Source: Hyphomicrobiales bacterium (GTDB taxonomy: Bacteria > Pseudomonadota > Alphaproteobacteria > Rhizobiales > OSC116). From it: 64,000 nt of DNA. The stretch lies in contig JABSRZ010000005.1 in NCBI GenBank assembly GCA_013214705.1, positions 1 through 64,000 on the forward strand, in the 5' to 3' direction. The notes under the pieces were generated by a model that did no database searches, had not been told where the DNA came from, and saw only the letters and a program-made list of their open reading frames with translations. Made by a program: the position numbers and the translations under genes. Below, piece after piece: positions 1-64,000 of this stretch (the stretch's first letter is position 1; each line of letters opens with the position of its first letter).

Positions 1-1241
1 ATGCTGTTAAGCTCATCACTTCTATCCGTGGCGGCTTGTTTGCGGTTATTTTCTTCACGCTGCTTTAATCTATCAACTTCAGCATTATTCATGTCAAAAA
101 TTTCCAAAGCCCGGGCAATGTCACCCACTTCGTCTTTTTGGCTGGTGGCGGGTATATCAAGCCCAATTTCACCTTTAGATGACCGCGCCATTAAGCCGAC
201 AATTCTGGCCAAAGGTTTGGAGATAGACCGGCTAATGAGCCAACCAAAACTAATGATTAAAACCATGATAAACCCAACCGCAGACAATATCAGCGTGGTT
301 AAGTTTTCATCATTTTGTTGGCTAATCAGTAAAATATTTTCAATTTTTGTTTCAGTGGCCTGGTTTAGGCTTTCAAATTTTGGTGATATCTGGGCAAATT
401 GGTCATTAAATTTCACCAATATTTCGGCTAGTACATCACTTTCTTTGGCGTAAGCTTTAAATTCGCGAACATATTTACCAAGTTCATTACCAATGCCCTT
501 GCGCACTTCTGTTGATAATCCACGACCATATAACAGGCTGGTCATAAGTGATTTTTCGGTCACAATACGGCCAATATTTTTAACAATATGGGTGTCAAGA
601 TATGCCGATTCATAACGGCGTATATTGCTCAACGCCACCATAATTTTTGGCATGCCACCAATTTTAATCAAAGTTGTTTCTAAGGCATCAGCTATAGTAA
701 CAAATTTTTTGTGTAAACCTGAACTGTCATTAAAGCCCAATAAAGTCTGTTGTTTTACCAATTCATTAAAAGTCATATGGATTTGATGCGCACTTTCTAT
801 AATGGCATCGATTTCAATAGCCACTGACCCTGCATCGGGTAAGTTTTTCATAACTTCTAATGAGTCCATCAATACCAATAGCGATTGTATAATTTCATCG
901 GCGTAAGCAATGTCCTCTCTAATAAAAAACTCTTGTTTTTTCAGTGAGAATTGCAAAAATTCTTTTTCCAAATTAAGCGCTGTGTCTCCCAAGGCTTCAA
1001 CTTGCTTTTCGGTGGCCAAAAACCGCTGAGTTTCGTTGGTTTTATAATAATTTACTGCCGAAATGGCCGCCATAGCGATCACCGCCATAACCACTAAACT
1101 ATTAATCCGCGTGGCTATTTTGAATGATGAGAATAAAGCCGGTTTTTGCCCAGCCACGGCCCGCTTATCATTGTTGGTTTTACCTAGATTTTGAAATTTG
1201 GAAAAAAAGCCTGAATTGTCAGCAACATTTTTAACCGTCAT
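1..1241 (-). CDS. Methyl-accepting chemotaxis protein, C-terminus beyond window edge
   Basis: The minus-strand frame opens with ATG at 1241 and runs without a stop for 413 codons to the window edge, so the signalling domain is missing here. A cytoplasmic N-terminal extension of about 45 residues precedes TM1 (about residues 46-64, INSLVVMAVIAMAAISAV). A long, mostly helical periplasmic sensor follows, then TM2 (about 319-336, GFIMVLIISFGWLIS) and a HAMP domain (SRSISKPLARIVGLM...DEVGDIARALEIF). This is the plan of a transmembrane chemoreceptor that would signal to CheW/CheA. The ligand cannot be told from sequence. A G-rich stretch lies 9-14 nt before the ATG. The N-terminal extension before TM1 is longer than in enteric receptors. 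A HAMP sensor kinase is the alternative, since the output domain is not visible. Confidence 0.75.
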   Translation of the reverse strand, partial: MTVKNVADNSGFFSKFQNLGKTNNDKRAVAGQKPALFSSFKIATRINSLVVMAVIAMAAISAVNYYKTNETQRFLATEKQVEALGDTALNLEKEFLQFSLKKQEFFIREDIAYADEIIQSLLVLMDSLEVMKNLPDAGSVAIEIDAIIESAHQIHMTFNELVKQQTLLGFNDSSGLHKKFVTIADALETTLIKIGGMPKIMVALSNIRRYESAYLDTHIVKNIGRIVTEKSLMTSLLYGRGLSTEVRKGIGNELGKYVREFKAYAKESDVLAEILVKFNDQFAQISPKFESLNQATETKIENILLISQQNDENLTTLILSAVGFIMVLIISFGWLISRSISKPLARIVGLMARSSKGEIGLDIPATSQKDEVGDIARALEIFDMNNAEVDRLKQREENNRKQAATDRSDELNS

Positions 1242-1507
1242 ATTGTTTACCCCCCGAATATGCCTAAATTATTCTTAATTTATCCACTCCACTTTTACAC
1301 GAACTTAGTTAACAAACTCCAAATTCGAATCCACAGAAAATCAATGACTTAGCGGCTTTGCGGGGTTTTGACATCAATTAAACTAGGTTCAACCAAATTA
1401 AAAAAGCATCAAAATATGTCATTATCTGCCGCCAATCAGGACAATAAATATAACCAGATCTGCCAAGAAATGGTCGATTTCAGAACTGGTTTCATCTGTA
1501 ATTATCG

Positions 1508-3466
1508 TTAAAAATCAACCAAGCCAGCATGTATTTCGGCCATTAAATCATGCCAGATTAAAGCCGGCAAATTACCGCCGGTTACTTTATTGGTCGGTTT
1601 ATTATCGTCATTACCCACCCAAACCCCGGCAATATATTGGCTGGTATAACCGATAAACCAGCCGTCTTTATAATCTTGGGTGGTGCCGGTTTTACCGAAC
1701 ACTCGAAAGTTCGCAATCTGGGCGTTTTTGCCGGTGCCGCTATGGGTCACCGCCAATAACATTTCATTCATTTGCGCCACCTCCTGCGGCGCAATAATAC
1801 GCTCGGCATTGACACCCAAACTAGCGGCACGGTGGCTATAAATATCATCGCCTTTGTCGTTAGATATAAACGAAATAATATGCGCGTCAGCCCCAAACCC
1901 ACCATTCATGAATGGTATATAGGCGGCGGTTATTTCTTGTAAATTCACTTCACTCGTGCCCAAAGCGATGGATAAATCATCGCGTAAATCTGAACCAATG
2001 CCCAACCGCCGTGCCGTGTTGATGATTTTTTTAACCCCAACCTTTTGCGCCAACCGCAATGCCACACTATTCATCGATTTTGCCAAACTTTGGCTTAAGG
2101 TTACGTTGCCGTAATATTTGCCATTATAATTTTGCGGTCGCCAATTTTTAAATTGTATCGGCGCATCTGTAACTTGGCTGCTGGGGGTCAATCCAGCTTC
2201 TAACGCGGTTAAATATACCAATGGTTTAAACACCGAGCCGGGTTGTCTCTGGGCATTTAACACCCGGTTAAAACTCGACTTTTCATAATCTCTACCGCCA
2301 ACCATGGCACGCACAGCGCCATATTTGTCCATCAATATCAACGCCGCTTGGTTGGCCCCATATTTTTTGGCATTGGCTTGCATAATATTGTTAAGCGCCC
2401 GTTCGGCCACATTTTGTAAATAGGGGTCAATGGTCGATTCAACAATAATGTCACCGCTTAAATCGCCAGCCAAACCTTTTAAATCTCGCATAATCCAATC
2501 TGCAGCATATTGCGCTTGTGAGGCCACATTGGTTTGTTTTAACCCCAGCGGCATGCTTTGGGCGATCAGCATTTGGTTTTGGCTAATATAGCCTTCTTCG
2601 CGCATGGCGTTTAACACCAGTTTTTGCCGGGCGCGGGCTTTTTTGGGGTGGCGTAGCGGGTTATAGGCGCTGGGTGCTTTCATCAACCCCGCCAATAAAG
2701 CCGATTCGTTCAAATTTAAATAACGTGCCGATTTATCAAAATATTTTTGCGCCGCCGCCTCTATCCCATTCGCCCCTGCTCCAAAATAGGCGCGGTTAAA
2801 ATACAATTCCAACAATTCATCTTTGCTGTATTTGGTTTCCAGCCACACTGCTAACATGGCTTCTTGAACTTTTCGTTTGAGTTTTTTCTCTGGTTTTAAA
2901 TATAGCATTTTGGCTAATTGTTGCGTGATGGTGCTGCCGCCTTGTGCGCGGTTGCCCTTCATTAAATTGACCATGGCCGCGCGGGCAATGCCAAAAATAT
3001 TCACCCCATTATGTTCATAAAACCGCCGGTCTTCTATTGCCACCAATGCCTGTTTGGTGTGGGTGGGGAGTAATTTAATGGCTATATGCCCGCTCTGTTG
3101 CGCGGCCCTGTGGGTCAAAACCTCGCCATCACTGGTGGTGATGGTAACTGTTGGCACTGGCTTTGGGGTTTTTAAGGTATCAGGGTTTGGCAAATCGAGC
3201 GAATAATATAGAAAAAACCCCAACCCAACAATAATGCCTAATGTGGCTAAGAAACTTAACCAATAGACTGAAAATTTTGTCAACCGCCACCACAAAGGCA
3301 GTTTTTTACCTGGCTTTTTGGTCGTTTTTTGGCTGATATTGGCGGTTTTTTGGCCATTTTTGCGTCTTTTTGGCGGGTTTTTAAAGCTATTTTTGCTATT
3401 TTTTGGCTTTTTCGCGGAGTCCTTAGCAAGTTTTTTGGCAGATTTTTTGGGTATTTTACGAGCCAT
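1508..3466 (-). CDS. Class A penicillin-binding protein (PBP1A family)
   Basis: A 652-residue bifunctional peptidoglycan synthase of the inner membrane. The first 60 residues are extremely Lys/Asn-rich and cytoplasmic, followed by one TM helix (about 65-88). The GT51 glycosyltransferase domain shows EDRRFY with catalytic Glu145, then GGSTITQQLAK (176-186). The transpeptidase domain has all three motifs: SVFK (Ser411/Lys414), SMN (464-466) and KTGT (592-595). It polymerises lipid II and cross-links peptide stems in the periplasm. The basic tail is longer than usual and low in complexity, but the frame is intact. It is transcribed in the same direction as gyrB, 89 nt downstream of it. No lytic or UB2H regulatory domain is evident. 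Confidence 0.93.
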   Translation of the reverse strand: MARKIPKKSAKKLAKDSAKKPKNSKNSFKNPPKRRKNGQKTANISQKTTKKPGKKLPLWWRLTKFSVYWLSFLATLGIIVGLGFFLYYSLDLPNPDTLKTPKPVPTVTITTSDGEVLTHRAAQQSGHIAIKLLPTHTKQALVAIEDRRFYEHNGVNIFGIARAAMVNLMKGNRAQGGSTITQQLAKMLYLKPEKKLKRKVQEAMLAVWLETKYSKDELLELYFNRAYFGAGANGIEAAAQKYFDKSARYLNLNESALLAGLMKAPSAYNPLRHPKKARARQKLVLNAMREEGYISQNQMLIAQSMPLGLKQTNVASQAQYAADWIMRDLKGLAGDLSGDIIVESTIDPYLQNVAERALNNIMQANAKKYGANQAALILMDKYGAVRAMVGGRDYEKSSFNRVLNAQRQPGSVFKPLVYLTALEAGLTPSSQVTDAPIQFKNWRPQNYNGKYYGNVTLSQSLAKSMNSVALRLAQKVGVKKIINTARRLGIGSDLRDDLSIALGTSEVNLQEITAAYIPFMNGGFGADAHIISFISNDKGDDIYSHRAASLGVNAERIIAPQEVAQMNEMLLAVTHSGTGKNAQIANFRVFGKTGTTQDYKDGWFIGYTSQYIAGVWVGNDDNKPTNKVTGGNLPALIWHDLMAEIHAGLVDF

Positions 3467-3555
3467 TTTTAGCCAAATCCGCCAGTTAAATTCACTTTTA
3501 CGATGAAGAAACTATACAGATTTGCGCTTAAAATATTGTAAACATCAACCAATTA

Positions 3556-6301
<2,746 letters not shown>

Positions 6302-6919
6302 TTAAGACCTCAGCGCCACCCACGTGGCTGTGCCAAGCAAAACCGCGCCGCTGCCACGGCTAAGGCGTTTTTGCATTTTTTGGCTGGTGAATATTTTTGT
6401 GGCTTTGGCGGCAACCCAAACATAGGCGCTACAAACGCTGATGAGCACAGCCGCCACAATGGCCAAAATAACCGAAAATTCGGCGATTGAAAACGCCGTT
6501 ACATCTAATATTTGTGGCATAATGGCGGCATAGAATATAAGTGGTTTGGGGTTGCCAAGCGTGAGCAAAAACCCAGTAGAAATATTAAAAAATGTTGAAT
6601 TTTTAGCCGTCTCTGGTTTGATTTTGAAGGTCTCACCCTTTGAAGTCAGCAGCTGATAAGCCATAAAGGCCAAAAAAGCCGCGCCTGCCCATTTAATCCA
6701 CTGAAATAAATCGCCCATAGTTTCGGCCAGCGCCGCCATGCCAAAAAACACCATAGTGACAAACAGCAAATCGCCAAGGGTGATGCCCAATAAAAAGCCC
6801 GCACCCGCCGCCCAACCGCTACCTAAAGTGCGAGAAATAAGGGTGATAACCCCAGGCCCCGGAATGATGCAGGCCACGGTTAATATGCCGGCAAAAATCA
6901 ATAATGTGTCAAATGTCAT
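6302..6919 (-). CDS. LysE/RhtB-family transporter
   Basis: A 205-residue inner-membrane protein with about six hydrophobic segments. Its N-terminus has the family pattern (TVACIIPGPGVITLISRTLGSG), followed by GFLLGITLGDLLFV and a mid-protein GFLLTLGNPKPLIFYAAIMP. The family exports amino acids or related small metabolites; the substrate cannot be inferred. The ATG overlaps the stop of the upstream DUF2306-like gene by 4 nt (ATGA), indicating translational coupling. It is the last gene of a three-gene operon (8119 to 6302) that appears to be controlled by the divergent TetR protein at 8204. An exporter under a local TetR repressor is a common efflux arrangement. Confidence 0.88.
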   Translation of the reverse strand: MTFDTLLIFAGILTVACIIPGPGVITLISRTLGSGWAAGAGFLLGITLGDLLFVTMVFFGMAALAETMGDLFQWIKWAGAAFLAFMAYQLLTSKGETFKIKPETAKNSTFFNISTGFLLTLGNPKPLIFYAAIMPQILDVTAFSIAEFSVILAIVAAVLISVCSAYVWVAAKATKIFTSQKMQKRLSRGSGAVLLGTATWVALRS

Positions 6920-7578
6920 GAACTGACAATGGCCGCATTTTTGGTGTTTTGCAAATTGTTTTTACGGCGTAAATTGCGGGTTAGTTTTTTTAATATCACA
7001 TATTCGACAATCAATAAATTAGGCACCCACGCCACCCAAGCCACAGTTTGATAAGCTTCCTCCATCGGGACTCCAGATACAATGAATACGCCTAACCACA
7101 ACCGCAATGTTACAAATGCAAAAGTCAGCGCGTATGAACGTATCATCCATTGTTTGTGCAGCTCGACCTCTTTACGGCTGATGTGAAACAAGGCTCTAAA
7201 CGTGGTATATGCCCATAAAACCGCCAACATACCAAAACCAACATGGGTAACAAACCCGCCTTGTGAGACTGTGGACAATAGCAAGCCCGTTGGGGCTGAA
7301 ATGGCTATCGAACTAATGTAAACAATGCCTAACGTACGATGGACTATTTTATGTTGGTTGCGAAATTTTGTCCAAAATTGAGTGAGGCCGGCAAGGGCAG
7401 CAATGATGCCACCGGCAATGTGAATGCGCAACTCCCACGAATAGATGGCATAGACATCTGGCTGGAATGCGCCGGGCATACCGACTCGAAAATATTTTGT
7501 AAAGAAAAACGCGGTGGTAACCACAAATAAGGCCATTAAGACCCAACCTATTGGTTTTAATACATTAGTTATTTTCAT
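6916..7578 (-). CDS. DUF2306-like integral membrane protein
   Basis: A 220-residue protein with about six to seven membrane segments. Conserved-looking His/Arg positions include RIHIAGGIIAALAGLTQFW, a HKIVHRTLG segment, FHISRKEVELHKQWMIRSYA and FVTLRLW. This pattern matches the uncharacterised DUF2306 membrane proteins as I remember them. The several His residues near membrane edges could bind metal or heme, but that is a guess. It overlaps the upstream gene by 14 nt and the downstream LysE-family gene by 4 nt, so the three are translated as a unit. The biochemical function is unknown. Confidence 0.8.
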   Translation of the reverse strand: MKITNVLKPIGWVLMALFVVTTAFFFTKYFRVGMPGAFQPDVYAIYSWELRIHIAGGIIAALAGLTQFWTKFRNQHKIVHRTLGIVYISSIAISAPTGLLLSTVSQGGFVTHVGFGMLAVLWAYTTFRALFHISRKEVELHKQWMIRSYALTFAFVTLRLWLGVFIVSGVPMEEAYQTVAWVAWVPNLLIVEYVILKKLTRNLRRKNNLQNTKNAAIVSS

Positions 7579-8119
7579 GGGTTTGCTTTCTGAATCTTTT
7601 AAACAAAGTGGTGACCAGCAATATAAAAGCGGTCAATTGAGTGATGGATGACACTACAGATTTTGATATGGTGGCAAAATTAGCCGCTTCAACCATTTTG
7701 GCGGTGATGTACTCTGCGTTTTGCAACATATCCGCGATGTAATAATTTTCAGTATAATCGAAAATGGCGGTGAGCAACGGCGCCAAGAGTAAAGTGATAA
7801 TAAGCCCAGTGCGATAGTGCAGGATTTGTGAGAATTTGGCAATAAGCAACCCAAATGCAATGGCAAAACTAGCTGGGTATATGGCATCTAACCACAATTG
7901 TGTATGCAGATAAAAATATTGCCCGTCTTGGCCAAGGGCAGCGATGATGTTTTTGGCTTGCTGCAAATTATAACCCGTTGGGCGGGTGTCGAACATCACC
8001 AAACCATTGGCCAGTGAAGCCAAATGCGGCAGTGACCACAGCATGATGGCGGCAAATATGAGGTTTGAGACAATGAGTGAAATGGCAACCCAAAGCCAAC
8101 TTATTTGATATGATTTCAT
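7565..8119 (-). CDS. Uncharacterised membrane protein, first gene of TetR-linked operon
   Basis: A 184-residue protein I do not recognise. It has about four hydrophobic segments: near residues 8-33, 80-95, 103-120 and 155-172. A soluble loop carries FDTRPTGYN and a LGQDGQYFYL segment between TM1 and TM2, and DAIYPASFAIAFG enters TM2. A third loop holds FDYTENYYIADML. The ATG at 8119 lies about 35 nt downstream of a consensus -10 (8154-8159). The 3' end overlaps the DUF2306-like gene by 14 nt. As the promoter-proximal gene of a TetR-controlled operon it may be part of a membrane transport or stress-response unit; no function is assigned. Confidence 0.8.
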   Translation of the reverse strand: MKSYQISWLWVAISLIVSNLIFAAIMLWSLPHLASLANGLVMFDTRPTGYNLQQAKNIIAALGQDGQYFYLHTQLWLDAIYPASFAIAFGLLIAKFSQILHYRTGLIITLLLAPLLTAIFDYTENYYIADMLQNAEYITAKMVEAANFATISKSVVSSITQLTAFILLVTTLFKRFRKQTHENN

Positions 8120-8131
8120 TTGAATACCTAT

Positions 8132-8182
8132 TTTACAGTGTAAAGTTTGAACTTATATAAGGCTTAATGTTGACACTGTCAA
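8132..8182. promoter_or_regulatory. Divergent promoters with two TetR-type operators
   Basis: Two perfect 6-1-6 palindromes of one consensus, TTTACA-g-TGTAAA (8132-8144) and TTGACA-c-TGTCAA (8170-8182), flank a shared palindromic -10 TATATA (8154-8159). For the minus operon, TTGACA (8182-8177) is 17 nt from TATATA, a textbook sigma70 promoter. For tetR, TTTACA (8132-8137) is 16 nt from the same TATATA. Each operator therefore covers one -35 element. Inference: the TetR protein represses both directions by binding TTnACAnTGTnAA. Confidence 0.75.
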
Positions 8183-8203
8183 GTGAGCAGAATATACATA
8201 GCT

Positions 8204-8812
8204 ATGAAAAAACAAATATCGGCAAAAAAAAATGCCCATCACCATGGTGATTTGCGCAACGCGTTGATATCCGCAGGGATAGAATTGCTCAATGAAGCGG
8301 GTGTCGAGGGGTTAACCTTACGCAAATGCGCCGCCCGTGCGGGGGTTTCTCACGCGGCGCCGGCTCACCATTTTAGGGGCCTAAAAGGCCTGATAACCGC
8401 CATTGTAACGCGGGGGTATAAGCTGTTTGGCGCAGAAATGAACCAGTATATAGCGGCAGCAGAGCCTGACCCAAAATCGCGCTTACGCGGTTGCTGCAAA
8501 GGTTATGTGCAGTTTTCACGCAGCCATAAAGCGCTGGCGAGCATTATTTTTAACAAAGCCAACTGTTTTGAAGATGAGCCAGAATGGCAGGAAGCTGCAG
8601 ACGCGGCTTACCAAGTATTAGTGGACATTTGCGCGCCATTTAAACACCGGCATGACCGCCCCGAACTAACTGAAATTGCCGTGTGGACGATGCTAGAAGG
8701 CTATGTAAATTTTGAACGCAACGGCGTGATAAACGACGGCTACAGACACAGCACCCAACTACATATCGACCTATTAATAGATATGCTGTGCCTCGAAGTT
8801 GCCAGTGACTAA
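8204..8812 (+). CDS. TetR-family transcriptional regulator
   Basis: From ATG 8204 the protein has 202 residues; an upstream GTG at 8183 would add seven but overlaps the end of an operator palindrome. The N-terminal helix-turn-helix reads AAGVEGLTLRKCAARAGVSH-like (LNEAGVEGLTLRKCAARAGV then SHAAPAHHF), a TetR DNA-binding domain with the family's conserved Gly and His/Phe positions. The C-terminal ligand-binding domain contains two Cys (GCCKGY) and ends with a typical helical pair. It is divergent from the three-gene membrane operon, and two matching palindromes in the gap fit autoregulation plus control of that operon. The ligand is unknown. Confidence 0.9.
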   Translation: MKKQISAKKNAHHHGDLRNALISAGIELLNEAGVEGLTLRKCAARAGVSHAAPAHHFRGLKGLITAIVTRGYKLFGAEMNQYIAAAEPDPKSRLRGCCKGYVQFSRSHKALASIIFNKANCFEDEPEWQEAADAAYQVLVDICAPFKHRHDRPELTEIAVWTMLEGYVNFERNGVINDGYRHSTQLHIDLLIDMLCLEVASD

Positions 8813-8815
8813 ATT

Positions 8816-9289
8816 TCAGCTGGCACCAAGAATGCCTGCCATTCGGTGAGTGCGAAAACAGGCGTTCGAAGCCGCTGCCGTCTAACGCGCGGAGGCTAGA
8901 GAGCGCAGCGAACGCACGCAAGTGTCAACAGTGAGGCTTAAGCCGAACGTATAAATGCAGACTTCCAGAGCTCAGGCAGGAGCGCTACCCAAGAGTTTGC
9001 TGAAAAGCTGTGCTGTGGAAAGTTTTCGCAGGAGTTTCGGCCGTCGAACCAGCATTTGATCTTGCTAAGACATAGAAAGTTAGCGCTCCTGCCTGAGCTC
9101 TGGAAGTCTGCATTTATACGTTCTTTCGGCTTCGCCTCATTCACTGTTGGCACTTGCGTGCGAATCCACACACTGGCGTGTGCGTCTTCTAGCCTCCGCG
9201 CGTTAGACGGCAGCGGCTTCGAACGGCCGCTTTCGCACTCACTGAAAATCACGTTGCGTGGATGCGGGGGGCAGACGGAAACTCAGAAC
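8816..9289. repeat. Inverted-pair dispersed repeat (module B) between tetR and recF
   Basis: The whole gap between the converging tetR and recF genes is repeat. Two arms of about 140-160 bp face each other: 8846-8986 and 9082-9242. The inner 42 nt are an exact inverted repeat (8945-8986 with 9082-9123), beginning GAACGTATAAATGCAGACTT and ending CAGGAGCGCT. Both arms share GCGCGGAGGCTAG. The right end carries GGCAGACGGAAACTCAG (9270-9286), a motif that also bounds the copies near 52.6 and 57.7 kb. Short open frames here are repeat-derived and not annotated as genes. Confidence 0.9.
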
Positions 9290-9292
9290 CGG

Positions 9293-10483
9293 TCAGCTAA
9301 CCACCGCGCCGTCATTAATCTCAAACATTGTGCTTGTGGCGTCGATGGCGGCGAACAGGCTGCGGTCGGTGCCGGTCATAAACAATTGGGCGTTCAAATC
9401 GCCCAACTCTTCAAACAATGCGGCGCGGCGGCTGGCATCTAAATGGGCGGTTATTTCATCGAGCAGCATGATCAGCACCGCATCGCCTGACACCTGATCG
9501 ACCAATTTTGCATGGGCCAATAGCAGTGCGATTAGCAAGGCCTTTTGTTCGCCGGTCGAGCATTTCTTGGCCTCGATATTTTTGCTGCCATGCCAAGCCA
9601 AAAGGTCAGATTTATGCGGCCCAAATTGGGTGCGTCCGGTCTGTTGATCGAACGGGCGGTTATGTTTGAGCTTCTGCAGGTAAATGTCTTCGACTTCGAT
9701 GGCGGGTTTTTCGCCAATCAATTGCTCCAAATCGCCTTGCATGGCGATGCGCGCAAACGGAAATGCGCTTTCTGAACCGGCTTCTAACAAGGCGCTTAAA
9801 TGCAGCGCAACTTCGCGCCGGGCGGCGGCAATGGCCACGGCTTGTTCGGCCATTTGGCCTTCTATGCCAGACAACCAAACGTCATCTAATATATTTTTTT
9901 CGAGCAATTTATTGCGCTCACGCATGGCTTTTTCGAACCGGCTAGTGCGGGCATTATGGCCGGGGTCAAACCCGGTGACAAACCGGTCAAAAAATTTACG
10001 CCGCTCGGCTGCTGGGCCGGTAAATAATCTATCGAGCGAAGGGGTTAGCCAGATGGCGCGGACATAATCGCCTAAAATGGTGCTATTTTTGTGGCTTTCG
10101 CCATCGATGCGAATTTCCTTGCTATATTTAACTGTGCCGCTTAAATCATCGGCCAAATTAGGCAAAATAGCCGAATTAGACAAGCTTGGCCGCGCGCCGA
10201 CGCCAATTTTAACCGCGCCAAATTCGGTTTGAATTTGCGAAAAAATGCTAAAACCACTGCTATCGCCACTGCCATCTGCTGCCAAACTCTGGGCATTCAC
10301 CACGTCTGTCAGGCCCGCCCGGCGCAAGCCACGGCCAGAGGATAGATAGGAAAGCGCCTCTAAAATATTGGTTTTACCACTGCCATTGGCACCATAAAAA
10401 ATGGTGGCTTTGCTTGAGAATTGCAAACCAAGTTGGCTATAATTGCGAAAATTCTCTAACCGAAGATCGGAAATATAGGGAAT
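9293..10483 (-). CDS. recF: DNA replication and repair protein RecF, probable ATT start
   Basis: SMC-like ATPase that loads RecA at gaps together with RecO/RecR. Walker A is GANGSGKT, followed by LEALSYLSSGRGLRRA; the ABC-type signature (CSTGEQKALLIALLLAHA) and Walker B (MLLDEITAHLD) lie in the C-terminal third. The conserved family N-terminus (ISDLRLENFRNYSQL) is encoded upstream of the first canonical start in frame, a TTG at 10426 that would remove it. An in-frame TAG lies just upstream (10495-10493), leaving ATT at 10483 (or ATC at 10486) as start. GGAG ends 6 nt before the ATT, and dnaN ends 20 nt upstream. I therefore annotate 396 residues from ATT. Confidence 0.9.
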   Translation of the reverse strand: MPYISDLRLENFRNYSQLGLQFSSKATIFYGANGSGKTNILEALSYLSSGRGLRRAGLTDVVNAQSLAADGSGDSSGFSIFSQIQTEFGAVKIGVGARPSLSNSAILPNLADDLSGTVKYSKEIRIDGESHKNSTILGDYVRAIWLTPSLDRLFTGPAAERRKFFDRFVTGFDPGHNARTSRFEKAMRERNKLLEKNILDDVWLSGIEGQMAEQAVAIAAARREVALHLSALLEAGSESAFPFARIAMQGDLEQLIGEKPAIEVEDIYLQKLKHNRPFDQQTGRTQFGPHKSDLLAWHGSKNIEAKKCSTGEQKALLIALLLAHAKLVDQVSGDAVLIMLLDEITAHLDASRRAALFEELGDLNAQLFMTGTDRSLFAAIDATSTMFEINDGAVVS

Positions 10484-10502
10484 GATAAGCTCCTATAATC
10501 GC

Positions 10503-11615
10503 TTAAACTCGCATTGGCATCAGCACATAAATTGTGCCGACATCACCTTGGTCTTTAACCAATACCGGGTCGATGCTTTCGGCGAATAAAAATTCGACCT
10601 CATCACCCTCGAGTTGGTTCAAAACATCGAGCATATATTTGGCGTTAAAGCCAATGTCTAATTCCACACTGTCATACTCGACCAATAATTCTTCTTCGGC
10701 ATGGCCGCTTTCGGGATTATTCACTTCTAATGTCAATACGCCCTTTTTCAGCGCCAACTTAATCGCCCGGCCGCGGTCATTGGCCACGGTTGATACCCGG
10801 TCGACCGCTTTGGTCAATGCGCGGGATTCGACCTTGAGTGCATTTTGGTTATTGTCAGGTATCACCCGGTTATAATCGGGGTAATTGCCATCGATTAACT
10901 TCGATGTGACCACGGATTGGCCAATGCGAAACTCTATTTTGCTGTCTGAAAGTGAAATGGCCACGCTGTCATCGCCATTATCCAGCAATTTATGCAATTC
11001 GCCAACCGTTTTGCGCGGTATAATGATGCCCGGCATGTTGGCCGCGCCGTCTGGCATATCAATTTCGACTTTGGCCAACCTGTGCCCATCGGTGGCAACG
11101 GCGCATAATTTAGCCGCATCATCTTGGCTGGTGTGGAAATATATGCCGTTCAAATAATAACGGGTTTCTTCGGTGCTAATGGCAAACCGGGTTTTCTCGA
11201 TCATCCGCCGCAGCACAGCCACATCTAAGGTGAAATTATGGCTCATCTCACCGCTAGAAAGGTTGGGAAAATCATCTGCCGGTAGTGCTTGTAGGGTGAA
11301 TTGTGAGCGGCCAGCGCGCACATCAATGCGGGTATCTTCAGTTTTTTCGATCGATATCTGGGTGCCATCGGGCAATTTACGCACAATGTCATACAGCAGA
11401 TGCGCCGGTGCGGTGATGCTGCCAGCTTGGTCGACAATCGCCGGGGCGCTCTCAACTATGCTAATGTCTAAATCTGTCGCGGTAAATTTTACACTTTCGC
11501 CCGCTGCGGTAATGAGAATGTTGGATAACACCGGGATGGTGTTGCGCCTCTCGACAACGCCTTGAACATGATTGAGCGATTTAAGCAATGTTTCGCGCTC
11601 TATTGTCACTTTCAT
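10503..11615 (-). CDS. dnaN: DNA polymerase III subunit beta (sliding clamp)
   Basis: The beta clamp, a ring dimer that tethers polymerase III and binds many clamp-interacting proteins. From ATG 11615 it is 370 residues (MKVTIERETLLKSLNHVQ), the usual size; an in-frame start 33 nt upstream would add a non-family extension. The three repeated clamp domains are recognisable (NTIPVLSNILI near residue 25; RKTVGELHKLL; FNAKYMLDVLNQLEGDEVEF). It ends VGTIYVLMPMRV, a typical C-terminus. It sits between dnaA and recF on the minus strand, and a terminator-like hairpin separates it from dnaA, so it probably has its own promoter in 11616-11707. recF follows with a 20-nt gap. Confidence 0.98.
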   Translation of the reverse strand: MKVTIERETLLKSLNHVQGVVERRNTIPVLSNILITAAGESVKFTATDLDISIVESAPAIVDQAGSITAPAHLLYDIVRKLPDGTQISIEKTEDTRIDVRAGRSQFTLQALPADDFPNLSSGEMSHNFTLDVAVLRRMIEKTRFAISTEETRYYLNGIYFHTSQDDAAKLCAVATDGHRLAKVEIDMPDGAANMPGIIIPRKTVGELHKLLDNGDDSVAISLSDSKIEFRIGQSVVTSKLIDGNYPDYNRVIPDNNQNALKVESRALTKAVDRVSTVANDRGRAIKLALKKGVLTLEVNNPESGHAEEELLVEYDSVELDIGFNAKYMLDVLNQLEGDEVEFLFAESIDPVLVKDQGDVGTIYVLMPMRV

Positions 11616-11707
11616 TTTGAATATCCCACTCTCGGTTTGACCTATCAAGTTTTAGATCAGAATCAGTTGTAAGCCCTAGAATATAACAGTTTTCCCATAG
11701 GTCAAAC

Positions 11708-11739
11708 AAAAAGCACCACACAATATCGGTGATGCTTTT
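11708..11739 (-). terminator. Terminator downstream of dnaA
   Basis: On the minus strand, AAAAGCATCAC and GTGGTGCTTTT pair over 11 bp (one G-T wobble) around a 9-nt loop and run into TTTTTGTTTG. It lies about 50 nt after the dnaA stop and before dnaN. It should reduce read-through from dnaA into dnaN. Confidence 0.65.
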
Positions 11740-11787
11740 AAAATGTGTATATATGCCTTTGTTGGCAGCTTAACGATGGTTGGCAGA

Positions 11788-13284
11788 TTAACGATGCAAA
11801 TCGCCAGTTTCAATTTCGCGTTTTAGCCGGGTCACTTCTTCGGCCAAAATAGGGTCTTTTTTCAATAAATCATCTATTTTGCGAACCGCGTGCAGCACGG
11901 TTGTATGGTCGCGGCCACCAAAACGCCGGCCAATTTCGGGCAAGCTACGTGAGGTCAGCATTTTGGCCAAATACATGCCAATTTGGCGGGGCCGCACAAT
12001 AGAACGATGGCGGCGGGCAGAGAATAGATCGGCCTTAGACACCTGATAAAATTCTGAAACGGATTTGATGATGTCGTGCACACGAATGATGCGGTTTTCC
12101 TCGACACTCACTTGGTTGCGCAACGCACTGCGTGCCATATCCAAAGTGATGACGCCATTTTGAGCCCGCGACAATACACTCACCAAGCCGCCCTCTAACC
12201 CACGCGCGCAGCGCGAGGCGTTTTCGGCAATATATTGCAACACATCAGCAGGCACAGCCAGTGTGGGGTTAACCCGTTGGGCTTCGGCCACTTTGGCTTT
12301 CAATATCCTCACCCGCAATTCAAAATCATTGGGGCAAATGTCTATAACCAAACCACCAGAAAGCCGTGAGCGCATGCGGTCATTAAGGCAACTTAATTGA
12401 ATGGGCGATTGATCGGCCGCCAGCACAACTTGCTTGCCAGCTTCGACCAAGCTGGTGAAAGTGTGGTCAAACTCTTCTTGCACTTTTTCGCCTTGCAGAA
12501 ATTGCAAATCGTCAATGAGCAACAAATCGACTGACCGAATTTTTTCTTTAAATGACAGTGTGTCGCGGTTTTTAAGCGCGTTGACAAATTGCACAATAAA
12601 TTCTTCAGCGGTTAAATAGAGCATTTTGCGCTCAGGATATTTAACCATAATTTGATGACGCACCGCATTGAGCAAATGGGTTTTGCCTAAACCTGGCTCG
12701 CCATAAATAAACAACGGGCGATAGCCACCAAATTCATTGGGCATGCCATCGGCGACGCGTTTTGCAGCTTGAAAAGCCAAAGCGTTGCTATCGCCGACCA
12801 CAAAGGTATCAAATGATTGACGCGGGTCGACATGGCGACCACGAGCGCGGCCATGGCCGCCCATTTCGCCGGGACGGTTGCCGGCTGCCATTGGGTTGGC
12901 ATGGCCGAAATTCTTTAAGCCGTTATGTTTGCCTGACCAATCATTGGGGGCAGATTTTTCTAACGGGTTATTGGCGTTGTTAAGTTGTAAATTGGCGTTC
13001 GGGCTTGGCGCTTGGCGCGTAGAACAAGTGCGCACCAAAATATCGACCCGCGCCAAAGTGCTAATTTCATTTTTCCAACCGGCCAACAAATTGTCACGAT
13101 AATGCGACTGAATCCACGAGCGTAAAAACCGTGTGGGCACGGAAACCGTTAAATTAGCGCCGTCAAAATTTTCGGGCATCATGCGGGTAAACCAGCTTGA
13201 ATATACATCTTCGCCCAATTCAGCACGCAATTTTTTACGCACAATTTCCCATTTGCTGTCTAATTCGACGACTGCTGCTTCCAT
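11788..13284 (-). CDS. dnaA: Chromosomal replication initiator protein DnaA
   Basis: AAA+ initiator that binds DnaA boxes and opens the origin. 498 residues. Domain I is residues 1-90 (WEIVRKKLRAELGEDVYSSW). A long Asn/Gly-rich domain II follows (about 90-155). The AAA+ core has Walker A GEPGLGKT (195-202) and Walker B LLLIDDLQ (254-261). Domain IV carries the DnaA signature (RQIGMYLAKMLTSRSLPEIG, GGRDHTTVLHA). The ATG at 13284 is preceded by AGGAACAGG. Upstream is the rhodanese gene and a tandem duplication of its 3' end; downstream is a terminator. I found no cluster of DnaA boxes beside the gene. Confidence 0.99.
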   Translation of the reverse strand: MEAAVVELDSKWEIVRKKLRAELGEDVYSSWFTRMMPENFDGANLTVSVPTRFLRSWIQSHYRDNLLAGWKNEISTLARVDILVRTCSTRQAPSPNANLQLNNANNPLEKSAPNDWSGKHNGLKNFGHANPMAAGNRPGEMGGHGRARGRHVDPRQSFDTFVVGDSNALAFQAAKRVADGMPNEFGGYRPLFIYGEPGLGKTHLLNAVRHQIMVKYPERKMLYLTAEEFIVQFVNALKNRDTLSFKEKIRSVDLLLIDDLQFLQGEKVQEEFDHTFTSLVEAGKQVVLAADQSPIQLSCLNDRMRSRLSGGLVIDICPNDFELRVRILKAKVAEAQRVNPTLAVPADVLQYIAENASRCARGLEGGLVSVLSRAQNGVITLDMARSALRNQVSVEENRIIRVHDIIKSVSEFYQVSKADLFSARRHRSIVRPRQIGMYLAKMLTSRSLPEIGRRFGGRDHTTVLHAVRKIDDLLKKDPILAEEVTRLKREIETGDLHR

Positions 13285-13307
13285 AATACCTGTTCCTTAT
13301 GCCCGTT

Positions 13308-13367
13308 GGTCTATTGAGACCAACGGTAAATCCAAATGGTCTATTGTGACCAAGGTAAATTCAAAAA
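13308..13367. repeat. Tandem 30-bp duplication with palindromes between rhodanese gene and dnaA
   Basis: Two adjacent units, 13308-13337 and 13338-13367, differ at a few positions; both contain TGGTCTATTG and GGTAAAT. Unit 2 is the real 3' end and stop codon of the rhodanese gene (codons for LPWSQ then TAG). Unit 1 looks like a noncoding copy. Unit 1 lies in a perfect 10-bp inverted repeat, CCGTTGGTCT / AGACCAACGG (13303-13326), 19 nt upstream of the dnaA start. It may act as an operator or mRNA hairpin; there is no U-run. Confidence 0.6.
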
Positions 13368-13787
13368 TTGCCAACCCGAAACCTTAGCGCGATGCCCATT
13401 AATATCTGGGTCGCCTTCGAAGCCGCCAACTATATTATAACATTTTGTACAACCCATTTGCGTGGCAACTTCGGCCGCAAATTCGCTACGCACGCCCGAG
13501 CGGCATAAAAACAGCAAGGGTCTATCTTGGCTTTGTATACCATCTTGTTGTTCCCATTCGGCCAATTGCGCGTTTAATTGCTCAACGAATTTATCATTCT
13601 TTTGCATTGTCGGGAATAACTGCCATTCGATAAGGCAATATCTGTTTTTTGCGTCTGCCAAATTTGGCGCGCCGACAAAGGTAATTTCTGCTGATGTTCT
13701 AACATCAATTATACAACAAGAACTATCAGACTTTAGTAAATTGTAGGCGGCATTCGCTTCAATAATACCTGCATATGCGCGTGCCAT
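13341..13787 (-). CDS. Rhodanese-domain protein
   Basis: A single-domain rhodanese of 148 residues from ATG 13787, which has AGGAA 8 nt upstream; an in-frame start 66 nt earlier has no such support and adds a non-family leader. The domain shows IIDVRTSAEITFVGAPN and the active-site loop LFLCRSGVRS with catalytic Cys95, then GGFEGDPD and a C-terminal GWQFLNLPW. Rhodaneses carry persulfide sulfur on this Cys; the acceptor is unknown. It is on the same strand as dnaA and only about 56 nt upstream of it, so it may be co-transcribed. Its last codons are duplicated just downstream. Confidence 0.9.
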   Translation of the reverse strand: MARAYAGIIEANAAYNLLKSDSSCCIIDVRTSAEITFVGAPNLADAKNRYCLIEWQLFPTMQKNDKFVEQLNAQLAEWEQQDGIQSQDRPLLFLCRSGVRSEFAAEVATQMGCTKCYNIVGGFEGDPDINGHRAKVSGWQFLNLPWSQ

Positions 13788-14149
13788 ATTTACAATTCCT
13801 AATTTAGGTCTAAACGATAAAATAGCTGCATGAATAATGCACAAGCACCTCATTAGCCTTATGTAGGCAAGGCTATAGACTATTTACCGTTTCTGGTTGA
13901 TGGGCTATAATAAACATGTTTGAGTGGTGAGATCAAGTCAGAGAGCCACAAATATGGCTAAAAAATTAAACTAAATAGGCTTGACATTATTTTACCCATT
14001 AAATTCAGCCTATGGGGTTAGAATATTTATACAAGCCGGCTAAGATTCAGTTTTGACTCTGTTTTTTAGGTTTTTCCTAAAGACTTATCACCATTTATGT
14101 ATAACATTAACCTTTATTAATATTTTAGCTTAATGCCCAATTTAGGCAC
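13788..14149. other. AT-rich intergenic region between rpsT and rhodanese gene
   Basis: About 360 bases with no convincing gene. It must carry the promoter for the rhodanese gene and possibly dnaA. Two GANTC sites lie close together (GATTC 14044-14048, GACTC 14055-14059); GANTC is the CcrM methylation target in alphaproteobacteria. TTAA motifs are frequent (for example near 14108-14133), but I find no clean TTAA-N7-TTAA CtrA site. A few degenerate DnaA-box-like strings occur, none perfect. Confidence 0.35.
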
Positions 14150-14189
14150 AAAAAAAGACCTCAAACAAATGAATGAAGAGGCCTTTTTT
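14150..14189 (-). terminator. Rho-independent terminator of rpsT
   Basis: Minus strand: AAAAAGGCCTC pairs with GAGGTCTTTTT (one wobble) around a loop of about 16 nt and ends in a run of seven T. It begins just after the rpsT stop. Confidence 0.85.
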
Positions 14190-14194
14190 AAAAA

Positions 14195-14461
14195 CTAAGC
14201 AGCAAGTGCTTTCACGCGTTTAGACAGGCGTGAAATTTTGCGAGAGGCTGTTTTCTTGTGATATATGCCTTTTTGAGCAGCACGCATAAGCTCTGCTTGA
14301 GCGGTGCGTAAAGCTTCAGTAGCGGTTTTATAATTGCCAGCAACAATGGCTTCTTCTAATTGGCGAAGAAATGTGCGTACGCGAGAGCGGCGAGTTTTGT
14401 TTACCGCTGTTTTGCGTGCCATCACGCGGATTGCTTTTTTAGCTGATTTTGTATTTGCCAT
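14195..14461 (-). CDS. rpsT: 30S ribosomal protein S20
   Basis: 88 residues, basic and helical, starting [20 protein letters not shown] and ending [13 protein letters not shown], which matches the S20 family. It binds 16S rRNA early in 30S assembly. AGAAGAG lies about 7-12 nt before the ATG. Its position upstream of dnaA is the common alphaproteobacterial arrangement, here with the rhodanese gene between them. It is divergent from the hydrolase gene at 14674 and has its own terminator. Confidence 0.97.
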
Positions 14462-14673
14462 TTATAAGCTCTTCTAATTATCATTTGTCTCTAAATAGCC
14501 ACTTGCCTGATAGAGATGTCTGAGTGGAATGTCTGTATTGACGGGCTTATACGCGCACTATTGTCAAAGGTCAAGCAAAGAACGCCAAAATTGCCCAATA
14601 AATCCCAAAATTTGCAAACCAAAAGCCAATATTATAATAATATATCACCAACAATTATTTAAAAGCTAAATTC

Positions 14674-15933
14674 ATGAAAATTCTACTTTTTACCTTGGTT
14701 GGTTTGGCGTCCATTTTGTTGGTTGCAGCTGCCTATTTCTACTTGGCTTATTTACAACCTATAAAGGGTATGCAGCCAAGTGGTAAATATAACGTCGGGG
14801 TGATAAGTTTTGATTTTAAATTTGAGTCTGACTTAACGGGCGCAAGCCGCAAGCTTAATATCAAGGCTTGGTACCCAACTGACGCCACACAAGGCCAGTT
14901 GGATTTGCAACAAACCGCCAAAACCGCCATCGCGGTGACTAAAATATTTAATATACCTAGTTTTTTAGCCAGTAAAGACCTTTCGGCCGCCTATATAGAT
15001 GTCGCCATTGCCAATGCTGAATCTGAGTTTCCGGTTATTATTTTCAATCATGGTTTTGCGTCCTTTATGACCCAAAATACTGTGCATATGCAAGAGCTGG
15101 CAAGCCACGGTTATATTGTGTTAAGCCTAGCTCACCCCGGCATTAGCTTGATAACTGAATATACAGATGGCAGCTATGTGGCCTATGATGAAAACCACCC
15201 GGCCTATATCGCCTATAGCGGACAATCGACCGATATAGAAGTGATTGGCGGGCAGATAAAAACCATTTTAGATCATGCCAAAGCCGCTAAAGGGTTTGAT
15301 GAATATTGGCAGGTTATGCATGAATTTTCTGACATTGAAATTTACGCTACGTTGCAGGATGTCATCAGCCAATGGATCGAAGATACAAACCAGCTGGTGA
15401 ATGTTATCGCCAACGGTGAGGCTGCAAATTTATCAGAAAAAATTGGCAGCTTTATGTCGCCAGATAAAATAGCCACATTCGGCCATTCATTGGGCGGGGT
15501 TAGCGCGACATTTGCCAATATGAGCAATTTAAACATCAAAGCCTCACTCAGTTTGGACGTGCCGCCTTTATACGTGGTGTCAAAAAGTGAGTTAAATTTC
15601 GACAAATCGACCTGCCATATAATGTCGGACGTTATTATGATGGGTGGGCATAAGCTTGACATGCGCGGCACAAACCGGCCGTTGCTACAAAAATCCACGG
15701 CTTTTGGCTGCAACGCCATATTTAAAGATGCGGCTCATCTAAGCTTTACAGATATGAATTATGCGGGGGGTATGAAATTTTTTGGCCTTTTGGGTAAAGC
15801 TGATCAGCAAAAACTAGGTGCAGAATTAAACCATATGATTTTATGGTATTTTGACCGCATGTTAAAAAATGGCACGGCAGATTATATGCCGTTAGACCCA
15901 ACCACCGCTGAACTAGAAGTGTTCAACCCCTAG
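14674..15933 (+). CDS. Alpha/beta hydrolase, platelet-activating-factor acetylhydrolase type
   Basis: A 419-residue protein with an N-terminal hydrophobic segment (residues 3-25) that is a signal anchor or uncleaved signal. The nucleophile elbow is GHSLGG (Ser272). Oxyanion-type HG occurs in FNHGFASF (about 125-132), and DAAHLSFTDM near residue 356 supplies a likely catalytic His. This layout fits the PAF-acetylhydrolase isoform II branch, which cleaves short or oxidised acyl chains from phospholipids; the actual substrate is unknown. It occupies the space between mutM and rpsT, where relatives as I recall often carry other genes. It converges with mutM. Confidence 0.8.
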   Translation: MKILLFTLVGLASILLVAAAYFYLAYLQPIKGMQPSGKYNVGVISFDFKFESDLTGASRKLNIKAWYPTDATQGQLDLQQTAKTAIAVTKIFNIPSFLASKDLSAAYIDVAIANAESEFPVIIFNHGFASFMTQNTVHMQELASHGYIVLSLAHPGISLITEYTDGSYVAYDENHPAYIAYSGQSTDIEVIGGQIKTILDHAKAAKGFDEYWQVMHEFSDIEIYATLQDVISQWIEDTNQLVNVIANGEAANLSEKIGSFMSPDKIATFGHSLGGVSATFANMSNLNIKASLSLDVPPLYVVSKSELNFDKSTCHIMSDVIMMGGHKLDMRGTNRPLLQKSTAFGCNAIFKDAAHLSFTDMNYAGGMKFFGLLGKADQQKLGAELNHMILWYFDRMLKNGTADYMPLDPTTAELEVFNP

Positions 15934-15965
15934 TTCATGGCATGCAAACTGTGATTATTTTTGGG

Positions 15966-16832
15966 TTATCTTTGACAAGAAGGGCAATAGAAAGTGGAGC
16001 GGCCAGATTGCACAATGCGGGCAATATCATCGCCGCAATTGGCGTTGGTGCAGGCCTTACCTTCGCGCCCATAGGCCGCAAAGCGATGCTGAAAATAGCC
16101 TAAATTGCCATCGGCTTGGCGATAGTCATTTAAAGTCGAACCGCCTGCCGCAATGGCCTCTTGCAAAATATCCTTTATAATCGGCACTAATATTTGACAG
16201 ATTTTGCTGGGTTTGCCAGCTTTTGTGGCCAAAATAGACGCTGGCAAAGTCGGGTTAATTTTAGCCCGAAACAACGCCTCGCACACATAAATATTGCCCA
16301 AACCCGCGACAATTTTTTGGTTGAGCAAATGGTTTTTAATATTGGTCTTCTTGCCGCTAGATTTAGTGGCCAAATGCGCGGCATCAAAGCTAGATGTGAG
16401 CGGTTCTGGGCCAATATCTCTGATAAGTTTATGCGTTTGCCAATTGCCATCATCGGCCAGCAGCATAAAGCCGAACCGTCTGGGGTCATTATAAACCACC
16501 GCTGTGCCATCATCTAAATAAAACACTACATGATCATGTTTTTGCGGCTGTCGCATTTTGGCTTCATTATGGCTAAATATGGTGAATTTGCCGGACATGC
16601 CCAAATGGCCGATGAGGGTTTGTTTGTTTTTGGCGCTGGCAAAATGCATCAGTAAATATTTTGACCGCCGCCCAATGTCTGTTATGTGCTTAGCCTCCAA
16701 ACGTTTTGCCAAATCATCATCAAAATCAAAGCGTAAATTTTTGCGGTTAAGCTCTAGCTTAATGAGTATTTTGCCTTTCATGGCTGGCAGTAGGCCTTGG
16801 CGAACGGTTTCGACTTCTGGCAGTTCGGGCAT
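15966..16832 (-). CDS. mutM: Formamidopyrimidine-DNA glycosylase
   Basis: 288 residues. Base-excision enzyme that removes 8-oxoguanine and formamidopyrimidines and has AP-lyase activity. The N-terminal MPELPEVETVRQGL supplies catalytic Pro2/Glu3 after Met removal. The H2TH region contains NIKNHLLNQKIVAGLGNIYV. The C-terminal zinc finger has four Cys (CTNANC ... CPSC) and the catalytic Arg motif QSGRSTFYC. It is divergent from ubiE with a 109-bp gap, the common alphaproteobacterial pairing. Complete and typical in length. Confidence 0.98.
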   Translation of the reverse strand: MPELPEVETVRQGLLPAMKGKILIKLELNRKNLRFDFDDDLAKRLEAKHITDIGRRSKYLLMHFASAKNKQTLIGHLGMSGKFTIFSHNEAKMRQPQKHDHVVFYLDDGTAVVYNDPRRFGFMLLADDGNWQTHKLIRDIGPEPLTSSFDAAHLATKSSGKKTNIKNHLLNQKIVAGLGNIYVCEALFRAKINPTLPASILATKAGKPSKICQILVPIIKDILQEAIAAGGSTLNDYRQADGNLGYFQHRFAAYGREGKACTNANCGDDIARIVQSGRSTFYCPSCQR

Positions 16833-16941
16833 TATTTAAGATCCAATATGTGCGACATTTTGTGTAGGCAGCATAAAAGTCTTTTCGCTTATGGGCAACT
16901 ACTATATAAATGGATGAGCATCTGTAGTTAGCGAGAAAAAT

Positions 16942-17709
16942 ATGGCACAAACCAATGAAAAAACCACCCATTTTGGGTTTAAAACCGTGGCCGAAGACGA
17001 CAAACAAGCCCTAGTTTACAACGTGTTTGAAAAAGTCGCCGAGCAATATGACCTGATGAATGATGTGATGACCGGCGGCATGCACCGCATATGGAAAGAC
17101 GCTTTAATTGACTGGGCAGCGCCGCCAAAACATGCAGGCAATTATAAACATTTAGACGTGGCTGGCGGCACGGCCGACATCGCCTTTAGAATGCTAGAAA
17201 AAGCCGGCAAAAATGCCCATTCGACCGTGTGTGATATCAACGAGCATATGCTTAAGGTTGGCGAAAAACGCGCGTTAGCCAAGCCTTATAAAGACCGTAT
17301 AGATTTCACCTGCGGAAATGCCGAAACTTTAAGTTTTGATGATGATTATTTTGACATTTATACCATCGCCTTTGGCATTAGAAACGTAACCCGCATGGAT
17401 GTGGCGTTAAAAGAAGCATACCGCGTGTTAAAACCCGGCGGGCGGTTTTTATGCTTGGAGGTGAGCAAAATGCAAATTGCCGCCATCGAAGGTATTTATG
17501 ACAGAATAAGTATGAATTTAGTGCCAAAAATTGGCGAAATGATTGTTGGCGATGCCACGCCGTATAAATATTTGGTAGAATCCACCAGGCGGTTTCCGAA
17601 CCAAGAGACATTCGCCACGATGATAAAAGACGCGGGTTTTAGCCATGTCGATTATCGTAATTATTTGGGCGGCGTTGCGGCCATACATTCTGGCTATAAG
17701 ATCGGGTAA
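16942..17709 (+). CDS. ubiE: Ubiquinone/menaquinone biosynthesis C-methyltransferase UbiE
   Basis: 255 residues. SAM-dependent C-methyltransferase of the quinone pathway (demethylubiquinol-type substrate). Family motifs: VAEQYDLMNDVMTGGMHRIWK near residue 35, the SAM-binding LDVAGGTADIAFRML, then DIYTIAFGIRNVTRMDVAL and VLKPGGRFLCLEVSK. It ends NYLGGVAAIHSGYKIG. ubiB follows after 2 nt, so the two form an operon for ubiquinone synthesis. The ribosome site before the ATG (GCGAGAAAAAT) is weak. Confidence 0.97.
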   Translation: MAQTNEKTTHFGFKTVAEDDKQALVYNVFEKVAEQYDLMNDVMTGGMHRIWKDALIDWAAPPKHAGNYKHLDVAGGTADIAFRMLEKAGKNAHSTVCDINEHMLKVGEKRALAKPYKDRIDFTCGNAETLSFDDDYFDIYTIAFGIRNVTRMDVALKEAYRVLKPGGRFLCLEVSKMQIAAIEGIYDRISMNLVPKIGEMIVGDATPYKYLVESTRRFPNQETFATMIKDAGFSHVDYRNYLGGVAAIHSGYKIG

Positions 17710-17711
17710 TT

Positions 17712-19274
17712 ATGGGGCATATATATAGGCTCTTGCGAGCCGGGCACATCATAGCCAAATACCGCATCATACCCAAAGCGGTGCGCGCAGAAATGCCATT
17801 TGCACCGCGCTTTGGCTTGTTTTTATTGGCACCGCTCACCCATATATTTGGCCTGCGCAAGCATGACAATGTCGACAAACGCATGGGTTTGGCATTGGCC
17901 AAACTTGGCCCCAGCTACATAAAATTTGGCCAATTTTTAGCCACCAGACCAGATTTGGTTGGCGAGGCCATAGCCGGAAGTTTGCGCCAATTGCAAGATG
18001 ATGTGCCGCCATTTGCACAAGCCTTGGCCGTAGCCCAGGTGGAGAAAAGCTTTGGCAAAAAACTGGCTTTGTTGTTTAAAGATTTTAGCCAACCAGTGGC
18101 AGCAGCATCGATAGCCCAAGTGCATAAAGGCGAAATGCTGGATGGCACAATTGTGGCGGTAAAAATATTACGTCCTGATGTCGAACGCCTATTTGAGCGC
18201 GATATTTCGGACTTTTTCTTTGTCGCCCGGCTGGCCGAAAAACTCGACCCACAGGCCAGACGTTTGCGGTTGATCGAAGTGGTGGCAACGCTTAAAAAAT
18301 CGGTCGATGCCGAGATGAATTTACGCTTTGAAGCCGCCGCTATTTCTGAAATGCGCGAATTGCGCGATGGCTTTGGTGACAAATTATCTGGCGATGCAAA
18401 CTTTAGTTTACCCATTGTAAATTGGGCGCTAACTGACAAGCACATCCTGACCACAAACTGGATAGACGGCACGCCATTATCCGACCTAGCGGCGGTGAAA
18501 GCTTTGGGGCTAGATATGCCCAAATTGGCCAATAATATAGTCACCTGTTTTTTAACTCAGGCGCTAGAATTTGGGTTTTTTCATGCCGACATGCACCCCG
18601 GCAACATATTTATCAAGCCCGATGGCGGCATCGCCTTGGTCGATTTTGGCATTGTTGACCGCTTGAGCAAAAATGAGCGGCGCTTTTTGGCCGAAATATT
18701 ATATGGCTTTGTCACCCGTAATTATTTGCACAATGCCAAGATACATTTTGAAGCTGGCTATGTGCCGCCGCAACATAATGTGGAAGATTTTGCCTTGGCC
18801 TTGCGCGCCATTGGCGAGCCGTTAATGGGGCAGGGCGCGGAAGATGTATCGATGGGCTTATTGTTAGGCCAATTGCTCAAAACCACCGAGACATTTGACA
18901 TGCAAACCCAATTGCAACTGGTTATGCTGCAAAAAAGCTTGGTGATTGTAGAGGGCGTGGCGCGCATGCTCGACCCAAAATTTGATATGTTCAAAGCCAT
19001 TGAACCACTGCTAAAAAGCTGGCTAGAAAAAACCCTAGGCGTGGAAGCTAAGGTGAAAGATGGCTTAGAAGCGGTAACCGAACTGCTGGCACATTTGCCA
19101 AAATTACCGGCCTACATCGAGCAGGTTAAAACCAGCATCGACCGGCTTGAAGACATCGCCAAAGCCGATGCGGTTATGGCCGAAGCGGCAAAATCCGGCC
19201 GCCGCCATGCACGTGCGCACACGGCTTTGCTGCTGGTGGCTGTGACCGCTTTCCTATCAGCACTTTACTGGTAG
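17712..19274 (+). CDS. ubiB: Ubiquinone biosynthesis ATPase/kinase-like protein UbiB
   Basis: 520 residues of the ABC1/ADCK/UbiB family, required for ubiquinone synthesis. The family's KxGQ motif appears in YIKFGQFLATRPDLVG (about residues 70-85). Kinase-like motifs follow: the Ala-rich nucleotide loop (ASIAQVHKG), the ion-pair Lys (VAVKILRPDV), and FFHADMHPGNIFI with DFG (VDFGIVDR). The extreme C-terminus is one hydrophobic helix (ALLLVAVTAFLSALYW), the usual membrane anchor. Directly downstream of ubiE. In many relatives, as I recall, coaBC and dut follow; here dispersed repeats follow. Confidence 0.97.
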   Translation: MGHIYRLLRAGHIIAKYRIIPKAVRAEMPFAPRFGLFLLAPLTHIFGLRKHDNVDKRMGLALAKLGPSYIKFGQFLATRPDLVGEAIAGSLRQLQDDVPPFAQALAVAQVEKSFGKKLALLFKDFSQPVAAASIAQVHKGEMLDGTIVAVKILRPDVERLFERDISDFFFVARLAEKLDPQARRLRLIEVVATLKKSVDAEMNLRFEAAAISEMRELRDGFGDKLSGDANFSLPIVNWALTDKHILTTNWIDGTPLSDLAAVKALGLDMPKLANNIVTCFLTQALEFGFFHADMHPGNIFIKPDGGIALVDFGIVDRLSKNERRFLAEILYGFVTRNYLHNAKIHFEAGYVPPQHNVEDFALALRAIGEPLMGQGAEDVSMGLLLGQLLKTTETFDMQTQLQLVMLQKSLVIVEGVARMLDPKFDMFKAIEPLLKSWLEKTLGVEAKVKDGLEAVTELLAHLPKLPAYIEQVKTSIDRLEDIAKADAVMAEAAKSGRRHARAHTALLLVAVTAFLSALYW

Positions 19275-19359
19275 CCTTTCTATATCGCTCACGGCTATTC
19301 TTCGCTTTGCTCAGGCCTACACGGGTGCGCCACATAAGTGGCGGCCTCCAGTCCGGCTG

Positions 19360-19387
19360 GTTCAAAAAACACATGAGTTTTTTGAAC
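19360..19387 (+). terminator. Hairpin downstream of ubiB
   Basis: GTTCAAAAAAC and GTTTTTTGAAC form a perfect 11-bp stem with a 6-nt loop about 85 nt after the ubiB stop. The U-run is inside the 3' arm rather than after it. A second short palindrome (GCCAC / GTGGC) precedes it. It may end the ubiE-ubiB transcript or stabilise its 3' end. Confidence 0.45.
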
Positions 19388-19641
19388 GGGAGTTGTCCGG
19401 CAAGTTTGTGCTGAGTTTCGGGAAACTGCCAACACTGAACCAGTGTGGGTAAAAGGGTCGAGCCAATTTATTGGCGAACTTGCCGACTGAGGCCGCCCGT
19501 TAGGGCGTAGCAAGCAAACGGAGTTTGCGCACGCAGTGTTAAACAGAGAGAAGGCCGTAGGCCGCCCGAACGTATAAAATGCAAGCACCCCTGTGCCAGC
19601 AGGAGCGCTAACTGTCGCTGAAACCCTTGAGCAAAATTTCA
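19388..19641 (+). repeat. Dispersed repeat, module A joined to module B core
   Basis: Module A runs about 19463-19545 and shows three hairpins: CCAAT/ATTGG, CGCCC-GTTA-GGGCG and GCAAAC-GGA-GTTTGC (19514-19528), then GCGCACGCAGTG. It is followed by the module B core (about 19570-19620) GAACGTATAAAATGCAAGCA ... CAGGAGCGCTAAC. The segment at 19390-19455, with GGCAAGTTTGTGCTGAGTTT, recurs inverted at about 60172-60232. The mosaic shows that A and B are modules of one family. Confidence 0.85.
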
Positions 19642-19645
19642 AAAG

Positions 19646-20251
19646 CTAAAATGGCTTCCTAGCCTTTACCGCTGCACTCAGAGTACCTTCATCCAGATAA
19701 TCTAACTCGCCGCCGACCGGCACACCATGCGCCAAAATGGTAATTTCGACATCACACAATGCCAAAGCGTCGGTTAAATAATGAGCGGTGGTTTGGCCGT
19801 CTATAGTGGCGTTTAAGGCCAATAATACCTCTTTAACTTCGGGTTTGGCAGCCCGCTCGGCCAATTTGGATATGTTCAATTGCTCTGGCCCGATGCCATC
19901 TAATGCCGACAATGTGCCGCCTAGCACCAAATACTTGCCTTTGATGACATTTGCCCGCTCTAGCGCCCACAGGTCGGCCACACTTTCGACCACGCAGATC
20001 ACATCTTGGGTGCGTTTTGGGTTGCTGCAAATGGCGCAGGGGTTGCTAACGTCTAAATTTCCGCATTCTACACAAGTGTCGACATTTTCGGCCGCGTCAT
20101 CTGCCGCCCGGGCTAAAGGCCGCAGCAATTGTTCTTTTTTTTGAATCAAGTGCAAAGTCGCGCGCCGCGCACTACGGGGGCCAAGCCCCGGCAGGCGCGA
20201 TAATATTTGAATCAGCCGCTCAATTTCGGCGCCGGCTTTATACCCGCTCAT
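19646..20251 (-). CDS. recR: Recombination protein RecR
   Basis: 201 residues from ATG 20251; a TTG two codons upstream is possible. RecR works with RecF and RecO to load RecA at gaps. Helix-hairpin-helix: [19 protein letters not shown]. The Cys4 zinc finger is CVEC ... CAIC, followed by the TOPRIM segment [14 protein letters not shown] and [12 protein letters not shown] lies about 7 nt before the ATG. Downstream of ybaB with a 20-nt gap, in the classic dnaX-ybaB-recR operon. Confidence 0.97.
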
Positions 20252-20271
20252 AATCAACCTATCTTGTAAAT

Positions 20272-20607
20272 TTAAAGGCCTAAATTCATGCCTTCAGGCA
20301 ATTGCATGCCGCCCATAATTTCTTTGGTTTTTTCGGCCACCAAAGCTTCGAGTTTTTGTTTGGCATCATTATGCGCTGCCATAATTAGGTCTTCTAAAAT
20401 TTCGGCTTCATCGGGTGTTAATAAACTTGGGTCTAGTTTCATACCCTTGATTAGCCCTTTGCCGTTTAAAGTCACTTTCACCATGCCGCCGCCCGAAGCG
20501 CCTTCTACGCTCAATAGCTCTACCTGCTGTTGCATGTCGGCCATTTTGCTTTGCATTTCTTGGGCTTGTTTCATCATTTTGCCCATATCACCCATTTTTC
20601 CAAACAT
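20272..20607 (-). CDS. YbaB/EbfC-family nucleoid-associated protein
   Basis: 111 residues. A small DNA-binding protein with the usual Met/Gln-rich N-terminal helix ([20 protein letters not shown]), a central beta region with [13 protein letters not shown], and a C-terminal helical part ending [13 protein letters not shown]. The family binds DNA as a dimer. Encoded between dnaX and recR with gaps of 8 and 20 nt, so almost certainly co-transcribed. Confidence 0.95.
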
Positions 20608-20615
20608 ATCTATTC

Positions 20616-22628
20616 CTAATCCATATCGTTTAAATCGATGATTTCACTAATGATCGCACCGTCAAATTGTGCCAATGTGTATTTTATCAAATCTTCTTGG
20701 CTAAATTTTGCCAGTTTAATTTGTTTTTTGGCAAATAATTTTTCGCGCAAGGTTGTGGTTTCGGCGCTTTGGCTGCGTGGGTCAAAAGTCACCAGCCAAT
20801 TCTCGCCAGTCCACTCGCTTAGCAATGCCATAAGTTGTTTGGGCATGTTTTTATCGGCCTGCGGCAACGGCTTTAAATGAATTTCACCAATTTTATAACT
20901 GATGAGCAGTACATTGCCGAGCAGTTCGAGGCTCAGCAGCAATTCGCGTTGTTTGCGCACCAAGATGACCAGATCTTCAAAATTATTCGGGCTATATATA
21001 TAATCGCTCGCCGTTGCTGAGCCATTATTTTTGGTATAGGGCTGTTCGAATTCGGAGGGGGCTGCCTCTGCAATGTCATAAAATGCCGCGTCATCATTTT
21101 GGTCGCTATCGATTGATAGATTATCTGCATATTGCGACAAATCATTCTGAGTTTTTGCCGGTTCTGGCCGTAGCTCTACCACATTATCCTTGGCTATTTG
21201 ATCTATAATTTCGGGCGTTGGTTCTGATATTGCTGAGGGTTGCATTTGTACCGCTGTGGCTGTGTTTGATGGCGGGAAACTTAGCAAATTTGTCGTTGAA
21301 TTGCTAGCCTCAGACGCTAGGCTTTGCGGCGTTACACTTTGAGATATAGCGCTAACGCCAGAGGTGCCGCCGTTATTTTGTGGCTGTGAGGCGGGTGTGC
21401 CGTCAGCAGATTGTGGGCTAGCTGCGCCAGTTTGGGCTTTTTGCGCGATTAATTTTTTAATCACATCATCTGGGTTGGGCAATTGTGCGCCATAACCCAG
21501 CCTAATCAGCGCCATTTCGGCGGCGGCAAACGGTTTGGGGGCATTTTTAACTTCATCCATGCCTTTAAGCAGCATTTGCCAAGCCTTGGCCAATGAACGC
21601 ATCGAAAGTTTGGCCGCAAATTCATTGCCTTTGTCATGCGCTTCTTTTGACCAGACATTGTCTTGCAAATTTTCGATGACTTTTAACCGCGTAATCCAAT
21701 GGCTTATCTCGGCCAATTCGGCCAAAATGCGCAACGGGTCGGCACCTTCATCATATTGGTTTTTAAATTCGGCCAATGCCTCGGGCAATTTGCCTTGCAT
21801 AAGATTTTCAAACAGGTCAAATATGCGCATTCTATCGGCAATGCCCAACATTTGCCTGACATTCTCGTCACTCACGCCGTCTTTGGCACCGCCTGCCATG
21901 GCAATGGCTTGGTCGAGTATCGACAGGCCATCACGGGCGCTGCCCTCGGACGCTTGGGCGATGATGGCCAATGCGTCATCTGACACTTTTACGCCTTCTT
22001 TAACCGCAATTTCGGCAAATAAATCTTTAAGCTGTTGCGCGTCTATGCGCCGCAAATCAAACCGTTGGCAGCGCGACAATACGGTGACCGGTATTTTTTG
22101 AATTTCGGTGGTGGCGAAGATAAATTTAACATGCTCTGGCGGCTCTTCGAGGGTTTTAAGCAGGCCGTTAAAAGCCGCTGTGGTCAGCATATGCACTTCG
22201 TCAATTATATAAACTTTATAGCGCGCATCGACCGGTTTATAACGCACCGATTCGATAATCTCGCGAATGTCGCCAATGCCGGTGCGCGACGCGGCATCCA
22301 TTTCGAACACGTCAATATGGCGGCTATCCATAATGTCTTGGCAATGGATGCCCAATTTGGGCATAATGGTTGTGGGTTTGGTAACGCTGCCATCGGCTAG
22401 TTCATAATTTAGCGCACGAGCCAAAATACGCGCCGTGGTGGTTTTGCCAATGCCTCTAACCCCTGTTAAAATATAGGCTTGGGCAATGCGCCCGGTTTCA
22501 AATGCATTTTGCAAGGTTTGCACCATTGCATCATGGCCGATCATATCCTCAAAATTATGTGGCCGGTATTTGCGCGCCAAAACCTGATAGGCGGCTTGTG
22601 GTTTGGGTTTTGGCTTATCGTCACTCAT
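20616..22628 (-). CDS. dnaX: DNA polymerase III subunit gamma/tau
   Basis: 670 residues. Clamp-loader ATPase. N-terminal AAA+ domain: ARKYRPHNFEDMIGHDAMV, Walker A GVRGIGKTTTA (about residues 56-66), Walker B YIIDEVHML, sensor FIFATTEIQKIPVTVLSRCQ. The usual Cys4 zinc site is reduced: only GIHCQDIMDSRHIDV remains, a form I associate with rhizobial DnaX. A low-complexity Gln/Ser/Pro linker (about 400-540) leads to the tau-type C-terminal domain. I saw no poly-A slippery run in the coding strand before the linker, so a frameshifted gamma form is not indicated. First gene of the operon; the SRP RNA lies just upstream. Confidence 0.97.
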   Translation of the reverse strand: MSDDKPKPKPQAAYQVLARKYRPHNFEDMIGHDAMVQTLQNAFETGRIAQAYILTGVRGIGKTTTARILARALNYELADGSVTKPTTIMPKLGIHCQDIMDSRHIDVFEMDAASRTGIGDIREIIESVRYKPVDARYKVYIIDEVHMLTTAAFNGLLKTLEEPPEHVKFIFATTEIQKIPVTVLSRCQRFDLRRIDAQQLKDLFAEIAVKEGVKVSDDALAIIAQASEGSARDGLSILDQAIAMAGGAKDGVSDENVRQMLGIADRMRIFDLFENLMQGKLPEALAEFKNQYDEGADPLRILAELAEISHWITRLKVIENLQDNVWSKEAHDKGNEFAAKLSMRSLAKAWQMLLKGMDEVKNAPKPFAAAEMALIRLGYGAQLPNPDDVIKKLIAQKAQTGAASPQSADGTPASQPQNNGGTSGVSAISQSVTPQSLASEASNSTTNLLSFPPSNTATAVQMQPSAISEPTPEIIDQIAKDNVVELRPEPAKTQNDLSQYADNLSIDSDQNDDAAFYDIAEAAPSEFEQPYTKNNGSATASDYIYSPNNFEDLVILVRKQRELLLSLELLGNVLLISYKIGEIHLKPLPQADKNMPKQLMALLSEWTGENWLVTFDPRSQSAETTTLREKLFAKKQIKLAKFSQEDLIKYTLAQFDGAIISEIIDLNDMD

Positions 22629-22728
22629 GTTAGATCTGCTGCTTAAGGTGGATTCGTTATAGATATTGTAAAGCGCAATAAGCCATTAGGCAAAAAAATA
22701 ATGCCAAATCAAAACTATATACATGAGG

Positions 22729-22827
22729 AAAAAGGAAGTTGGACAATAACCCATGAAAAAATCGTTGTGGCTGCTTCCTTCCGGATCTGACCAGGTTGGC
22801 GAAACACATGCCCATCGCCAACTTCCC
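22729..22827 (-). ncRNA. ffs: Signal recognition particle RNA (4.5S type)
   Basis: The minus strand contains the conserved SRP apical core ACCTGGTCAGATCCGGAAGG then AAGCAG. Terminal stem: GGAAGTTGG (22826-22818) pairs perfectly with CCAACTTCC (22742-22734), followed by TTTTT. Upstream, TTGTAT and CATATA (22839-22834) are 17 nt apart, a sigma70-like promoter placing the start near 22827. The roughly 99-nt length and position upstream of dnaX fit a bacterial small SRP RNA. Confidence 0.93.
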
Positions 22828-22871
22828 AACCCCTATATGCTCTTTTGCAATTAAAAATACAAGTGGTTTTT

Positions 22872-23732
22872 TTAACTTGCTACATATTTATTGCGAAAAT
22901 CATTGCGCTTATAGGTGCCGAATAGTTTTACATATTTGGTGAAAAACTTTAATTCACTAAACGCATGTTTAACCGCTTCATCATCTGGATGACCCTCGAT
23001 TTCGGCGTAAAATTGTGTCGCGCTAAAATTGCCTTCGACTTGGTAGCTTTCGAGCTTTATCATATTAATGCCATTGGTGGCAAAACCGCCCATTACCTTA
23101 TACAAAGCCGCCGGCACATTGGTGACGCGGAATAAAAAACTGGTAATCATAACGCCATCACCTGCCGCCACCGCCACTTCATCGCGCGAGAAAACCACAA
23201 ACCGGGTGGTATTATGCGCCGCATCTTCTATATTTTCGGCCAAAATTTCTAGGCCATAAATATCGGCAGCAATTTTGGGCGCAATGGCGGCTTTTGTTTT
23301 GTCACCCCACTCGCTAACCATACGCGCACTACCGGCCGTATCGGCGGCGACATGAGTTTTGTAACCATGTTGATTGATAAAATTGCGGCATTGCGGCAAG
23401 CCAACAACATGGCTATAAACGTCTTTAATATCGGTCAATTGCGCGCCTTTAACCGCCATCAGGTGAAACCGAATGGGTAAGAAATATTCGGCAATCATAT
23501 GTAGTTTGGAATTTGGCAATAAATGATGAATATCAGCAACTCGACCCGCCAAGCTATTTTCAATCGCAATCATCGCCAAATCGGCCGCGCCATCCTCGAC
23601 CGCTTTAAACGCCATGTCAAAACTATCGCACGGCAAAACATCCATTTCTGGGTAGGCTTGTTGGCACATAATGTGGGAATTTGCCCCGAGCTCGCCTTGG
23701 AAAGCAATGATTCCTTTTTTGGACTTTGGCAT
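22872..23732 (-). CDS. pheA: Prephenate dehydratase
   Basis: 286 residues. Converts prephenate to phenylpyruvate in phenylalanine synthesis. The catalytic domain shows FQGELGANSH, AVEDGAADLAMIAIENSLAG, and NTTRFVVFSRD with the catalytic TRF motif. A C-terminal ACT domain (about 195-270; FRVTNVPAALYKVMGGFATN, MIKLESYQV) is the expected phenylalanine-sensing regulatory part. There is no chorismate mutase domain, so this is the monofunctional type. Divergent from the cytochrome c gene. Confidence 0.96.
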   Translation of the reverse strand: MPKSKKGIIAFQGELGANSHIMCQQAYPEMDVLPCDSFDMAFKAVEDGAADLAMIAIENSLAGRVADIHHLLPNSKLHMIAEYFLPIRFHLMAVKGAQLTDIKDVYSHVVGLPQCRNFINQHGYKTHVAADTAGSARMVSEWGDKTKAAIAPKIAADIYGLEILAENIEDAAHNTTRFVVFSRDEVAVAAGDGVMITSFLFRVTNVPAALYKVMGGFATNGINMIKLESYQVEGNFSATQFYAEIEGHPDDEAVKHAFSELKFFTKYVKLFGTYKRNDFRNKYVAS

Positions 23733-23977
23733 AACGGATCTTTCTTAAATTTGGCCAAAGGTATGAACAAATTGCTGCAAAACACAAGGGCTATATGTTG
23801 AATATATGTTGATTAGCTACTAATTGTCGATGATATGGGCTTATTGGTCTGTTTTGATTTGCTTTTGAGTTTAAAAAATGTTTAATCTAGCAAAAAAATG
23901 GAGACCGGTTAATTTTTATTTAAACCCTGTTTGGTAGATAAGTTTAACCACCAAATCTAAACGTTAAGGCTAGCCGA

Positions 23978-24526
23978 ATGAATTCTACTCAATTGTCAAA
24001 AATTGCCGCTGCCATTGTTATGTCTTTATTGGCATTGATAGTGATTGGCAAACTTACAAGTTTTGTTTACGCGCCCCAAACACCTGATAAACCGGGTTTT
24101 GCAGTGGCGGTTGAAGAGGCACATGACACAGTAGCTGTTGAACAAGCCCCACAAGTAGATTTGGCGGCACTTATGGCCGTTGCTGATGTGGCTAAAGGCC
24201 AAACAGTGGCTAAAAAATGCATAGCCTGCCATACTTTTGAAAAAGGCGGCAAGGACAAAGCTGGCCCTAACCTATATAATGTTTTAAACCGCGAATTAGC
24301 TAGCAATGATGGCTATAAATATTCAAAAGCCTTTGTGGCCAAAAATGCCGAAGGCACAAAATGGGGCTATGAGGAATTGTTTGAATTCTTTAAAAAACCA
24401 AGCGCTTATATTAAGGGCACAGCCATGGGCTTTGGCGGCATTAAAAAAGAAACTCAACGCGCTGACCTAATAGCCTACCTCCGCAGCCTATCCGAGAACC
24501 CAGCCGAATTGCCAATGGCTCAATAA
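23978..24526 (+). CDS. Membrane-anchored cytochrome c (CycM-like)
   Basis: 182 residues. An N-terminal uncleaved anchor (about residues 8-30) precedes an acidic/Ala-rich linker and a class I cytochrome c domain. The heme motif is CIACH (81-85); the axial Met is likely in GTAMGF (Met150). Conserved GPNLYNVLNRELAS and YLRSL close the fold. This matches membrane-bound CycM-type cytochromes that carry electrons from bc1 to aa3 oxidase. The location beside divergent pheA is shared with relatives, in which kdsB usually lies between (recalled, not tested); kdsB is not present here. Confidence 0.88.
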   Translation: MNSTQLSKIAAAIVMSLLALIVIGKLTSFVYAPQTPDKPGFAVAVEEAHDTVAVEQAPQVDLAALMAVADVAKGQTVAKKCIACHTFEKGGKDKAGPNLYNVLNRELASNDGYKYSKAFVAKNAEGTKWGYEELFEFFKKPSAYIKGTAMGFGGIKKETQRADLIAYLRSLSENPAELPMAQ

Positions 24527-24589
24527 TTTCACTGAGTTAAGCGCCACCGCCTATGCACGTGGCAAGAAGCAAACGCGCAATGCTAGGTA

Positions 24590-24780
24590 AAAAGGGCGAG
24601 CCAACTTGTTGGCGAACTTGCCGACTGAGGCCGCCCGTTAGGGCGCAGCAAGCTTTCGGAGAAAGCGCACGCAGTGTTAGGCAAAAAGAGAAAAACCGCG
24701 AGCCAATTTATTGGCGAACTTGGCCATTGAGGCCCGCCCGTTAGGGCGCAGCAAGCACGCGGAGGCGTGCGCCCGCAGGT
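24590..24780 (+). repeat. Two tandem module A repeats upstream of hydroxyacid dehydrogenase gene
   Basis: Copy 1 (about 24596-24680) has CCAAC/GTTGG, CGCCC/GGGCG and GCTTTC-GGA-GAAAGC (24652-24666). Copy 2 (about 24690-24780) has CCAAT/ATTGG, CGCCC/GGGCG and GCACGC-GGAG-GCGTGC (24755-24770). The two differ in stem sequence but both keep pairing. Copy 2 ends about 10 nt before the ATG at 24790, so it must form part of that gene's leader if transcription starts upstream. Confidence 0.85.
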
Positions 24781-24789
24781 ACAACTAAA

Positions 24790-25752
24790 ATGCATAAAAT
24801 TCTCATCGCATCGCTAAAACAATCTAACCAAGGCTGGTATGAAGGTTTTTGCGCCATGGCGCCGCAGGTAAGCATAGACCCCAATGAAATTGCCTATTGG
24901 CCACAGGTGAAGGACTTAAACCAAGTTGAATATTTAGCCGTGTGGAAACCGCCACATGATATATGCGCGCAATTGCCAAACCTAAAAGCCATATTTAACT
25001 TAGGCGCAGGGGTTGACCATTTATTGCTTGATGATAGCCTGCCCAAACATCTGCCAATTGTTCGGATTGTCGATGAAAATCTAACCCGGCGTATGGGTGA
25101 ATATATATTGTTGCAAAGCCTTTACCATTTGCGCAGCATGGGCAAATTGCGCGTGGCGCAACATCAAAAAATATGGTTAAACCATTATGACCCAGATGCC
25201 GCAGATGTTTGCATCGGCATTATGGGGCTAGGCGAATTGGGCAGCCATTGCGCCAAATTGCTGCATCAATTGGGCTTTAAAACCATTGGTTGGAGCAATA
25301 GCGCCAAAAATATTGCTGGCATTGACAGTTATGCTGGACCAGCCGAACTTGAGGCGTTTTTGGGGCAAACAGAAATATTAATTAACCTTTTGCCTCATAC
25401 CCAAGCGACCGAAAAAATGGTGACTTATGAATTTTTGGGCAAATTAAACCACACCGGCGCTTTGGGCGGCGCTAGCTATATAGCTGCCGGGCGCGGCAAA
25501 ACCCATGTTGAAGTGGATATAGCCCGGGCATTAAGGGACGGGCGGTTAAAATCGGCCTCTATGGATGTATTTGAGCAAGAGCCATTGGCGCAAGACAGCC
25601 CGTTATGGGGCTTAGATAATTTGGTGTTGACCCCGCATAACTCCGCCACATCTGACCGCAAAACCGTAAGCCTGCAAATATTACAGCAAATTGCTAACCA
25701 TCGCCAAGGTGGCGCGCTTAAAAACATTGTTGATTTAAAACGTGGTTATTAG
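24790..25752 (+). CDS. D-isomer-specific 2-hydroxyacid dehydrogenase (GhrA-like)
   Basis: 320 residues. NAD(P)H-dependent reductase of glyoxylate, hydroxypyruvate or similar 2-oxo acids. The N-terminal domain has KAIFNLGAGVDHLL; the Rossmann motif is GIMGLGELGS (about 141-150). The catalytic Arg is near SYIAAGRG, Glu in MDVFEQEPL and His in TPHNSA. The usual FINxGRG appears as SYIAAGRG. The overall pattern is closest to the GhrA subgroup; the substrate is not certain. It starts immediately after tandem repeats and converges with the marR gene. Confidence 0.88.
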   Translation: MHKILIASLKQSNQGWYEGFCAMAPQVSIDPNEIAYWPQVKDLNQVEYLAVWKPPHDICAQLPNLKAIFNLGAGVDHLLLDDSLPKHLPIVRIVDENLTRRMGEYILLQSLYHLRSMGKLRVAQHQKIWLNHYDPDAADVCIGIMGLGELGSHCAKLLHQLGFKTIGWSNSAKNIAGIDSYAGPAELEAFLGQTEILINLLPHTQATEKMVTYEFLGKLNHTGALGGASYIAAGRGKTHVEVDIARALRDGRLKSASMDVFEQEPLAQDSPLWGLDNLVLTPHNSATSDRKTVSLQILQQIANHRQGGALKNIVDLKRGY

Positions 25753-25776
25753 GCCATATGGTGGTTTATTGAGCGC

Positions 25777-26106
25777 TTAAACAGCGCGTTTTGCCAGAAT
25801 AAGATCGCCATAATTCTCGACATATAACGCACCCGAAACTGTGCGTTGAATCAGCACATTGCGCCGGTCTGTGGCATCGCGTTTGCGCGCCAACAGCCCC
25901 AACTGGCTCATCGCATCTAAAGCGCGGGTGATGACCGGTTTGGTGACGTTTAACTTTTGCGCCAGACCCCGCACGGTGTGTGGCGCTGGCTCTAGATAAA
26001 CCGTAAATAGGATGGCAAATTGGCGCATTGATAGGTCATGCGCGCCGCTAGACACTTGATCCATCACCACATCATGCCATAATTCTAATGCGTCTCTATT
26101 GTTCAT
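25777..26106 (-). CDS. MarR-family transcriptional regulator
   Basis: 109 residues, near the short end for the family. A winged helix-turn-helix covers most of it: LSMRQFAILFTVYL, then VRGLAQKLNVTKPVITRALD (recognition helix) and a wing with ARKRDATDRRNVLIQRT, where the DxRxxxI pattern is the MarR hallmark. It would bind DNA as a dimer. Its targets are unknown; the nearest candidate is the convergent hydroxyacid dehydrogenase. Downstream of and on the same strand as the two TadE-type genes, with a 104-nt gap. Confidence 0.88.
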   Translation of the reverse strand: MNNRDALELWHDVVMDQVSSGAHDLSMRQFAILFTVYLEPAPHTVRGLAQKLNVTKPVITRALDAMSQLGLLARKRDATDRRNVLIQRTVSGALYVENYGDLILAKRAV

Positions 26107-26210
26107 GTGGAGGCGGCCATTCTATTAAAACTGTAAATTAAAAAATCGTTTCGCAACCGTATTATTACTTAAAATGTTCTGGCTGTAAACCATTTATAGG
26201 CAATTTCAAA

Positions 26211-26810
26211 CTATATGCACGCGGTTTTATCTGACAAACTAACGGTTTTAGTGCTGCGCGGAATGGCGATCATACTATCGCTATATTCAACGGTGCCAGC
26301 CAGATATTTGCCAAAGGGTGAACTATAGGTAAATTCGACAGTTACAAAAATACTATCTTGATTTTCGGGGAATTCTTTGCCCTCAGTGGCGGTGAAATCG
26401 CCACATGGTGCGCCTTCATATTCGGCACCGCCAACGATAATCTTGCCCTCGGCATTTTTACTGCCATTAATATGTTGCCAAATAAGTTTGGGGGTGTCCC
26501 CGGCATTGCCTTGGCGAACGCTCGATATACGATAGCGAATTTCAGTTGAATCTAGCGGCGCGACCAAGGTTTTGACCAACGGGTGCAAGGCGTTTAACTG
26601 AGCGGTACTAATGGAGCTAGATTGCGCCACAATGTCGGCAATGCTAGAGGTGATGTTGCCGAGTTTGCGCACCGCATGAATGTGGCCATAAAGCTCGATG
26701 CAACCAAAAAACAAGGTGATGAGTACGGGGAATATAATGGTGAATTCTATGCTCGCCACGCCAGATTGGTCGCGCAAAAACGGCTTAAATTTGCTGAGTA
26801 ATTTTTTCAT
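26211..26810 (-). CDS. TadE/TadG-family pilus assembly protein
   Basis: 199 residues. The N-terminus has the TadE pattern: a basic stretch, then DQSGVASIEFTIIFPVLITL, the Glu-containing start of a hydrophobic helix (about 17-40). The rest is a beta-rich periplasmic domain with a Cys pair (EYEGAPCGD ... TACI) that may form a disulfide. TadE-like pseudopilins support Flp pilus or surface assembly. GAAGGGG lies 6 nt before the ATG. It follows a second TadE-type gene after 15 nt. No other tad gene (cpaA-F, tadB/C) is in the window. Confidence 0.85.
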   Translation of the reverse strand: MKKLLSKFKPFLRDQSGVASIEFTIIFPVLITLFFGCIELYGHIHAVRKLGNITSSIADIVAQSSSISTAQLNALHPLVKTLVAPLDSTEIRYRISSVRQGNAGDTPKLIWQHINGSKNAEGKIIVGGAEYEGAPCGDFTATEGKEFPENQDSIFVTVEFTYSSPFGKYLAGTVEYSDSMIAIPRSTKTVSLSDKTACI

Positions 26811-26825
26811 ATTTAAGCCCCTTCG

Positions 26826-27347
26826 TTAAAATGGTTCGTTTTTAAAGGCCACAACATGCACTTGCAAATATTGGTTGTCGCCATAATTTGACAGTTGCAC
26901 CACATTGCCAAATGGGTTGATAATGTTATACAGATAGGTTGTGCGTGCCACGATGATGCTATCGCGGCTACCGGCTTTAAACACTTGATTGTTAACTAAT
27001 TTTCCGTCGTCATCAAATAGAGATGGTAAATTTGTACCTGACTCAAAATCGCCAAAAACATCGACCTCGACATTAATTTTATCGCAATTGACTAAGTTGA
27101 AAGTATTGTCGCAAATGATGGTTTTAAATTGTGCGGCATTCATTGTGCCGCTGACTTGGCCGGTGCGAATAAGCCTCGCCGCATTGGCCAGCGAGGATTC
27201 CATCGCCAAATCGGTCAAGAATACATAACCAACTTCGAAAATAGAAAAAACCACTGCCAAAAACATCGGCGCAACCAGTGCAAATTCAATGGCACTGCTG
27301 GCTTTATCACAGCGTAGAAATTTTACAAATATATGAGACAGGGTCAA
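26826..27347 (-). CDS. TadE-like pilus assembly protein
   Basis: 173 residues from a TTG at 27347 that has AAAGGAG 9 nt upstream; an earlier in-frame TTG at 27368 has no such site. The N-terminal pattern is CDKASSAIEFALVAPMFLAV, the TadE motif with conserved Glu entering the membrane helix (about 18-45). A periplasmic domain carries a Cys pair (IICDNTFNLVNC). It pairs with the similar gene 15 nt downstream, so the two probably function as partner pseudopilins. No tad secretion ATPase lies nearby. Confidence 0.85.
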   Translation of the reverse strand: MTLSHIFVKFLRCDKASSAIEFALVAPMFLAVVFSIFEVGYVFLTDLAMESSLANAARLIRTGQVSGTMNAAQFKTIICDNTFNLVNCDKINVEVDVFGDFESGTNLPSLFDDDGKLVNNQVFKAGSRDSIIVARTTYLYNIINPFGNVVQLSNYGDNQYLQVHVVAFKNEPF

Positions 27348-27454
27348 CCCGAAACACTCCTTTACCAATAGGCGTTTTACCGGCCAAGTATAAAGTTGAA
27401 GTCTTATAGATAGGTTAAATTTGTATGAAGGTGGCCATCGGATGAAGATAAAAT

Positions 27455-28765
27455 CTAAACATCGTTAACATTGTCTTGATCGTTGAAATTGTCTTGATGG
27501 TTAAATTGACTAAGGCTGGTTTGCGCTGGCGGCGCATCGACATCATCTAGCTCAATCTGCTGGTCATCTGCCTCAGCGCTGATGGTTTCTCTTAGCTCCA
27601 AACTATCAATGCGTTGGCCTTTTTTGATGATTTTTGTGGTCGAAGTTTGAATGGCCATAACGTCTTTTTCGACCATGGCGAAATGTTTAGATAGGTTGGC
27701 CACTCTGGTGTCGAGCCGACGCACGTCATCCATCATCTTGCCAACTTCATTTTGAATTAAATGCGCTTGCTCGCGCATTTTGGCGTCTTTTAAAATCGAC
27801 TGAATGGTTTGAATGGCCAACATAAGCATGTTTGGCGAGGCAATAAACACCCGTTTGCGGTGGCTCTCTTGAATTAAATCATCGAAATTCTCGTGAATTT
27901 CGACAAATATATATTCACTCGGCACAAACATAATGGCGGTGTCTTGGGTTTCGCCGGTGATGAAATATTTCTCAGCTATGTCATTAATATGTTTTTTAAC
28001 GCTGGTGCGCACCTGGGCTTTGGCAATTTTGGCCTCTTGCTCATTACGCGCCTCTTGCCAAGCTCTAAAGCCTTCGAGTGGGAATTTGGCATCAATAACG
28101 ATTTTCGCCGCTTGGTTGGGTAGGATAATCAGGCAATCCGGACGCTTGCCATTGCTTAACGTGGCTTGAAATTCATAGGCGGTTCTGGGCAGGCCATCGG
28201 CTATAATTGCCTCCATTTGGCCTTGGCCAAAAGCCCCGCGCGCTTGTTTGTTGCGCAATATATTTTGCAAATCAACCACATGCGAAGACAAGTCGGTGAT
28301 GTTTTTTTGTGCATTGTCTATCAGCGACAGCCGTGAATTTATGTGGGTGAGGCTTTCGAAAGTGGTTTTTTGGTTTTGAGTCAGGCTTTGACCGACATTA
28401 TGCCCAAGCTTGTCGAGCCGCTCATTAAGTGTGCGGGCCAAGCCAGATTGTTGATGGGCTTGAATGTCGCCCAAATTCTTAATTTTGCCCGAAAGTTCAG
28501 CATTGGTTTTGATTAAATCCATCATTCGGTTTTCGAGTTGTAAATTTTTGTCTTTTTCGGCCTCAAACCTAGCGACGTCATGCTCAAACCGCACCCGCTC
28601 AAGCTCTATTTGTATTTTTTGATTATTTTTAGTGTGGCGGCCAGATAACCACATGGCCAGCAACATAAGCAAAACCAAAAACCCAAAGCCCAATAAGGCG
28701 AATAATTCGAAACTAGCGGTGATGGCTTTTTCCACTCTCGTTATGGCTTTTAAACGACTGGCCAT
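27455..28765 (-). CDS. rmuC: DNA recombination protein RmuC
   Basis: 436 residues. An N-terminal TM helix (about 20-42) is followed by a long coiled coil (about 50-170) and the RmuC nuclease-like domain: ARGAFGQGQMEAIIADGLPR, CLIILPNQAAKIVIDAKFPLE, and MFVPSEYIFVEIHE. The family is linked to limiting DNA rearrangements; its enzymatic role is not proven. Neighbouring divergent def-fmt is the usual rhizobial context. The C-terminal tail is Gln/Asp/Asn-rich. Confidence 0.95.
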   Translation of the reverse strand: MASRLKAITRVEKAITASFELFALLGFGFLVLLMLLAMWLSGRHTKNNQKIQIELERVRFEHDVARFEAEKDKNLQLENRMMDLIKTNAELSGKIKNLGDIQAHQQSGLARTLNERLDKLGHNVGQSLTQNQKTTFESLTHINSRLSLIDNAQKNITDLSSHVVDLQNILRNKQARGAFGQGQMEAIIADGLPRTAYEFQATLSNGKRPDCLIILPNQAAKIVIDAKFPLEGFRAWQEARNEQEAKIAKAQVRTSVKKHINDIAEKYFITGETQDTAIMFVPSEYIFVEIHENFDDLIQESHRKRVFIASPNMLMLAIQTIQSILKDAKMREQAHLIQNEVGKMMDDVRRLDTRVANLSKHFAMVEKDVMAIQTSTTKIIKKGQRIDSLELRETISAEADDQQIELDDVDAPPAQTSLSQFNHQDNFNDQDNVNDV

Positions 28766-28890
28766 TATTGATATTTGAGTTCATTGCTAGCACATATAAA
28801 AGAACAAAACTAGTACATAGTTAGTTAATTATTGACGACCCAAGCAGTTTTGACTATTGAGTGATAGCACAGATAAGAAAGAGCTATTGA

Positions 28891-29409
28891 ATGACAATTT
28901 TGCCCATTGTGAAACATATAAATGATGTTTTAAGAACCATTTGCGCGCCCGTTGCCACTGTCGATGATGCTGTGCGCAAGTTGATGGATGATATGTTAGA
29001 CACTATGTATGATGCCCCCGGCATCGGCCTAGCCGCCTGCCAAGTGGGCATTACCCAACGCATTGTGGTGCTAGATTGCATACGCGATGCCGAAGAAGAC
29101 GAAAAACAACCCATGTTTTTTATCAACCCAGAAATAACTTGGGTGAGCGAAGAACAAGCCGAATATGAAGAAGGTTGCCTATCCATACCCGGCATCTACG
29201 AAAATGTAACCCGCCCCGCCGAATGCAAAGTGACTTTTTTGGATTATAATGGCCAAGCCCAAGAAATGCACTGCACCGAACTCCTAGCAACCTGCATACA
29301 ACACGAGGTAGACCACCTAAACGGCGTATTATTCATCGACCACATTTCCCGCCTAAAACGCGGCATCGCCATGAAAAAATACAAAAAACTAAAATCCGAA
29401 ACCATGTGA
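28891..29409 (+). CDS. def: Peptide deformylase
   Basis: 172 residues. Metalloenzyme removing the formyl group from nascent proteins. All three motifs are present: GIGLAACQ (44-51), EGCLS with metal-ligand Cys96, and QHEVDH with metal ligands His138/His142 and catalytic Glu139. The last 30 residues are Lys-rich. fmt lies 149 nt downstream, with a module A repeat between them rather than a tight operon. Confidence 0.98.
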   Translation: MTILPIVKHINDVLRTICAPVATVDDAVRKLMDDMLDTMYDAPGIGLAACQVGITQRIVVLDCIRDAEEDEKQPMFFINPEITWVSEEQAEYEEGCLSIPGIYENVTRPAECKVTFLDYNGQAQEMHCTELLATCIQHEVDHLNGVLFIDHISRLKRGIAMKKYKKLKSETM

Positions 29410-29430
29410 TCAGACTTTAATAGGAAAAAA

Positions 29431-29522
29431 AGGCGAGCCAACCCGTTGGCGAACTTGGCCATTGAGGCCCGCCCGTTAGGGCGTAGCAAGCAAACGGAGT
29501 TTGCGCACGCAGTGTTAAGCAA
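29431..29522 (+). repeat. Module A repeat between def and fmt
   Basis: One module A copy with CCAAC-CC-GTTGG, CGCCC-GTTA-GGGCG and GCAAAC-GGA-GTTTGC (29490-29504), then GCGCACGCAGTG. It starts about 20 nt after def stops and ends about 35 nt before the fmt start codon, so it lies within the def-fmt message if the genes are co-transcribed. Confidence 0.85.
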
Positions 29523-29558
29523 AAAAAGCAAAACATTCGTAACGAAGTGGAGAAAGTT

Positions 29559-30485
29559 TTGAACATTATTTTTATGGGCACGCCCGACATTGCGGTTAAC
29601 ACTTTGGGCGAACTAATAGCCCAAGGCCATGATATTGTGGCGGTATATTGCCAACCACCTAGACCCGCTGGGCGCGGCAAAACGGTGCGCAAAACCGCAG
29701 TGCATGACTTTGCTGATGATATGGGGCTGAACGTATACACCCCGCTTAATTTTAAAAACCCCGCCGACATAGAGGTGTTTGCCAACCATAATGCCGATAT
29801 TGCAGTGGTGGTGGCCTATGGCCTGTTATTGCCCAAGCCGGTATTAGACGCTCCGAAACATGGTTGTTTAAATTTACACGCCTCTCTATTGCCACGGTGG
29901 CGCGGCGCGGCGCCGATTCAACGCGCTATAATGGCCGGCGATGCGCAAACCGGCGTGATGGTGATGCAGATGGATGAGGGCTTAGACACTGGCGACATTT
30001 GCCTGATCGAAACCATCCAGATACAGCCAAATATGACCGCCGGTGAACTGCATGACGAAATGGCTCCTATTGGTGCCAACTTAATGGCGCGGGCCATTTC
30101 GGCCATCGAATGGGGCGGAAATACTGCAACCCCACAAGCCCAAGATGGCGCGTGCTATGCCAAAAAAATCGACAAAGCCGAAGCCAAAATTAATTGGCAA
30201 TTGCCAGCCGCAAAGCTGCATGACCATATACGTGGCCTGTCGCCTTTTCCGGGGGCATGGTGCGAATTTGTTAAGGATGGCAAACCAGTACGCATCAAAA
30301 TATTGCAAACCCAATTGCTTGACGCAAATGGCAATGCTGGCGAAGTTTTAGATGATGAACTTAGCGTAGCATGTGGCATCGGCGGGCTAAAAATCACCCG
30401 CTTGCAACGCGCTGGCAAAGGCGTTAGTGGCATGGCCGATTTTCAACGCGGGTTTTTTATCGGCAAAGGCCAAACATTTAGCTAA
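29559..30485 (+). CDS. fmt: Methionyl-tRNA formyltransferase
   Basis: 308 residues from a TTG at 29559; GGAG (29549-29552) is 6 nt upstream, and the resulting MNIIFMGTPDIAV matches the family N-terminus. A GTG at 29547 in frame overlaps the ribosome site and is less likely. The enzyme formylates initiator Met-tRNA with 10-formyl-THF. Motifs: GLLLPKPVL, HGCLNLHASLLPRWRGAAPI with the catalytic Asn/His, and MDEGLDTGDI. It lacks nothing of the usual length. Coupled in function to def upstream. Confidence 0.97.
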   Translation: MNIIFMGTPDIAVNTLGELIAQGHDIVAVYCQPPRPAGRGKTVRKTAVHDFADDMGLNVYTPLNFKNPADIEVFANHNADIAVVVAYGLLLPKPVLDAPKHGCLNLHASLLPRWRGAAPIQRAIMAGDAQTGVMVMQMDEGLDTGDICLIETIQIQPNMTAGELHDEMAPIGANLMARAISAIEWGGNTATPQAQDGACYAKKIDKAEAKINWQLPAAKLHDHIRGLSPFPGAWCEFVKDGKPVRIKILQTQLLDANGNAGEVLDDELSVACGIGGLKITRLQRAGKGVSGMADFQRGFFIGKGQTFS

Positions 30486-30613
30486 TTCAATCTATGCCAA
30501 CCATAGTTAGTTAAAGCCTTTAGTGAACGTTTAATCGGCCAGAGAATAAGCCTTTATTTGGCCATAGAAGTCCGTTAGTTTCTAACCATCGAATCAGCAA
30601 TTAGGGTTATTGA

Positions 30614-31219
30614 ATGGGTATTAGATTTTTAGTGGCAGTTATTTTAATTTTGGTTAGTTTTAGCTCCGCTTTTGCCAACAGCATGCAATTGCGCGATGAC
30701 CAAATTGCCACCATAAATAGCGTCAGCGCTTATTTAAAAAGCTTTGGCACCATGCAAGGGCATTTTGTGCAAGTGGCGCCAAATGGTGGCCAGTCCGAAG
30801 GTGAATTTTGGATAAGACGTCCCGGGTTTATGCGCTTTGAATATGCGGCGCCGGAAAAATTACTAATCATTGCCGATGGCCTCTGGGTTGGAGTAATTGA
30901 CCAAAAAATTAAACAAACGGCCGATCGATACCCGCTATCTGAAACGCCATTAAGCTTTATATTATCTGACGACCCAGACATTATGAAAAAAACCGATGTG
31001 GTTGACTTTTTTTATGAACCCGGCAATTTGATGATTTCGATGGCCGACAAAACCAGCGAAGCCAAAGGCGTGTTGACCATGGTTTTTGGCGGTGATGATT
31101 TGCAGCTTAAAAGCTGGACCATAACCGACCCACAAGGCCGCCAAACCACCATACATATAACCAATTTAGAGGTGAATAAGCATGTGCCAGGCGATAAATT
31201 CGCCCTCCATAGATATTGA
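30614..31219 (+). CDS. lolA: Outer-membrane lipoprotein carrier protein LolA
   Basis: 201 residues. Periplasmic chaperone that carries lipoproteins from LolCDE to the outer membrane. A signal peptide (about 1-21, ending AFA) precedes the LolA fold: YLKSFGTMQGHFVQV, GEFWIRRPGFMRFEYAAPEK and DPQGRQTTIHITNLE. In relatives it sits between ftsK and xthA; here ftsK is 10 kb away on the other strand and the polyamine transporter lies between lolA and xthA. Confidence 0.92.
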   Translation: MGIRFLVAVILILVSFSSAFANSMQLRDDQIATINSVSAYLKSFGTMQGHFVQVAPNGGQSEGEFWIRRPGFMRFEYAAPEKLLIIADGLWVGVIDQKIKQTADRYPLSETPLSFILSDDPDIMKKTDVVDFFYEPGNLMISMADKTSEAKGVLTMVFGGDDLQLKSWTITDPQGRQTTIHITNLEVNKHVPGDKFALHRY

Positions 31220-31316
31220 CTTGCGCTGGGTTATTGAAAAGCGCTAGATAAATATTGATGTCATGCGGCATTTCTTATATAGGTCACTTGTCAACCTATA
31301 GAAGAAAGATGACCAA

Positions 31317-32417
31317 ATGAAAACTTATTCAGCTATAAAAACCACTTTGATTTGCCTTGCCATTAGCGTATCTGCCAATGGGGCGATGGCCAGTGAAAAT
31401 AAGCTGAATATATACAATTGGTCAGATTATATCGCACCCGATACGATAGCCAATTTTGATGCCTTAACCGGCATTGAGACCACCTATGATGTGTTTGATA
31501 GCAATGAAGTGCTAGAAGGCAAATTATTGGGCGGCCAAACTGGTTATGACCTCGTTGTGCCGACCGCAAGTTTTATGGAAATGCAAATTCAAGCCGGGGT
31601 TTTTATGCCCTTGGACAAAAGCAAACTTAAAAACTATGCCAATTTAGACCCCGAAATTATGCAACTATTGGCCAAACATGACCCGGGTAATAAATATGCC
31701 ATTCCGTATTTATGGGGCACAACAGGCATCGCTTATAATATTGACAAGATTAAACAACGCATGCCCGACGCGCCGTTAGACAGTTGGGACATGATATTCA
31801 AGCCCGAAGTGATCGCCAAATTTGCCGATTGCGGCGTGGCCATAATTGATGCGCCGAGCGAAAACTTTGAGATTGCGCAAAATTATTTAGGCTTAGACCC
31901 ACATAGTGGCGCCGAGGCCGATATGGATGCGGCGATAGACTTGTGGAAAAGCATCCGGCCATATGTGCGTTATTTCCATTCCTCGCAACAAGTTGACGAT
32001 TTGGCAACCGGCGAAATTTGTTTGGCCATTGGCTGGTCTGGCGATATGTTCCAAGCGTTAAATGACGCTGCCGATGCTGGCAATGGGGTGAAAATAGATT
32101 ATTACATTCCCAAAGAAGGCTCGACCATTTGGTTTGACGTTTTTGGCATACCCAATGATGCAAAAAATATAGACGCGGCTCACAAGTTTTTGGACTATAC
32201 AATGGATGCCAAAATTGCCGCCGCCAACAGCAATGAAATTTGGTATGCCAATGCGATACCAAGCTCAATGCCGATGATTTTAGACGAGATTAAAAACAAT
32301 GTTTCGGTATATCCGACGGAAAAAATCAAAGCCAACTTGTTTATTGACAAGCCGGGTGATGCCGCAACCGCACGCGCCAGAAACAAAGCGTGGGCAAGGC
32401 TTAAAGCTGGAAGTTAA
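31317..32417 (+). CDS. potF: Polyamine ABC transporter substrate-binding protein (PotF/PotD)
   Basis: 366 residues. Periplasmic binding protein with signal peptide (1-25, cleaved after AMA). Mature start ENKLNIYNWSDYIAPDTIA and SFMEMQIQAGVFMPLDKSKL are typical of putrescine/spermidine binders; YAIPYLWGTTGIAYN and LAIGWSGDMFQAL line the ligand cleft in relatives. PotF (putrescine) is somewhat more likely than PotD, but specificity is not settled by eye. First of potF-potG-potH-potI; a strong hairpin separates it from potG, consistent with extra binding protein relative to the membrane parts. Confidence 0.92.
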   Translation: MKTYSAIKTTLICLAISVSANGAMASENKLNIYNWSDYIAPDTIANFDALTGIETTYDVFDSNEVLEGKLLGGQTGYDLVVPTASFMEMQIQAGVFMPLDKSKLKNYANLDPEIMQLLAKHDPGNKYAIPYLWGTTGIAYNIDKIKQRMPDAPLDSWDMIFKPEVIAKFADCGVAIIDAPSENFEIAQNYLGLDPHSGAEADMDAAIDLWKSIRPYVRYFHSSQQVDDLATGEICLAIGWSGDMFQALNDAADAGNGVKIDYYIPKEGSTIWFDVFGIPNDAKNIDAAHKFLDYTMDAKIAAANSNEIWYANAIPSSMPMILDEIKNNVSVYPTEKIKANLFIDKPGDAATARARNKAWARLKAGS

Positions 32418-32437
32418 CCCCCCATCCGATAACCATA

Positions 32438-32479
32438 ATCACAGGGCTAGGCAATCGATTTTTTGCCTAACCCTATGAT
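32438..32479 (+). promoter_or_regulatory. Hairpin between potF and potG
   Basis: Arms 32438-32454 and 32463-32479 pair (ATCAcAGGGcTAGGCAA with TTGCCTAaCCCTaTGAT; two mismatches). There is no following U-run. Likely a 3' stabiliser of potF message or a partial terminator setting subunit ratios, as is common after binding-protein genes in ABC operons. Confidence 0.6.
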
Positions 32480-32510
32480 CTAAAAACGCTAAAACCTAAT
32501 GAAAGGCTAT

Positions 32511-33662
32511 ATGCGGATGAGCGAAGCGCAGGTAAACATAGCCGCCGACCGCAAACCATGGGCGCAAAAAACCGAAACACCTTTCATTCAAATTAAAAAT
32601 ATTAGCAAAAAATATGATGGCATAACGGTTTTGGATGATGTGTCTATCGACATATATAAAGGCGAGTTTTTTGGTCTTTTGGGCGGCAGTGGCAGCGGCA
32701 AAACCACTTTATTAAGGGTTTTAGCCGGGTTTGAACAGCCCGACCAAGGCGATATAATCATTAATGGCACCAGCATATTAAACTTAGCCGCCAACCGCCG
32801 GCCGATAAATATGATGTTTCAATCTTACGCTTTGTTTCCACATATGAATGTGCGCAAAAACATATCATTTGGGTTGGAGCAGGAAAAACTATCCAAGGCC
32901 GAAATAGCCGAACGGGTGGCGCATTACATCCATTTGGTGCAATTGGATGACTTTGCCAACCGCAAACCCCAGCAACTTTCGGGCGGGCAGCGCCAACGGG
33001 TGGCCTTGGCGCGCTGCCTGATAAAACAACCAGAATTTATCTTGTTAGATGAGCCGATGGCGGCATTGGACAATAAATTACGCGAGCAAACCCAATTTGA
33101 ATTGGTGGCATTGCAAGAACAATTGGGCCTAACCATGATGGTGGTGACCCATGACCAAAAAGAAGCCATGGCATTATCGACCCGCATTGGGGTGATGCAG
33201 GCCGGGAAGATTGAACAAATTGGCGAACCTCAGCAAATTTACAACCAACCCAAAAACCATTTTGTGGCTAATTTTATTGGCGCGGCCAATTTTTTTAGCG
33301 CCAGAATTAAAGCTATAAATGTCGAATCTCAACCGATCGCCATTGACACTGAATTTGGCACCGCTCATGCGATATTAAACCGCTTTAGCAATACCAAAAT
33401 TGGCCAAAAAATGGAATTTGCCATCCGGCCAGAATATATAAATATGCACCCTCGTGGTACAGAGGTTAAGCTTGCGGATGATATGTTGCAAGCCAAAGCC
33501 CGGGTTGAAGATGTGGCTTTTCGGGGCGAGAATTCAGTATACCGCCTAAAACTAAACAGCGGCCAAACCTGCATGGTCAGCAGCGCGCAGGCTGATATAA
33601 GTTGGGATCAAGAGATTAGCATTTCTTGGCAGGTGAAACATATGATGTTTTTAATGGATTAA
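32511..33662 (+). CDS. potG: Polyamine ABC transporter ATP-binding protein
   Basis: 383 residues from ATG 32511, which has AAAGG 5 nt upstream; ATG 32499 is in frame but poorly placed. It energises polyamine uptake. Walker A GGSGSGKT (about 58-65), signature LSGGQRQR (about 156-163), Walker B FILLDEPMAALD, and switch His in VVTHDQKEAM. The C-terminal TOBE-type domain (about 290-383) has IRPEYINMHPRG. potH follows after 3 nt. PotA and PotG are not separable by eye. Confidence 0.93.
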   Translation: MRMSEAQVNIAADRKPWAQKTETPFIQIKNISKKYDGITVLDDVSIDIYKGEFFGLLGGSGSGKTTLLRVLAGFEQPDQGDIIINGTSILNLAANRRPINMMFQSYALFPHMNVRKNISFGLEQEKLSKAEIAERVAHYIHLVQLDDFANRKPQQLSGGQRQRVALARCLIKQPEFILLDEPMAALDNKLREQTQFELVALQEQLGLTMMVVTHDQKEAMALSTRIGVMQAGKIEQIGEPQQIYNQPKNHFVANFIGAANFFSARIKAINVESQPIAIDTEFGTAHAILNRFSNTKIGQKMEFAIRPEYINMHPRGTEVKLADDMLQAKARVEDVAFRGENSVYRLKLNSGQTCMVSSAQADISWDQEISISWQVKHMMFLMD

Positions 33663-33665
33663 GCG

Positions 33666-34580
33666 ATGAAAAAACCATTATCTAACAAAATAAATTGGTT
33701 TAAAGGCGTGCTGTTGGGTGTGCCGAGCTTATGGCTGGCGGTGTTTTTATTTTTGCCATTGATGCTGATACTAAAAATGAGTTTTGCCGAGGCCATTTTG
33801 GCCCAGCCGCCATTTACCGCATTGTTAAACTGGGGGGAGGGGTTACTGCCAGAGCTGAATATAAGCTTTTTTTCCTATGCATTGTTAATCGAAGATAATT
33901 ATTATATTGGCGCATTGCTGCAATCGCTAACGCTGGCCACCATCGCCACCAGCTGCACTTTGTTGATTGCGCTGCCCATGGTGTTGGCCATGATAAAAAT
34001 GCCAAACAAATGGCAAAATATCTTTCTAATCTTGGTCATATTGCCATTTTGGACCAGTTTTTTAATTCGGGTTTATAGCTGGAAGATATTGTTGCGCAAC
34101 GACGGGTTTATCAACCAAATTTTACTATATTTTGGCCTGATAAATGATCCATTGCCGATGCTTTATAGCCAGTTTGCGGTGCTAATTGGCATTGTATATA
34201 GCTATTTGCCATTCATGATTTTGCCCTTATTCGCCGGGCTTAAAAAACTCGATTATGCCTTGGTCGAGGCGGCAGAAGATTTGGGAGCCAAACCGTTGAC
34301 TATATTTTTTAGAGTCATTTTGCCGCTTATCTACCCGTCAATCATTGCCGGAATAATTTTGGTATTCATTCCTGCCACCGGCGAATTTGTTATACCCGAC
34401 CTTTTGGGTGGTTCAGATAGCCTTTTAATTGGCAAATTAATCTGGATAGAGTTTTTTAACAATCGCGATTGGCCAACCGCATCCGCCATTGCCCTGATAT
34501 TGCTTATATTGTTTGCATTGCCGTTGCTGATCTTAAACAAATTCACCAGAAAATCACAAAAATGGCAGGATTTGGTATGA
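33666..34580 (+). CDS. potH: Polyamine ABC transporter permease PotH/PotB
   Basis: 304 residues with about six TM helices, starting with LLGVPSLWLAVFLFLPLMLI. The EAA loop that contacts the ATPase is EAAEDLGAKPLTIFFRVILP. IRVYSWKILLRNDGFIN and SYLPFMILPLFAGL are typical of PotB/PotH. The stop overlaps the potI start (ATGA), showing translational coupling. Confidence 0.94.
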   Translation: MKKPLSNKINWFKGVLLGVPSLWLAVFLFLPLMLILKMSFAEAILAQPPFTALLNWGEGLLPELNISFFSYALLIEDNYYIGALLQSLTLATIATSCTLLIALPMVLAMIKMPNKWQNIFLILVILPFWTSFLIRVYSWKILLRNDGFINQILLYFGLINDPLPMLYSQFAVLIGIVYSYLPFMILPLFAGLKKLDYALVEAAEDLGAKPLTIFFRVILPLIYPSIIAGIILVFIPATGEFVIPDLLGGSDSLLIGKLIWIEFFNNRDWPTASAIALILLILFALPLLILNKFTRKSQKWQDLV

Positions 34581-35362
34581 AAAAACTAAAATTCTCACTT
34601 ATATTTGGTTATGCATTTTTATATTTGCCCATATTGGTGCTAATTGCCTATAGCTTTAATGACAGCGACCGGGTGATGTTATTCACCCATTTCTCGACCC
34701 GCTGGTATGCGGCTTTGTGGCAAGATGCCGAGCTGATTGGCGCGGCTTTATTGAGTTTTAAAATTGCCGCCATCTCGGCTAGTTTCTCGGTGTTAATTGG
34801 CTTATGCGCTGGCATGGTGTTGCATCGCTATAGCCAATTTAGAGGCCGCACTTTATTTGTTGGCCTGTTGGCCGTGCCGATAATATTGCCCGAAATTATA
34901 CTCGGCCTGTGCCTGCTATTATTATTTATCGCCAGCCATGATTTGCTCGGCCTGCCCAGCATACGCGGCAGTTTGACCATATCAATTGCCCATATAACTT
35001 TGGCTCTAGGCTATGTGACCATTATAATTTTAGCCAGTTTAAACCGCAATTTACAAGAGTTAGATGAAGCCGCGGCCGACTTGGGCGCGAGCGCCTTCAC
35101 CATATTTTGGCGCATAACCTTGCCCCTATTGCGACCGGCATTGGCCAGCGGTTGGTTGCTAAGTTTTATGCTAAGTTTGGATGATTTAATTGTCGCCAGC
35201 TTTGTCTCCGGCCCGGGAGCAAAAACCTTGCCGATGTTGATATTTTCGAAAATTCGGTTTGGCGTGAACCCCGAAATTAACGCCGTGTCGAGCCTGTTAA
35301 TTTTGGTGACCATATTGATTTTGTCAATTTATTTGCTGTTTGTGCGTAAAAAAGCTAAATAG
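34577..35362 (+). CDS. potI: Polyamine ABC transporter permease PotI/PotC
   Basis: 261 residues from ATG 34577, which overlaps the potH stop by 4 nt; a start far upstream in frame lies inside potH and is not credible. About six TM helices; the N-terminus YLPILVLIAYSFNDSDRVML and the EAA loop DEAAADLGASAFTIFWRITL match PotC/PotI. SFMLSLDDLIVASFVSGPGA is also typical. With PotH it forms the membrane channel. Confidence 0.94.
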   Translation: MKKLKFSLIFGYAFLYLPILVLIAYSFNDSDRVMLFTHFSTRWYAALWQDAELIGAALLSFKIAAISASFSVLIGLCAGMVLHRYSQFRGRTLFVGLLAVPIILPEIILGLCLLLLFIASHDLLGLPSIRGSLTISIAHITLALGYVTIIILASLNRNLQELDEAAADLGASAFTIFWRITLPLLRPALASGWLLSFMLSLDDLIVASFVSGPGAKTLPMLIFSKIRFGVNPEINAVSSLLILVTILILSIYLLFVRKKAK

Positions 35363-35389
35363 AGGCAACATAAAAATTAGGTTTGAAGC

Positions 35390-36013
35390 ATGAAAGATTT
35401 TTCTGAATATACGTCTAACGAAGACGAGGCGGCACAGCAGGCAGAATATGCCGAAATGCTGAATGAATTGCCCATAATGAATGAGGTCAGCAAGGCCATT
35501 GCCACGCTGAAGCGGATCGATTGGTTTCACCATGTTGGTGATAAGCTTGATGCCGAAACCAAGCAAGTTGCTCAAGATTATATGGACTTTTTGGGTTTTA
35601 ATTATTCTGACTTACATATAGTGCAAGATTGGGATGAGGTGTTTCCGGTAATGGAGACCAATAATTACCAAACTGGCGCTTGGGAAGCCGAGGAAGCCAT
35701 GCGCGCCGGCCTCACATTTAGAGCCGCTGAACAATTGACCGAACCCGCGATGGAGTTTTTATTCCAATTTCTAGCGGCCGCATTAAACCAGCATATTGAT
35801 GACCATATCACCGAAATATTCGCCGTATGGGAGCTAGAAGATAGCCAGCTTAAAAACCTGATGATGGGCAGCGCCATGCAAGCTTGCCACACTTATATTT
35901 TGGCAAAAACCTTTGGCGATGACGAATATCACCCTTTTATTCTGCGCATAAAGCTATATGCTTCAGGCCATTGGCCGCTCGGTTTTTCGGGCGATAGTTT
36001 GGCTGTTTTTTAA
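35390..36013 (+). CDS. Unrecognised acidic protein between potI and xthA
   Basis: 207 residues, soluble, strongly acidic, probably mostly helical; I do not recognise the family. Notable features are an Asp/Glu/Ala-rich N-terminus (EYTSNEDEAAQQAEYAEML), Trp-containing segments (IDWFHHVGDKL, VQDWDEVFP), a central helical stretch (EFLFQFLAAALNQHIDDHIT) and GSAMQACHTYILAKTFGDDE. The His/Asp/Glu positions in HIDDHITE could bind metal, a guess only. It starts 27 nt after potI and ends 23 nt before xthA, so it probably shares a transcript with one of them. Start ATG 35390 is preceded by a weak G-rich site. Confidence 0.75.
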   Translation: MKDFSEYTSNEDEAAQQAEYAEMLNELPIMNEVSKAIATLKRIDWFHHVGDKLDAETKQVAQDYMDFLGFNYSDLHIVQDWDEVFPVMETNNYQTGAWEAEEAMRAGLTFRAAEQLTEPAMEFLFQFLAAALNQHIDDHITEIFAVWELEDSQLKNLMMGSAMQACHTYILAKTFGDDEYHPFILRIKLYASGHWPLGFSGDSLAVF

Positions 36014-36036
36014 GTAAGTTTAGGGATATTGTAAAT

Positions 36037-36843
36037 ATGAAAATTCGCATTGCCACTTGGAATATTAACTCTGTACGCCGCCGCATTGAGAGTGTCGAAA
36101 GATTTGTTAATGAATATAAGCCCGACATTTTATGCCTGCAAGAAACCAAAGTGCATGATGACGCGTTTCCATTTAAGGCCATTAAGGCCATGGGGTTTGA
36201 ACATGTCGAAATTAACGGCATGAAGGCCTATCATGGGGTGGCAACATTTTCAAAAATACCGTTGACCAAAGTTGAGAAAATAGAATTTTGCAACAAGGGC
36301 GATGCCCGGCATATTGCCATAAGTTTTGACACGCCGACATCTGGCGAAGTGACGGTGCACAATTTTTATGTGCCCGCAGGCGGCGATGTTGCCGATATAG
36401 ATACCAATGAAAAGTTTAAACATAAGGTAGATTTTTTGGGCGAGATGACCGAATTATTTACCAAAATAGACAATGATAGCAGCGCCATTATGGTCGGCGA
36501 TTTAAACATTGCACCGCATGAAAACGACGTTTGGTCGCACAAGCAATTGCTAAAAGTGGTCAGCCATACGCCCTATGAAGTTGAATTGCTTAAAAAGTTG
36601 CAAGACAGTTTAAACTGGCAAGACATGGTGCGCGAATATGTGCCCACTAGCGAAAAATTATATTCATGGTGGAGTTACCGCTCAAAAGACTGGACCCAAT
36701 CTAACAAGGGCCGACGTCTAGACCATATATGGGTGAGCCAACCTTTGGCAGACAAACATAAAGGCATGGAAATTGCGCTTGCACCCCGTAGCTGGGAAGC
36801 CCCGTCTGACCATGCACCAATATTAGCAGATTTTGTCTTTTAG
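36037..36843 (+). CDS. xthA: Exodeoxyribonuclease III
   Basis: 268 residues. Class II AP endonuclease and 3'-5' exonuclease. The EEP-fold motifs are present: IATWNINSVRRR, LCLQETKVHD (metal-ligand Glu), DARHIAISF, MVGDLNIAPHENDVW, and C-terminal GRRLDHIWVS and PSDHAPILADF with catalytic Asp/His. Normal length. In relatives it follows lolA; here potFGHI and an unknown gene intervene. A repeat cluster starts immediately after the stop. Confidence 0.97.
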   Translation: MKIRIATWNINSVRRRIESVERFVNEYKPDILCLQETKVHDDAFPFKAIKAMGFEHVEINGMKAYHGVATFSKIPLTKVEKIEFCNKGDARHIAISFDTPTSGEVTVHNFYVPAGGDVADIDTNEKFKHKVDFLGEMTELFTKIDNDSSAIMVGDLNIAPHENDVWSHKQLLKVVSHTPYEVELLKKLQDSLNWQDMVREYVPTSEKLYSWWSYRSKDWTQSNKGRRLDHIWVSQPLADKHKGMEIALAPRSWEAPSDHAPILADFVF

Positions 36844-36845
36844 GC

Positions 36846-37399
36846 TTACCTGCGGGCGCACACCTCCGGCGTGCTTGCTTACGCCCTAACGGGCGGGCCT
36901 CAATGGCCATCTCACCAACTTCGTTGGTTCGGGGGGAACTCCTGCAAATTTGTGTTGAGTTTCTGGCTGCCCCCAAGAATCCCGGTGATTCGACGAGTGC
37001 GCCCAGAAGCCGAGAGGCATTCTGTGTGGCCAACGCGCGGAGGCTAGCTGACACTTGCGGAGCAAGGGGCTGCGCACGCAAGTGCTAACAGTGAAGGAGG
37101 CGAAGCCGAAAGAACGTATAAATGCAGACTTCCAGAGCTTGGGCAGGAGCGAGACCCTGAGTTTGCAGAGAGGCTGTGATGCGGAAATTTTGTGCTGGAG
37201 TTTTAGATGATGAGCCAGTGGTTGAGGCTGTAAAGACATAGACAGTTAGCGCTCCTGCCTATACTCGGGTACTCTCATCTATACGTTCGGCTTTGCCTCT
37301 CTAGCCTCCGCGCGTTCGCTGGCAGCGGCTTCGAACGGCCGCTCTCGCGCTCGCTGAATGGCACGTTGTGTGGATGCGGTGGTGGAACGAGATTCCGAG
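36846..37399. repeat. Module A copy plus inverted-pair module B between xthA and trkH
   Basis: Module A in minus orientation occupies about 36848-36932: hairpin 36858-36874 has arms GCACGCC/GGTGTGC (one wobble), CGCCC/GGGCG and ACCAAC/GTTGGT. Module B follows from TTGAGTTTCTGGCTGCC (36955-36971): the left arm contains GCGCGGAGGCTAG and GAACGTATAAATGCAGACTT, and the right arm (about 37236-37380) is its inverse, with CTAGCCTCCGCGCGTT. The gap holds no gene I can support. Confidence 0.85.
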
Positions 37400-37406
37400 T
37401 CTATTT

Positions 37407-38852
37407 CTAATACTTCCAAAATCGCGGCGTGAACAACACCAAGATGGTGAAAATTTCTAGCCGGCCTAGTAGCATGGCGGCGCTTAGTACCCATTTTGCT
37501 GAATCTGGCAGGGGGGCGTAATTGCCAGACGGGCCGATAATTTCGCCTAAACCTGGGCCGACATTGGCCATGGCCGAGGCCGCGCCTGAAATGGCGGTGA
37601 TGTCATCTAAGCCCAAAAAACTCAAAATAACCGCAATGGCGGCAAAACTAAATATAAACACGGCAAAAAATCCCATCACCGAGGCCGAAATTTTGTCATC
37701 TATTTTATGGCCATTATAGCGCGGAATAAACACTCCATTGGGGTGTAACATTTGGGCAATGTGCATTTTCATATTTTGAAAAATAACCTGAAAACGGAAT
37801 ATTTTTATGCCGCAACTGGTAGACCCGGCGCAACCACCAACAAACATGATGAAGAAGAAAAATACACTTGCAAACACCCCCCACACCGTGTAATCAAGCG
37901 TGGCATAACCGGTGCCGGTCATAATAGAGGTGACATTAAACGCACTGAAACGGATGATGCTTTCTAAATCTCGATTGCCTTGTGAAAATTGATATACCGA
38001 CATAATAACGATGAATATCAACAAGGTAGCTAAAAACCATCTAACTTGTGTGTCTTTAAATAGGGCCCAGCGGTTGCCCCGCATATATTGCGAATATAGC
38101 AAAAATGGCAAGCTAGCCAATATCATAAATACCACCCCAACATATTCGATGGCGGGGTTGTTAAAATAGCCAATGGAGTCATTATGGGTGGCCATACCGC
38201 CGGTGGCGACAGTGGTTAAACTGTGCACAACGGCATCGAACATATTCATACCAAACAGGTAATAGGCCAAGAAACATAAAAATGTGAGGCTCAAATATAT
38301 AACCGTGATAGAGCCAGAAATTTCGGCGATGCGCGGGGCGGCGCCATCGATATTGTCGGTAAATTCCATCCGAAATAGCTGCATACCGCCAATTTGCAAC
38401 ATTGGCGAAATAGAAATGGCCATGACCAAAATACCAATGCCGCCCAGCCATTGCAATATACCGCGCCATAATAATATGCCCGGTGATGTGGCTTCCAAAT
38501 CGGAAATTATGGTGGCACCGGTGGTGGTGATGCCTGACATGGCTTCAAAATAGGCGTTGGTAAAGCTCGCGGCTTCGGCGCTGAACATAAACGGGATAGA
38601 GCCAAATAATGGCATGCTGACCCAGATAACCGCCACCAATAAAAACGCCTCGCGCACCCGCAATGGCGCTTGGTTGCCCCAGCCAGCAATAATTAAACCG
38701 CCGCCGATAAAACAGGTGAGAAATGACGAGGCGACAAATACCGTCCAATCGTCATTGCCGGCAAAAATATCGACAAATGCTGGCAGCAGCATCATGAGGC
38801 CAAACATAAATGAGAACAGGCCGATGACCAATAAAAGCGGACGAAAATTCAA
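37407..38852 (-). CDS. Trk-type potassium uptake protein TrkH
   Basis: 481 residues with about ten TM segments. Potassium-translocating subunit. Repeated M1-P-M2 units are visible with filter-like sequences: EAMSGITTTGATIIS, TVATGGMATHNDSIGYF, TGTGYATLDYT and NVGPGLGEIIGPSGNY. The partner TrkA is not in this window. It ends APLPDSAKWVLSAAMLLGRL then FTPRFWKY, typical of the family. Its 3' end abuts a repeat cluster. Confidence 0.93.
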   Translation of the reverse strand: MNFRPLLLVIGLFSFMFGLMMLLPAFVDIFAGNDDWTVFVASSFLTCFIGGGLIIAGWGNQAPLRVREAFLLVAVIWVSMPLFGSIPFMFSAEAASFTNAYFEAMSGITTTGATIISDLEATSPGILLWRGILQWLGGIGILVMAISISPMLQIGGMQLFRMEFTDNIDGAAPRIAEISGSITVIYLSLTFLCFLAYYLFGMNMFDAVVHSLTTVATGGMATHNDSIGYFNNPAIEYVGVVFMILASLPFLLYSQYMRGNRWALFKDTQVRWFLATLLIFIVIMSVYQFSQGNRDLESIIRFSAFNVTSIMTGTGYATLDYTVWGVFASVFFFFIMFVGGCAGSTSCGIKIFRFQVIFQNMKMHIAQMLHPNGVFIPRYNGHKIDDKISASVMGFFAVFIFSFAAIAVILSFLGLDDITAISGAASAMANVGPGLGEIIGPSGNYAPLPDSAKWVLSAAMLLGRLEIFTILVLFTPRFWKY

Positions 38853-38910
38853 ATGATTGCCTCATTATAAATTGCAAATCTAAACTCTTGGCTGCAATTT
38901 AACAGCCTTA

Positions 38911-40104
38911 TCATAGCTGTGCAAGCGCTTGCTCCAAATCGGCAATCACATCTTCGACATTCTCAAGCCCGACATTTAAGCGCAACAAGCCAGAGGTTAT
39001 GCCCAATTTTTGCCTAAACTCCTCATCTAACCGTTGATGAGTGGTGGTAGCAGGGTGGCAAATCAGGCTTTTGGTATCGCCCAAATTATTACTGTAGAGT
39101 ACCAATTCTAAGGCGTTGCAAAATTTAAACGCTTGGTCTTTGCCGCCAGCAATCTCGATGGCCAGCATATTGCCGCCGCCGGTCATTTGTTGTTTGGCCA
39201 GCTCATATTGTGGGTGGCTTTTATGGGTCGGGTAAAGCATTTTGCTGACATGTTTGCGGCCATATAAAAAATCGGCCACTTTTTCGGCATTTAAGGTTTG
39301 TTGTCTAACCCTTAAATCTAGCGTTTCTAGGCCTTTTAGCATAATCCAGGCGTTAAATGGTGAGCAAGATGGCCCGGTTTGCCGTATATAAGTGAGCACT
39401 TGGGCGGCAATCTCTTCATCATTACACAAAACCGCCCCGGCCATCGCGCGGCCTTGGCCATCTATTAATTTGGTGGCGCTGTAAAATACAATGTCGGCAC
39501 CAAGCTTAAACGGCTCTTGCAAAATGGGTGTGGCAAAAACATTGTCGACAATTAATATTATGCCATTGGCCTTACAAAGTTTTGATACCGCTGCAATGTC
39601 GACCAATTCTATGCCCGGGTTAGTGGGCGTTTCTAGCAAAAACACTTTGGTATTGGGGCGTATGGCTTGCTGCCAAGCGTCTATATCGCGGCCATCGACA
39701 ATGGTCGATGAGACCCCGAAACGTGGCAATAAATCATCGGCAATATAAACATTAGAGCCAAACATAGCGCGGCCGGCCACAATATGGTCACCAGCTTTTA
39801 ATATCGAGAATAAAGACGTATTGGCCGCCGCCATGCCGGTGGCGGTGGCGTAGCAATATTCTGCCCCATCGAGCAAGGCTAAGCGGTCTTCGAACATTTT
39901 GGTGGTCGGGTTGCCAAAGCGGGTGTAAATAAACCCTTCGGCCTCGCCCTTAAAGCGCAATTCGGCGGTGGCGGCACTTTCATAAGTGTAGCCGCTATTC
40001 ATAAAAATAGCTTCGGAGGTTTCACCAAATTGCGAACGTTGTGTGCCACCATGAATTAAATTTGTTTGGGCACCATATTTAGCATTACGTCGTTTTTCAC
40101 TCAT
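38911..40104 (-). CDS. metZ: O-succinylhomoserine sulfhydrylase
   Basis: 397 residues. PLP enzyme making homocysteine from O-succinylhomoserine and sulfide. Cys/Met-metabolism family motifs: NPTTKMFEDRLALLDGAEYC, LLETPTNPGIELVDIAA, and DIVFYSATKLIDGQGRAM with PLP Lys212. The C-terminus has SLICHPATTTHQRLDEEF and GLLRLNVGLENVEDVI. MetZ is favoured over a gamma-synthase by the alphaproteobacterial context and the SAM-II-type riboswitch about 40 nt upstream. Divergent from dcd. Confidence 0.92.
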   Translation of the reverse strand: MSEKRRNAKYGAQTNLIHGGTQRSQFGETSEAIFMNSGYTYESAATAELRFKGEAEGFIYTRFGNPTTKMFEDRLALLDGAEYCYATATGMAAANTSLFSILKAGDHIVAGRAMFGSNVYIADDLLPRFGVSSTIVDGRDIDAWQQAIRPNTKVFLLETPTNPGIELVDIAAVSKLCKANGIILIVDNVFATPILQEPFKLGADIVFYSATKLIDGQGRAMAGAVLCNDEEIAAQVLTYIRQTGPSCSPFNAWIMLKGLETLDLRVRQQTLNAEKVADFLYGRKHVSKMLYPTHKSHPQYELAKQQMTGGGNMLAIEIAGGKDQAFKFCNALELVLYSNNLGDTKSLICHPATTTHQRLDEEFRQKLGITSGLLRLNVGLENVEDVIADLEQALAQL

Positions 40105-40144
40105 AACTGTCTCTTATAATTTTAGGGGAGTGACCGCAGCCAAG

Positions 40145-40214
40145 ACCCTTTAGCATTTAATTAAGAGGTTATTGTAAACCTCAGGGTGGCGCAAGCAGTC
40201 GCAAATTCCACCGA
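40145..40214 (-). promoter_or_regulatory. SAM-II-type riboswitch upstream of metZ
   Basis: On the minus strand, CGGTGG-AATTTGCGACTGCTTGCG-CCACC forms the P1 stem (GGTGG/CCACC) and loop, and 3' sequence TTAATTAAATGCTAAAGGG carries the conserved AAA-GCTAAAG tail that makes the pseudoknot. An extra hairpin GAGGTT-TACAAT-AACCTC is inserted between them. It ends about 40 nt before the metZ ATG. SAM-II is known upstream of met genes in alphaproteobacteria. SAM binding would repress translation. Confidence 0.8.
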
Positions 40215-40297
40215 ATAGTGGCAACTTATACCCTAGCCTAGCCATGGTCAACCTGTTTCAACTTGAATGTATTTTGCCAATCGGATAGACCATATAT

Positions 40298-41452
40298 ATG
40301 AGCCAAAATGAAAATATATTTTTGCCGCACACAACCGGCATTTTGCCTGCCCATAGCATCAAAGCTTTGGTGGCCGAGGGCGTGATTATACTCGATAAAC
40401 CACTTGATGCCGACCAGATTCAGCCCGCATCATTAGATTTGCGGCTTGGTAAAATGGCCTATCGGGTGCAGGCTAGTTTTTTGCCCGGCGCGCATAAATC
40501 GGTCGATCAAAGATTGGGCGAATTGTCATTGCATCAGATGGATTTAAGCGATGGCGCGGTGCTTGAAACAAATTGCGTCTACATAGTGCCATTGCTCGAA
40601 AGCCTAAGATTACCGCGCAATATAGCCGCCATGACAAACCCCAAAAGTTCGACCGGTCGGATAGATGTTTTCACCCGGGTGATCACCGACTTTGGCGAAG
40701 AGTTTGATAAAATTCCGGCTGGTTATGATGGCCAGTTATACGCCGAAATTAGCCCGCGCACATTTCCTATTTTAGCCCGCACCGGCTCTAGATTGTCGCA
40801 AATTAGGTTTCGGTTAGGCTCTGGCAGCCATAATGATACCGAGCTAAAGCGCCTGCATGAAGAATTTAACTTGGTGCAAATGCCAGCTGATAGCAATTTT
40901 GAAATTAACATTGATAATGGCATCGCGTTTCGAGTCGATTTAAAAGGCATCGCCGATGGCAACGGTAATAATGGTGGCAAAAATCTAGTCGGTTACCGTG
41001 CCAAACGCCACGCCGGTTTAATTGATGTCGATAAAAAAGCTGGGCTTAAAATTGCCGATTTTTGGGAAGCTATATATGCCAATGACAGCCGGAGCTTGGT
41101 GTTAGACCCCGACCAATTTTATATATTGGCCTCGAAAGAAGCGGTGCATGTGCCGCCTCATTACGCCGCCGAAATGATACCATATAATACACTTGTTGGC
41201 GAATTTAGAGTGCATTATGCCGGGTTTTTTGACCCCGGTTTTGGCCATGATGCCGCCGGCGGGCATGGCAGCCGTGGGGTGTTAGAAATGCGCAGCCATG
41301 ATGTGCCGTTTATATTGGAAGATGGGCAAATAATTGGCCGGTTGGTCTATGAGCGATTGACCGATGCGCCCACCGAATTATACGGCCAGCTAACCACATC
41401 AAATTATCAGGCCCAAGGCTTAAAACTATCCAAACATTTTAAAGCCAACTAG
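40298..41452 (+). CDS. dcd: 2'-deoxycytidine 5'-triphosphate deaminase (two-domain form)
   Basis: 384 residues, about twice the length of E. coli Dcd, built from two dUTPase-fold halves as in the alphaproteobacterial form. The N-half has QIQPASLDLRLGKMAYRVQA, TNPKSSTGRIDVFTRVITD, and YAEISPRTFPILARTGSRL. The C-half has FYILASKEAVHVPPHYAAEM, FRVHYAGFFDPGFGHDAAG and SRGVLEMRSHDVPF. It supplies dUTP for dTMP synthesis. Divergent from metZ and convergent with ftsK. No frameshift. Confidence 0.92.
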   Translation: MSQNENIFLPHTTGILPAHSIKALVAEGVIILDKPLDADQIQPASLDLRLGKMAYRVQASFLPGAHKSVDQRLGELSLHQMDLSDGAVLETNCVYIVPLLESLRLPRNIAAMTNPKSSTGRIDVFTRVITDFGEEFDKIPAGYDGQLYAEISPRTFPILARTGSRLSQIRFRLGSGSHNDTELKRLHEEFNLVQMPADSNFEINIDNGIAFRVDLKGIADGNGNNGGKNLVGYRAKRHAGLIDVDKKAGLKIADFWEAIYANDSRSLVLDPDQFYILASKEAVHVPPHYAAEMIPYNTLVGEFRVHYAGFFDPGFGHDAAGGHGSRGVLEMRSHDVPFILEDGQIIGRLVYERLTDAPTELYGQLTTSNYQAQGLKLSKHFKAN

Positions 41453-41471
41453 TTTTTGATATCTAATACAT

Positions 41472-44400
41472 TCAAAAATCTGAGAGATCGCCGATTAAAA
41501 TATCGCGTTTGCCTGCATGGTTAGCCGGCCCGACTACACCTTCATCTTCCATCCGCTCAATAATGGTGGCGGCGCGGTTATAACCGATAGACAATTTGCG
41601 TTGGATGTAGCTGGTTGAAGCCTTTTTATCGCGCGCGACAATGGCCACGGCTTGGTCATATAACTCCAATTCATTGCCATTTTCGTCGGTGGTTGGGGCG
41701 GGGCCGCCATCGGCAGCGGCGACTTCATTTTCGTCGTCAAGTTCAACCGTGATTTCGTCAATATATGCTGGCACACCTTGGCGCTTAAGATGGTTGACCA
41801 CGCTTTCGACCTCTTCATCTGACACAAACGCGCCGTGCACGCGCTTGATGCGCCCGCCGCCGGCCATATGTAGCATATCGCCTTGGCCGAGCAATTGTTC
41901 GGCGCCCATTTCGTTTAAAATGGTGCGGCTGTCAATTTTGCTGGTAACCTGAAACGATATCCGGGTGGGGAAGTTGGCCTTAATCGAGCCGGTAATCACA
42001 TCCACCGATGGCCGTTGGGTGGCGGTAATCATATGAATGCCTGCTGCCCGCGCCATTTGTGCCAAACGTTGGATAACCGTTTCAATTTCTTTGCCAGCCA
42101 CCATCATTAAATCGGCCATTTCATCAATCACAATCACGATGAACGGCAATTCTTCATATTCCAAAGCCTCATGTTCATAAACCGGTTTGCCGGTTTCATG
42201 GTCAAAACCAGTTTGCACGGTACGCATTAATGGCTCACCTTTTTCGGCCGCAGCTTTGATGCGCGCGTTATAACCTTCGATGTTTCTAACCCCCATTTTG
42301 GCCATTTTTTTATAGCGGTTTTCCATTTCGCGCACGCTCCATTTGAGCGCCACAACCGCCTTTTTAGGGTCTGTAACTACAGGCGTGAGCAAATGCGGAA
42401 TGCCATCATAAACCGAAAGTTCGAGCATTTTAGGGTCGACCATAATCAGTTTGCATTTATCCGGCGTCATTTTATATAAAATCGACAATATCATACTGTT
42501 AATGCCGACAGATTTACCACTGCCAGTGGTGCCAGCGATCAGCAAATGCGGCATCCGCGCCAGATCGACCACAACCGGTGTGCCATCAATGCTTTTGCCC
42601 AATGCCATAGGCAGTTTATATTTGTCGGATTTAAATTCATCCGCTGAAATAATCTCATTCAAAAAAACCATGTCTCGATGGTCGTTTGGCAATTCGATGC
42701 CAATAATATTACGGCCAGAAATAACCGCGATGCGGGCTGAAACCGCACTCATAGAGCGCGCAATGTCATCTGCCAAGCCAATCACCCGGGCAGATTTCAC
42801 GCCCGGCGCTGGCTCTAGCTCATATAATGTCACCACCGGGCCGGGGCGGACATTCATAATTTCGCCATTAATTCTAAACTCGGCCAGTACATTTTCTAAT
42901 ATCCGCGCATTGGCGGCTAATATTTTTTCTGAAACCGATGGGTTTTGCGCCCGTTCCAAAGGCATCGCCAACAAATCGATAGATGGCAATTCATACACCC
43001 GTTCGGCTTGGGTGAATGTGGCTGACACTTGCTCGACCACACGGCCTTTGCGAACATCCACTTGTGGAGCACTAAGGTCAAACGGTTGGGTGCTTTTTGG
43101 CCCGGCATCAACATTTGGCGTGGTAACATGTTGCGGCTCTGCTGGCTGCGGTTCAACGGCTTGTGGCTGCACAGCGGCAGTATAATGGTTGGGCGTTGGC
43201 TCAGCAGCGCTGGCATTAAACGCTGGGTGCGCCAATTGCGGCGCAGCAGTGGTTGCTGGTGCAATTTGTGGTGTAATTTGCGGCGCATGCGCCATGGCTT
43301 GCATATCAACCGGGTGTGGGTCAAATACCGGATGCTCAAACGCTGGTGCATCAAATACTGGCATGGGAGCGTGTGGCATTGGCGCGGTTTGCATGGGTTG
43401 TTGCATCAGTGGTTGTTGCGGGGCATTATGCATGGCATCTGCGTCATGCCAATAATCTTCATAGCTATTGGGGCCATCATAAAAATCGCCCATTTCGGCC
43501 GAACCGACAACTTCAACCCCAGCCCGCGACTGCCGGTTGGTTGGCATCTGCGGCGCTGTATTCACTTGGTAAGCCGTTGTTTGATTTAATTTATTTTGTT
43601 GGGCATGGTAGTGGGCTTTAACTTCTTGGTTGAGCTCTGGGATGAACGAAATGTCATTGTGAACCGCATCAGCGCCAATCGGCTCAAAGGCGTGCGGGTT
43701 AAACACTGGGTCAATATGCTGGGCATTGGGCTGCGGGTTGCGGCCAATGCCTGCCATGATTTTATTTATAAACTGGCCGGTTTTGGCTTTAAGCGCATGT
43801 CGATTTTGTTGGCCATTTTTAGCTTTGGATAGAAAGCGAGGTGTGGTTTTCATGTTGATTTCATCTCCATTTGTGGCCATTTGTTGATTTGTTTGCAGCT
43901 TATTGGCTACTGGTCGATTTACATTGTTTGATGTGGGATTGTGCCCAGTGGTGTTTTGCCCGGCCAAATTTTTATATTCCAGCGGCGCGCCGTGGTTGCT
44001 AGACTTCCAAGGTTTTTTATCTGGGTGAAACGGTTGTTTGTTTTTGGCTTTAAGCCCGGCGACATATGCCCCTAGGCTAAGCGATTTGCGACCCAACAAA
44101 CTAGATGTATGTTTGACAGATTTAACCATGCTCACCCCAGAATCTATGCGGTTTTCGTTGATAAATGTCAGCGTGGAGAGCATTTCGCGAAACCGCAAAC
44201 CGCAGGCATAAAGCCCAAGGCCTACGCCCAATATACCCAATAATATGGCCGCAGCACTGCGCGAGGCGATATGGATTGACGAACCAAATAAATCGGCAAT
44301 GATAGAAATTGTGACGTCGCCACTAATGCCGCCCAAGCCAGTTTCTAGTGGCCATGCGCCCAAAATTGGCAATGCAGACAAAGCCCCGGCCAAGAAACAG

Positions 44401-44810
44401 CCGGCAAAAATCCATGCCAAAACCCGCAATATCGGCCGTTGCACAATATGGTGACGGGTTAAATTCCAACCCATTAAAACAACTGGAATGAACAAAAATA
44501 CCACAGCCGCACCAAATGTCTGAATCAGAAAATCAGACAGGTAAGCGCCGGTTAGGCCTAAACTATTTTGCGCCGCATCGGATGTCGCGTGGTTTAAGCT
44601 TGGGTCAGCTGGTGACCAAGACAAAATAGACACCGCCGCAAAAATAACCCCGACAATGGCCAGCAGGCCGATAATTTCAAACAACCGGTTGAGCATAAAT
44701 TGTTGCAAAGATTTAGGAATGATGCGCCCACCACCAAGTCGGCTATTTTGCACGTCTGCGGCCAATTTGTCATAAGCTTCACGTTGGGCATTGTCGCTAA
44801 TTTCACTCAT
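41472..44810 (-). CDS. ftsK: DNA translocase FtsK
   Basis: 1112 residues. Divisome-anchored dsDNA pump for chromosome segregation. Four TM helices lie in residues 40-205. A long Gln/His/Pro/Ala-rich linker covers about 220-600. The RecA-like motor has Walker A GTTGSGKS (760-767) and Walker B IVIVIDEMADLM (about 891-902), plus MARAAGIHMITATQRPSVDV. The C-terminal gamma winged helix (about 1050-1112) has SYIQRKLSIGYNRAATIIER, the KOPS-reading domain. The start overlaps the upstream aminotransferase stop by 8 nt. Confidence 0.97.
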   Translation of the reverse strand: MSEISDNAQREAYDKLAADVQNSRLGGGRIIPKSLQQFMLNRLFEIIGLLAIVGVIFAAVSILSWSPADPSLNHATSDAAQNSLGLTGAYLSDFLIQTFGAAVVFLFIPVVLMGWNLTRHHIVQRPILRVLAWIFAGCFLAGALSALPILGAWPLETGLGGISGDVTISIIADLFGSSIHIASRSAAAILLGILGVGLGLYACGLRFREMLSTLTFINENRIDSGVSMVKSVKHTSSLLGRKSLSLGAYVAGLKAKNKQPFHPDKKPWKSSNHGAPLEYKNLAGQNTTGHNPTSNNVNRPVANKLQTNQQMATNGDEINMKTTPRFLSKAKNGQQNRHALKAKTGQFINKIMAGIGRNPQPNAQHIDPVFNPHAFEPIGADAVHNDISFIPELNQEVKAHYHAQQNKLNQTTAYQVNTAPQMPTNRQSRAGVEVVGSAEMGDFYDGPNSYEDYWHDADAMHNAPQQPLMQQPMQTAPMPHAPMPVFDAPAFEHPVFDPHPVDMQAMAHAPQITPQIAPATTAAPQLAHPAFNASAAEPTPNHYTAAVQPQAVEPQPAEPQHVTTPNVDAGPKSTQPFDLSAPQVDVRKGRVVEQVSATFTQAERVYELPSIDLLAMPLERAQNPSVSEKILAANARILENVLAEFRINGEIMNVRPGPVVTLYELEPAPGVKSARVIGLADDIARSMSAVSARIAVISGRNIIGIELPNDHRDMVFLNEIISADEFKSDKYKLPMALGKSIDGTPVVVDLARMPHLLIAGTTGSGKSVGINSMILSILYKMTPDKCKLIMVDPKMLELSVYDGIPHLLTPVVTDPKKAVVALKWSVREMENRYKKMAKMGVRNIEGYNARIKAAAEKGEPLMRTVQTGFDHETGKPVYEHEALEYEELPFIVIVIDEMADLMMVAGKEIETVIQRLAQMARAAGIHMITATQRPSVDVITGSIKANFPTRISFQVTSKIDSRTILNEMGAEQLLGQGDMLHMAGGGRIKRVHGAFVSDEEVESVVNHLKRQGVPAYIDEITVELDDENEVAAADGGPAPTTDENGNELELYDQAVAIVARDKKASTSYIQRKLSIGYNRAATIIERMEDEGVVGPANHAGKRDILIGDLSDF

Positions 44811-46017
44811 TGTTAGCCCCCAAATTGGTGTAATAATTGACCAAGCGGGTGAGCGCTTCTGTCGTGTCCTCTAAGCTGCCAACCAAGGCCAGGCGCAAAT
44901 AGTCTTTTGCGGTTTCCGCCGCATCATTCTGGCTGGCCAGAACCGACAAATATCCGCCCGGTAAAGATTTAATGCCGCAATGTTGCCAAATTTGTTGGGC
45001 GCAAATTTCGCCACCGCCATATTGCGCCATATTCAGCCACAGAAAAAACCCGCCTTGTGGCCGCTTATAATCAAACATAGTGCCGATGATTTTATCGGCT
45101 ATGTCAAATTTTTGGTTGTATAATTTGCGGTTTTGAACCACATGGCTTTCTTCTGACCAAGCTTTAACCGCCACATGTTGCAATGGCGCAGGCACTTGCG
45201 GCGCGGCAATGTTGCGCATGGCTTTAAACCGCTTGGTAAAACCTGCATCCCCAGCGCAAAAGCCTGAACGCAAACCCGGTAGGCTTGAGCGTTTGGACAA
45301 CGAGAAAAAACTGATGACATTTTCAAAATCACCATTTTGTGCAGCAATGTCTAGCGCGCTAATGGGCGGGTCATCAGCATAAATTTCGCTGTAACATTCA
45401 TCTGAAAAAATGTAAAAATCATATTTCCGCGCCATGGCAATCAGCATGGCAAAATAAGTGGCATCGGCAAATGCGCCTTGCGGGTTTGATGGTGAGCAGA
45501 TGAAAAAAGCACACATACGCTGCCATTGCTCGGCTTTAATGGTGGTGATGTCGGGCAAGAACCCGCTAGATTTTGCGCATGGCAAAAATAGCAATTCGGC
45601 CTGTGCGGCCAAACCGCCTGCCGCATAAACTTGGTAGAATGGGTCGGGCATCGCAACAATGGGTTTGTTGGTTTTTTTAGTATCTAACGCTAATAAAGTG
45701 GCGTTAAACAGGCCTTCGCGCGTGCCATTGAGCACGGTGATATGCTTATCTTTATCGGCTTTACCATTTAGACCAAAGCGTTGGTTAAGCCAATTGGCAT
45801 TGGCATTGCGCAGTTCATCGATGCCCAAAGCGGCCGGGTATTTGCCAAAACCAGCCATCTGTTGGTTGAGGATCGGAGCGACAAAATCTGGAATGCCATG
45901 TTTAGGCTCGCCAATAGACATGTCTATGATAGACATTTTTGGCGTGATGCCAGCGATAAGCCCCCGAATTTTCGTAAACGGACCTTCTGGCAATTTATCA
46001 AATAAATACTGTTTCAT
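44803..46017 (-). CDS. PLP-dependent aminotransferase (class I/II)
   Basis: 404 residues from ATG 46017 (GAGTGG a few nt upstream); an in-frame ATG at 46071 adds a hydrophobic leader unlike the family. Fold-type I motifs: SIGEPKHGIPDFV, SPSNPQGAFADATYF, FSDECYSEIYADD, and the PLP lysine in SFFSLSKRSSLPGLRSGFCA. The location upstream of ftsK and downstream of amt is a conserved rhizobial arrangement. It may act in lysine/diaminopimelate or general amino acid metabolism; the substrate is not determined. Its stop overlaps the ftsK start. Confidence 0.9.
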   Translation of the reverse strand: MKQYLFDKLPEGPFTKIRGLIAGITPKMSIIDMSIGEPKHGIPDFVAPILNQQMAGFGKYPAALGIDELRNANANWLNQRFGLNGKADKDKHITVLNGTREGLFNATLLALDTKKTNKPIVAMPDPFYQVYAAGGLAAQAELLFLPCAKSSGFLPDITTIKAEQWQRMCAFFICSPSNPQGAFADATYFAMLIAMARKYDFYIFSDECYSEIYADDPPISALDIAAQNGDFENVISFFSLSKRSSLPGLRSGFCAGDAGFTKRFKAMRNIAAPQVPAPLQHVAVKAWSEESHVVQNRKLYNQKFDIADKIIGTMFDYKRPQGGFFLWLNMAQYGGGEICAQQIWQHCGIKSLPGGYLSVLASQNDAAETAKDYLRLALVGSLEDTTEALTRLVNYYTNLGANNE

Positions 46018-46232
46018 AACCACTCTGAACAAAATGAAACGACCAATAAAAACCCCAAACGGGGCATACAACTACACTTTAACCTATCAAAGCAGAGTTA
46101 AGAGCAAGTTAAAGCTCTAGGATATTACGTTATTTTTGCCCAAATATGGAACAGATGGCTAAAATTTTAGTGATAAAGGCCAAATTTGTTAACTTTGATG
46201 GCGAGAGATTTTATACACTGATGGCTTGGATT

Positions 46233-47468
46233 TTATACAATGTCAGATTCTGGTGTGGCGCTAATTTTATGAATGCTGAGGTCTGCACCCTTATATTCTT
46301 GTTCATCAGTTAAGCGAATGCCAACCAGTTTTTTGAGCAAGCCATAGCTGATAAGGCCAGACAACATAGCGATGCTGATGATAATGAGCGAGCCGATAAT
46401 TTGCGCCATAAAGCTAACCCCGCCAAGGCCGCCAAGAGCTTGTAAGCCAAAAATACCCGCCGCAACCGCGCCCCAGAGGCCGCATAAGCCATGTAATGGC
46501 CAAACGCCCAATACATCATCTATCTTAAATTTATTTTGGCAAATGTGGAACATATATACAAATATAGCGCCGGCCACACCGCCGACCACAAGTGAGCCAA
46601 CGGGGTGCATAATATCAGAACCCGCACAAACCGCGACCAAACCCGCCAAGGCCCCATTATGAATAAAACCCGGGTCATTTTTGCCAACAACTAGCGCGGC
46701 CAAAATGCCGCCGACCATGGCCATAAGTGAATTCATCGCCACCAAACCAGACACCGCCACCGTGCTAGCGGCAGAAATAACGTTAAAGCCAAACCAACCA
46801 ATACATAACAACCATGAGCCCAGCGCCAACCATGGAATAGACGAAGGCAATATGCCCATCACCTTGCCGCTACGGCCATAACGACCGAGCCTTGGCCCGA
46901 GGAGCACAACCGCAATAAGCGCCAACCAACCGCCAAAGGCATGGACAATGGCCGAGCCAGCGAAATCGTGAAAGGCAGCCCCAAAAGTGACCTCTAACCA
47001 AGCCTGTACACCATAATTACCGTTCCAAAACATGCCTTCGACCAACGGGTAGAACAGGCCAACAATTGCCGCAGTGGCAATTACCTGTGGCCAAAAACGG
47101 GCGCGTTCGGCAATGCCGCCAGAAATAATTGCCGGAATGGCCGCTGCAAAAGTCGCTAAAAAGAAGAATTTGACCAGACTTAAGCCTTGGGGGCCAAAAT
47201 TTGAGCCTTCGGTTTGGCCACTAAGCACAGCGGCGTTGACAAAGAAATGGTCGCCATAGGAAATATAATAGCCAATGGTGAAATAAAATAAGATTGAAAC
47301 CGCAAAATCGACCAATATTTTGACCAAAGCGTTAACTTGGTTTTTATGCCGAACCGTGCCCAGCTCCAAAAAAGCAAACCCGCCATGCATGGCAAATACC
47401 AGTATAGCGCCCACCAGCAAGAAAAACACATCGACCCCCACAGAAAAACTCGTGATTTCTTGCGACAT
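46233..47468 (-). CDS. Ammonium transporter (Amt family)
   Basis: 411 residues with about eleven TM helices. The pore twin-His are in AAFHDFAGSAIVHAFGGW and WPLHGLCGLWGAVA; GGIAERARFWPQ and WFGFNVISA are also family marks. It begins MSQEITSFSVGVDVFFLLVG without a cleavable signal. The usual PII partner gene glnK is absent from both sides; instead ptsN ends only 38 nt upstream on the same strand. This couples ammonium uptake to the nitrogen-PTS gene by position. Confidence 0.95.
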   Translation of the reverse strand: MSQEITSFSVGVDVFFLLVGAILVFAMHGGFAFLELGTVRHKNQVNALVKILVDFAVSILFYFTIGYYISYGDHFFVNAAVLSGQTEGSNFGPQGLSLVKFFFLATFAAAIPAIISGGIAERARFWPQVIATAAIVGLFYPLVEGMFWNGNYGVQAWLEVTFGAAFHDFAGSAIVHAFGGWLALIAVVLLGPRLGRYGRSGKVMGILPSSIPWLALGSWLLCIGWFGFNVISAASTVAVSGLVAMNSLMAMVGGILAALVVGKNDPGFIHNGALAGLVAVCAGSDIMHPVGSLVVGGVAGAIFVYMFHICQNKFKIDDVLGVWPLHGLCGLWGAVAAGIFGLQALGGLGGVSFMAQIIGSLIIISIAMLSGLISYGLLKKLVGIRLTDEQEYKGADLSIHKISATPESDIV

Positions 47469-47506
47469 GATATTTCCTTTAAATAGGGGATGATTTGGTA
47501 TTAGAT

Positions 47507-47971
47507 TTAGGCAGCATTTGCATTTTTAATTTGGGTTAATACTGCGTAGAGGCTGTCGATATTTTCGGCCCCATGTATGCCTTCGATATTTTGGCTATCG
47601 CGCATAAACCGCGATATACGCGCCAGAGCGGTTAAATGGTCAGCGCCAGCGTTTTCTGGCACCATGAGTAAAAAAATCAAATCGACAGGTTTGTCGTCAA
47701 TCGAGTCAAACTCCACCTCGTGGCGCAATTTCACAAACATGCCAACAATTTTAGTTAGGCCCTTGAATTTTGCATGCGGAATGGCAATGCCTTTGCCAAC
47801 GCCGGTCGAACCTAAGCGTTCTCGCTCGAGCAAGGCATCAAAAATATCGCGTTGATCGATATCTGTAGTTTTAGCCGCTTCGTCACTAAGAAACTGTAAA
47901 ATTTGCTTTTTGCTTTTGGCTTTAACATCAATAAATACATTGCTTGATGTCAGAAAATCCAATATTTCCAT
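47507..47971 (-). CDS. ptsN: Nitrogen-regulatory PTS protein EIIA(Ntr)
   Basis: 154 residues. Phosphorelay protein of the nitrogen PTS, which acts in potassium, nitrogen and stress control in relatives. The phosphorylated His lies in GKGIAIPHAKFKGL (about residue 65). VDLIFLLMVPENAGADHLTA and RISRFMRD are family segments. Follows hpf by 71 nt and precedes amt by 38 nt on the same strand. Confidence 0.96.
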   Translation of the reverse strand: MEILDFLTSSNVFIDVKAKSKKQILQFLSDEAAKTTDIDQRDIFDALLERERLGSTGVGKGIAIPHAKFKGLTKIVGMFVKLRHEVEFDSIDDKPVDLIFLLMVPENAGADHLTALARISRFMRDSQNIEGIHGAENIDSLYAVLTQIKNANAA

Positions 47972-48042
47972 TCAGTCACTAAGAATGCAGACAAAATATC
48001 TGCATTCAACTCCGTTTTACTTTTTAAAATTACGGCTGCCCG

Positions 48043-48612
48043 CTAATCTTTGGGGCTAATCCAGCCTATATTTCCATCGTTGCGACGATAAACCACATTT
48101 ATGGCCTCTTTACCACCATTTTTAAACAATAGAAACGAAGAATCAGAGATATCCATTTGCATCACCGCTTCACCGACCGATAATTCACTGATTTTTGTGG
48201 TAGTCTCGGCCACAATAACTGGCGATAAATCGCTTGGTTCGTCTAAATGGTCATCATGTGCAGCAATGATAATGTCTTTAACTTCCATCATTTTAATCGG
48301 GTTCAAATTCGATTGATGATGGTTTTTAAGCCTTCTTTTATAACGTCTTAAGCGTTTGTCGAGTTTTTCGACCGCTTCATCGAAGCTGGTGTAAGCATCC
48401 GCATCTTTAAAATGTGAATTTAAATTCATGCCAGAGTCTAAATGCAGTGCACATTCGGTGGTAAATGTACGGCCTTCTTTGATAATTGTGACATGCGCCG
48501 ATGCGCGTTCATCATCAAAATATTTTGAAACAATGTCAGTGACCACGCTGGTGATATGCTCACCAAAGGCACTGCCGACATCCATTTGTTTACCTGTAAC
48601 TTGTATTTGCAT
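48043..48612 (-). CDS. hpf: Long-form ribosome hibernation promoting factor
   Basis: 189 residues, long HPF. The N-terminal ribosome-binding domain (about 1-105) begins MQIQVTGKQMDVGSAFGEHI and has HVTIIKEGRTFTTECALHL with the basic KLDKRLRRYKRRLKNHH. The C-terminal dimerisation domain (about 130-189) has TTKISELSVGEAVMQMDISD, VYRRNDGNIGWISPKD. It joins two ribosomes into inactive 100S particles. Between rpoN and ptsN as in most proteobacteria. AGGAG lies 5-9 nt before the ATG. Confidence 0.95.
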   Translation of the reverse strand: MQIQVTGKQMDVGSAFGEHITSVVTDIVSKYFDDERASAHVTIIKEGRTFTTECALHLDSGMNLNSHFKDADAYTSFDEAVEKLDKRLRRYKRRLKNHHQSNLNPIKMMEVKDIIIAAHDDHLDEPSDLSPVIVAETTTKISELSVGEAVMQMDISDSSFLLFKNGGKEAINVVYRRNDGNIGWISPKD

Positions 48613-48658
48613 AACGACTCCTTTTTATGCGGCTCATATTTAATGAGCGTTTATAACG

Positions 48659-48682
48659 GTTCAAATGGCAGGCCATTTGAAC
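48659..48682. repeat. Perfect inverted repeat upstream of hpf
   Basis: GTTCAAATGG and CCATTTGAAC form a 10-bp perfect stem with a 4-nt loop (CAGG), 47 nt before the hpf start and 36 nt after the small ORF stop. A nearby AAGCTTGAAAGCTT palindrome lies at about 48697-48710. There is no U-run, so it is a leader hairpin or protein site rather than a clear terminator. Confidence 0.5.
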
Positions 48683-48717
48683 GGCGGGGGGTATAAAGCT
48701 TGAAAGCTTCGGACTTA

Positions 48718-48903
48718 CTAAATATAGGTATCAGAACGCGCTTTACCAGACCCAATGGCCGCAGCCATTGAGTGGATAGAGATACCATTATATTGTGTAA
48801 ACGAAATGTGTAGGCGGTGCATAAACATTGGCAAACGTGCCAAACGCTGGATATGTAGAGCTAAATTGCAATCGTTTTTAACAACGCGCAGAATACTTAA
48901 CAT
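48718..48903 (-). CDS. Possible small protein between rpoN and hpf
   Basis: A 61-residue frame with a well placed AGGAC about 8 nt before the ATG. The protein is basic, with LHIQRLARLPMFMHRLHIS, and ends with a Gly/Ala segment (HSMAAAIGSGKARSDTYI). I do not recognise a family. It is the only plausible gene in the 566 bases between rpoN and hpf and lies on their strand. It could be a chance frame; conservation would settle it. Confidence 0.4.
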   Translation of the reverse strand: MLSILRVVKNDCNLALHIQRLARLPMFMHRLHISFTQYNGISIHSMAAAIGSGKARSDTYI

Positions 48904-49044
48904 TAAGAAGTCCTAACCCTTAGCAATTGGCGCAAGAGAATTCGCAAAAACTTAACTAGATGGACAGCAAAATTTTATCTCGAGCACCAATTGTATGTTG
49001 AGTGTAAGCCCTAAATAAACAGTTGAGCAAGCAAGAAATGCAAA

Positions 49045-49077
49045 AATATTCAAAAAAAACTGATATTTTTGAATATT
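49045..49077. repeat. AT-rich perfect inverted repeat downstream of rpoN
   Basis: AATATTCAAAAA and TTTTTGAATATT are perfect 12-bp arms around a 9-nt loop, about 100 nt beyond the rpoN stop. The rest of 48904-49178 is AT-rich with no gene. It may end rpoN transcription or be a regulator site for the downstream small ORF/hpf promoter. Confidence 0.5.
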
Positions 49078-49178
49078 ATAGTTAACTTTAGAAAGTTGCA
49101 GAAATTAATTATGTTTCAAGCCACATATCGGCGTAAATTGCCCAGAAGCAGATTATCTTGACGCAGATTAATTTGGGG

Positions 49179-50753
49179 CTAACTGAGCAAATGCTTTTTT
49201 TGTTTGCGGCGGTTGATAGATGACGGTAATTTTAGCGCCTCGCGATATTTGGCAACCGTACGCCGGGCAATGTCGATGCCGACTTCTTTTAATAACCCGG
49301 CCAATTTGTCATCAGACAAAATCTTTTTTGGGTCTTCATCATCGATAAGTTTTTGAATGCGGGCTTTGACCGCCTCGGAGGAATGGCCCTCACCGCCATC
49401 GGCACTAGGCACAGATGAATTGAAGAAATATTTAAGTTCAAACAAACCGCGCTCAGTCATCATATATTTATGATTGGTCACTCGGCTAATGGTCGATTCG
49501 TGCATTTCAACGGCGTCAGCCACGGTTTTCAAATTAAGCGGCCGCAAATATTCGACCCCATAAACCAAAAACCCATCTTGTTGTTTTACAATTTCGGTCG
49601 CGACTTTAAGGATGGTGGTGGCGCGTTGCTCCAAGCTGCGCACCAGCCAATTGGCATTGCTCAGGCATTCGGTTAAAAACTCTATATCAGTTTTGTCATT
49701 TACGGTTTTGCGCAGGTCGGCATAATAATTTTGGTTGACCAAAATTTTAGGTAGGCTGGCACTGTTTAATTCTATGCGCCATGAGCCATCTTTTTTTTGC
49801 CGAACAAAAATATCGGGTATAACCGTTTGGGCGTTGGCGGTGCCATATTTAAGCCCCGGCTTGGGGTTTAATTGCTTAATTTCGGCCAACATTTGCGCCA
49901 AATCTTCGGCATCAGCGCCGGTGATGGTTTGCAACTCATCTAATTTATGCTCGGCCAAAAGATGTATATTTTCGACAAATAATGTCATCATCGGGTCTAA
50001 ACGGTCAAGTTCGGCCAGTTGTAAAGCCAAACATTCGGCGACATTGCGGGCAAAAACCCCGACCGGTTCTAACTTTTGCAATTGTTTTAATATACGCAGT
50101 ATTTTTGCGGACGAGCTGCCAAGCCGTTCGGCCGCACCGTCTATTGTGCCATTTAAATAGCCGCCTTCGTCTAACATATCAACCAAATGCAAGGCTATGG
50201 TTTTATCGACAATGTTTAAAAATGTGTAATTAATTTGATCGGTAATATGGCCTTTAAGGGTTATTTCGGCGCTGTTTAAATTTTCCAACGCTTCGGTGCC
50301 GCCATATTGGTCTTCGCGGGTGCTGGTGGTGGCGCCGACTGCCACATTGTCCCAACTGTCATCGGCCTGTTTGGTATATTGCTCTTCATTTTGGGCTTTG
50401 TCGGCGCGCGCCTCATCGGTATATACATTGTCAAACTCGGTATCTAAATTGCCAGCCTCGCGGGTCGGCAGCATTTCCTCGCTTAAATTTAATTCTACCT
50501 CAGAGCTGTCTTTTTGGCTTGAATCTTCATCTAACCGCGCATCATTGGTGGCATTGGGCGAAAGGTCATCATTTTCAACCCCATCGGCCTCGCCAGTGTC
50601 AATTTCAAGCAACGGGTTGCGCTCTAATTCACTTTCGATGTGTGACGTAAGCTCGAGGTTAGACAATTGCAACAGCTTAATGGCTTGCTGCAATTGCGGG
50701 GTCATCACTAAAGATTGACCTTGTCGAATTTCCAACCTTGGTGTCAGTGCCAT
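49179..50753 (-). CDS. rpoN: RNA polymerase sigma-54 factor
   Basis: 524 residues. Alternative sigma factor for -24/-12 promoters. Region I: RQGQSLVMTPQLQQAIKLLQ, with LSNLELTSHIESELERNPLL. An acidic region II spans about 50-140. The core-binding part follows, then the HTH (TVADAVEMHESTISRVTNHK) and the RpoN box ARRTVAKYRE (496-505). rnd ends 8 nt upstream, so transcription is probably shared. In relatives the lptC-lptA-lptB genes usually precede rpoN; they are absent here. Confidence 0.98.
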   Translation of the reverse strand: MALTPRLEIRQGQSLVMTPQLQQAIKLLQLSNLELTSHIESELERNPLLEIDTGEADGVENDDLSPNATNDARLDEDSSQKDSSEVELNLSEEMLPTREAGNLDTEFDNVYTDEARADKAQNEEQYTKQADDSWDNVAVGATTSTREDQYGGTEALENLNSAEITLKGHITDQINYTFLNIVDKTIALHLVDMLDEGGYLNGTIDGAAERLGSSSAKILRILKQLQKLEPVGVFARNVAECLALQLAELDRLDPMMTLFVENIHLLAEHKLDELQTITGADAEDLAQMLAEIKQLNPKPGLKYGTANAQTVIPDIFVRQKKDGSWRIELNSASLPKILVNQNYYADLRKTVNDKTDIEFLTECLSNANWLVRSLEQRATTILKVATEIVKQQDGFLVYGVEYLRPLNLKTVADAVEMHESTISRVTNHKYMMTERGLFELKYFFNSSVPSADGGEGHSSEAVKARIQKLIDDEDPKKILSDDKLAGLLKEVGIDIARRTVAKYREALKLPSSINRRKQKKHLLS

Positions 50754-50761
50754 GGGGAGCC

Positions 50762-51388
50762 TTACTGCCCTTTATGCGAAAAAATATCATGATCGCCCCA
50801 GCCGAGCAAATCTAGCTCTGCCCGGGTGGCCATAAAATCAAAGCAACTTTTGGCAAGCTCGGTGCGGCTTTCGCGTGCCAACATAACGTCTAGTTTTGCC
50901 ATAAGTTGGTGCAGGTATAATACATCAGAGGCGGCATATCTTTGCTGAGCGTCAGACAAGGTTTCAGCGCCCCAGTCGGAGCTTTGTTGGCCTTTGTCGA
51001 GCGAGACGCCAATCAGCTCGCGGCACAGGTCTTTTAGCCCATGATAACTGGTATAGGTACGCACCAATTTAGAAGCAATTTTGGTGCAATATATCGGCGT
51101 GCAATCGACATTTAGATATTGTTTGATAACCGCCACATCAAACCGCGCAAAATGGAATATTTTAAGAATTTTTGGGTCGCTAAATAGCCGTTCTAAATTG
51201 GGCGCAGCATAGCGGCTGCGATCAAGCTGCACCAGATGCGCCACGCCATCGCCAAATGACAATTGCACCAAACATAATTTATCGCGCAAAGGGTTTAAAC
51301 CCATTGTTTCGCTATCGACAGCCACAATGGTGCCAAATTCTAAATCATCCGGCAAATCGCCTTGGTGTAAATGTATTTTTTGGCTCAT
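50762..51388 (-). CDS. RNase D-like 3'-5' exonuclease
   Basis: 208 residues, a DEDD-family exonuclease domain without the HRDC domains of E. coli RNase D. Motif I is AVDSETMGLNP, motif II KIFHFARFDVAVI, and motif III YAASDVLYLHQL. Short RNase D-like proteins of this kind are standard upstream of lpt/rpoN in rhizobia. It likely trims tRNA or other structured RNA ends. Only 8 nt separate it from rpoN. Confidence 0.9.
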   Translation of the reverse strand: MSQKIHLHQGDLPDDLEFGTIVAVDSETMGLNPLRDKLCLVQLSFGDGVAHLVQLDRSRYAAPNLERLFSDPKILKIFHFARFDVAVIKQYLNVDCTPIYCTKIASKLVRTYTSYHGLKDLCRELIGVSLDKGQQSSDWGAETLSDAQQRYAASDVLYLHQLMAKLDVMLARESRTELAKSCFDFMATRAELDLLGWGDHDIFSHKGQ

Positions 51389-51572
51389 ATAATGACCTGT
51401 GTTAATTCGTGTTCGTGATGTTTAGCATCTTAGGCCTTAATGTCAATTCTTCAAACCTAAATTGGTTAAGCACGAGAAATATTCTAGTTTTGCCTTGAGT
51501 TGCTTCTAAACAAGCCATATACATAATTAACCAAAATATATGAATTTATCTAACCAAATTAGGCAGGCGGCA

Positions 51573-52562
51573 ATGACCAATTCTACAGATAAAATTGTGA
51601 CCGTAATCGGTGGTTCAGGCTTTATTGGACGTTATGTAACCAGAAGTTTAGCCAAAGCTGGCTACCGCGTGCGGGTGGCAACCAGACGGCCAGATTTAGC
51701 CGGTCATTTGCAAACCAACGGCAATGTTGGGCAAGTGTTTCCGGTGCAGGTCAATATCCGCTACCCCAGCTCTATTGACGCGGCCATAAAAGGTGCCGAT
51801 TATGTGATTAATTTGGCCGGGATATTAGACCCAAGCGGCAAACAAAAATTTGGTGTTGTTAATGCCGTCGGGGCTAAAATTGTGGCCGAAATGGCAACCA
51901 AACACCGGGTTAAGAAATTGGTGCATTTTTCGACTTTAAATGTAGCAGCCAAACAAAATGCCGATGATAAATATAGTTATTTAAGCTCAAATTTTGACGG
52001 TGAAGAAAATGCAGCCGCCGCATTTGCCGATGCCATTATAGTGCGGCCATCATTGGTGTTTGGCGCCGAAGACAGATTGTTTAACCGGCACGCCCATTTT
52101 GCCAAATTAAACCGTAAATTTGTGCCGGTTTTTAGCGATTTAGACAAAAGCTTTGAACCCGTATTTGTCAATGATGTGGCCAAAGCAGTGGTGGCCATGC
52201 TAGAGGGCGACCATGCGGGCAAAACCTTTGAACTTGGCGGGCCGCGCAAAATGACCATGGGCGAAATTGTGCAAACCACATTGAACGCCATTGACCGTGA
52301 CATTAAAATGGTTCGCCTGCCGCGTTTTTTAAGCAATATTATCGCCTCTATTTGCACCCTTTTGCCATATTCTTGGGTCACCAAAGGCGAACTGAAATTA
52401 TGGTCAGCCGACCAATTGGTAACCGAAGAAGCCAAACAAGCCGGTCTAACATTGGCTGGCCTGGGCATCGAAGCCACCGATTGCGAAGAAGCTATGCTGC
52501 CATATTTGCAACATTTCCGCCCCATGGGCGACTACGGATTGCATGAGCTGAAGCAAGAATAG
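51573..52562 (+). CDS. NAD(P)-binding SDR, complex I NDUFA9-like
   Basis: 329 residues from ATG 51573, preceded by AGGCGGC; an ATG at 51540 would add 11 residues without a ribosome site. An extended/atypical SDR: VTVIGGSGFIGRYVTRSLAK is the Rossmann motif, with RVRVATRRPDLAGHLQTNGN, NLAGIL, and VRPSLVFGAEDRLFN. This is the NDUFA9-like family of alphaproteobacteria, related to a mitochondrial complex I accessory subunit. A role in complex I here is inferred from family only. Followed by a repeat element and convergent uppP. Confidence 0.88.
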   Translation: MTNSTDKIVTVIGGSGFIGRYVTRSLAKAGYRVRVATRRPDLAGHLQTNGNVGQVFPVQVNIRYPSSIDAAIKGADYVINLAGILDPSGKQKFGVVNAVGAKIVAEMATKHRVKKLVHFSTLNVAAKQNADDKYSYLSSNFDGEENAAAAFADAIIVRPSLVFGAEDRLFNRHAHFAKLNRKFVPVFSDLDKSFEPVFVNDVAKAVVAMLEGDHAGKTFELGGPRKMTMGEIVQTTLNAIDRDIKMVRLPRFLSNIIASICTLLPYSWVTKGELKLWSADQLVTEEAKQAGLTLAGLGIEATDCEEAMLPYLQHFRPMGDYGLHELKQE

Positions 52563-52569
52563 ATCAGCT

Positions 52570-52976
52570 CTGAGTTTCTATCTGCCCCCAAGCACCCCTG
52601 TATCTCAGTGAGCGCGAAAGCGGCCGCTCGAAGCCGCTGCCGACCAACGCGCGGAGGCTAGCTGACACTTGCGGAGCAAGTGACTGCGCACGCAAGTGCC
52701 AACAGTGAGAAGGCCGACAGGCCGCACGAACGTATAAATGCAGACTTCCAGAGCACTGGCAGGAACGCTAACTGTCTACGTCTTTGCAGCCTCAACCGCT
52801 GGTTCAGACGCCGAAACTCCAGCACAAAATATCAACGTCACAGCTTTTCAGCAAACTCCGGGTAGCGCTCCTGCCCAAGCTCCAGCCTCCGCGCGTTAGT
52901 TGGCAGTGGCTTCGAACGGCCGAACACGCGCTCTCTGAATATCACGTTGTGTGGATGCCGGGGCAGACGGAAATTC
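52570..52976. repeat. Inverted-pair module B element between NDUFA9-like gene and uppP
   Basis: Bounded by CTGAGTTTCTATCTGCC (52570-52586) and GGCAGACGGAAATTC (52962-52976), which are inverse of each other. The left arm has GCGCGGAGGCTAG, the hairpin CACTTGC-GGA-GCAAGTG and GAACGTATAAATGCAGACTT. The right arm is shorter, with CCTCCGCGCGTTAG. The centre contains CAGCACAAAATATCAACGTC, the segment found on both sides of the DUF2235 gene near 58-59 kb. It occupies the whole gap. Confidence 0.88.
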
Positions 52977-52988
52977 CCCCGGCTCTCG

Positions 52989-53789
52989 TCACATATATAT
53001 GTATGCAATTAAAACCAGTCCCAACACCAAACGATAGACCACAAATGGTAGCATGCTTACGCGTTTGAGCATGGCCATTAAGCCCCAAATAGCCACTAGC
53101 GCCACCACAAATGACAGGCCGGCCATGATGACGGCGTCTAGCTGTACACTCACATCGCTCTCTTGGCTTAAATCCAGCAACAATAATAGTGATGCGCCTA
53201 AAATTATCGGAATGCCCATCAGCATCGACAATCTGGCCGATTCATCTCGCTTATAACCCAATTTGCGGGCCATCGTCATGGTTGTGCCGCTGCGGCTAGA
53301 GCCGGGGATGAGGGCAAAACATTGGGCAATGCCAATCATCACAGCGTCTTTAACGCTAAAATCTTGCAGGTCTTTGGTCTGCGAGCCAATTTTGTCAAAA
53401 ATATATAAAAACACTGCAAATATAATATTTGCCCATGCAATCACTTCGAGGCTACGCAAGTCATTTACAATGCCGGTTGATTTGAGTATATAACCAACCA
53501 CAAATACCGGTATGGTACTTAAACTTATCAATAAAAACAATGTGCGGTTTTGGCTGTTTTGCCGCCGAAAAATATCTAAAAACCCAGAAAATATTTTTTT
53601 CATATCGCGCCAAAAATATATTATCACCGCCATTAACGAGCCAAAATGCAACGCCACATCGCTCATCACCCCTTGGTCTTGCCAATTGGTTAGCAATGGC
53701 AACATGGCCAAATGGCCAGAAGATGAGATTGGCAAAAACTCAGTAATACCTTGAATGAGAGAAAGAATGATGATTTGTTCTATCGTCAT
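52989..53789 (-). CDS. uppP: Undecaprenyl-diphosphatase
   Basis: 266 residues with about eight TM helices. Recycles the C55 lipid carrier and gives basal bacitracin tolerance. The two active-site motifs are present: QGITEFLPISSSGHLAML with catalytic Glu/Ser, and ALIPGSSRSGTTMTMARKLG. DESARLSMLMGIPIILGASL is also typical. Located between the NDUFA9-like gene and gst, an order shared with relatives. Divergent from gst. Confidence 0.96.
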   Translation of the reverse strand: MTIEQIIILSLIQGITEFLPISSSGHLAMLPLLTNWQDQGVMSDVALHFGSLMAVIIYFWRDMKKIFSGFLDIFRRQNSQNRTLFLLISLSTIPVFVVGYILKSTGIVNDLRSLEVIAWANIIFAVFLYIFDKIGSQTKDLQDFSVKDAVMIGIAQCFALIPGSSRSGTTMTMARKLGYKRDESARLSMLMGIPIILGASLLLLLDLSQESDVSVQLDAVIMAGLSFVVALVAIWGLMAMLKRVSMLPFVVYRLVLGLVLIAYIYM

Positions 53790-53896
53790 ATAAATGCCTG
53801 TTTTAGTGATTTAAACTGTTAACATGATTATTAATTTCATATATGATTTGAATATTAGAAGCAAAACAATTCAAATTTAAGAAAGCACGCCCCCGA

Positions 53897-54592
53897 ATGA
53901 TGAAACTTATGCAATTTCCACTTTGTCCATTTTCGCGCCGGGCGCGTATGACATTGGACGAATATAACATTCGTTATGAATTGCTTGAAGAACATCCATG
54001 GGCGTGGAATGACGAATTTTTAGCCTTAAACCCAGCCGCAAACTTGCCAGTATTGGTCGAGAGTAAAAATGTGGTATTGTGCGGCGTTGTGCCAATTGCC
54101 GAATATTTCGATGAAACCACAGTGAAAACCAGCAGCTCGCATGTGTCGCTATTTCGAGGCACGGCGATAGACCGCGCCGAGGTGCGCCGTCTTATAGAAT
54201 GGTTTGATGGCAAATTTAACCGCGAAGTGACCGAGCTAATTGTGTCTGAAAAAATATACAAACGCTATATAACCGTGGCCGAAGGCGGTGGCTCGCCCGA
54301 CACCCAAATTATCCGGGTTGGCAAACAGAATTTAAACTATCATTTGTCATATATCGATCACTTATTAATTAACCGCGATTGGTTGGCCGGTGAATATATG
54401 AGCCAAGCCGATTTTGCCGCCGCCGCGCATTTAAGCTGCCTCGATTACACTTCCGATGTGCCGTGGAAGGATTATTTGCAAGTCAAAGAATGGTATGTGC
54501 GGATAAAATCTCGCCCATCATTCAGAGGCATTTTAGCCGATAAAATGTTGGGTTATCACCCCGCGCCTCATTATGCTGATTTAGACTTTTAA
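53897..54592 (+). CDS. Glutathione S-transferase family protein
   Basis: 231 residues. The N-terminal thioredoxin-like domain has MQFPLCPFSRRARMTLDEYN (CPFS active-site region), then NPAANLPVLVE. The helical C-terminal domain includes DWLAGEYMSQADFAAAAHLS and SRPSFRGILADKM. The substrate is unknown. ATG at 53897 and the next codon are both Met; either may start. queG follows after 42 nt. This gst-queG pairing is conserved in rhizobia. Confidence 0.9.
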   Translation: MMKLMQFPLCPFSRRARMTLDEYNIRYELLEEHPWAWNDEFLALNPAANLPVLVESKNVVLCGVVPIAEYFDETTVKTSSSHVSLFRGTAIDRAEVRRLIEWFDGKFNREVTELIVSEKIYKRYITVAEGGGSPDTQIIRVGKQNLNYHLSYIDHLLINRDWLAGEYMSQADFAAAAHLSCLDYTSDVPWKDYLQVKEWYVRIKSRPSFRGILADKMLGYHPAPHYADLDF

Positions 54593-54634
54593 CGCCCGCA
54601 TAAATTTTGCGCCGGAGCGCAATTAAGAAACCTA

Positions 54635-55825
54635 ATGGATAATGAATTAACTGAAATTGCTGATCGCATAACATCTGAAGCCTTGGCTTTGGGTTTTGAC
54701 GTGGTGGGCTTTACCCAGCCCGATAAAATTAACTATGCCGGCGCACATTTAAAGCAATTTGTCGCGCAAGACCTCTATGGCGAAATGGGCTGGATGTCAG
54801 ACACATTGGAGCGCCGCAGCCAGCCTAACAACCTGTGGCAAGAGGTGAAAACCGTCATCATGTTGGGCATGAATTATGGGCCGGAACAAAACCCACTTGA
54901 ACTATTAGAAAATAAAGATTCTGCGGTGATAAGCGTTTACGCCCAAGGCCATGATTACCACGAATTGATTAAAAAAAAGCTCAAGCATTTGGCACGTTTT
55001 ATGGTTGGCGAACTGCCCAAACAATTTGCGATTGAAGATGACATTGATGTCAAAGTATTTGTCGACACTGCGCCAGTTATGGAGAAACCCTTGGCCGGCG
55101 CAGCCGGGCTGGGCTGGCAGGGCAAACATACCAATCTGGTTAGCAAACAATTTGGCTCTTGGTTGTTTTTAGGCTCTATTTTTACCACTTTAAAACTGCC
55201 ACAAAGCCAACCTGAGCCAGACAACTGCGGCACATGCACCGCTTGTTTAGACATTTGCCCGACCAATGCGTTCATCCAAAGTCGCCAGATTGATGCCCGC
55301 AAATGCATATCCTATTTAACCATTGAATATGGCGGCCATATCGAGCGTGAGCTACGCCCCAAAATGGGCAACCGAATTTATGGTTGTGATGATTGCTTAG
55401 CCGCATGCCCGTGGAACAAATTTGCCCAATTGTCCAGCGAAGCCAAATTTCATGCGCGGACAGAGTTAAAAGCTCCAGAATTGACCGATTTGGTGATGCT
55501 AAATGACCCCGATTTCAGAACCTTATTCACCGCATCACCGGTGAAACGCATCAAACGCCGCCGGTTTATCCGCAATGTTTTAATTGCCATTGGCAACAGC
55601 CAAAACCCAAAATATTTACCGCAAATAACCGCTTTATTGGTGGATGAAGAGCCGTTAATACGCGGTGCGGCCATTTGGGCGGCCGAGCAATTAAGCGGCG
55701 CGGATGAGTTTTCGGCGCTATATCATCAATATGCAGGCGATGAAATTGATGACAGCGTTAAGGCCGAGTGGGATGCATCTTTACAGGCATTTTCTGGGAA
55801 TGCGTTATCTGGGGCGAAAGCATGA
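54635..55825 (+). CDS. queG: Epoxyqueuosine reductase
   Basis: 396 residues. Cobalamin- and Fe-S-dependent last step of queuosine synthesis in tRNA. The two 4Fe-4S clusters are shown by CGTCTACLDICPTN and YGCDDCLAACPWN with Cys-to-Pro spacing. N-terminal part has AHLKQFVAQDLYGEMGWM. A HEAT-like repeat region ends the protein (PLIRGAAIWAAEQLSG). The stop overlaps the next ATG (ATGA), so it is coupled to the SDR gene. Confidence 0.97.
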   Translation: MDNELTEIADRITSEALALGFDVVGFTQPDKINYAGAHLKQFVAQDLYGEMGWMSDTLERRSQPNNLWQEVKTVIMLGMNYGPEQNPLELLENKDSAVISVYAQGHDYHELIKKKLKHLARFMVGELPKQFAIEDDIDVKVFVDTAPVMEKPLAGAAGLGWQGKHTNLVSKQFGSWLFLGSIFTTLKLPQSQPEPDNCGTCTACLDICPTNAFIQSRQIDARKCISYLTIEYGGHIERELRPKMGNRIYGCDDCLAACPWNKFAQLSSEAKFHARTELKAPELTDLVMLNDPDFRTLFTASPVKRIKRRRFIRNVLIAIGNSQNPKYLPQITALLVDEEPLIRGAAIWAAEQLSGADEFSALYHQYAGDEIDDSVKAEWDASLQAFSGNALSGAKA

Positions 55826-56700
55826 AAAAACTAGTTATTTTTGGCATCGGATATGTCGGCCAGCATTTGGCAGCTTCGCTCAAACATCAATATGAAATTA
55901 TTGCGACCAGCAGGGATATTGCTACGAGCCGCGAGGGCGGGGATGGATTGTTGGCGTGGAGCGGCGGCCAAAACGCCGAATTGGCAACATATATAGAGCA
56001 AGCCGATGCGGTTTTATGCTGCATTCCGCCAAATGCTGAGGGCGATTTGGCCTATGTGTCATTTGCCGACATCATACGTCAATCTAAAGTGAAATGGCTG
56101 GGCTATTTATCGACCACCGGGGTATATGGCGACCATGGCGGCGGCGATGTGGACGAGCAAACCCCGTTAAACCCGCAAAGTGAGCGCGCCAAAAAACGTG
56201 TATTGGCCGAGCGGCAATGGGCAAAATTGGCCAGCGACAAATGCGGCGTCAATATATTTAGGCTGCCCGGCATTTATGGTCCAAATTTGGCTGGCAAAAG
56301 CCGCTCGGCATTCGGGGCGTTAACAGCTGGTACTGCCAAACGCATTGATGTGCGGCTTAAAAATGGCAAAAAACATTTTTTCTGCCGCGCCCATGTCGAT
56401 GACATTGTGCAAGTGATATCCGCCTCGTTAGGAAAAAATCTATTAGGCATAAATATATATAATATTGCCGATGATTTGCCCGCCCCGCAGGCCGATATTG
56501 TGGCTTATACGGCCAAATTGATGGGCATCGATGCGCCTAAATTAATAACCCAGCCAGAGGCCAATATGAGCGACATGGCCCAAAGCTTTTATGCCGAATG
56601 CAAATATATAAACAATGATAAAATTAAAAATATTTTGGGCGTAAAACTAAAATACCCTGATTATAAACAAGGTTTAAGCGCAATATGGCAACTACAATAA
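55822..56700 (+). CDS. NAD-dependent epimerase/dehydratase-type SDR
   Basis: 292 residues from ATG 55822, overlapping the queG stop by 4 nt; an earlier in-frame start lies inside queG. Rossmann motif: LVIFGIGYVGQHLAASLK. The SDR catalytic Tyr/Lys-type region is GYLSTTGVYGDHGGGDVDEQ, followed by NIFRLPGIYGP. It resembles the YeeZ-like branch, often adjacent to queG in rhizobia. The substrate is unknown. The next gene starts within its stop codon (TAATG). Confidence 0.87.
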   Translation: MKKLVIFGIGYVGQHLAASLKHQYEIIATSRDIATSREGGDGLLAWSGGQNAELATYIEQADAVLCCIPPNAEGDLAYVSFADIIRQSKVKWLGYLSTTGVYGDHGGGDVDEQTPLNPQSERAKKRVLAERQWAKLASDKCGVNIFRLPGIYGPNLAGKSRSAFGALTAGTAKRIDVRLKNGKKHFFCRAHVDDIVQVISASLGKNLLGINIYNIADDLPAPQADIVAYTAKLMGIDAPKLITQPEANMSDMAQSFYAECKYINNDKIKNILGVKLKYPDYKQGLSAIWQLQ

Positions 56701-57026
56701 TGGCCAAAAATATATGCATTTTGGCCACCCGCACCGGCATCTCGACAGCAGATTTTGCCAGCATAAAAGCCTTGTATAGTGACGCACATTTTACACTTAT
56801 TGTGCCAAAATTCGACGGTAAAAAATCAGCTAATATCGACATTTGGACAGATGGCGCGCGCCGCGGGTTTTTAAAGGTTTTGACCATTTCTCGGCGCATG
56901 TCTTGGGCTAGTTTTGACTTGGTGATTAACTGGCAGCAGGGCGGGTTGGAGCGGGCTTTATGCTTTATGTTGTTGCCGAAGCCAAAAATCATCACAAAAG
57001 CCGATATTTTGCGCGATATAGCTTGA
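56700..57026 (+). CDS. Short unassigned protein, glycosyltransferase-9-like in parts
   Basis: 108 residues from ATG 56700, whose A is also the last base of the SDR stop (TAATG). It has alternating hydrophobic strands and helices: ICILATRTGISTADFASIKA, FTLIVPKFDGKKS, SFDLVINWQQGGLERALCFM. The segment SFDLVINWQ...R resembles the start of a GT9/heptosyltransferase-type domain, but the length is about a third of such enzymes and the sugar-nucleotide site is missing. It may be a remnant or a small separate family. Tightly coupled to the SDR gene. Confidence 0.6.
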   Translation: MAKNICILATRTGISTADFASIKALYSDAHFTLIVPKFDGKKSANIDIWTDGARRGFLKVLTISRRMSWASFDLVINWQQGGLERALCFMLLPKPKIITKADILRDIA

Positions 57027-57097
57027 CTAACTGACCTTTTTGACTTTATGTGCTAATTGCATGGCCAGAATTACTGGCCAATTTTTTTAGGCAATTA

Positions 57098-57113
57098 AAG
57101 GAGCGGATCCATA
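57098..57113 (+). promoter_or_regulatory. Shine-Dalgarno site deciding the ATA start of infC
   Basis: AAGGAG (57098-57103) is followed after 7 nt by ATA (57111-57113). An in-frame TAA lies at 57096-57098, closing off further upstream starts. The first ATG (57126) is 22 nt from the site, too far for normal use. Confidence 0.8.
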
Positions 57114-57647
57114 GCCCGCAGACCCATGAATAAGATGCCAGAACGTACTGGCCCAAAAATTAATCAATTGATTAGAGTTCCCGAAGTTATGCTGGTTGGC
57201 GCAGATGGCGTGAATATTGGCGTAATAAGCACCGAAGAAGCGATAAGCCAAGCCTTTTCTCAGGGGTTGGATTTGGTCGAAGTGTCGCCAAATGCCAAGC
57301 CACCTGTTTGCAAGCTGATGGATTATGGCAAGCATAAGTTTAAAGCGCAGAAAAAAGCTTCTGAAGCCCGCAAGCGACAAAAAATTGTTGAGGTTAAAGA
57401 AGTGAAAATGCGTCCGAACATCGACACGCATGATTATGACACCAAAATGCGCAATTTGGCAAAATTTATTGGCAATGGCGACAAAGTTAAAGTGACTTTG
57501 CGTTTCCGTGGCCGTGAAATGGCGCATCAAAATTTAGGTATGGATTTGCTACAAAAAGTAAAAGCCGATGCCGCTGAATATGCCAAGCCAGAGCTTGAAC
57601 CCAAGCTAGAAGGCCGACAAATGATTATGATTTTGACCGGTAAATAG
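57111..57647 (+). CDS. infC: Translation initiation factor IF-3, ATA start
   Basis: 178 residues from ATA 57111. IF-3 prevents 30S-50S association and discriminates against poor start codons. The ATA frame begins I(M)[18 protein letters not shown], and alphaproteobacterial IF-3s commonly start with ARRP-like sequence, which a start at ATG 57126 would lose. Family motifs: [36 protein letters not shown], and [18 protein letters not shown] non-canonical start fits the known feedback of IF-3 on its own translation. A clear terminator follows, and rpmI-rplT is 2.9 kb downstream. Confidence 0.95.
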
Positions 57648-57668
57648 TTTTACCCAAACTCAGAATTT

Positions 57669-57698
57669 AAAAGCCACTCTTAATGAGTGGCTTTTTTT
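57669..57698 (+). terminator. Rho-independent terminator of infC
   Basis: AAAAGCCACTC and GAGTGGCTTTT form a perfect 11-bp stem with a 5-nt loop and continue into T residues. It lies 22 nt after the infC stop, so the next genes are transcribed separately. Confidence 0.93.
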
Positions 57699-58058
57699 AC
57701 GCCAAAACTTCTGAATTTCTATCTGCCCCTCGCATCCACGCAACGTACCACACAGTGAGGGCGAATGCCGCAACCTCTAACATGCCGTCCGCCACCAAGA
57801 ATCCCTGCGATTCGGCGAGTGCGCCCAGAAGCCGTTAGGCAAATTCTGTGGCCAACGCGCGGAGGCTAGCTGACACTTGCGGAGCAAGGGGCTGCGCACG
57901 CAAGTGCCAACAGTGAGGCGAAGCTGAACGTATAAATGCAAGCACCCCAGTGCCGGCAGGAGCGCCAACTGGCTTTGTCTTTACAGCCTCAATCGCAGTT
58001 TCAGCGGCTGAATCTTTCGGCGCAAAATTTCAACATCAACGCCTGATTCATTTTTTCA

Positions 58059-58088
58059 TTGCAACCTTTGAGTGAATCATACTATATT
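58059..58088 (+). promoter_or_regulatory. Promoter giving a possibly leaderless DUF2235 transcript
   Basis: TTGCAA (58059-58064) and TATATT (58083-58088) are 18 nt apart. The ATG at 58095 lies 7 nt after the -10, at the expected transcription start. No Shine-Dalgarno sequence precedes the ATG. Confidence 0.5.
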
Positions 58089-58094
58089 GTAAAT

Positions 58095-59120
58095 ATGGAA
58101 CAAAAAAACTTAACTAGTAAAAATATAGTAATATTTTCTGATGGTACTGGCCAAAAGGGTGGCGAAGGTGTCAACACCAATGTCTACCATATATATAATA
58201 TGATTGAAAACCGCACTCCTAGGCAAATTGCTTATTATGACAGCGGCATTGGCTCTGGCAGACGGGACAAATTGAAAGGGTTAACCGGTAGAGGGTTTTC
58301 GAAGAATATATTAGATTGTTACAAGTTTTTATTTGATAATTATGAGTCAAACGACAAAGTCTACTTATTTGGTTTTAGCCGCGGTGCTGCCACTGTGCGC
58401 AGCTTGGCTGGTTTTGTGAATATGTTTGGTGTATTACCAAAATCTCGAGATGATTTAATTAAAAAAGCCTATAAAATTTACAAAATTACCGACAAAAAAG
58501 AGCGCAAAACAATGGCGGATAATTTTATTGGCCGACACCATACAATGGGGTGTGATATTAAATTTATCGGTGTATGGGACACGGTGGCGGCTTTGGGTGC
58601 GCCCACGCCGATATTGGACAAATTAATAAATTTGTTTCCGTATACTAAACATAAATTCCATGATCTTGGTTTGGGTGAATCCGTACAGCATGCAAGGCAT
58701 GCATTGGCTATTGATGAAAACAGAAAAACATTTAAGCCCGAAATTTGGGACACAAAATTATGTAAAAAAGATCAAACTCTTAAACAAGTTTGGTTTACTG
58801 GTGTGCATACTGATGTTGGTGGTGGTTATGCAGAGAAAGGGCTATCGGACATTGCATTGGAATGGATGCTAGATGAAGCCAAGCCACATGGTTTGTTAAT
58901 TTATGGCAAAAACAGAGTTATCACATGTCCGGATGTAAACGGCAAAATGCACGACCACAACCATGGCGTTAACAGATGGTTGAGCAAGGCCGACAGAAGT
59001 TGGCCGTATGACACGCATGGCACACCCGATGTGCATCAGAGCGTGATCGACCGTGCCGAACATAATAATTACAACCCATGGATTACCCAAAATAAACAAG
59101 GTTACAACATCGTAAAATAA
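58095..59120 (+). CDS. DUF2235 (Tle1-like) alpha/beta hydrolase
   Basis: 341 residues from ATG 58095; the in-frame TTG upstream lies in a likely -35 and adds nothing. N-terminal motif NIVIFSDGTGQKGGEGVNTN is typical of DUF2235. The nucleophile elbow is GFSRGAATVRSLAG (Ser95). WDTVAALG and WFTGVHTDVGGGYAEKGLSD provide the likely Asp/His region. No signal peptide or TM helix. The family includes type VI phospholipase effectors and other lipases, but no T6SS or immunity gene is nearby. It lies inside a repeat element between infC and rpmI and looks like accessory cargo. Confidence 0.88.
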   Translation: MEQKNLTSKNIVIFSDGTGQKGGEGVNTNVYHIYNMIENRTPRQIAYYDSGIGSGRRDKLKGLTGRGFSKNILDCYKFLFDNYESNDKVYLFGFSRGAATVRSLAGFVNMFGVLPKSRDDLIKKAYKIYKITDKKERKTMADNFIGRHHTMGCDIKFIGVWDTVAALGAPTPILDKLINLFPYTKHKFHDLGLGESVQHARHALAIDENRKTFKPEIWDTKLCKKDQTLKQVWFTGVHTDVGGGYAEKGLSDIALEWMLDEAKPHGLLIYGKNRVITCPDVNGKMHDHNHGVNRWLSKADRSWPYDTHGTPDVHQSVIDRAEHNNYNPWITQNKQGYNIVK

Positions 59121-59439
59121 CTAGCGATTTAGCCCCGAATTCAACATAATCCAGCGCAAAACATTGACGTCACAGCTTTTCTGATATTCTGGGCAGCGCT
59201 CCTGCCATTACAGGGGTGCTTGCATTTATACGTTCGTGCGGCCTACGACCTTCTCACTGTTGACACTTGCACCCCACAAGGGCACTTTGTCGCTACGCTC
59301 GGGCGCGTGCGCTCGGCGTTGCCTCGCTAGCCTCCGCGCGTTGGCCTCAGAGTTTGCCATTCGGCTTCTGGGCGCACTCACCGAATCGCCGGGGTTCTTG
59401 GTGGCAGACAGAAACTCTGAATGCGCATGGATAAAAAGG

Positions 59440-59545
59440 GCGAGCCAACTTGTTGGCGAACTTGCCGACTGAGGCCGCCCGTTAGGGCGTAGCAAGCAAA
59501 CGGAGTTTGCGCACGCAGTGGCCACTAGCACACCGATAGGTGGGC
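59440..59545 (+). repeat. Module A copy next to the DUF2235 element
   Basis: Copy with CCAAC/GTTGG, CGCCC/GGGCG and GCAAAC-GGA-GTTTGC (59496-59510), then GCGCACGCAGTGGCCACTAG. It abuts the right end of the module B element and ends just before the converging TfoX-like gene. A segment ending CACTAGC...GTGGGCGTAAAA recurs near 60393-60424. Confidence 0.85.
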
Positions 59546-59557
59546 GTAAAAAACCGT

Positions 59558-59869
59558 CTACTTTGCCGAAAGTTTGGCATATTCTAGTGCTTCGAGCATG
59601 TAATCTGCATATTCGTCTTCATCTTCAGACGGGATCAGCACCCATTCTTTAAAGCGTTTTTTGGTGAAATTAAATTCTAAACCTTGGCCACTGTCGCATA
59701 GCTCATTCACGCGTGCTGCCGAAACTTTTATAATCAGCGCATCGGCTCTGTCGAACATCATGCCAATGAACGCGCCTTCATAGCGCAAGCATTTTGTACC
59801 CATCATGGTCGAAACCACGACACCATCATGATCGAGCGGGAAGTTATCGCATAAATCTTCGAAATTCAT
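59558..59869 (-). CDS. TfoX N-terminal-domain-like protein
   Basis: 103 residues. It shows the TfoX-N pattern: a start around the MMGTKCLRYEGAFIGMMFDR segment, IIKVSAARVNELCDSGQGLE, and KKRFKEWVLIPSEDEDEYAD. Proteins with only this domain are common and mostly uncharacterised; a role in competence is not implied. Flanked on both sides by dispersed repeats and converging with the DUF2235 gene. A strong ribosome site is not obvious. Confidence 0.82.
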   Translation of the reverse strand: MNFEDLCDNFPLDHDGVVVSTMMGTKCLRYEGAFIGMMFDRADALIIKVSAARVNELCDSGQGLEFNFTKKRFKEWVLIPSEDEDEYADYMLEALEYAKLSAK

Positions 59870-59949
59870 AATCTTCTGCCTTAGATAATGAGTTGGGTTT
59901 AGCGGCTTTATAGGTACTAACTCTACGCCATGTTTGTATTTTTGTGAAA

Positions 59950-60420
59950 TTTAATTTTGCGCAGGAGTTTTAGGCGCTGAGTGTGCATTTGAGGCTGTAA
60001 AGACACAGACAGTTAGCGCTCCTGCCATCACAGGGGTGCTTGCATTTTATACGTTTGGGCGGCCTATCGGCCTTCTCTCTGTTTAACACTGCGTGCGCTT
60101 TCTACGAAAGCTTGCTACGCCTAACGGCGGCCTCAGTCGGCAAGTTCGCCAACAAGTTGGCTCGCCCCTTTTACCTTGTCACCTGATTATCAGGAGTTTC
60201 CCGAAACTCAGCACAAACTTGCCGAACAACTCCCCGAACCAACGAAGTTGGTGAGATGGCCATTGAGGCCCGCCGGTAGGCGTAGCAAGAGAGCGGAGCG
60301 AACGCACGCAGTGCAAGCACAAAGCGCGTAGCAAGCAAACGGAGTTTGCGCACGCAGTGTTAAGCAAAAAAGCGCGGAGCGAACGCACGCAGTGCCACTA
60401 GCCCGCCGAAAGGTGGGCGT
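59950..60420. repeat. Cluster of module A and B copies upstream of rpmI
   Basis: About 59955-60060 is an inverted module B core (AGTTAGCGCTCCTGCC ... TTGCATTTTATACG). 60083-60166 is module A in minus orientation, with GCTTTC-GTA-GAAAGC arms (60097-60111) and CGCC-GTTA-GGCG. 60236-60318 is module A in plus orientation with ACCAAC/GTTGGT and CGCC-GGTA-GGCG; its third hairpin has lost pairing. 60325-60362 is a partial copy with GCAAAC-GGA-GTTTGC (60335-60349), and 60371-60396 a remnant. The rest of 59870-60530 has no gene I support. Confidence 0.85.
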
Positions 60421-60572
60421 AAAAACCAAAAAACTCCTGAATCCCCTTGCATTGACTGCATTTCCATAATATAAACCGCAGATCAGTGGGCTGGCTCATA
60501 TGGGTTGCCATGTCTATTGTAAAAGCTTAATTGAACAAAATGGCTACGGCCATGAAAAGAAAGAAGAGCAAA

Positions 60573-60770
60573 ATGCCCAAGTTAAAAACCAAAAGCGGTG
60601 TTAAAAAACGCTTTAAGCTCACCAAAAGTGGCAAGGTGAAAGCCGGCCAAGCTGGTAAACGTCATGGTATGATTAAACGTACCAATAAACAAATACGTAA
60701 CAAACGTGGCACAACAATTTTATGTTCTGCTGACGCGCGTATCGTTAAACAATTTATGCCGTACGGCTGA
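60573..60770 (+). CDS. rpmI: 50S ribosomal protein L35
   Basis: 65 residues from ATG 60573 ([20 protein letters not shown]), the family N-terminus; ATGs at 60540 and 60552 would add residues not seen in L35. The sequence [20 protein letters not shown] and the C-terminal KQFMPYG are typical. The ribosome site is weak (GAAGAG). rplT follows after 18 nt. The module A/B repeat cluster ends about 150 nt upstream. Confidence 0.95.
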
Positions 60771-60788
60771 GCTTAAAGGAATTATCAC

Positions 60789-61148
60789 ATGTCACGTGTA
60801 AAAAGAGGCGTAACCACTCACGCCCGTCATCGCAAAATCATCAAAGCCGCAAAAGGCTATTATGGTGCTAGAAAAAACACTTTCCGCATTGCAAACCAAG
60901 CCGTTGAAAAAGCCGGCCAATATGCATATCGCGATCGCCGCAATAAAAAACGGGCTTTCCGCGCATTGTGGATTCAACGTATTAACGCTGCAGCGCGTTT
61001 AAATGGCTTAACATATGGTCGATTTATCAACGGTCTCAGCGTTGCTGGCATCGAAGTCGACCGTAAAGTTTTGGCCGACTTAGCTGTTCGCGAACCTGAG
61101 GCATTTGCTACACTCGTAGAAAAAGCCAAATCCGCGATTGCTGCTTAA
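60789..61148 (+). CDS. rplT: 50S ribosomal protein L20
   Basis: 119 residues. Primary 23S rRNA-binding assembly protein. Basic N-terminal extension [20 protein letters not shown], then [20 protein letters not shown] and [20 protein letters not shown]. Near-universal length. AAAGGA lies about 10 nt before the ATG. Forms an operon with rpmI; a terminator-like hairpin separates it from pheS. Confidence 0.98.
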
Positions 61149-61173
61149 GTTAAGTTTTAAGCATTAAAGATTG

Positions 61174-61219
61174 AAGCTCTATGAGCGTATGCATTAGCTA
61201 CGTTGATAGGGCTTTTTTT
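61174..61219 (+). terminator. Terminator or attenuator between rplT and pheS
   Basis: AAGCTCTAT-g-AGCGTA pairs with TACGTT-g-ATAGGGCTT (15 pairs, one mismatch, two wobbles) around a 9-nt loop and ends in a run of T. It should limit read-through from rpmI-rplT into pheS-pheT. A 17-codon frame through it (61181-61234) is judged accidental. Confidence 0.8.
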
Positions 61220-61238
61220 ATGATTTTTATGTAAGATT

Positions 61239-62333
61239 ATGGGTAAAAATATGGCACAGCTTGCTGAACTGGAACAAAAAATATCGGGTGAAATAGCCGC
61301 CGCGACCGACCTTGCGACGTTAGAGATCATCCGCATTGAAGCGTTGGGCAAAAAAGGCCAAATATCTTTATTACTTAAAACCTTGGGCAAAATGCAGCCA
61401 GATGAGCGTAAAACCTTTGGGGCTGCCATTAACCAACTTAAAGGCCGCATTAACCAAGCTATGAGCAGCTGCAAAACCACTTTAGAAAATGCCGCGCTGG
61501 ATAAAAAACTAGCCACCGAAACCTTAGACATCACACTGCCAGTGCAAGCTGACCCGACCAACCAAGGCCGTTTGCACCCGCTTAGCCAAGTGTGGGAAGA
61601 AGTGGTAGCTATTTTTGCCGATATGGGTTTTGCCGTCGCCGATGGCCCGCATATTGAAACCGATTTTTATAATTTCACCGCGCTTAACATTCCGCCGGAG
61701 CATCCTGCCCGCCAGGAGCATGATACCTTCTATTTTGCCCCAGATGCTGATGGCAACCGCAAAGTTTTGCGCACCCAAACCTCTAATGTGCAAATTCGCA
61801 CCATGGAAACTCAAGAGCCGCCAATACGCATCATCGCGCCGGGGCGGACATATAGATGCGACAGTGATTTAACTCACACCCCGCAATTTCACCAAATCGA
61901 AGCCTTGGTGATTGATAAAAAAACCACATTGGCGCACCTAAAAGGCACGTTGGAAGAATTTTTCAAGGCGTTTTTTGAAATTGATAATTTAAAAATGCGT
62001 TTTCGCGCTAGCCATTTCCCGTTTACCGAAGTCAGCTATGAAGTGGACATTGGTTACACCCGTAAAGGCAACCAGATTATCATTGGCGATGGCGATGAAT
62101 GGCTAGAAATTTTAGGCTCTGGCATGGTGCACCCCAATGTATTGCGCAATTGCAAATTAGACCCAGACGAATATCAAGGTTTTGCGTTTGGCATGGGCAT
62201 TGACCGCATTGCCATGCTTAAATATGGCATACCCGATTTGCGGGCGTTTTTTGATGCAGATTTGCGCTGGATAGACCATTATGGCTTTGCCCCGTTTGAC
62301 ATCCCATCTCTAACCGGAGGCTTAAGCCGATGA
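61239..62333 (+). CDS. pheS: Phenylalanine-tRNA ligase subunit alpha
   Basis: 364 residues. Catalytic alpha chain of the alpha2beta2 PheRS. N-terminal coiled coil (about 1-90) for tRNA binding, then the class II core: [40 protein letters not shown] (motif 2) and [20 protein letters not shown] (motif 3). ATG at 61239 or 61251 may be the start; neither has a strong ribosome site. The stop overlaps the pheT start (ATGA). Confidence 0.97.
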
Positions 62334-64000
62334 AATTCACCTTAAGCTGGTTAAAGCAATATTTAGACACCGATGCGAGCCTTAGCGAGATTTGCGACAC
62401 GCTAACTCTAATCGGGTTAGAGGTCGAAGAAATCATTGACAATGCTGCCAAACTTGCGCCGTTTACTGTCGGCTATGTAACTGATGCGGTGCAACATCCC
62501 AATGCCGATAAATTGCGCCTGTGCACCGTGGATTTAGGTAATGGCGTAAGCCAACAAGTGGTCTGCGGCGCGCCCAATGCCCGCAAAGGCATAAAAATTG
62601 TGTTTGCGCGTGAAGGCCTGACGGTTCCGAGCAATGGCATGCTGTTAAAACCGGTCGAAATACGCGGCGTCAAAAGTTCGGGCATGATATGTTCAGAACG
62701 CGAAATGGGCATATCTGACGAGCATGATGGCATTATCGAATTGCCAGATGATGCCGAAATCGGCGCGCCATTTGCGCCCATTTTGGGCATTGATGACCCG
62801 GTGATAGACATTGCCATCACCCCCAACCGCCCCGATGCATTGGGGGTTTATGGCATCGCGCGCGATCTAGCTGCCGCCGGGCTTGGCACATTGCGCACCG
62901 ACCAAGCTAAAGTAACCACAGTCAAAGGCAGCTTTAAAAGTGAAATTGGCATTAAATTAGATTTTAATGATGACCATAAAGCCTGTAAACAATTTGCCGG
63001 TCGGCTGATTAAAAACATCGAAAATCGGCCTAGCCCCAAATGGCTGCAACAGCGTTTAATTGCCGTCGGTTTGCGCCCAATATCGGCCTTGGTCGACATT
63101 ACCAATTATGTATCTATAGATAGGTGCAGGCCGTTGCACGTATATGACGCTGATAAAATTAGTGGCGACATTGTGGCGCGTATGGGCAGGGGCGATGAAA
63201 GCTTTACCGCCTTGGATGGTAAGGATTATACCGCCAACGAAACAATTTGCGTTATCGCTGATGATGCCCACATATTAGGCTTTGGTGGGGTGATGGGCGG
63301 CGAACAGTCTGGCTCACAAACCCACACCACAAATGTATTTATTGAATCGGCTTATTTTGACCATATTTCGGTGGCCATTTGTGGCCGCCAAACCGGCATC
63401 CAATCTGACGCGCGCTACCGTAACGAACGCGGCATCGACACCCAATCTTGCGTGATGGGCATAGATTATGCCACCCAATTGGTGCTAGATTTTTGCGGCA
63501 CGGACGCCACTGAAATTAGTGAAATAGTGGTGGCAGGCAAAGCCCCAACCCGTGATAAAAAAATTAGCTTCCCGATATCTGAAGTCAAACGAATTTCGAG
63601 CTTAGACATTGCCAAAGATAGAATGATTAGCATTTTAACTGACCTTGGCTTTATAGTCAGTGGTGATGGCGATGTGCTGGCGGTAACAGCGCCAGAATGG
63701 CGGCCTGATATCCATGGCAAGCAAGATTTGGTCGAAGAAATTGTCCGCATTTACGGCTTTGATGAAGTGGCATCGACAGCTTTAGAGCGGCTAGACGTGA
63801 TCGCCAAACCGGTACTTAATGCGTTGCAAGATAAAACCGCCCGCAGCCGCCGTGTGCTGGCCTCGCGCGGGATGAAAGAAGCCGTAACCTATAGCTTTAT
63901 ACCCCAAGCGCACGCCGAAATGTTTGGTGGCGGCGCGGCCGAACTGATATTGGACAACCCTATATCGGTTGAAATGTCGACCATGCGGCCGTCATTATTG
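62330..64000 (+). CDS. pheT: Phenylalanine-tRNA ligase subunit beta, C-terminus beyond window edge
   Basis: 557 codons are present without a stop; the gene continues past the edge (the family is about 800 residues). CGGAGG lies 10-15 nt before the ATG, which overlaps the pheS stop. Domains in order: N-terminal [20 protein letters not shown], the tRNA-binding EMAP-like domain ([26 protein letters not shown]), B3/4 editing domain ([20 protein letters not shown]) and B5 ([20 protein letters not shown]). The core fold begins but is cut off. Confidence 0.97.

Follow-up and report, generated by a model that had tools for sequence, protein, structure and literature searches.

What controls two transcription units that face away from each other across a short intergenic region? 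In the window analysed here (the whole 64,000-nucleotide stretch of Hyphomicrobiales DNA), two perfect 13-bp palindromes lie between a plus-strand tetR gene, which begins with the ATG at 8204, and a minus-strand operon whose first ATG is at 8119, and the locus raises the question of which protein reads them and which promoters they govern. A first-pass annotation had described the two as perfect palindromes of one consensus, TTNACANTGTNAA, and this description holds: they are the only matches to that motif in the 64-kb window. The mean number of matches in 100 dinucleotide shuffles of the window was 0.08, and two matches were reached in two of the 100.

Gene organization of the locus

The product of the plus-strand gene has a TetR_N domain (PF00440), which scored 28.8 bits against a cut-off of 24, and a TetR_C_33 domain (PF13305), which scored 39.3 bits against a curated cut-off of 26.8. 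It is proposed to be an autorepressor. The first gene of the minus-strand operon encodes a predicted membrane protein for which a Pfam profile search returned no match. This gene is overlapped by 14 bp by the ORF for a DUF2306 membrane protein, which in turn is overlapped by 4 bp by the ORF for a LysE-type transporter, and the LysE-type gene is probably in one operon with the DUF2306 gene. Coordinates of the genes and predicted control elements are collected in Table 1.

Table 1. Genes, predicted operators and predicted promoter elements of the tetR locus (window coordinates)
Feature	Position	Strand	Basis
Regulator gene, TetR_N + TetR_C_33, 202 aa	8204..8812	+	Pfam E 1.1e-6 and 1e-9
Gene 1 of the minus operon (predicted membrane protein, 184 aa)	7565..8119	-	Same gene in comparison genome G002
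DUF2306 membrane protein	6916..7578	-	Pfam PF10067, E 5.7e-40
LysE-type transporter	6302..6919	-	Pfam PF01810, E 7.2e-27
Proximal operator (predicted), TTGACACTGTCAA	8170..8182	.	Sequence; relatives retain TTGACRCTGTCAA, with its distance to tetR fixed
Distal operator (predicted), TTTACAGTGTAAA	8132..8144	.	Sequence; most relatives have another site 21-43 bp away from the proximal one
-35 TTGACA, tetR (predicted, corrected assignment)	8170..8175	+	-10 signal after the proximal operator in relatives
-10 TATACA, tetR (predicted); expected start 8204/8205 = ATG	8193..8198	+	Sequence; distance to ATG in relatives
-35 TTGACA, minus operon (predicted)	8177..8182	-	17-bp spacing to the -10 in 4/4 genus members
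-10 TATATA, minus operon (predicted); expected start near 8147	8154..8159	-	TATAYA retained behind a 17-bp spacer in four genus members

The regulator and the operon are placed between gyrB-like and recF-like genes, within a dnaA-dnaN-recF-gyrB-like cluster at 3556-13284 whose gene names were assigned by reading translations. A recF-like sequence also adjoins the regulator in two comparison genomes (G003 and G005). Between tetR and recF, at 8842-9246, there are nested inverted repeats with 43-nt arms that are 100% complementary and 66-nt arms that are 89% complementary. A 15-base core of this repeat occurs in 43 copies in the genome (at most one mismatch), compared with none for the reversed control, and this copy number suggests that the repeat is a dispersed mobile element.

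Conservation of the palindromes beside related regulators

Orthologues of the regulator were found in four relatives at 80, 69, 80 and 46% identity, and a palindrome pair is present at the same place in all four. A pattern fixed from these four loci, TTKACRNYGTMAA, was then applied to 79 loci drawn from a separate protein search, at least two of which (L051 and L074) are genomes already in the comparison. Within 220 bp upstream of the regulator match, at least one exact site occurs in 75 of the 79 loci and at least two in 58. The remainder of the same loci contains only four sites in 454,508 bases, a background of 0.002 per 220 bp. The search favoured regulators with the peptides SHAAPAHH or LTLRKCAA, and the result therefore applies to the near subfamily. 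At 70% protein identity, the regulators of the 67 loci on which the geometry was measured form 47 groups, so the conservation does not come from one clone. The C and G flanking the site are also conserved among relatives (85% and 92%, respectively). In a class-wide sample, distant relatives with a changed helix (LRKVAA..RVSHAAPAHHF) mostly have no sites, as expected if the regulator reads them.

In most relatives the regulator faces a DUF2306 gene, and DUF2306 accounts for 52 of the 58 facing or operon ORFs that were scanned, a count that is not an unbiased rate since ORFs that looked misframed were left out before the scan. Both sequence and conservation place palindromic sites over predicted promoter elements between the regulator and its divergent target. 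The pair conserved beside orthologues lends support to the proposal, made in the first-pass annotation, that the palindromes predict the binding site of this regulator, and we consider them almost certainly to be the operators of the TetR_C_33 product of the gene at 8204-8812.

In some relatives from the Rhodobacteraceae (L068, L075, L082, L087, L089 and L099), a third operator is present 14 bp away from the distal one. The same palindromes, or similar ones, also occur with more distant TetR relatives whose facing genes are of other kinds, including one for an ABA4-like protein (L129) and one for an RPE65-type carotenoid oxygenase (L126, with L029 alike), which suggests that the operator design may serve targets besides DUF2306. 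In another set of TetR relatives (L024, L031, L032, L034, L036, L037 and L041), an ATGTAA...TTACAT inverted repeat lies at, or overlaps, the start of the regulator gene. This repeat is likely a different operator used by that TetR group.

Occurrence of the motif across the genome

The first-pass annotation had also suggested a genome search for the site, and its outcome depends on how the motif is written. The loose motif is not enriched genome-wide, with 14 sites compared with 18 in the reversed control, and it was dropped as a definition of a regulon. The other matches to the loose motif lie within coding regions or have centres that are rare in the family. With the refined motif, TTKACRSTGTMAAG, the 3.5-Mb genome yields only four sites (one in the control), namely the two sites described here and a pair on another contig, and unlike the loose motif it can define a regulon.

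The pair on the other contig (C14, locus L045) consists of TTGACACTGTAAA at 852-864 and TTTACAGTGTCAA at 889-901, 37 bp apart, with a partial third site between them. A phage-integrase fragment and an alpha/beta hydrolase gene are nearby, and no close TetR gene was found beside the pair. These sites may be remnants, or they may serve as a target in trans.

Promoters on either side of the proximal operator

Four promoter readings were compared, in which a -10 element lies 16-18 bp after each operator on each strand. A simple consensus promoter scan lists none of the candidates, because it requires T at the last -10 position and the predicted -10 elements end in A.

On the minus strand, the first-pass annotation had assigned the operon to TTGACA (8182-8177) and TATATA (8159-8154) separated by 17 bp. 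This spacing is correct and is retained in the four genus members examined: the two operators are 38, 37, 35 and 34 bp apart in them, yet the distance from the proximal minus-strand TTGACA to TATAYA is exactly 17 bp in all of them. The minus-strand -10 signal after the proximal operator is also strong in 18 other long-spaced relatives (z 5.5, a descriptive value, as are all promoter z values given here, because the shuffles leave relatedness in place). A predicted TTGACA-17-TATATA promoter for the operon is thereby supported. The distal operator is predicted to fall at about +4 to +16 of the transcript. In relatives with operators 25 bp apart, the analysis assigned no promoter to the facing gene.

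On the plus strand, the same palindrome contains a second TTGACA, which is followed after 17 bp by TATACA, 5 bp ahead of the tetR ATG. The first-pass annotation overlooked this arrangement. Among relatives, the plus-strand -10 signal after the proximal operator reaches z 10.5 at spacers of 16-17 bp in 47 short-spaced loci and z 4.1 at spacers of 16-18 bp in 18 long-spaced loci. Counted from the first base of the proximal operator, the tetR ATG comes at 34-37 nt in 54 of 66 relatives and at offset 34 in the window, and a Shine-Dalgarno-like motif precedes tetR in only three of the 66 (63 have none). A -35 element at offset 0 and a -10 element at offset 22-23 would put the transcription start at offset 34-35, which coincides with the ATG, and such a leaderless start would account for the conserved distance between the ATG and the operator. 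We infer that tetR is transcribed from TTGACA-17-TATACA as a leaderless mRNA starting at its ATG. Leaderless mRNAs are reportedly not uncommon in alphaproteobacteria (PMC7566282).

We also asked whether the two operators are helically phased. Their spacings group around 25 and 37 bp, but periods of 11-15 bp fit as well as 10.5 bp, and therefore we make no claim of phasing.

Alternative readings of the intergenic region

The first-pass annotation had instead described a bidirectional promoter in which a symmetrical -10 element, TATATA at 8154-8159, is shared by both strands, with tetR driven from TTTACA (8132-8137) at a spacing of 16 bp, the operon driven from TTGACA at 8182 at a spacing of 17 bp, and each operator covering one -35 element. 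We consider this layout improbable. Its arithmetic is right in the window, where both spacings fit and TATATA is indeed symmetrical, and bidirectional promoters with a shared -10 element, whose two starts are separated by about 18 bp, are common in E. coli and include that of the TetR-family acrR and acrA (PMC12825309). In one comparison genome (G005) a TATA-like element also lies 17 bp after the distal operator. However, it is the distance from the TATA element to the proximal operator that is conserved, not that to the distal one, so that the proposed tetR spacer drifts from 16 to 15, 13 and 12 bp in the four genus members and is out of range in two of them; the plus-strand -35 spacing is therefore not conserved, and the tetR part of the layout is not supported. 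A plus-strand -10 signal after the distal operator is absent from the 47 short-spaced relatives (z 0.2) and weak in the 18 long-spaced ones (z 2.4), and the layout leaves the conserved distance between the ATG and the proximal operator unexplained. Within the four genus members alone, the -10 score does not separate three of the promoter readings (z 1.9, 1.5 and 1.7), and the choice therefore rests on the drifting spacer and on the wider set of relatives. The proximal operator would then cover both -35 elements, and the distal one would fall in the start of the minus-strand transcript, rather than each covering one.

A variant of the preferred reading, in which both rightward promoters are used, with a main leaderless start at 8204 and a minor upstream start from the shared TATATA, is unlikely, though it deserves more weight than a shared -10 element as the sole source of tetR transcripts. 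The sequence permits it, and in Zymomonas leaderless genes with a second, leadered start occur (PMC7566282), but the position of the upstream promoter is not conserved even within the genus. We give very little credence to the possibility that the palindromes are sites of a different regulator or have arisen by chance. The missing genome-wide enrichment of the loose motif is what such an explanation would have in its favour; it is opposed by the pairing of the sites with the regulator gene in dozens of divergent genomes and by their absence in relatives with the changed helix.

Proposed mode of regulation

We hypothesize that the TetR_C_33 protein binds each 13-bp palindrome as a dimer, and that the proximal palindrome also supplies the -35 elements of two back-to-back sigma-70 promoters. 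The leftward promoter, TTGACA-17-TATATA, would serve the operon for the membrane protein, DUF2306 and LysE-type proteins, and the rightward one, TTGACA-17-TATACA, would serve leaderless tetR. Repressor on the proximal palindrome would block both -35 elements at once, such that its own gene and the operon are repressed together, and the distal operator, within the first 16 nt of the operon transcript, would block the operon a second time. Expression of both genes would be low in the absence of ligand and would be released by an inducer, which may be a small hydrophobic compound that the DUF2306 membrane protein handles. This model as a whole, with dimers on both palindromes, both -35 elements in the proximal one, leaderless tetR and joint repression, appears to us quite probable. 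It takes operator identity, pairing and fixed geometry from comparison, and infers binding, repression, start sites, ligand and operon transcription.

The two -35 elements are one base apart and two polymerases are not expected to bind simultaneously, so some competition between the overlapping promoters is possible when both are derepressed. For bidirectional promoters of E. coli, such competition was found to have an effect only where transcription in one direction is strong (PMC12825309). To describe the locus as a mutual-exclusion switch is to claim more than the evidence gives. A recognisable regulator is encoded on one side only, which argues for negative autoregulation. The circuit would repress both genes together; it is of an ordinary kind, with a well conserved design.

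Relation to known systems and significance

The locus appears to be of a familiar type, a TetR-family autorepressor that faces its target. In Tn10, two palindromic operators likewise lie between the divergent repressor and membrane-protein genes, tetR and tetA, but operator sequence, domain family and target differ. The domain make-up is the same as in other TetR_N plus TetR_C_33 regulators, and the solved structure closest to it in sequence is 3on2, a probable transcriptional regulator. In the acrR/acrA region of E. coli, too, overlapping divergent promoters bring the gene for a TetR-family repressor and the membrane-system operon facing it under the control of that repressor (PMC12825309). 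That region differs in that the -10 element is shared there, whereas here the evidence favours two adjacent -35 elements in one palindromic operator and a leaderless repressor gene. In the literature searched, outside of which most subscription journals lie, no paper gives TTGACACTGTCAA with a TetR protein, or TTGACAGTGTCAA or TTGACACTGTAAA, as a bacterial operator.

A first functional assignment of DUF2306, in the words of its authors, was recently made in fungal natural-product biosynthesis, where it concerns an epoxidation step (PMC12895699); this assignment does not establish the function of the bacterial proteins. We lean, if only slightly, towards a more general form of the model, in which TTGACANTGTCAA would be both the operator and the -35 element of two back-to-back promoters, with the leaderless repressor gene at a fixed distance, and in which competition between the repressor and two polymerases would be conserved in the DUF2306-TetR pair across Alphaproteobacteria and a few Gammaproteobacteria. 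The comparison provides a precise and testable operator motif and predicted start site for a widespread regulator family that had no binding site in the literature searched, and it ties this family to DUF2306 membrane proteins.
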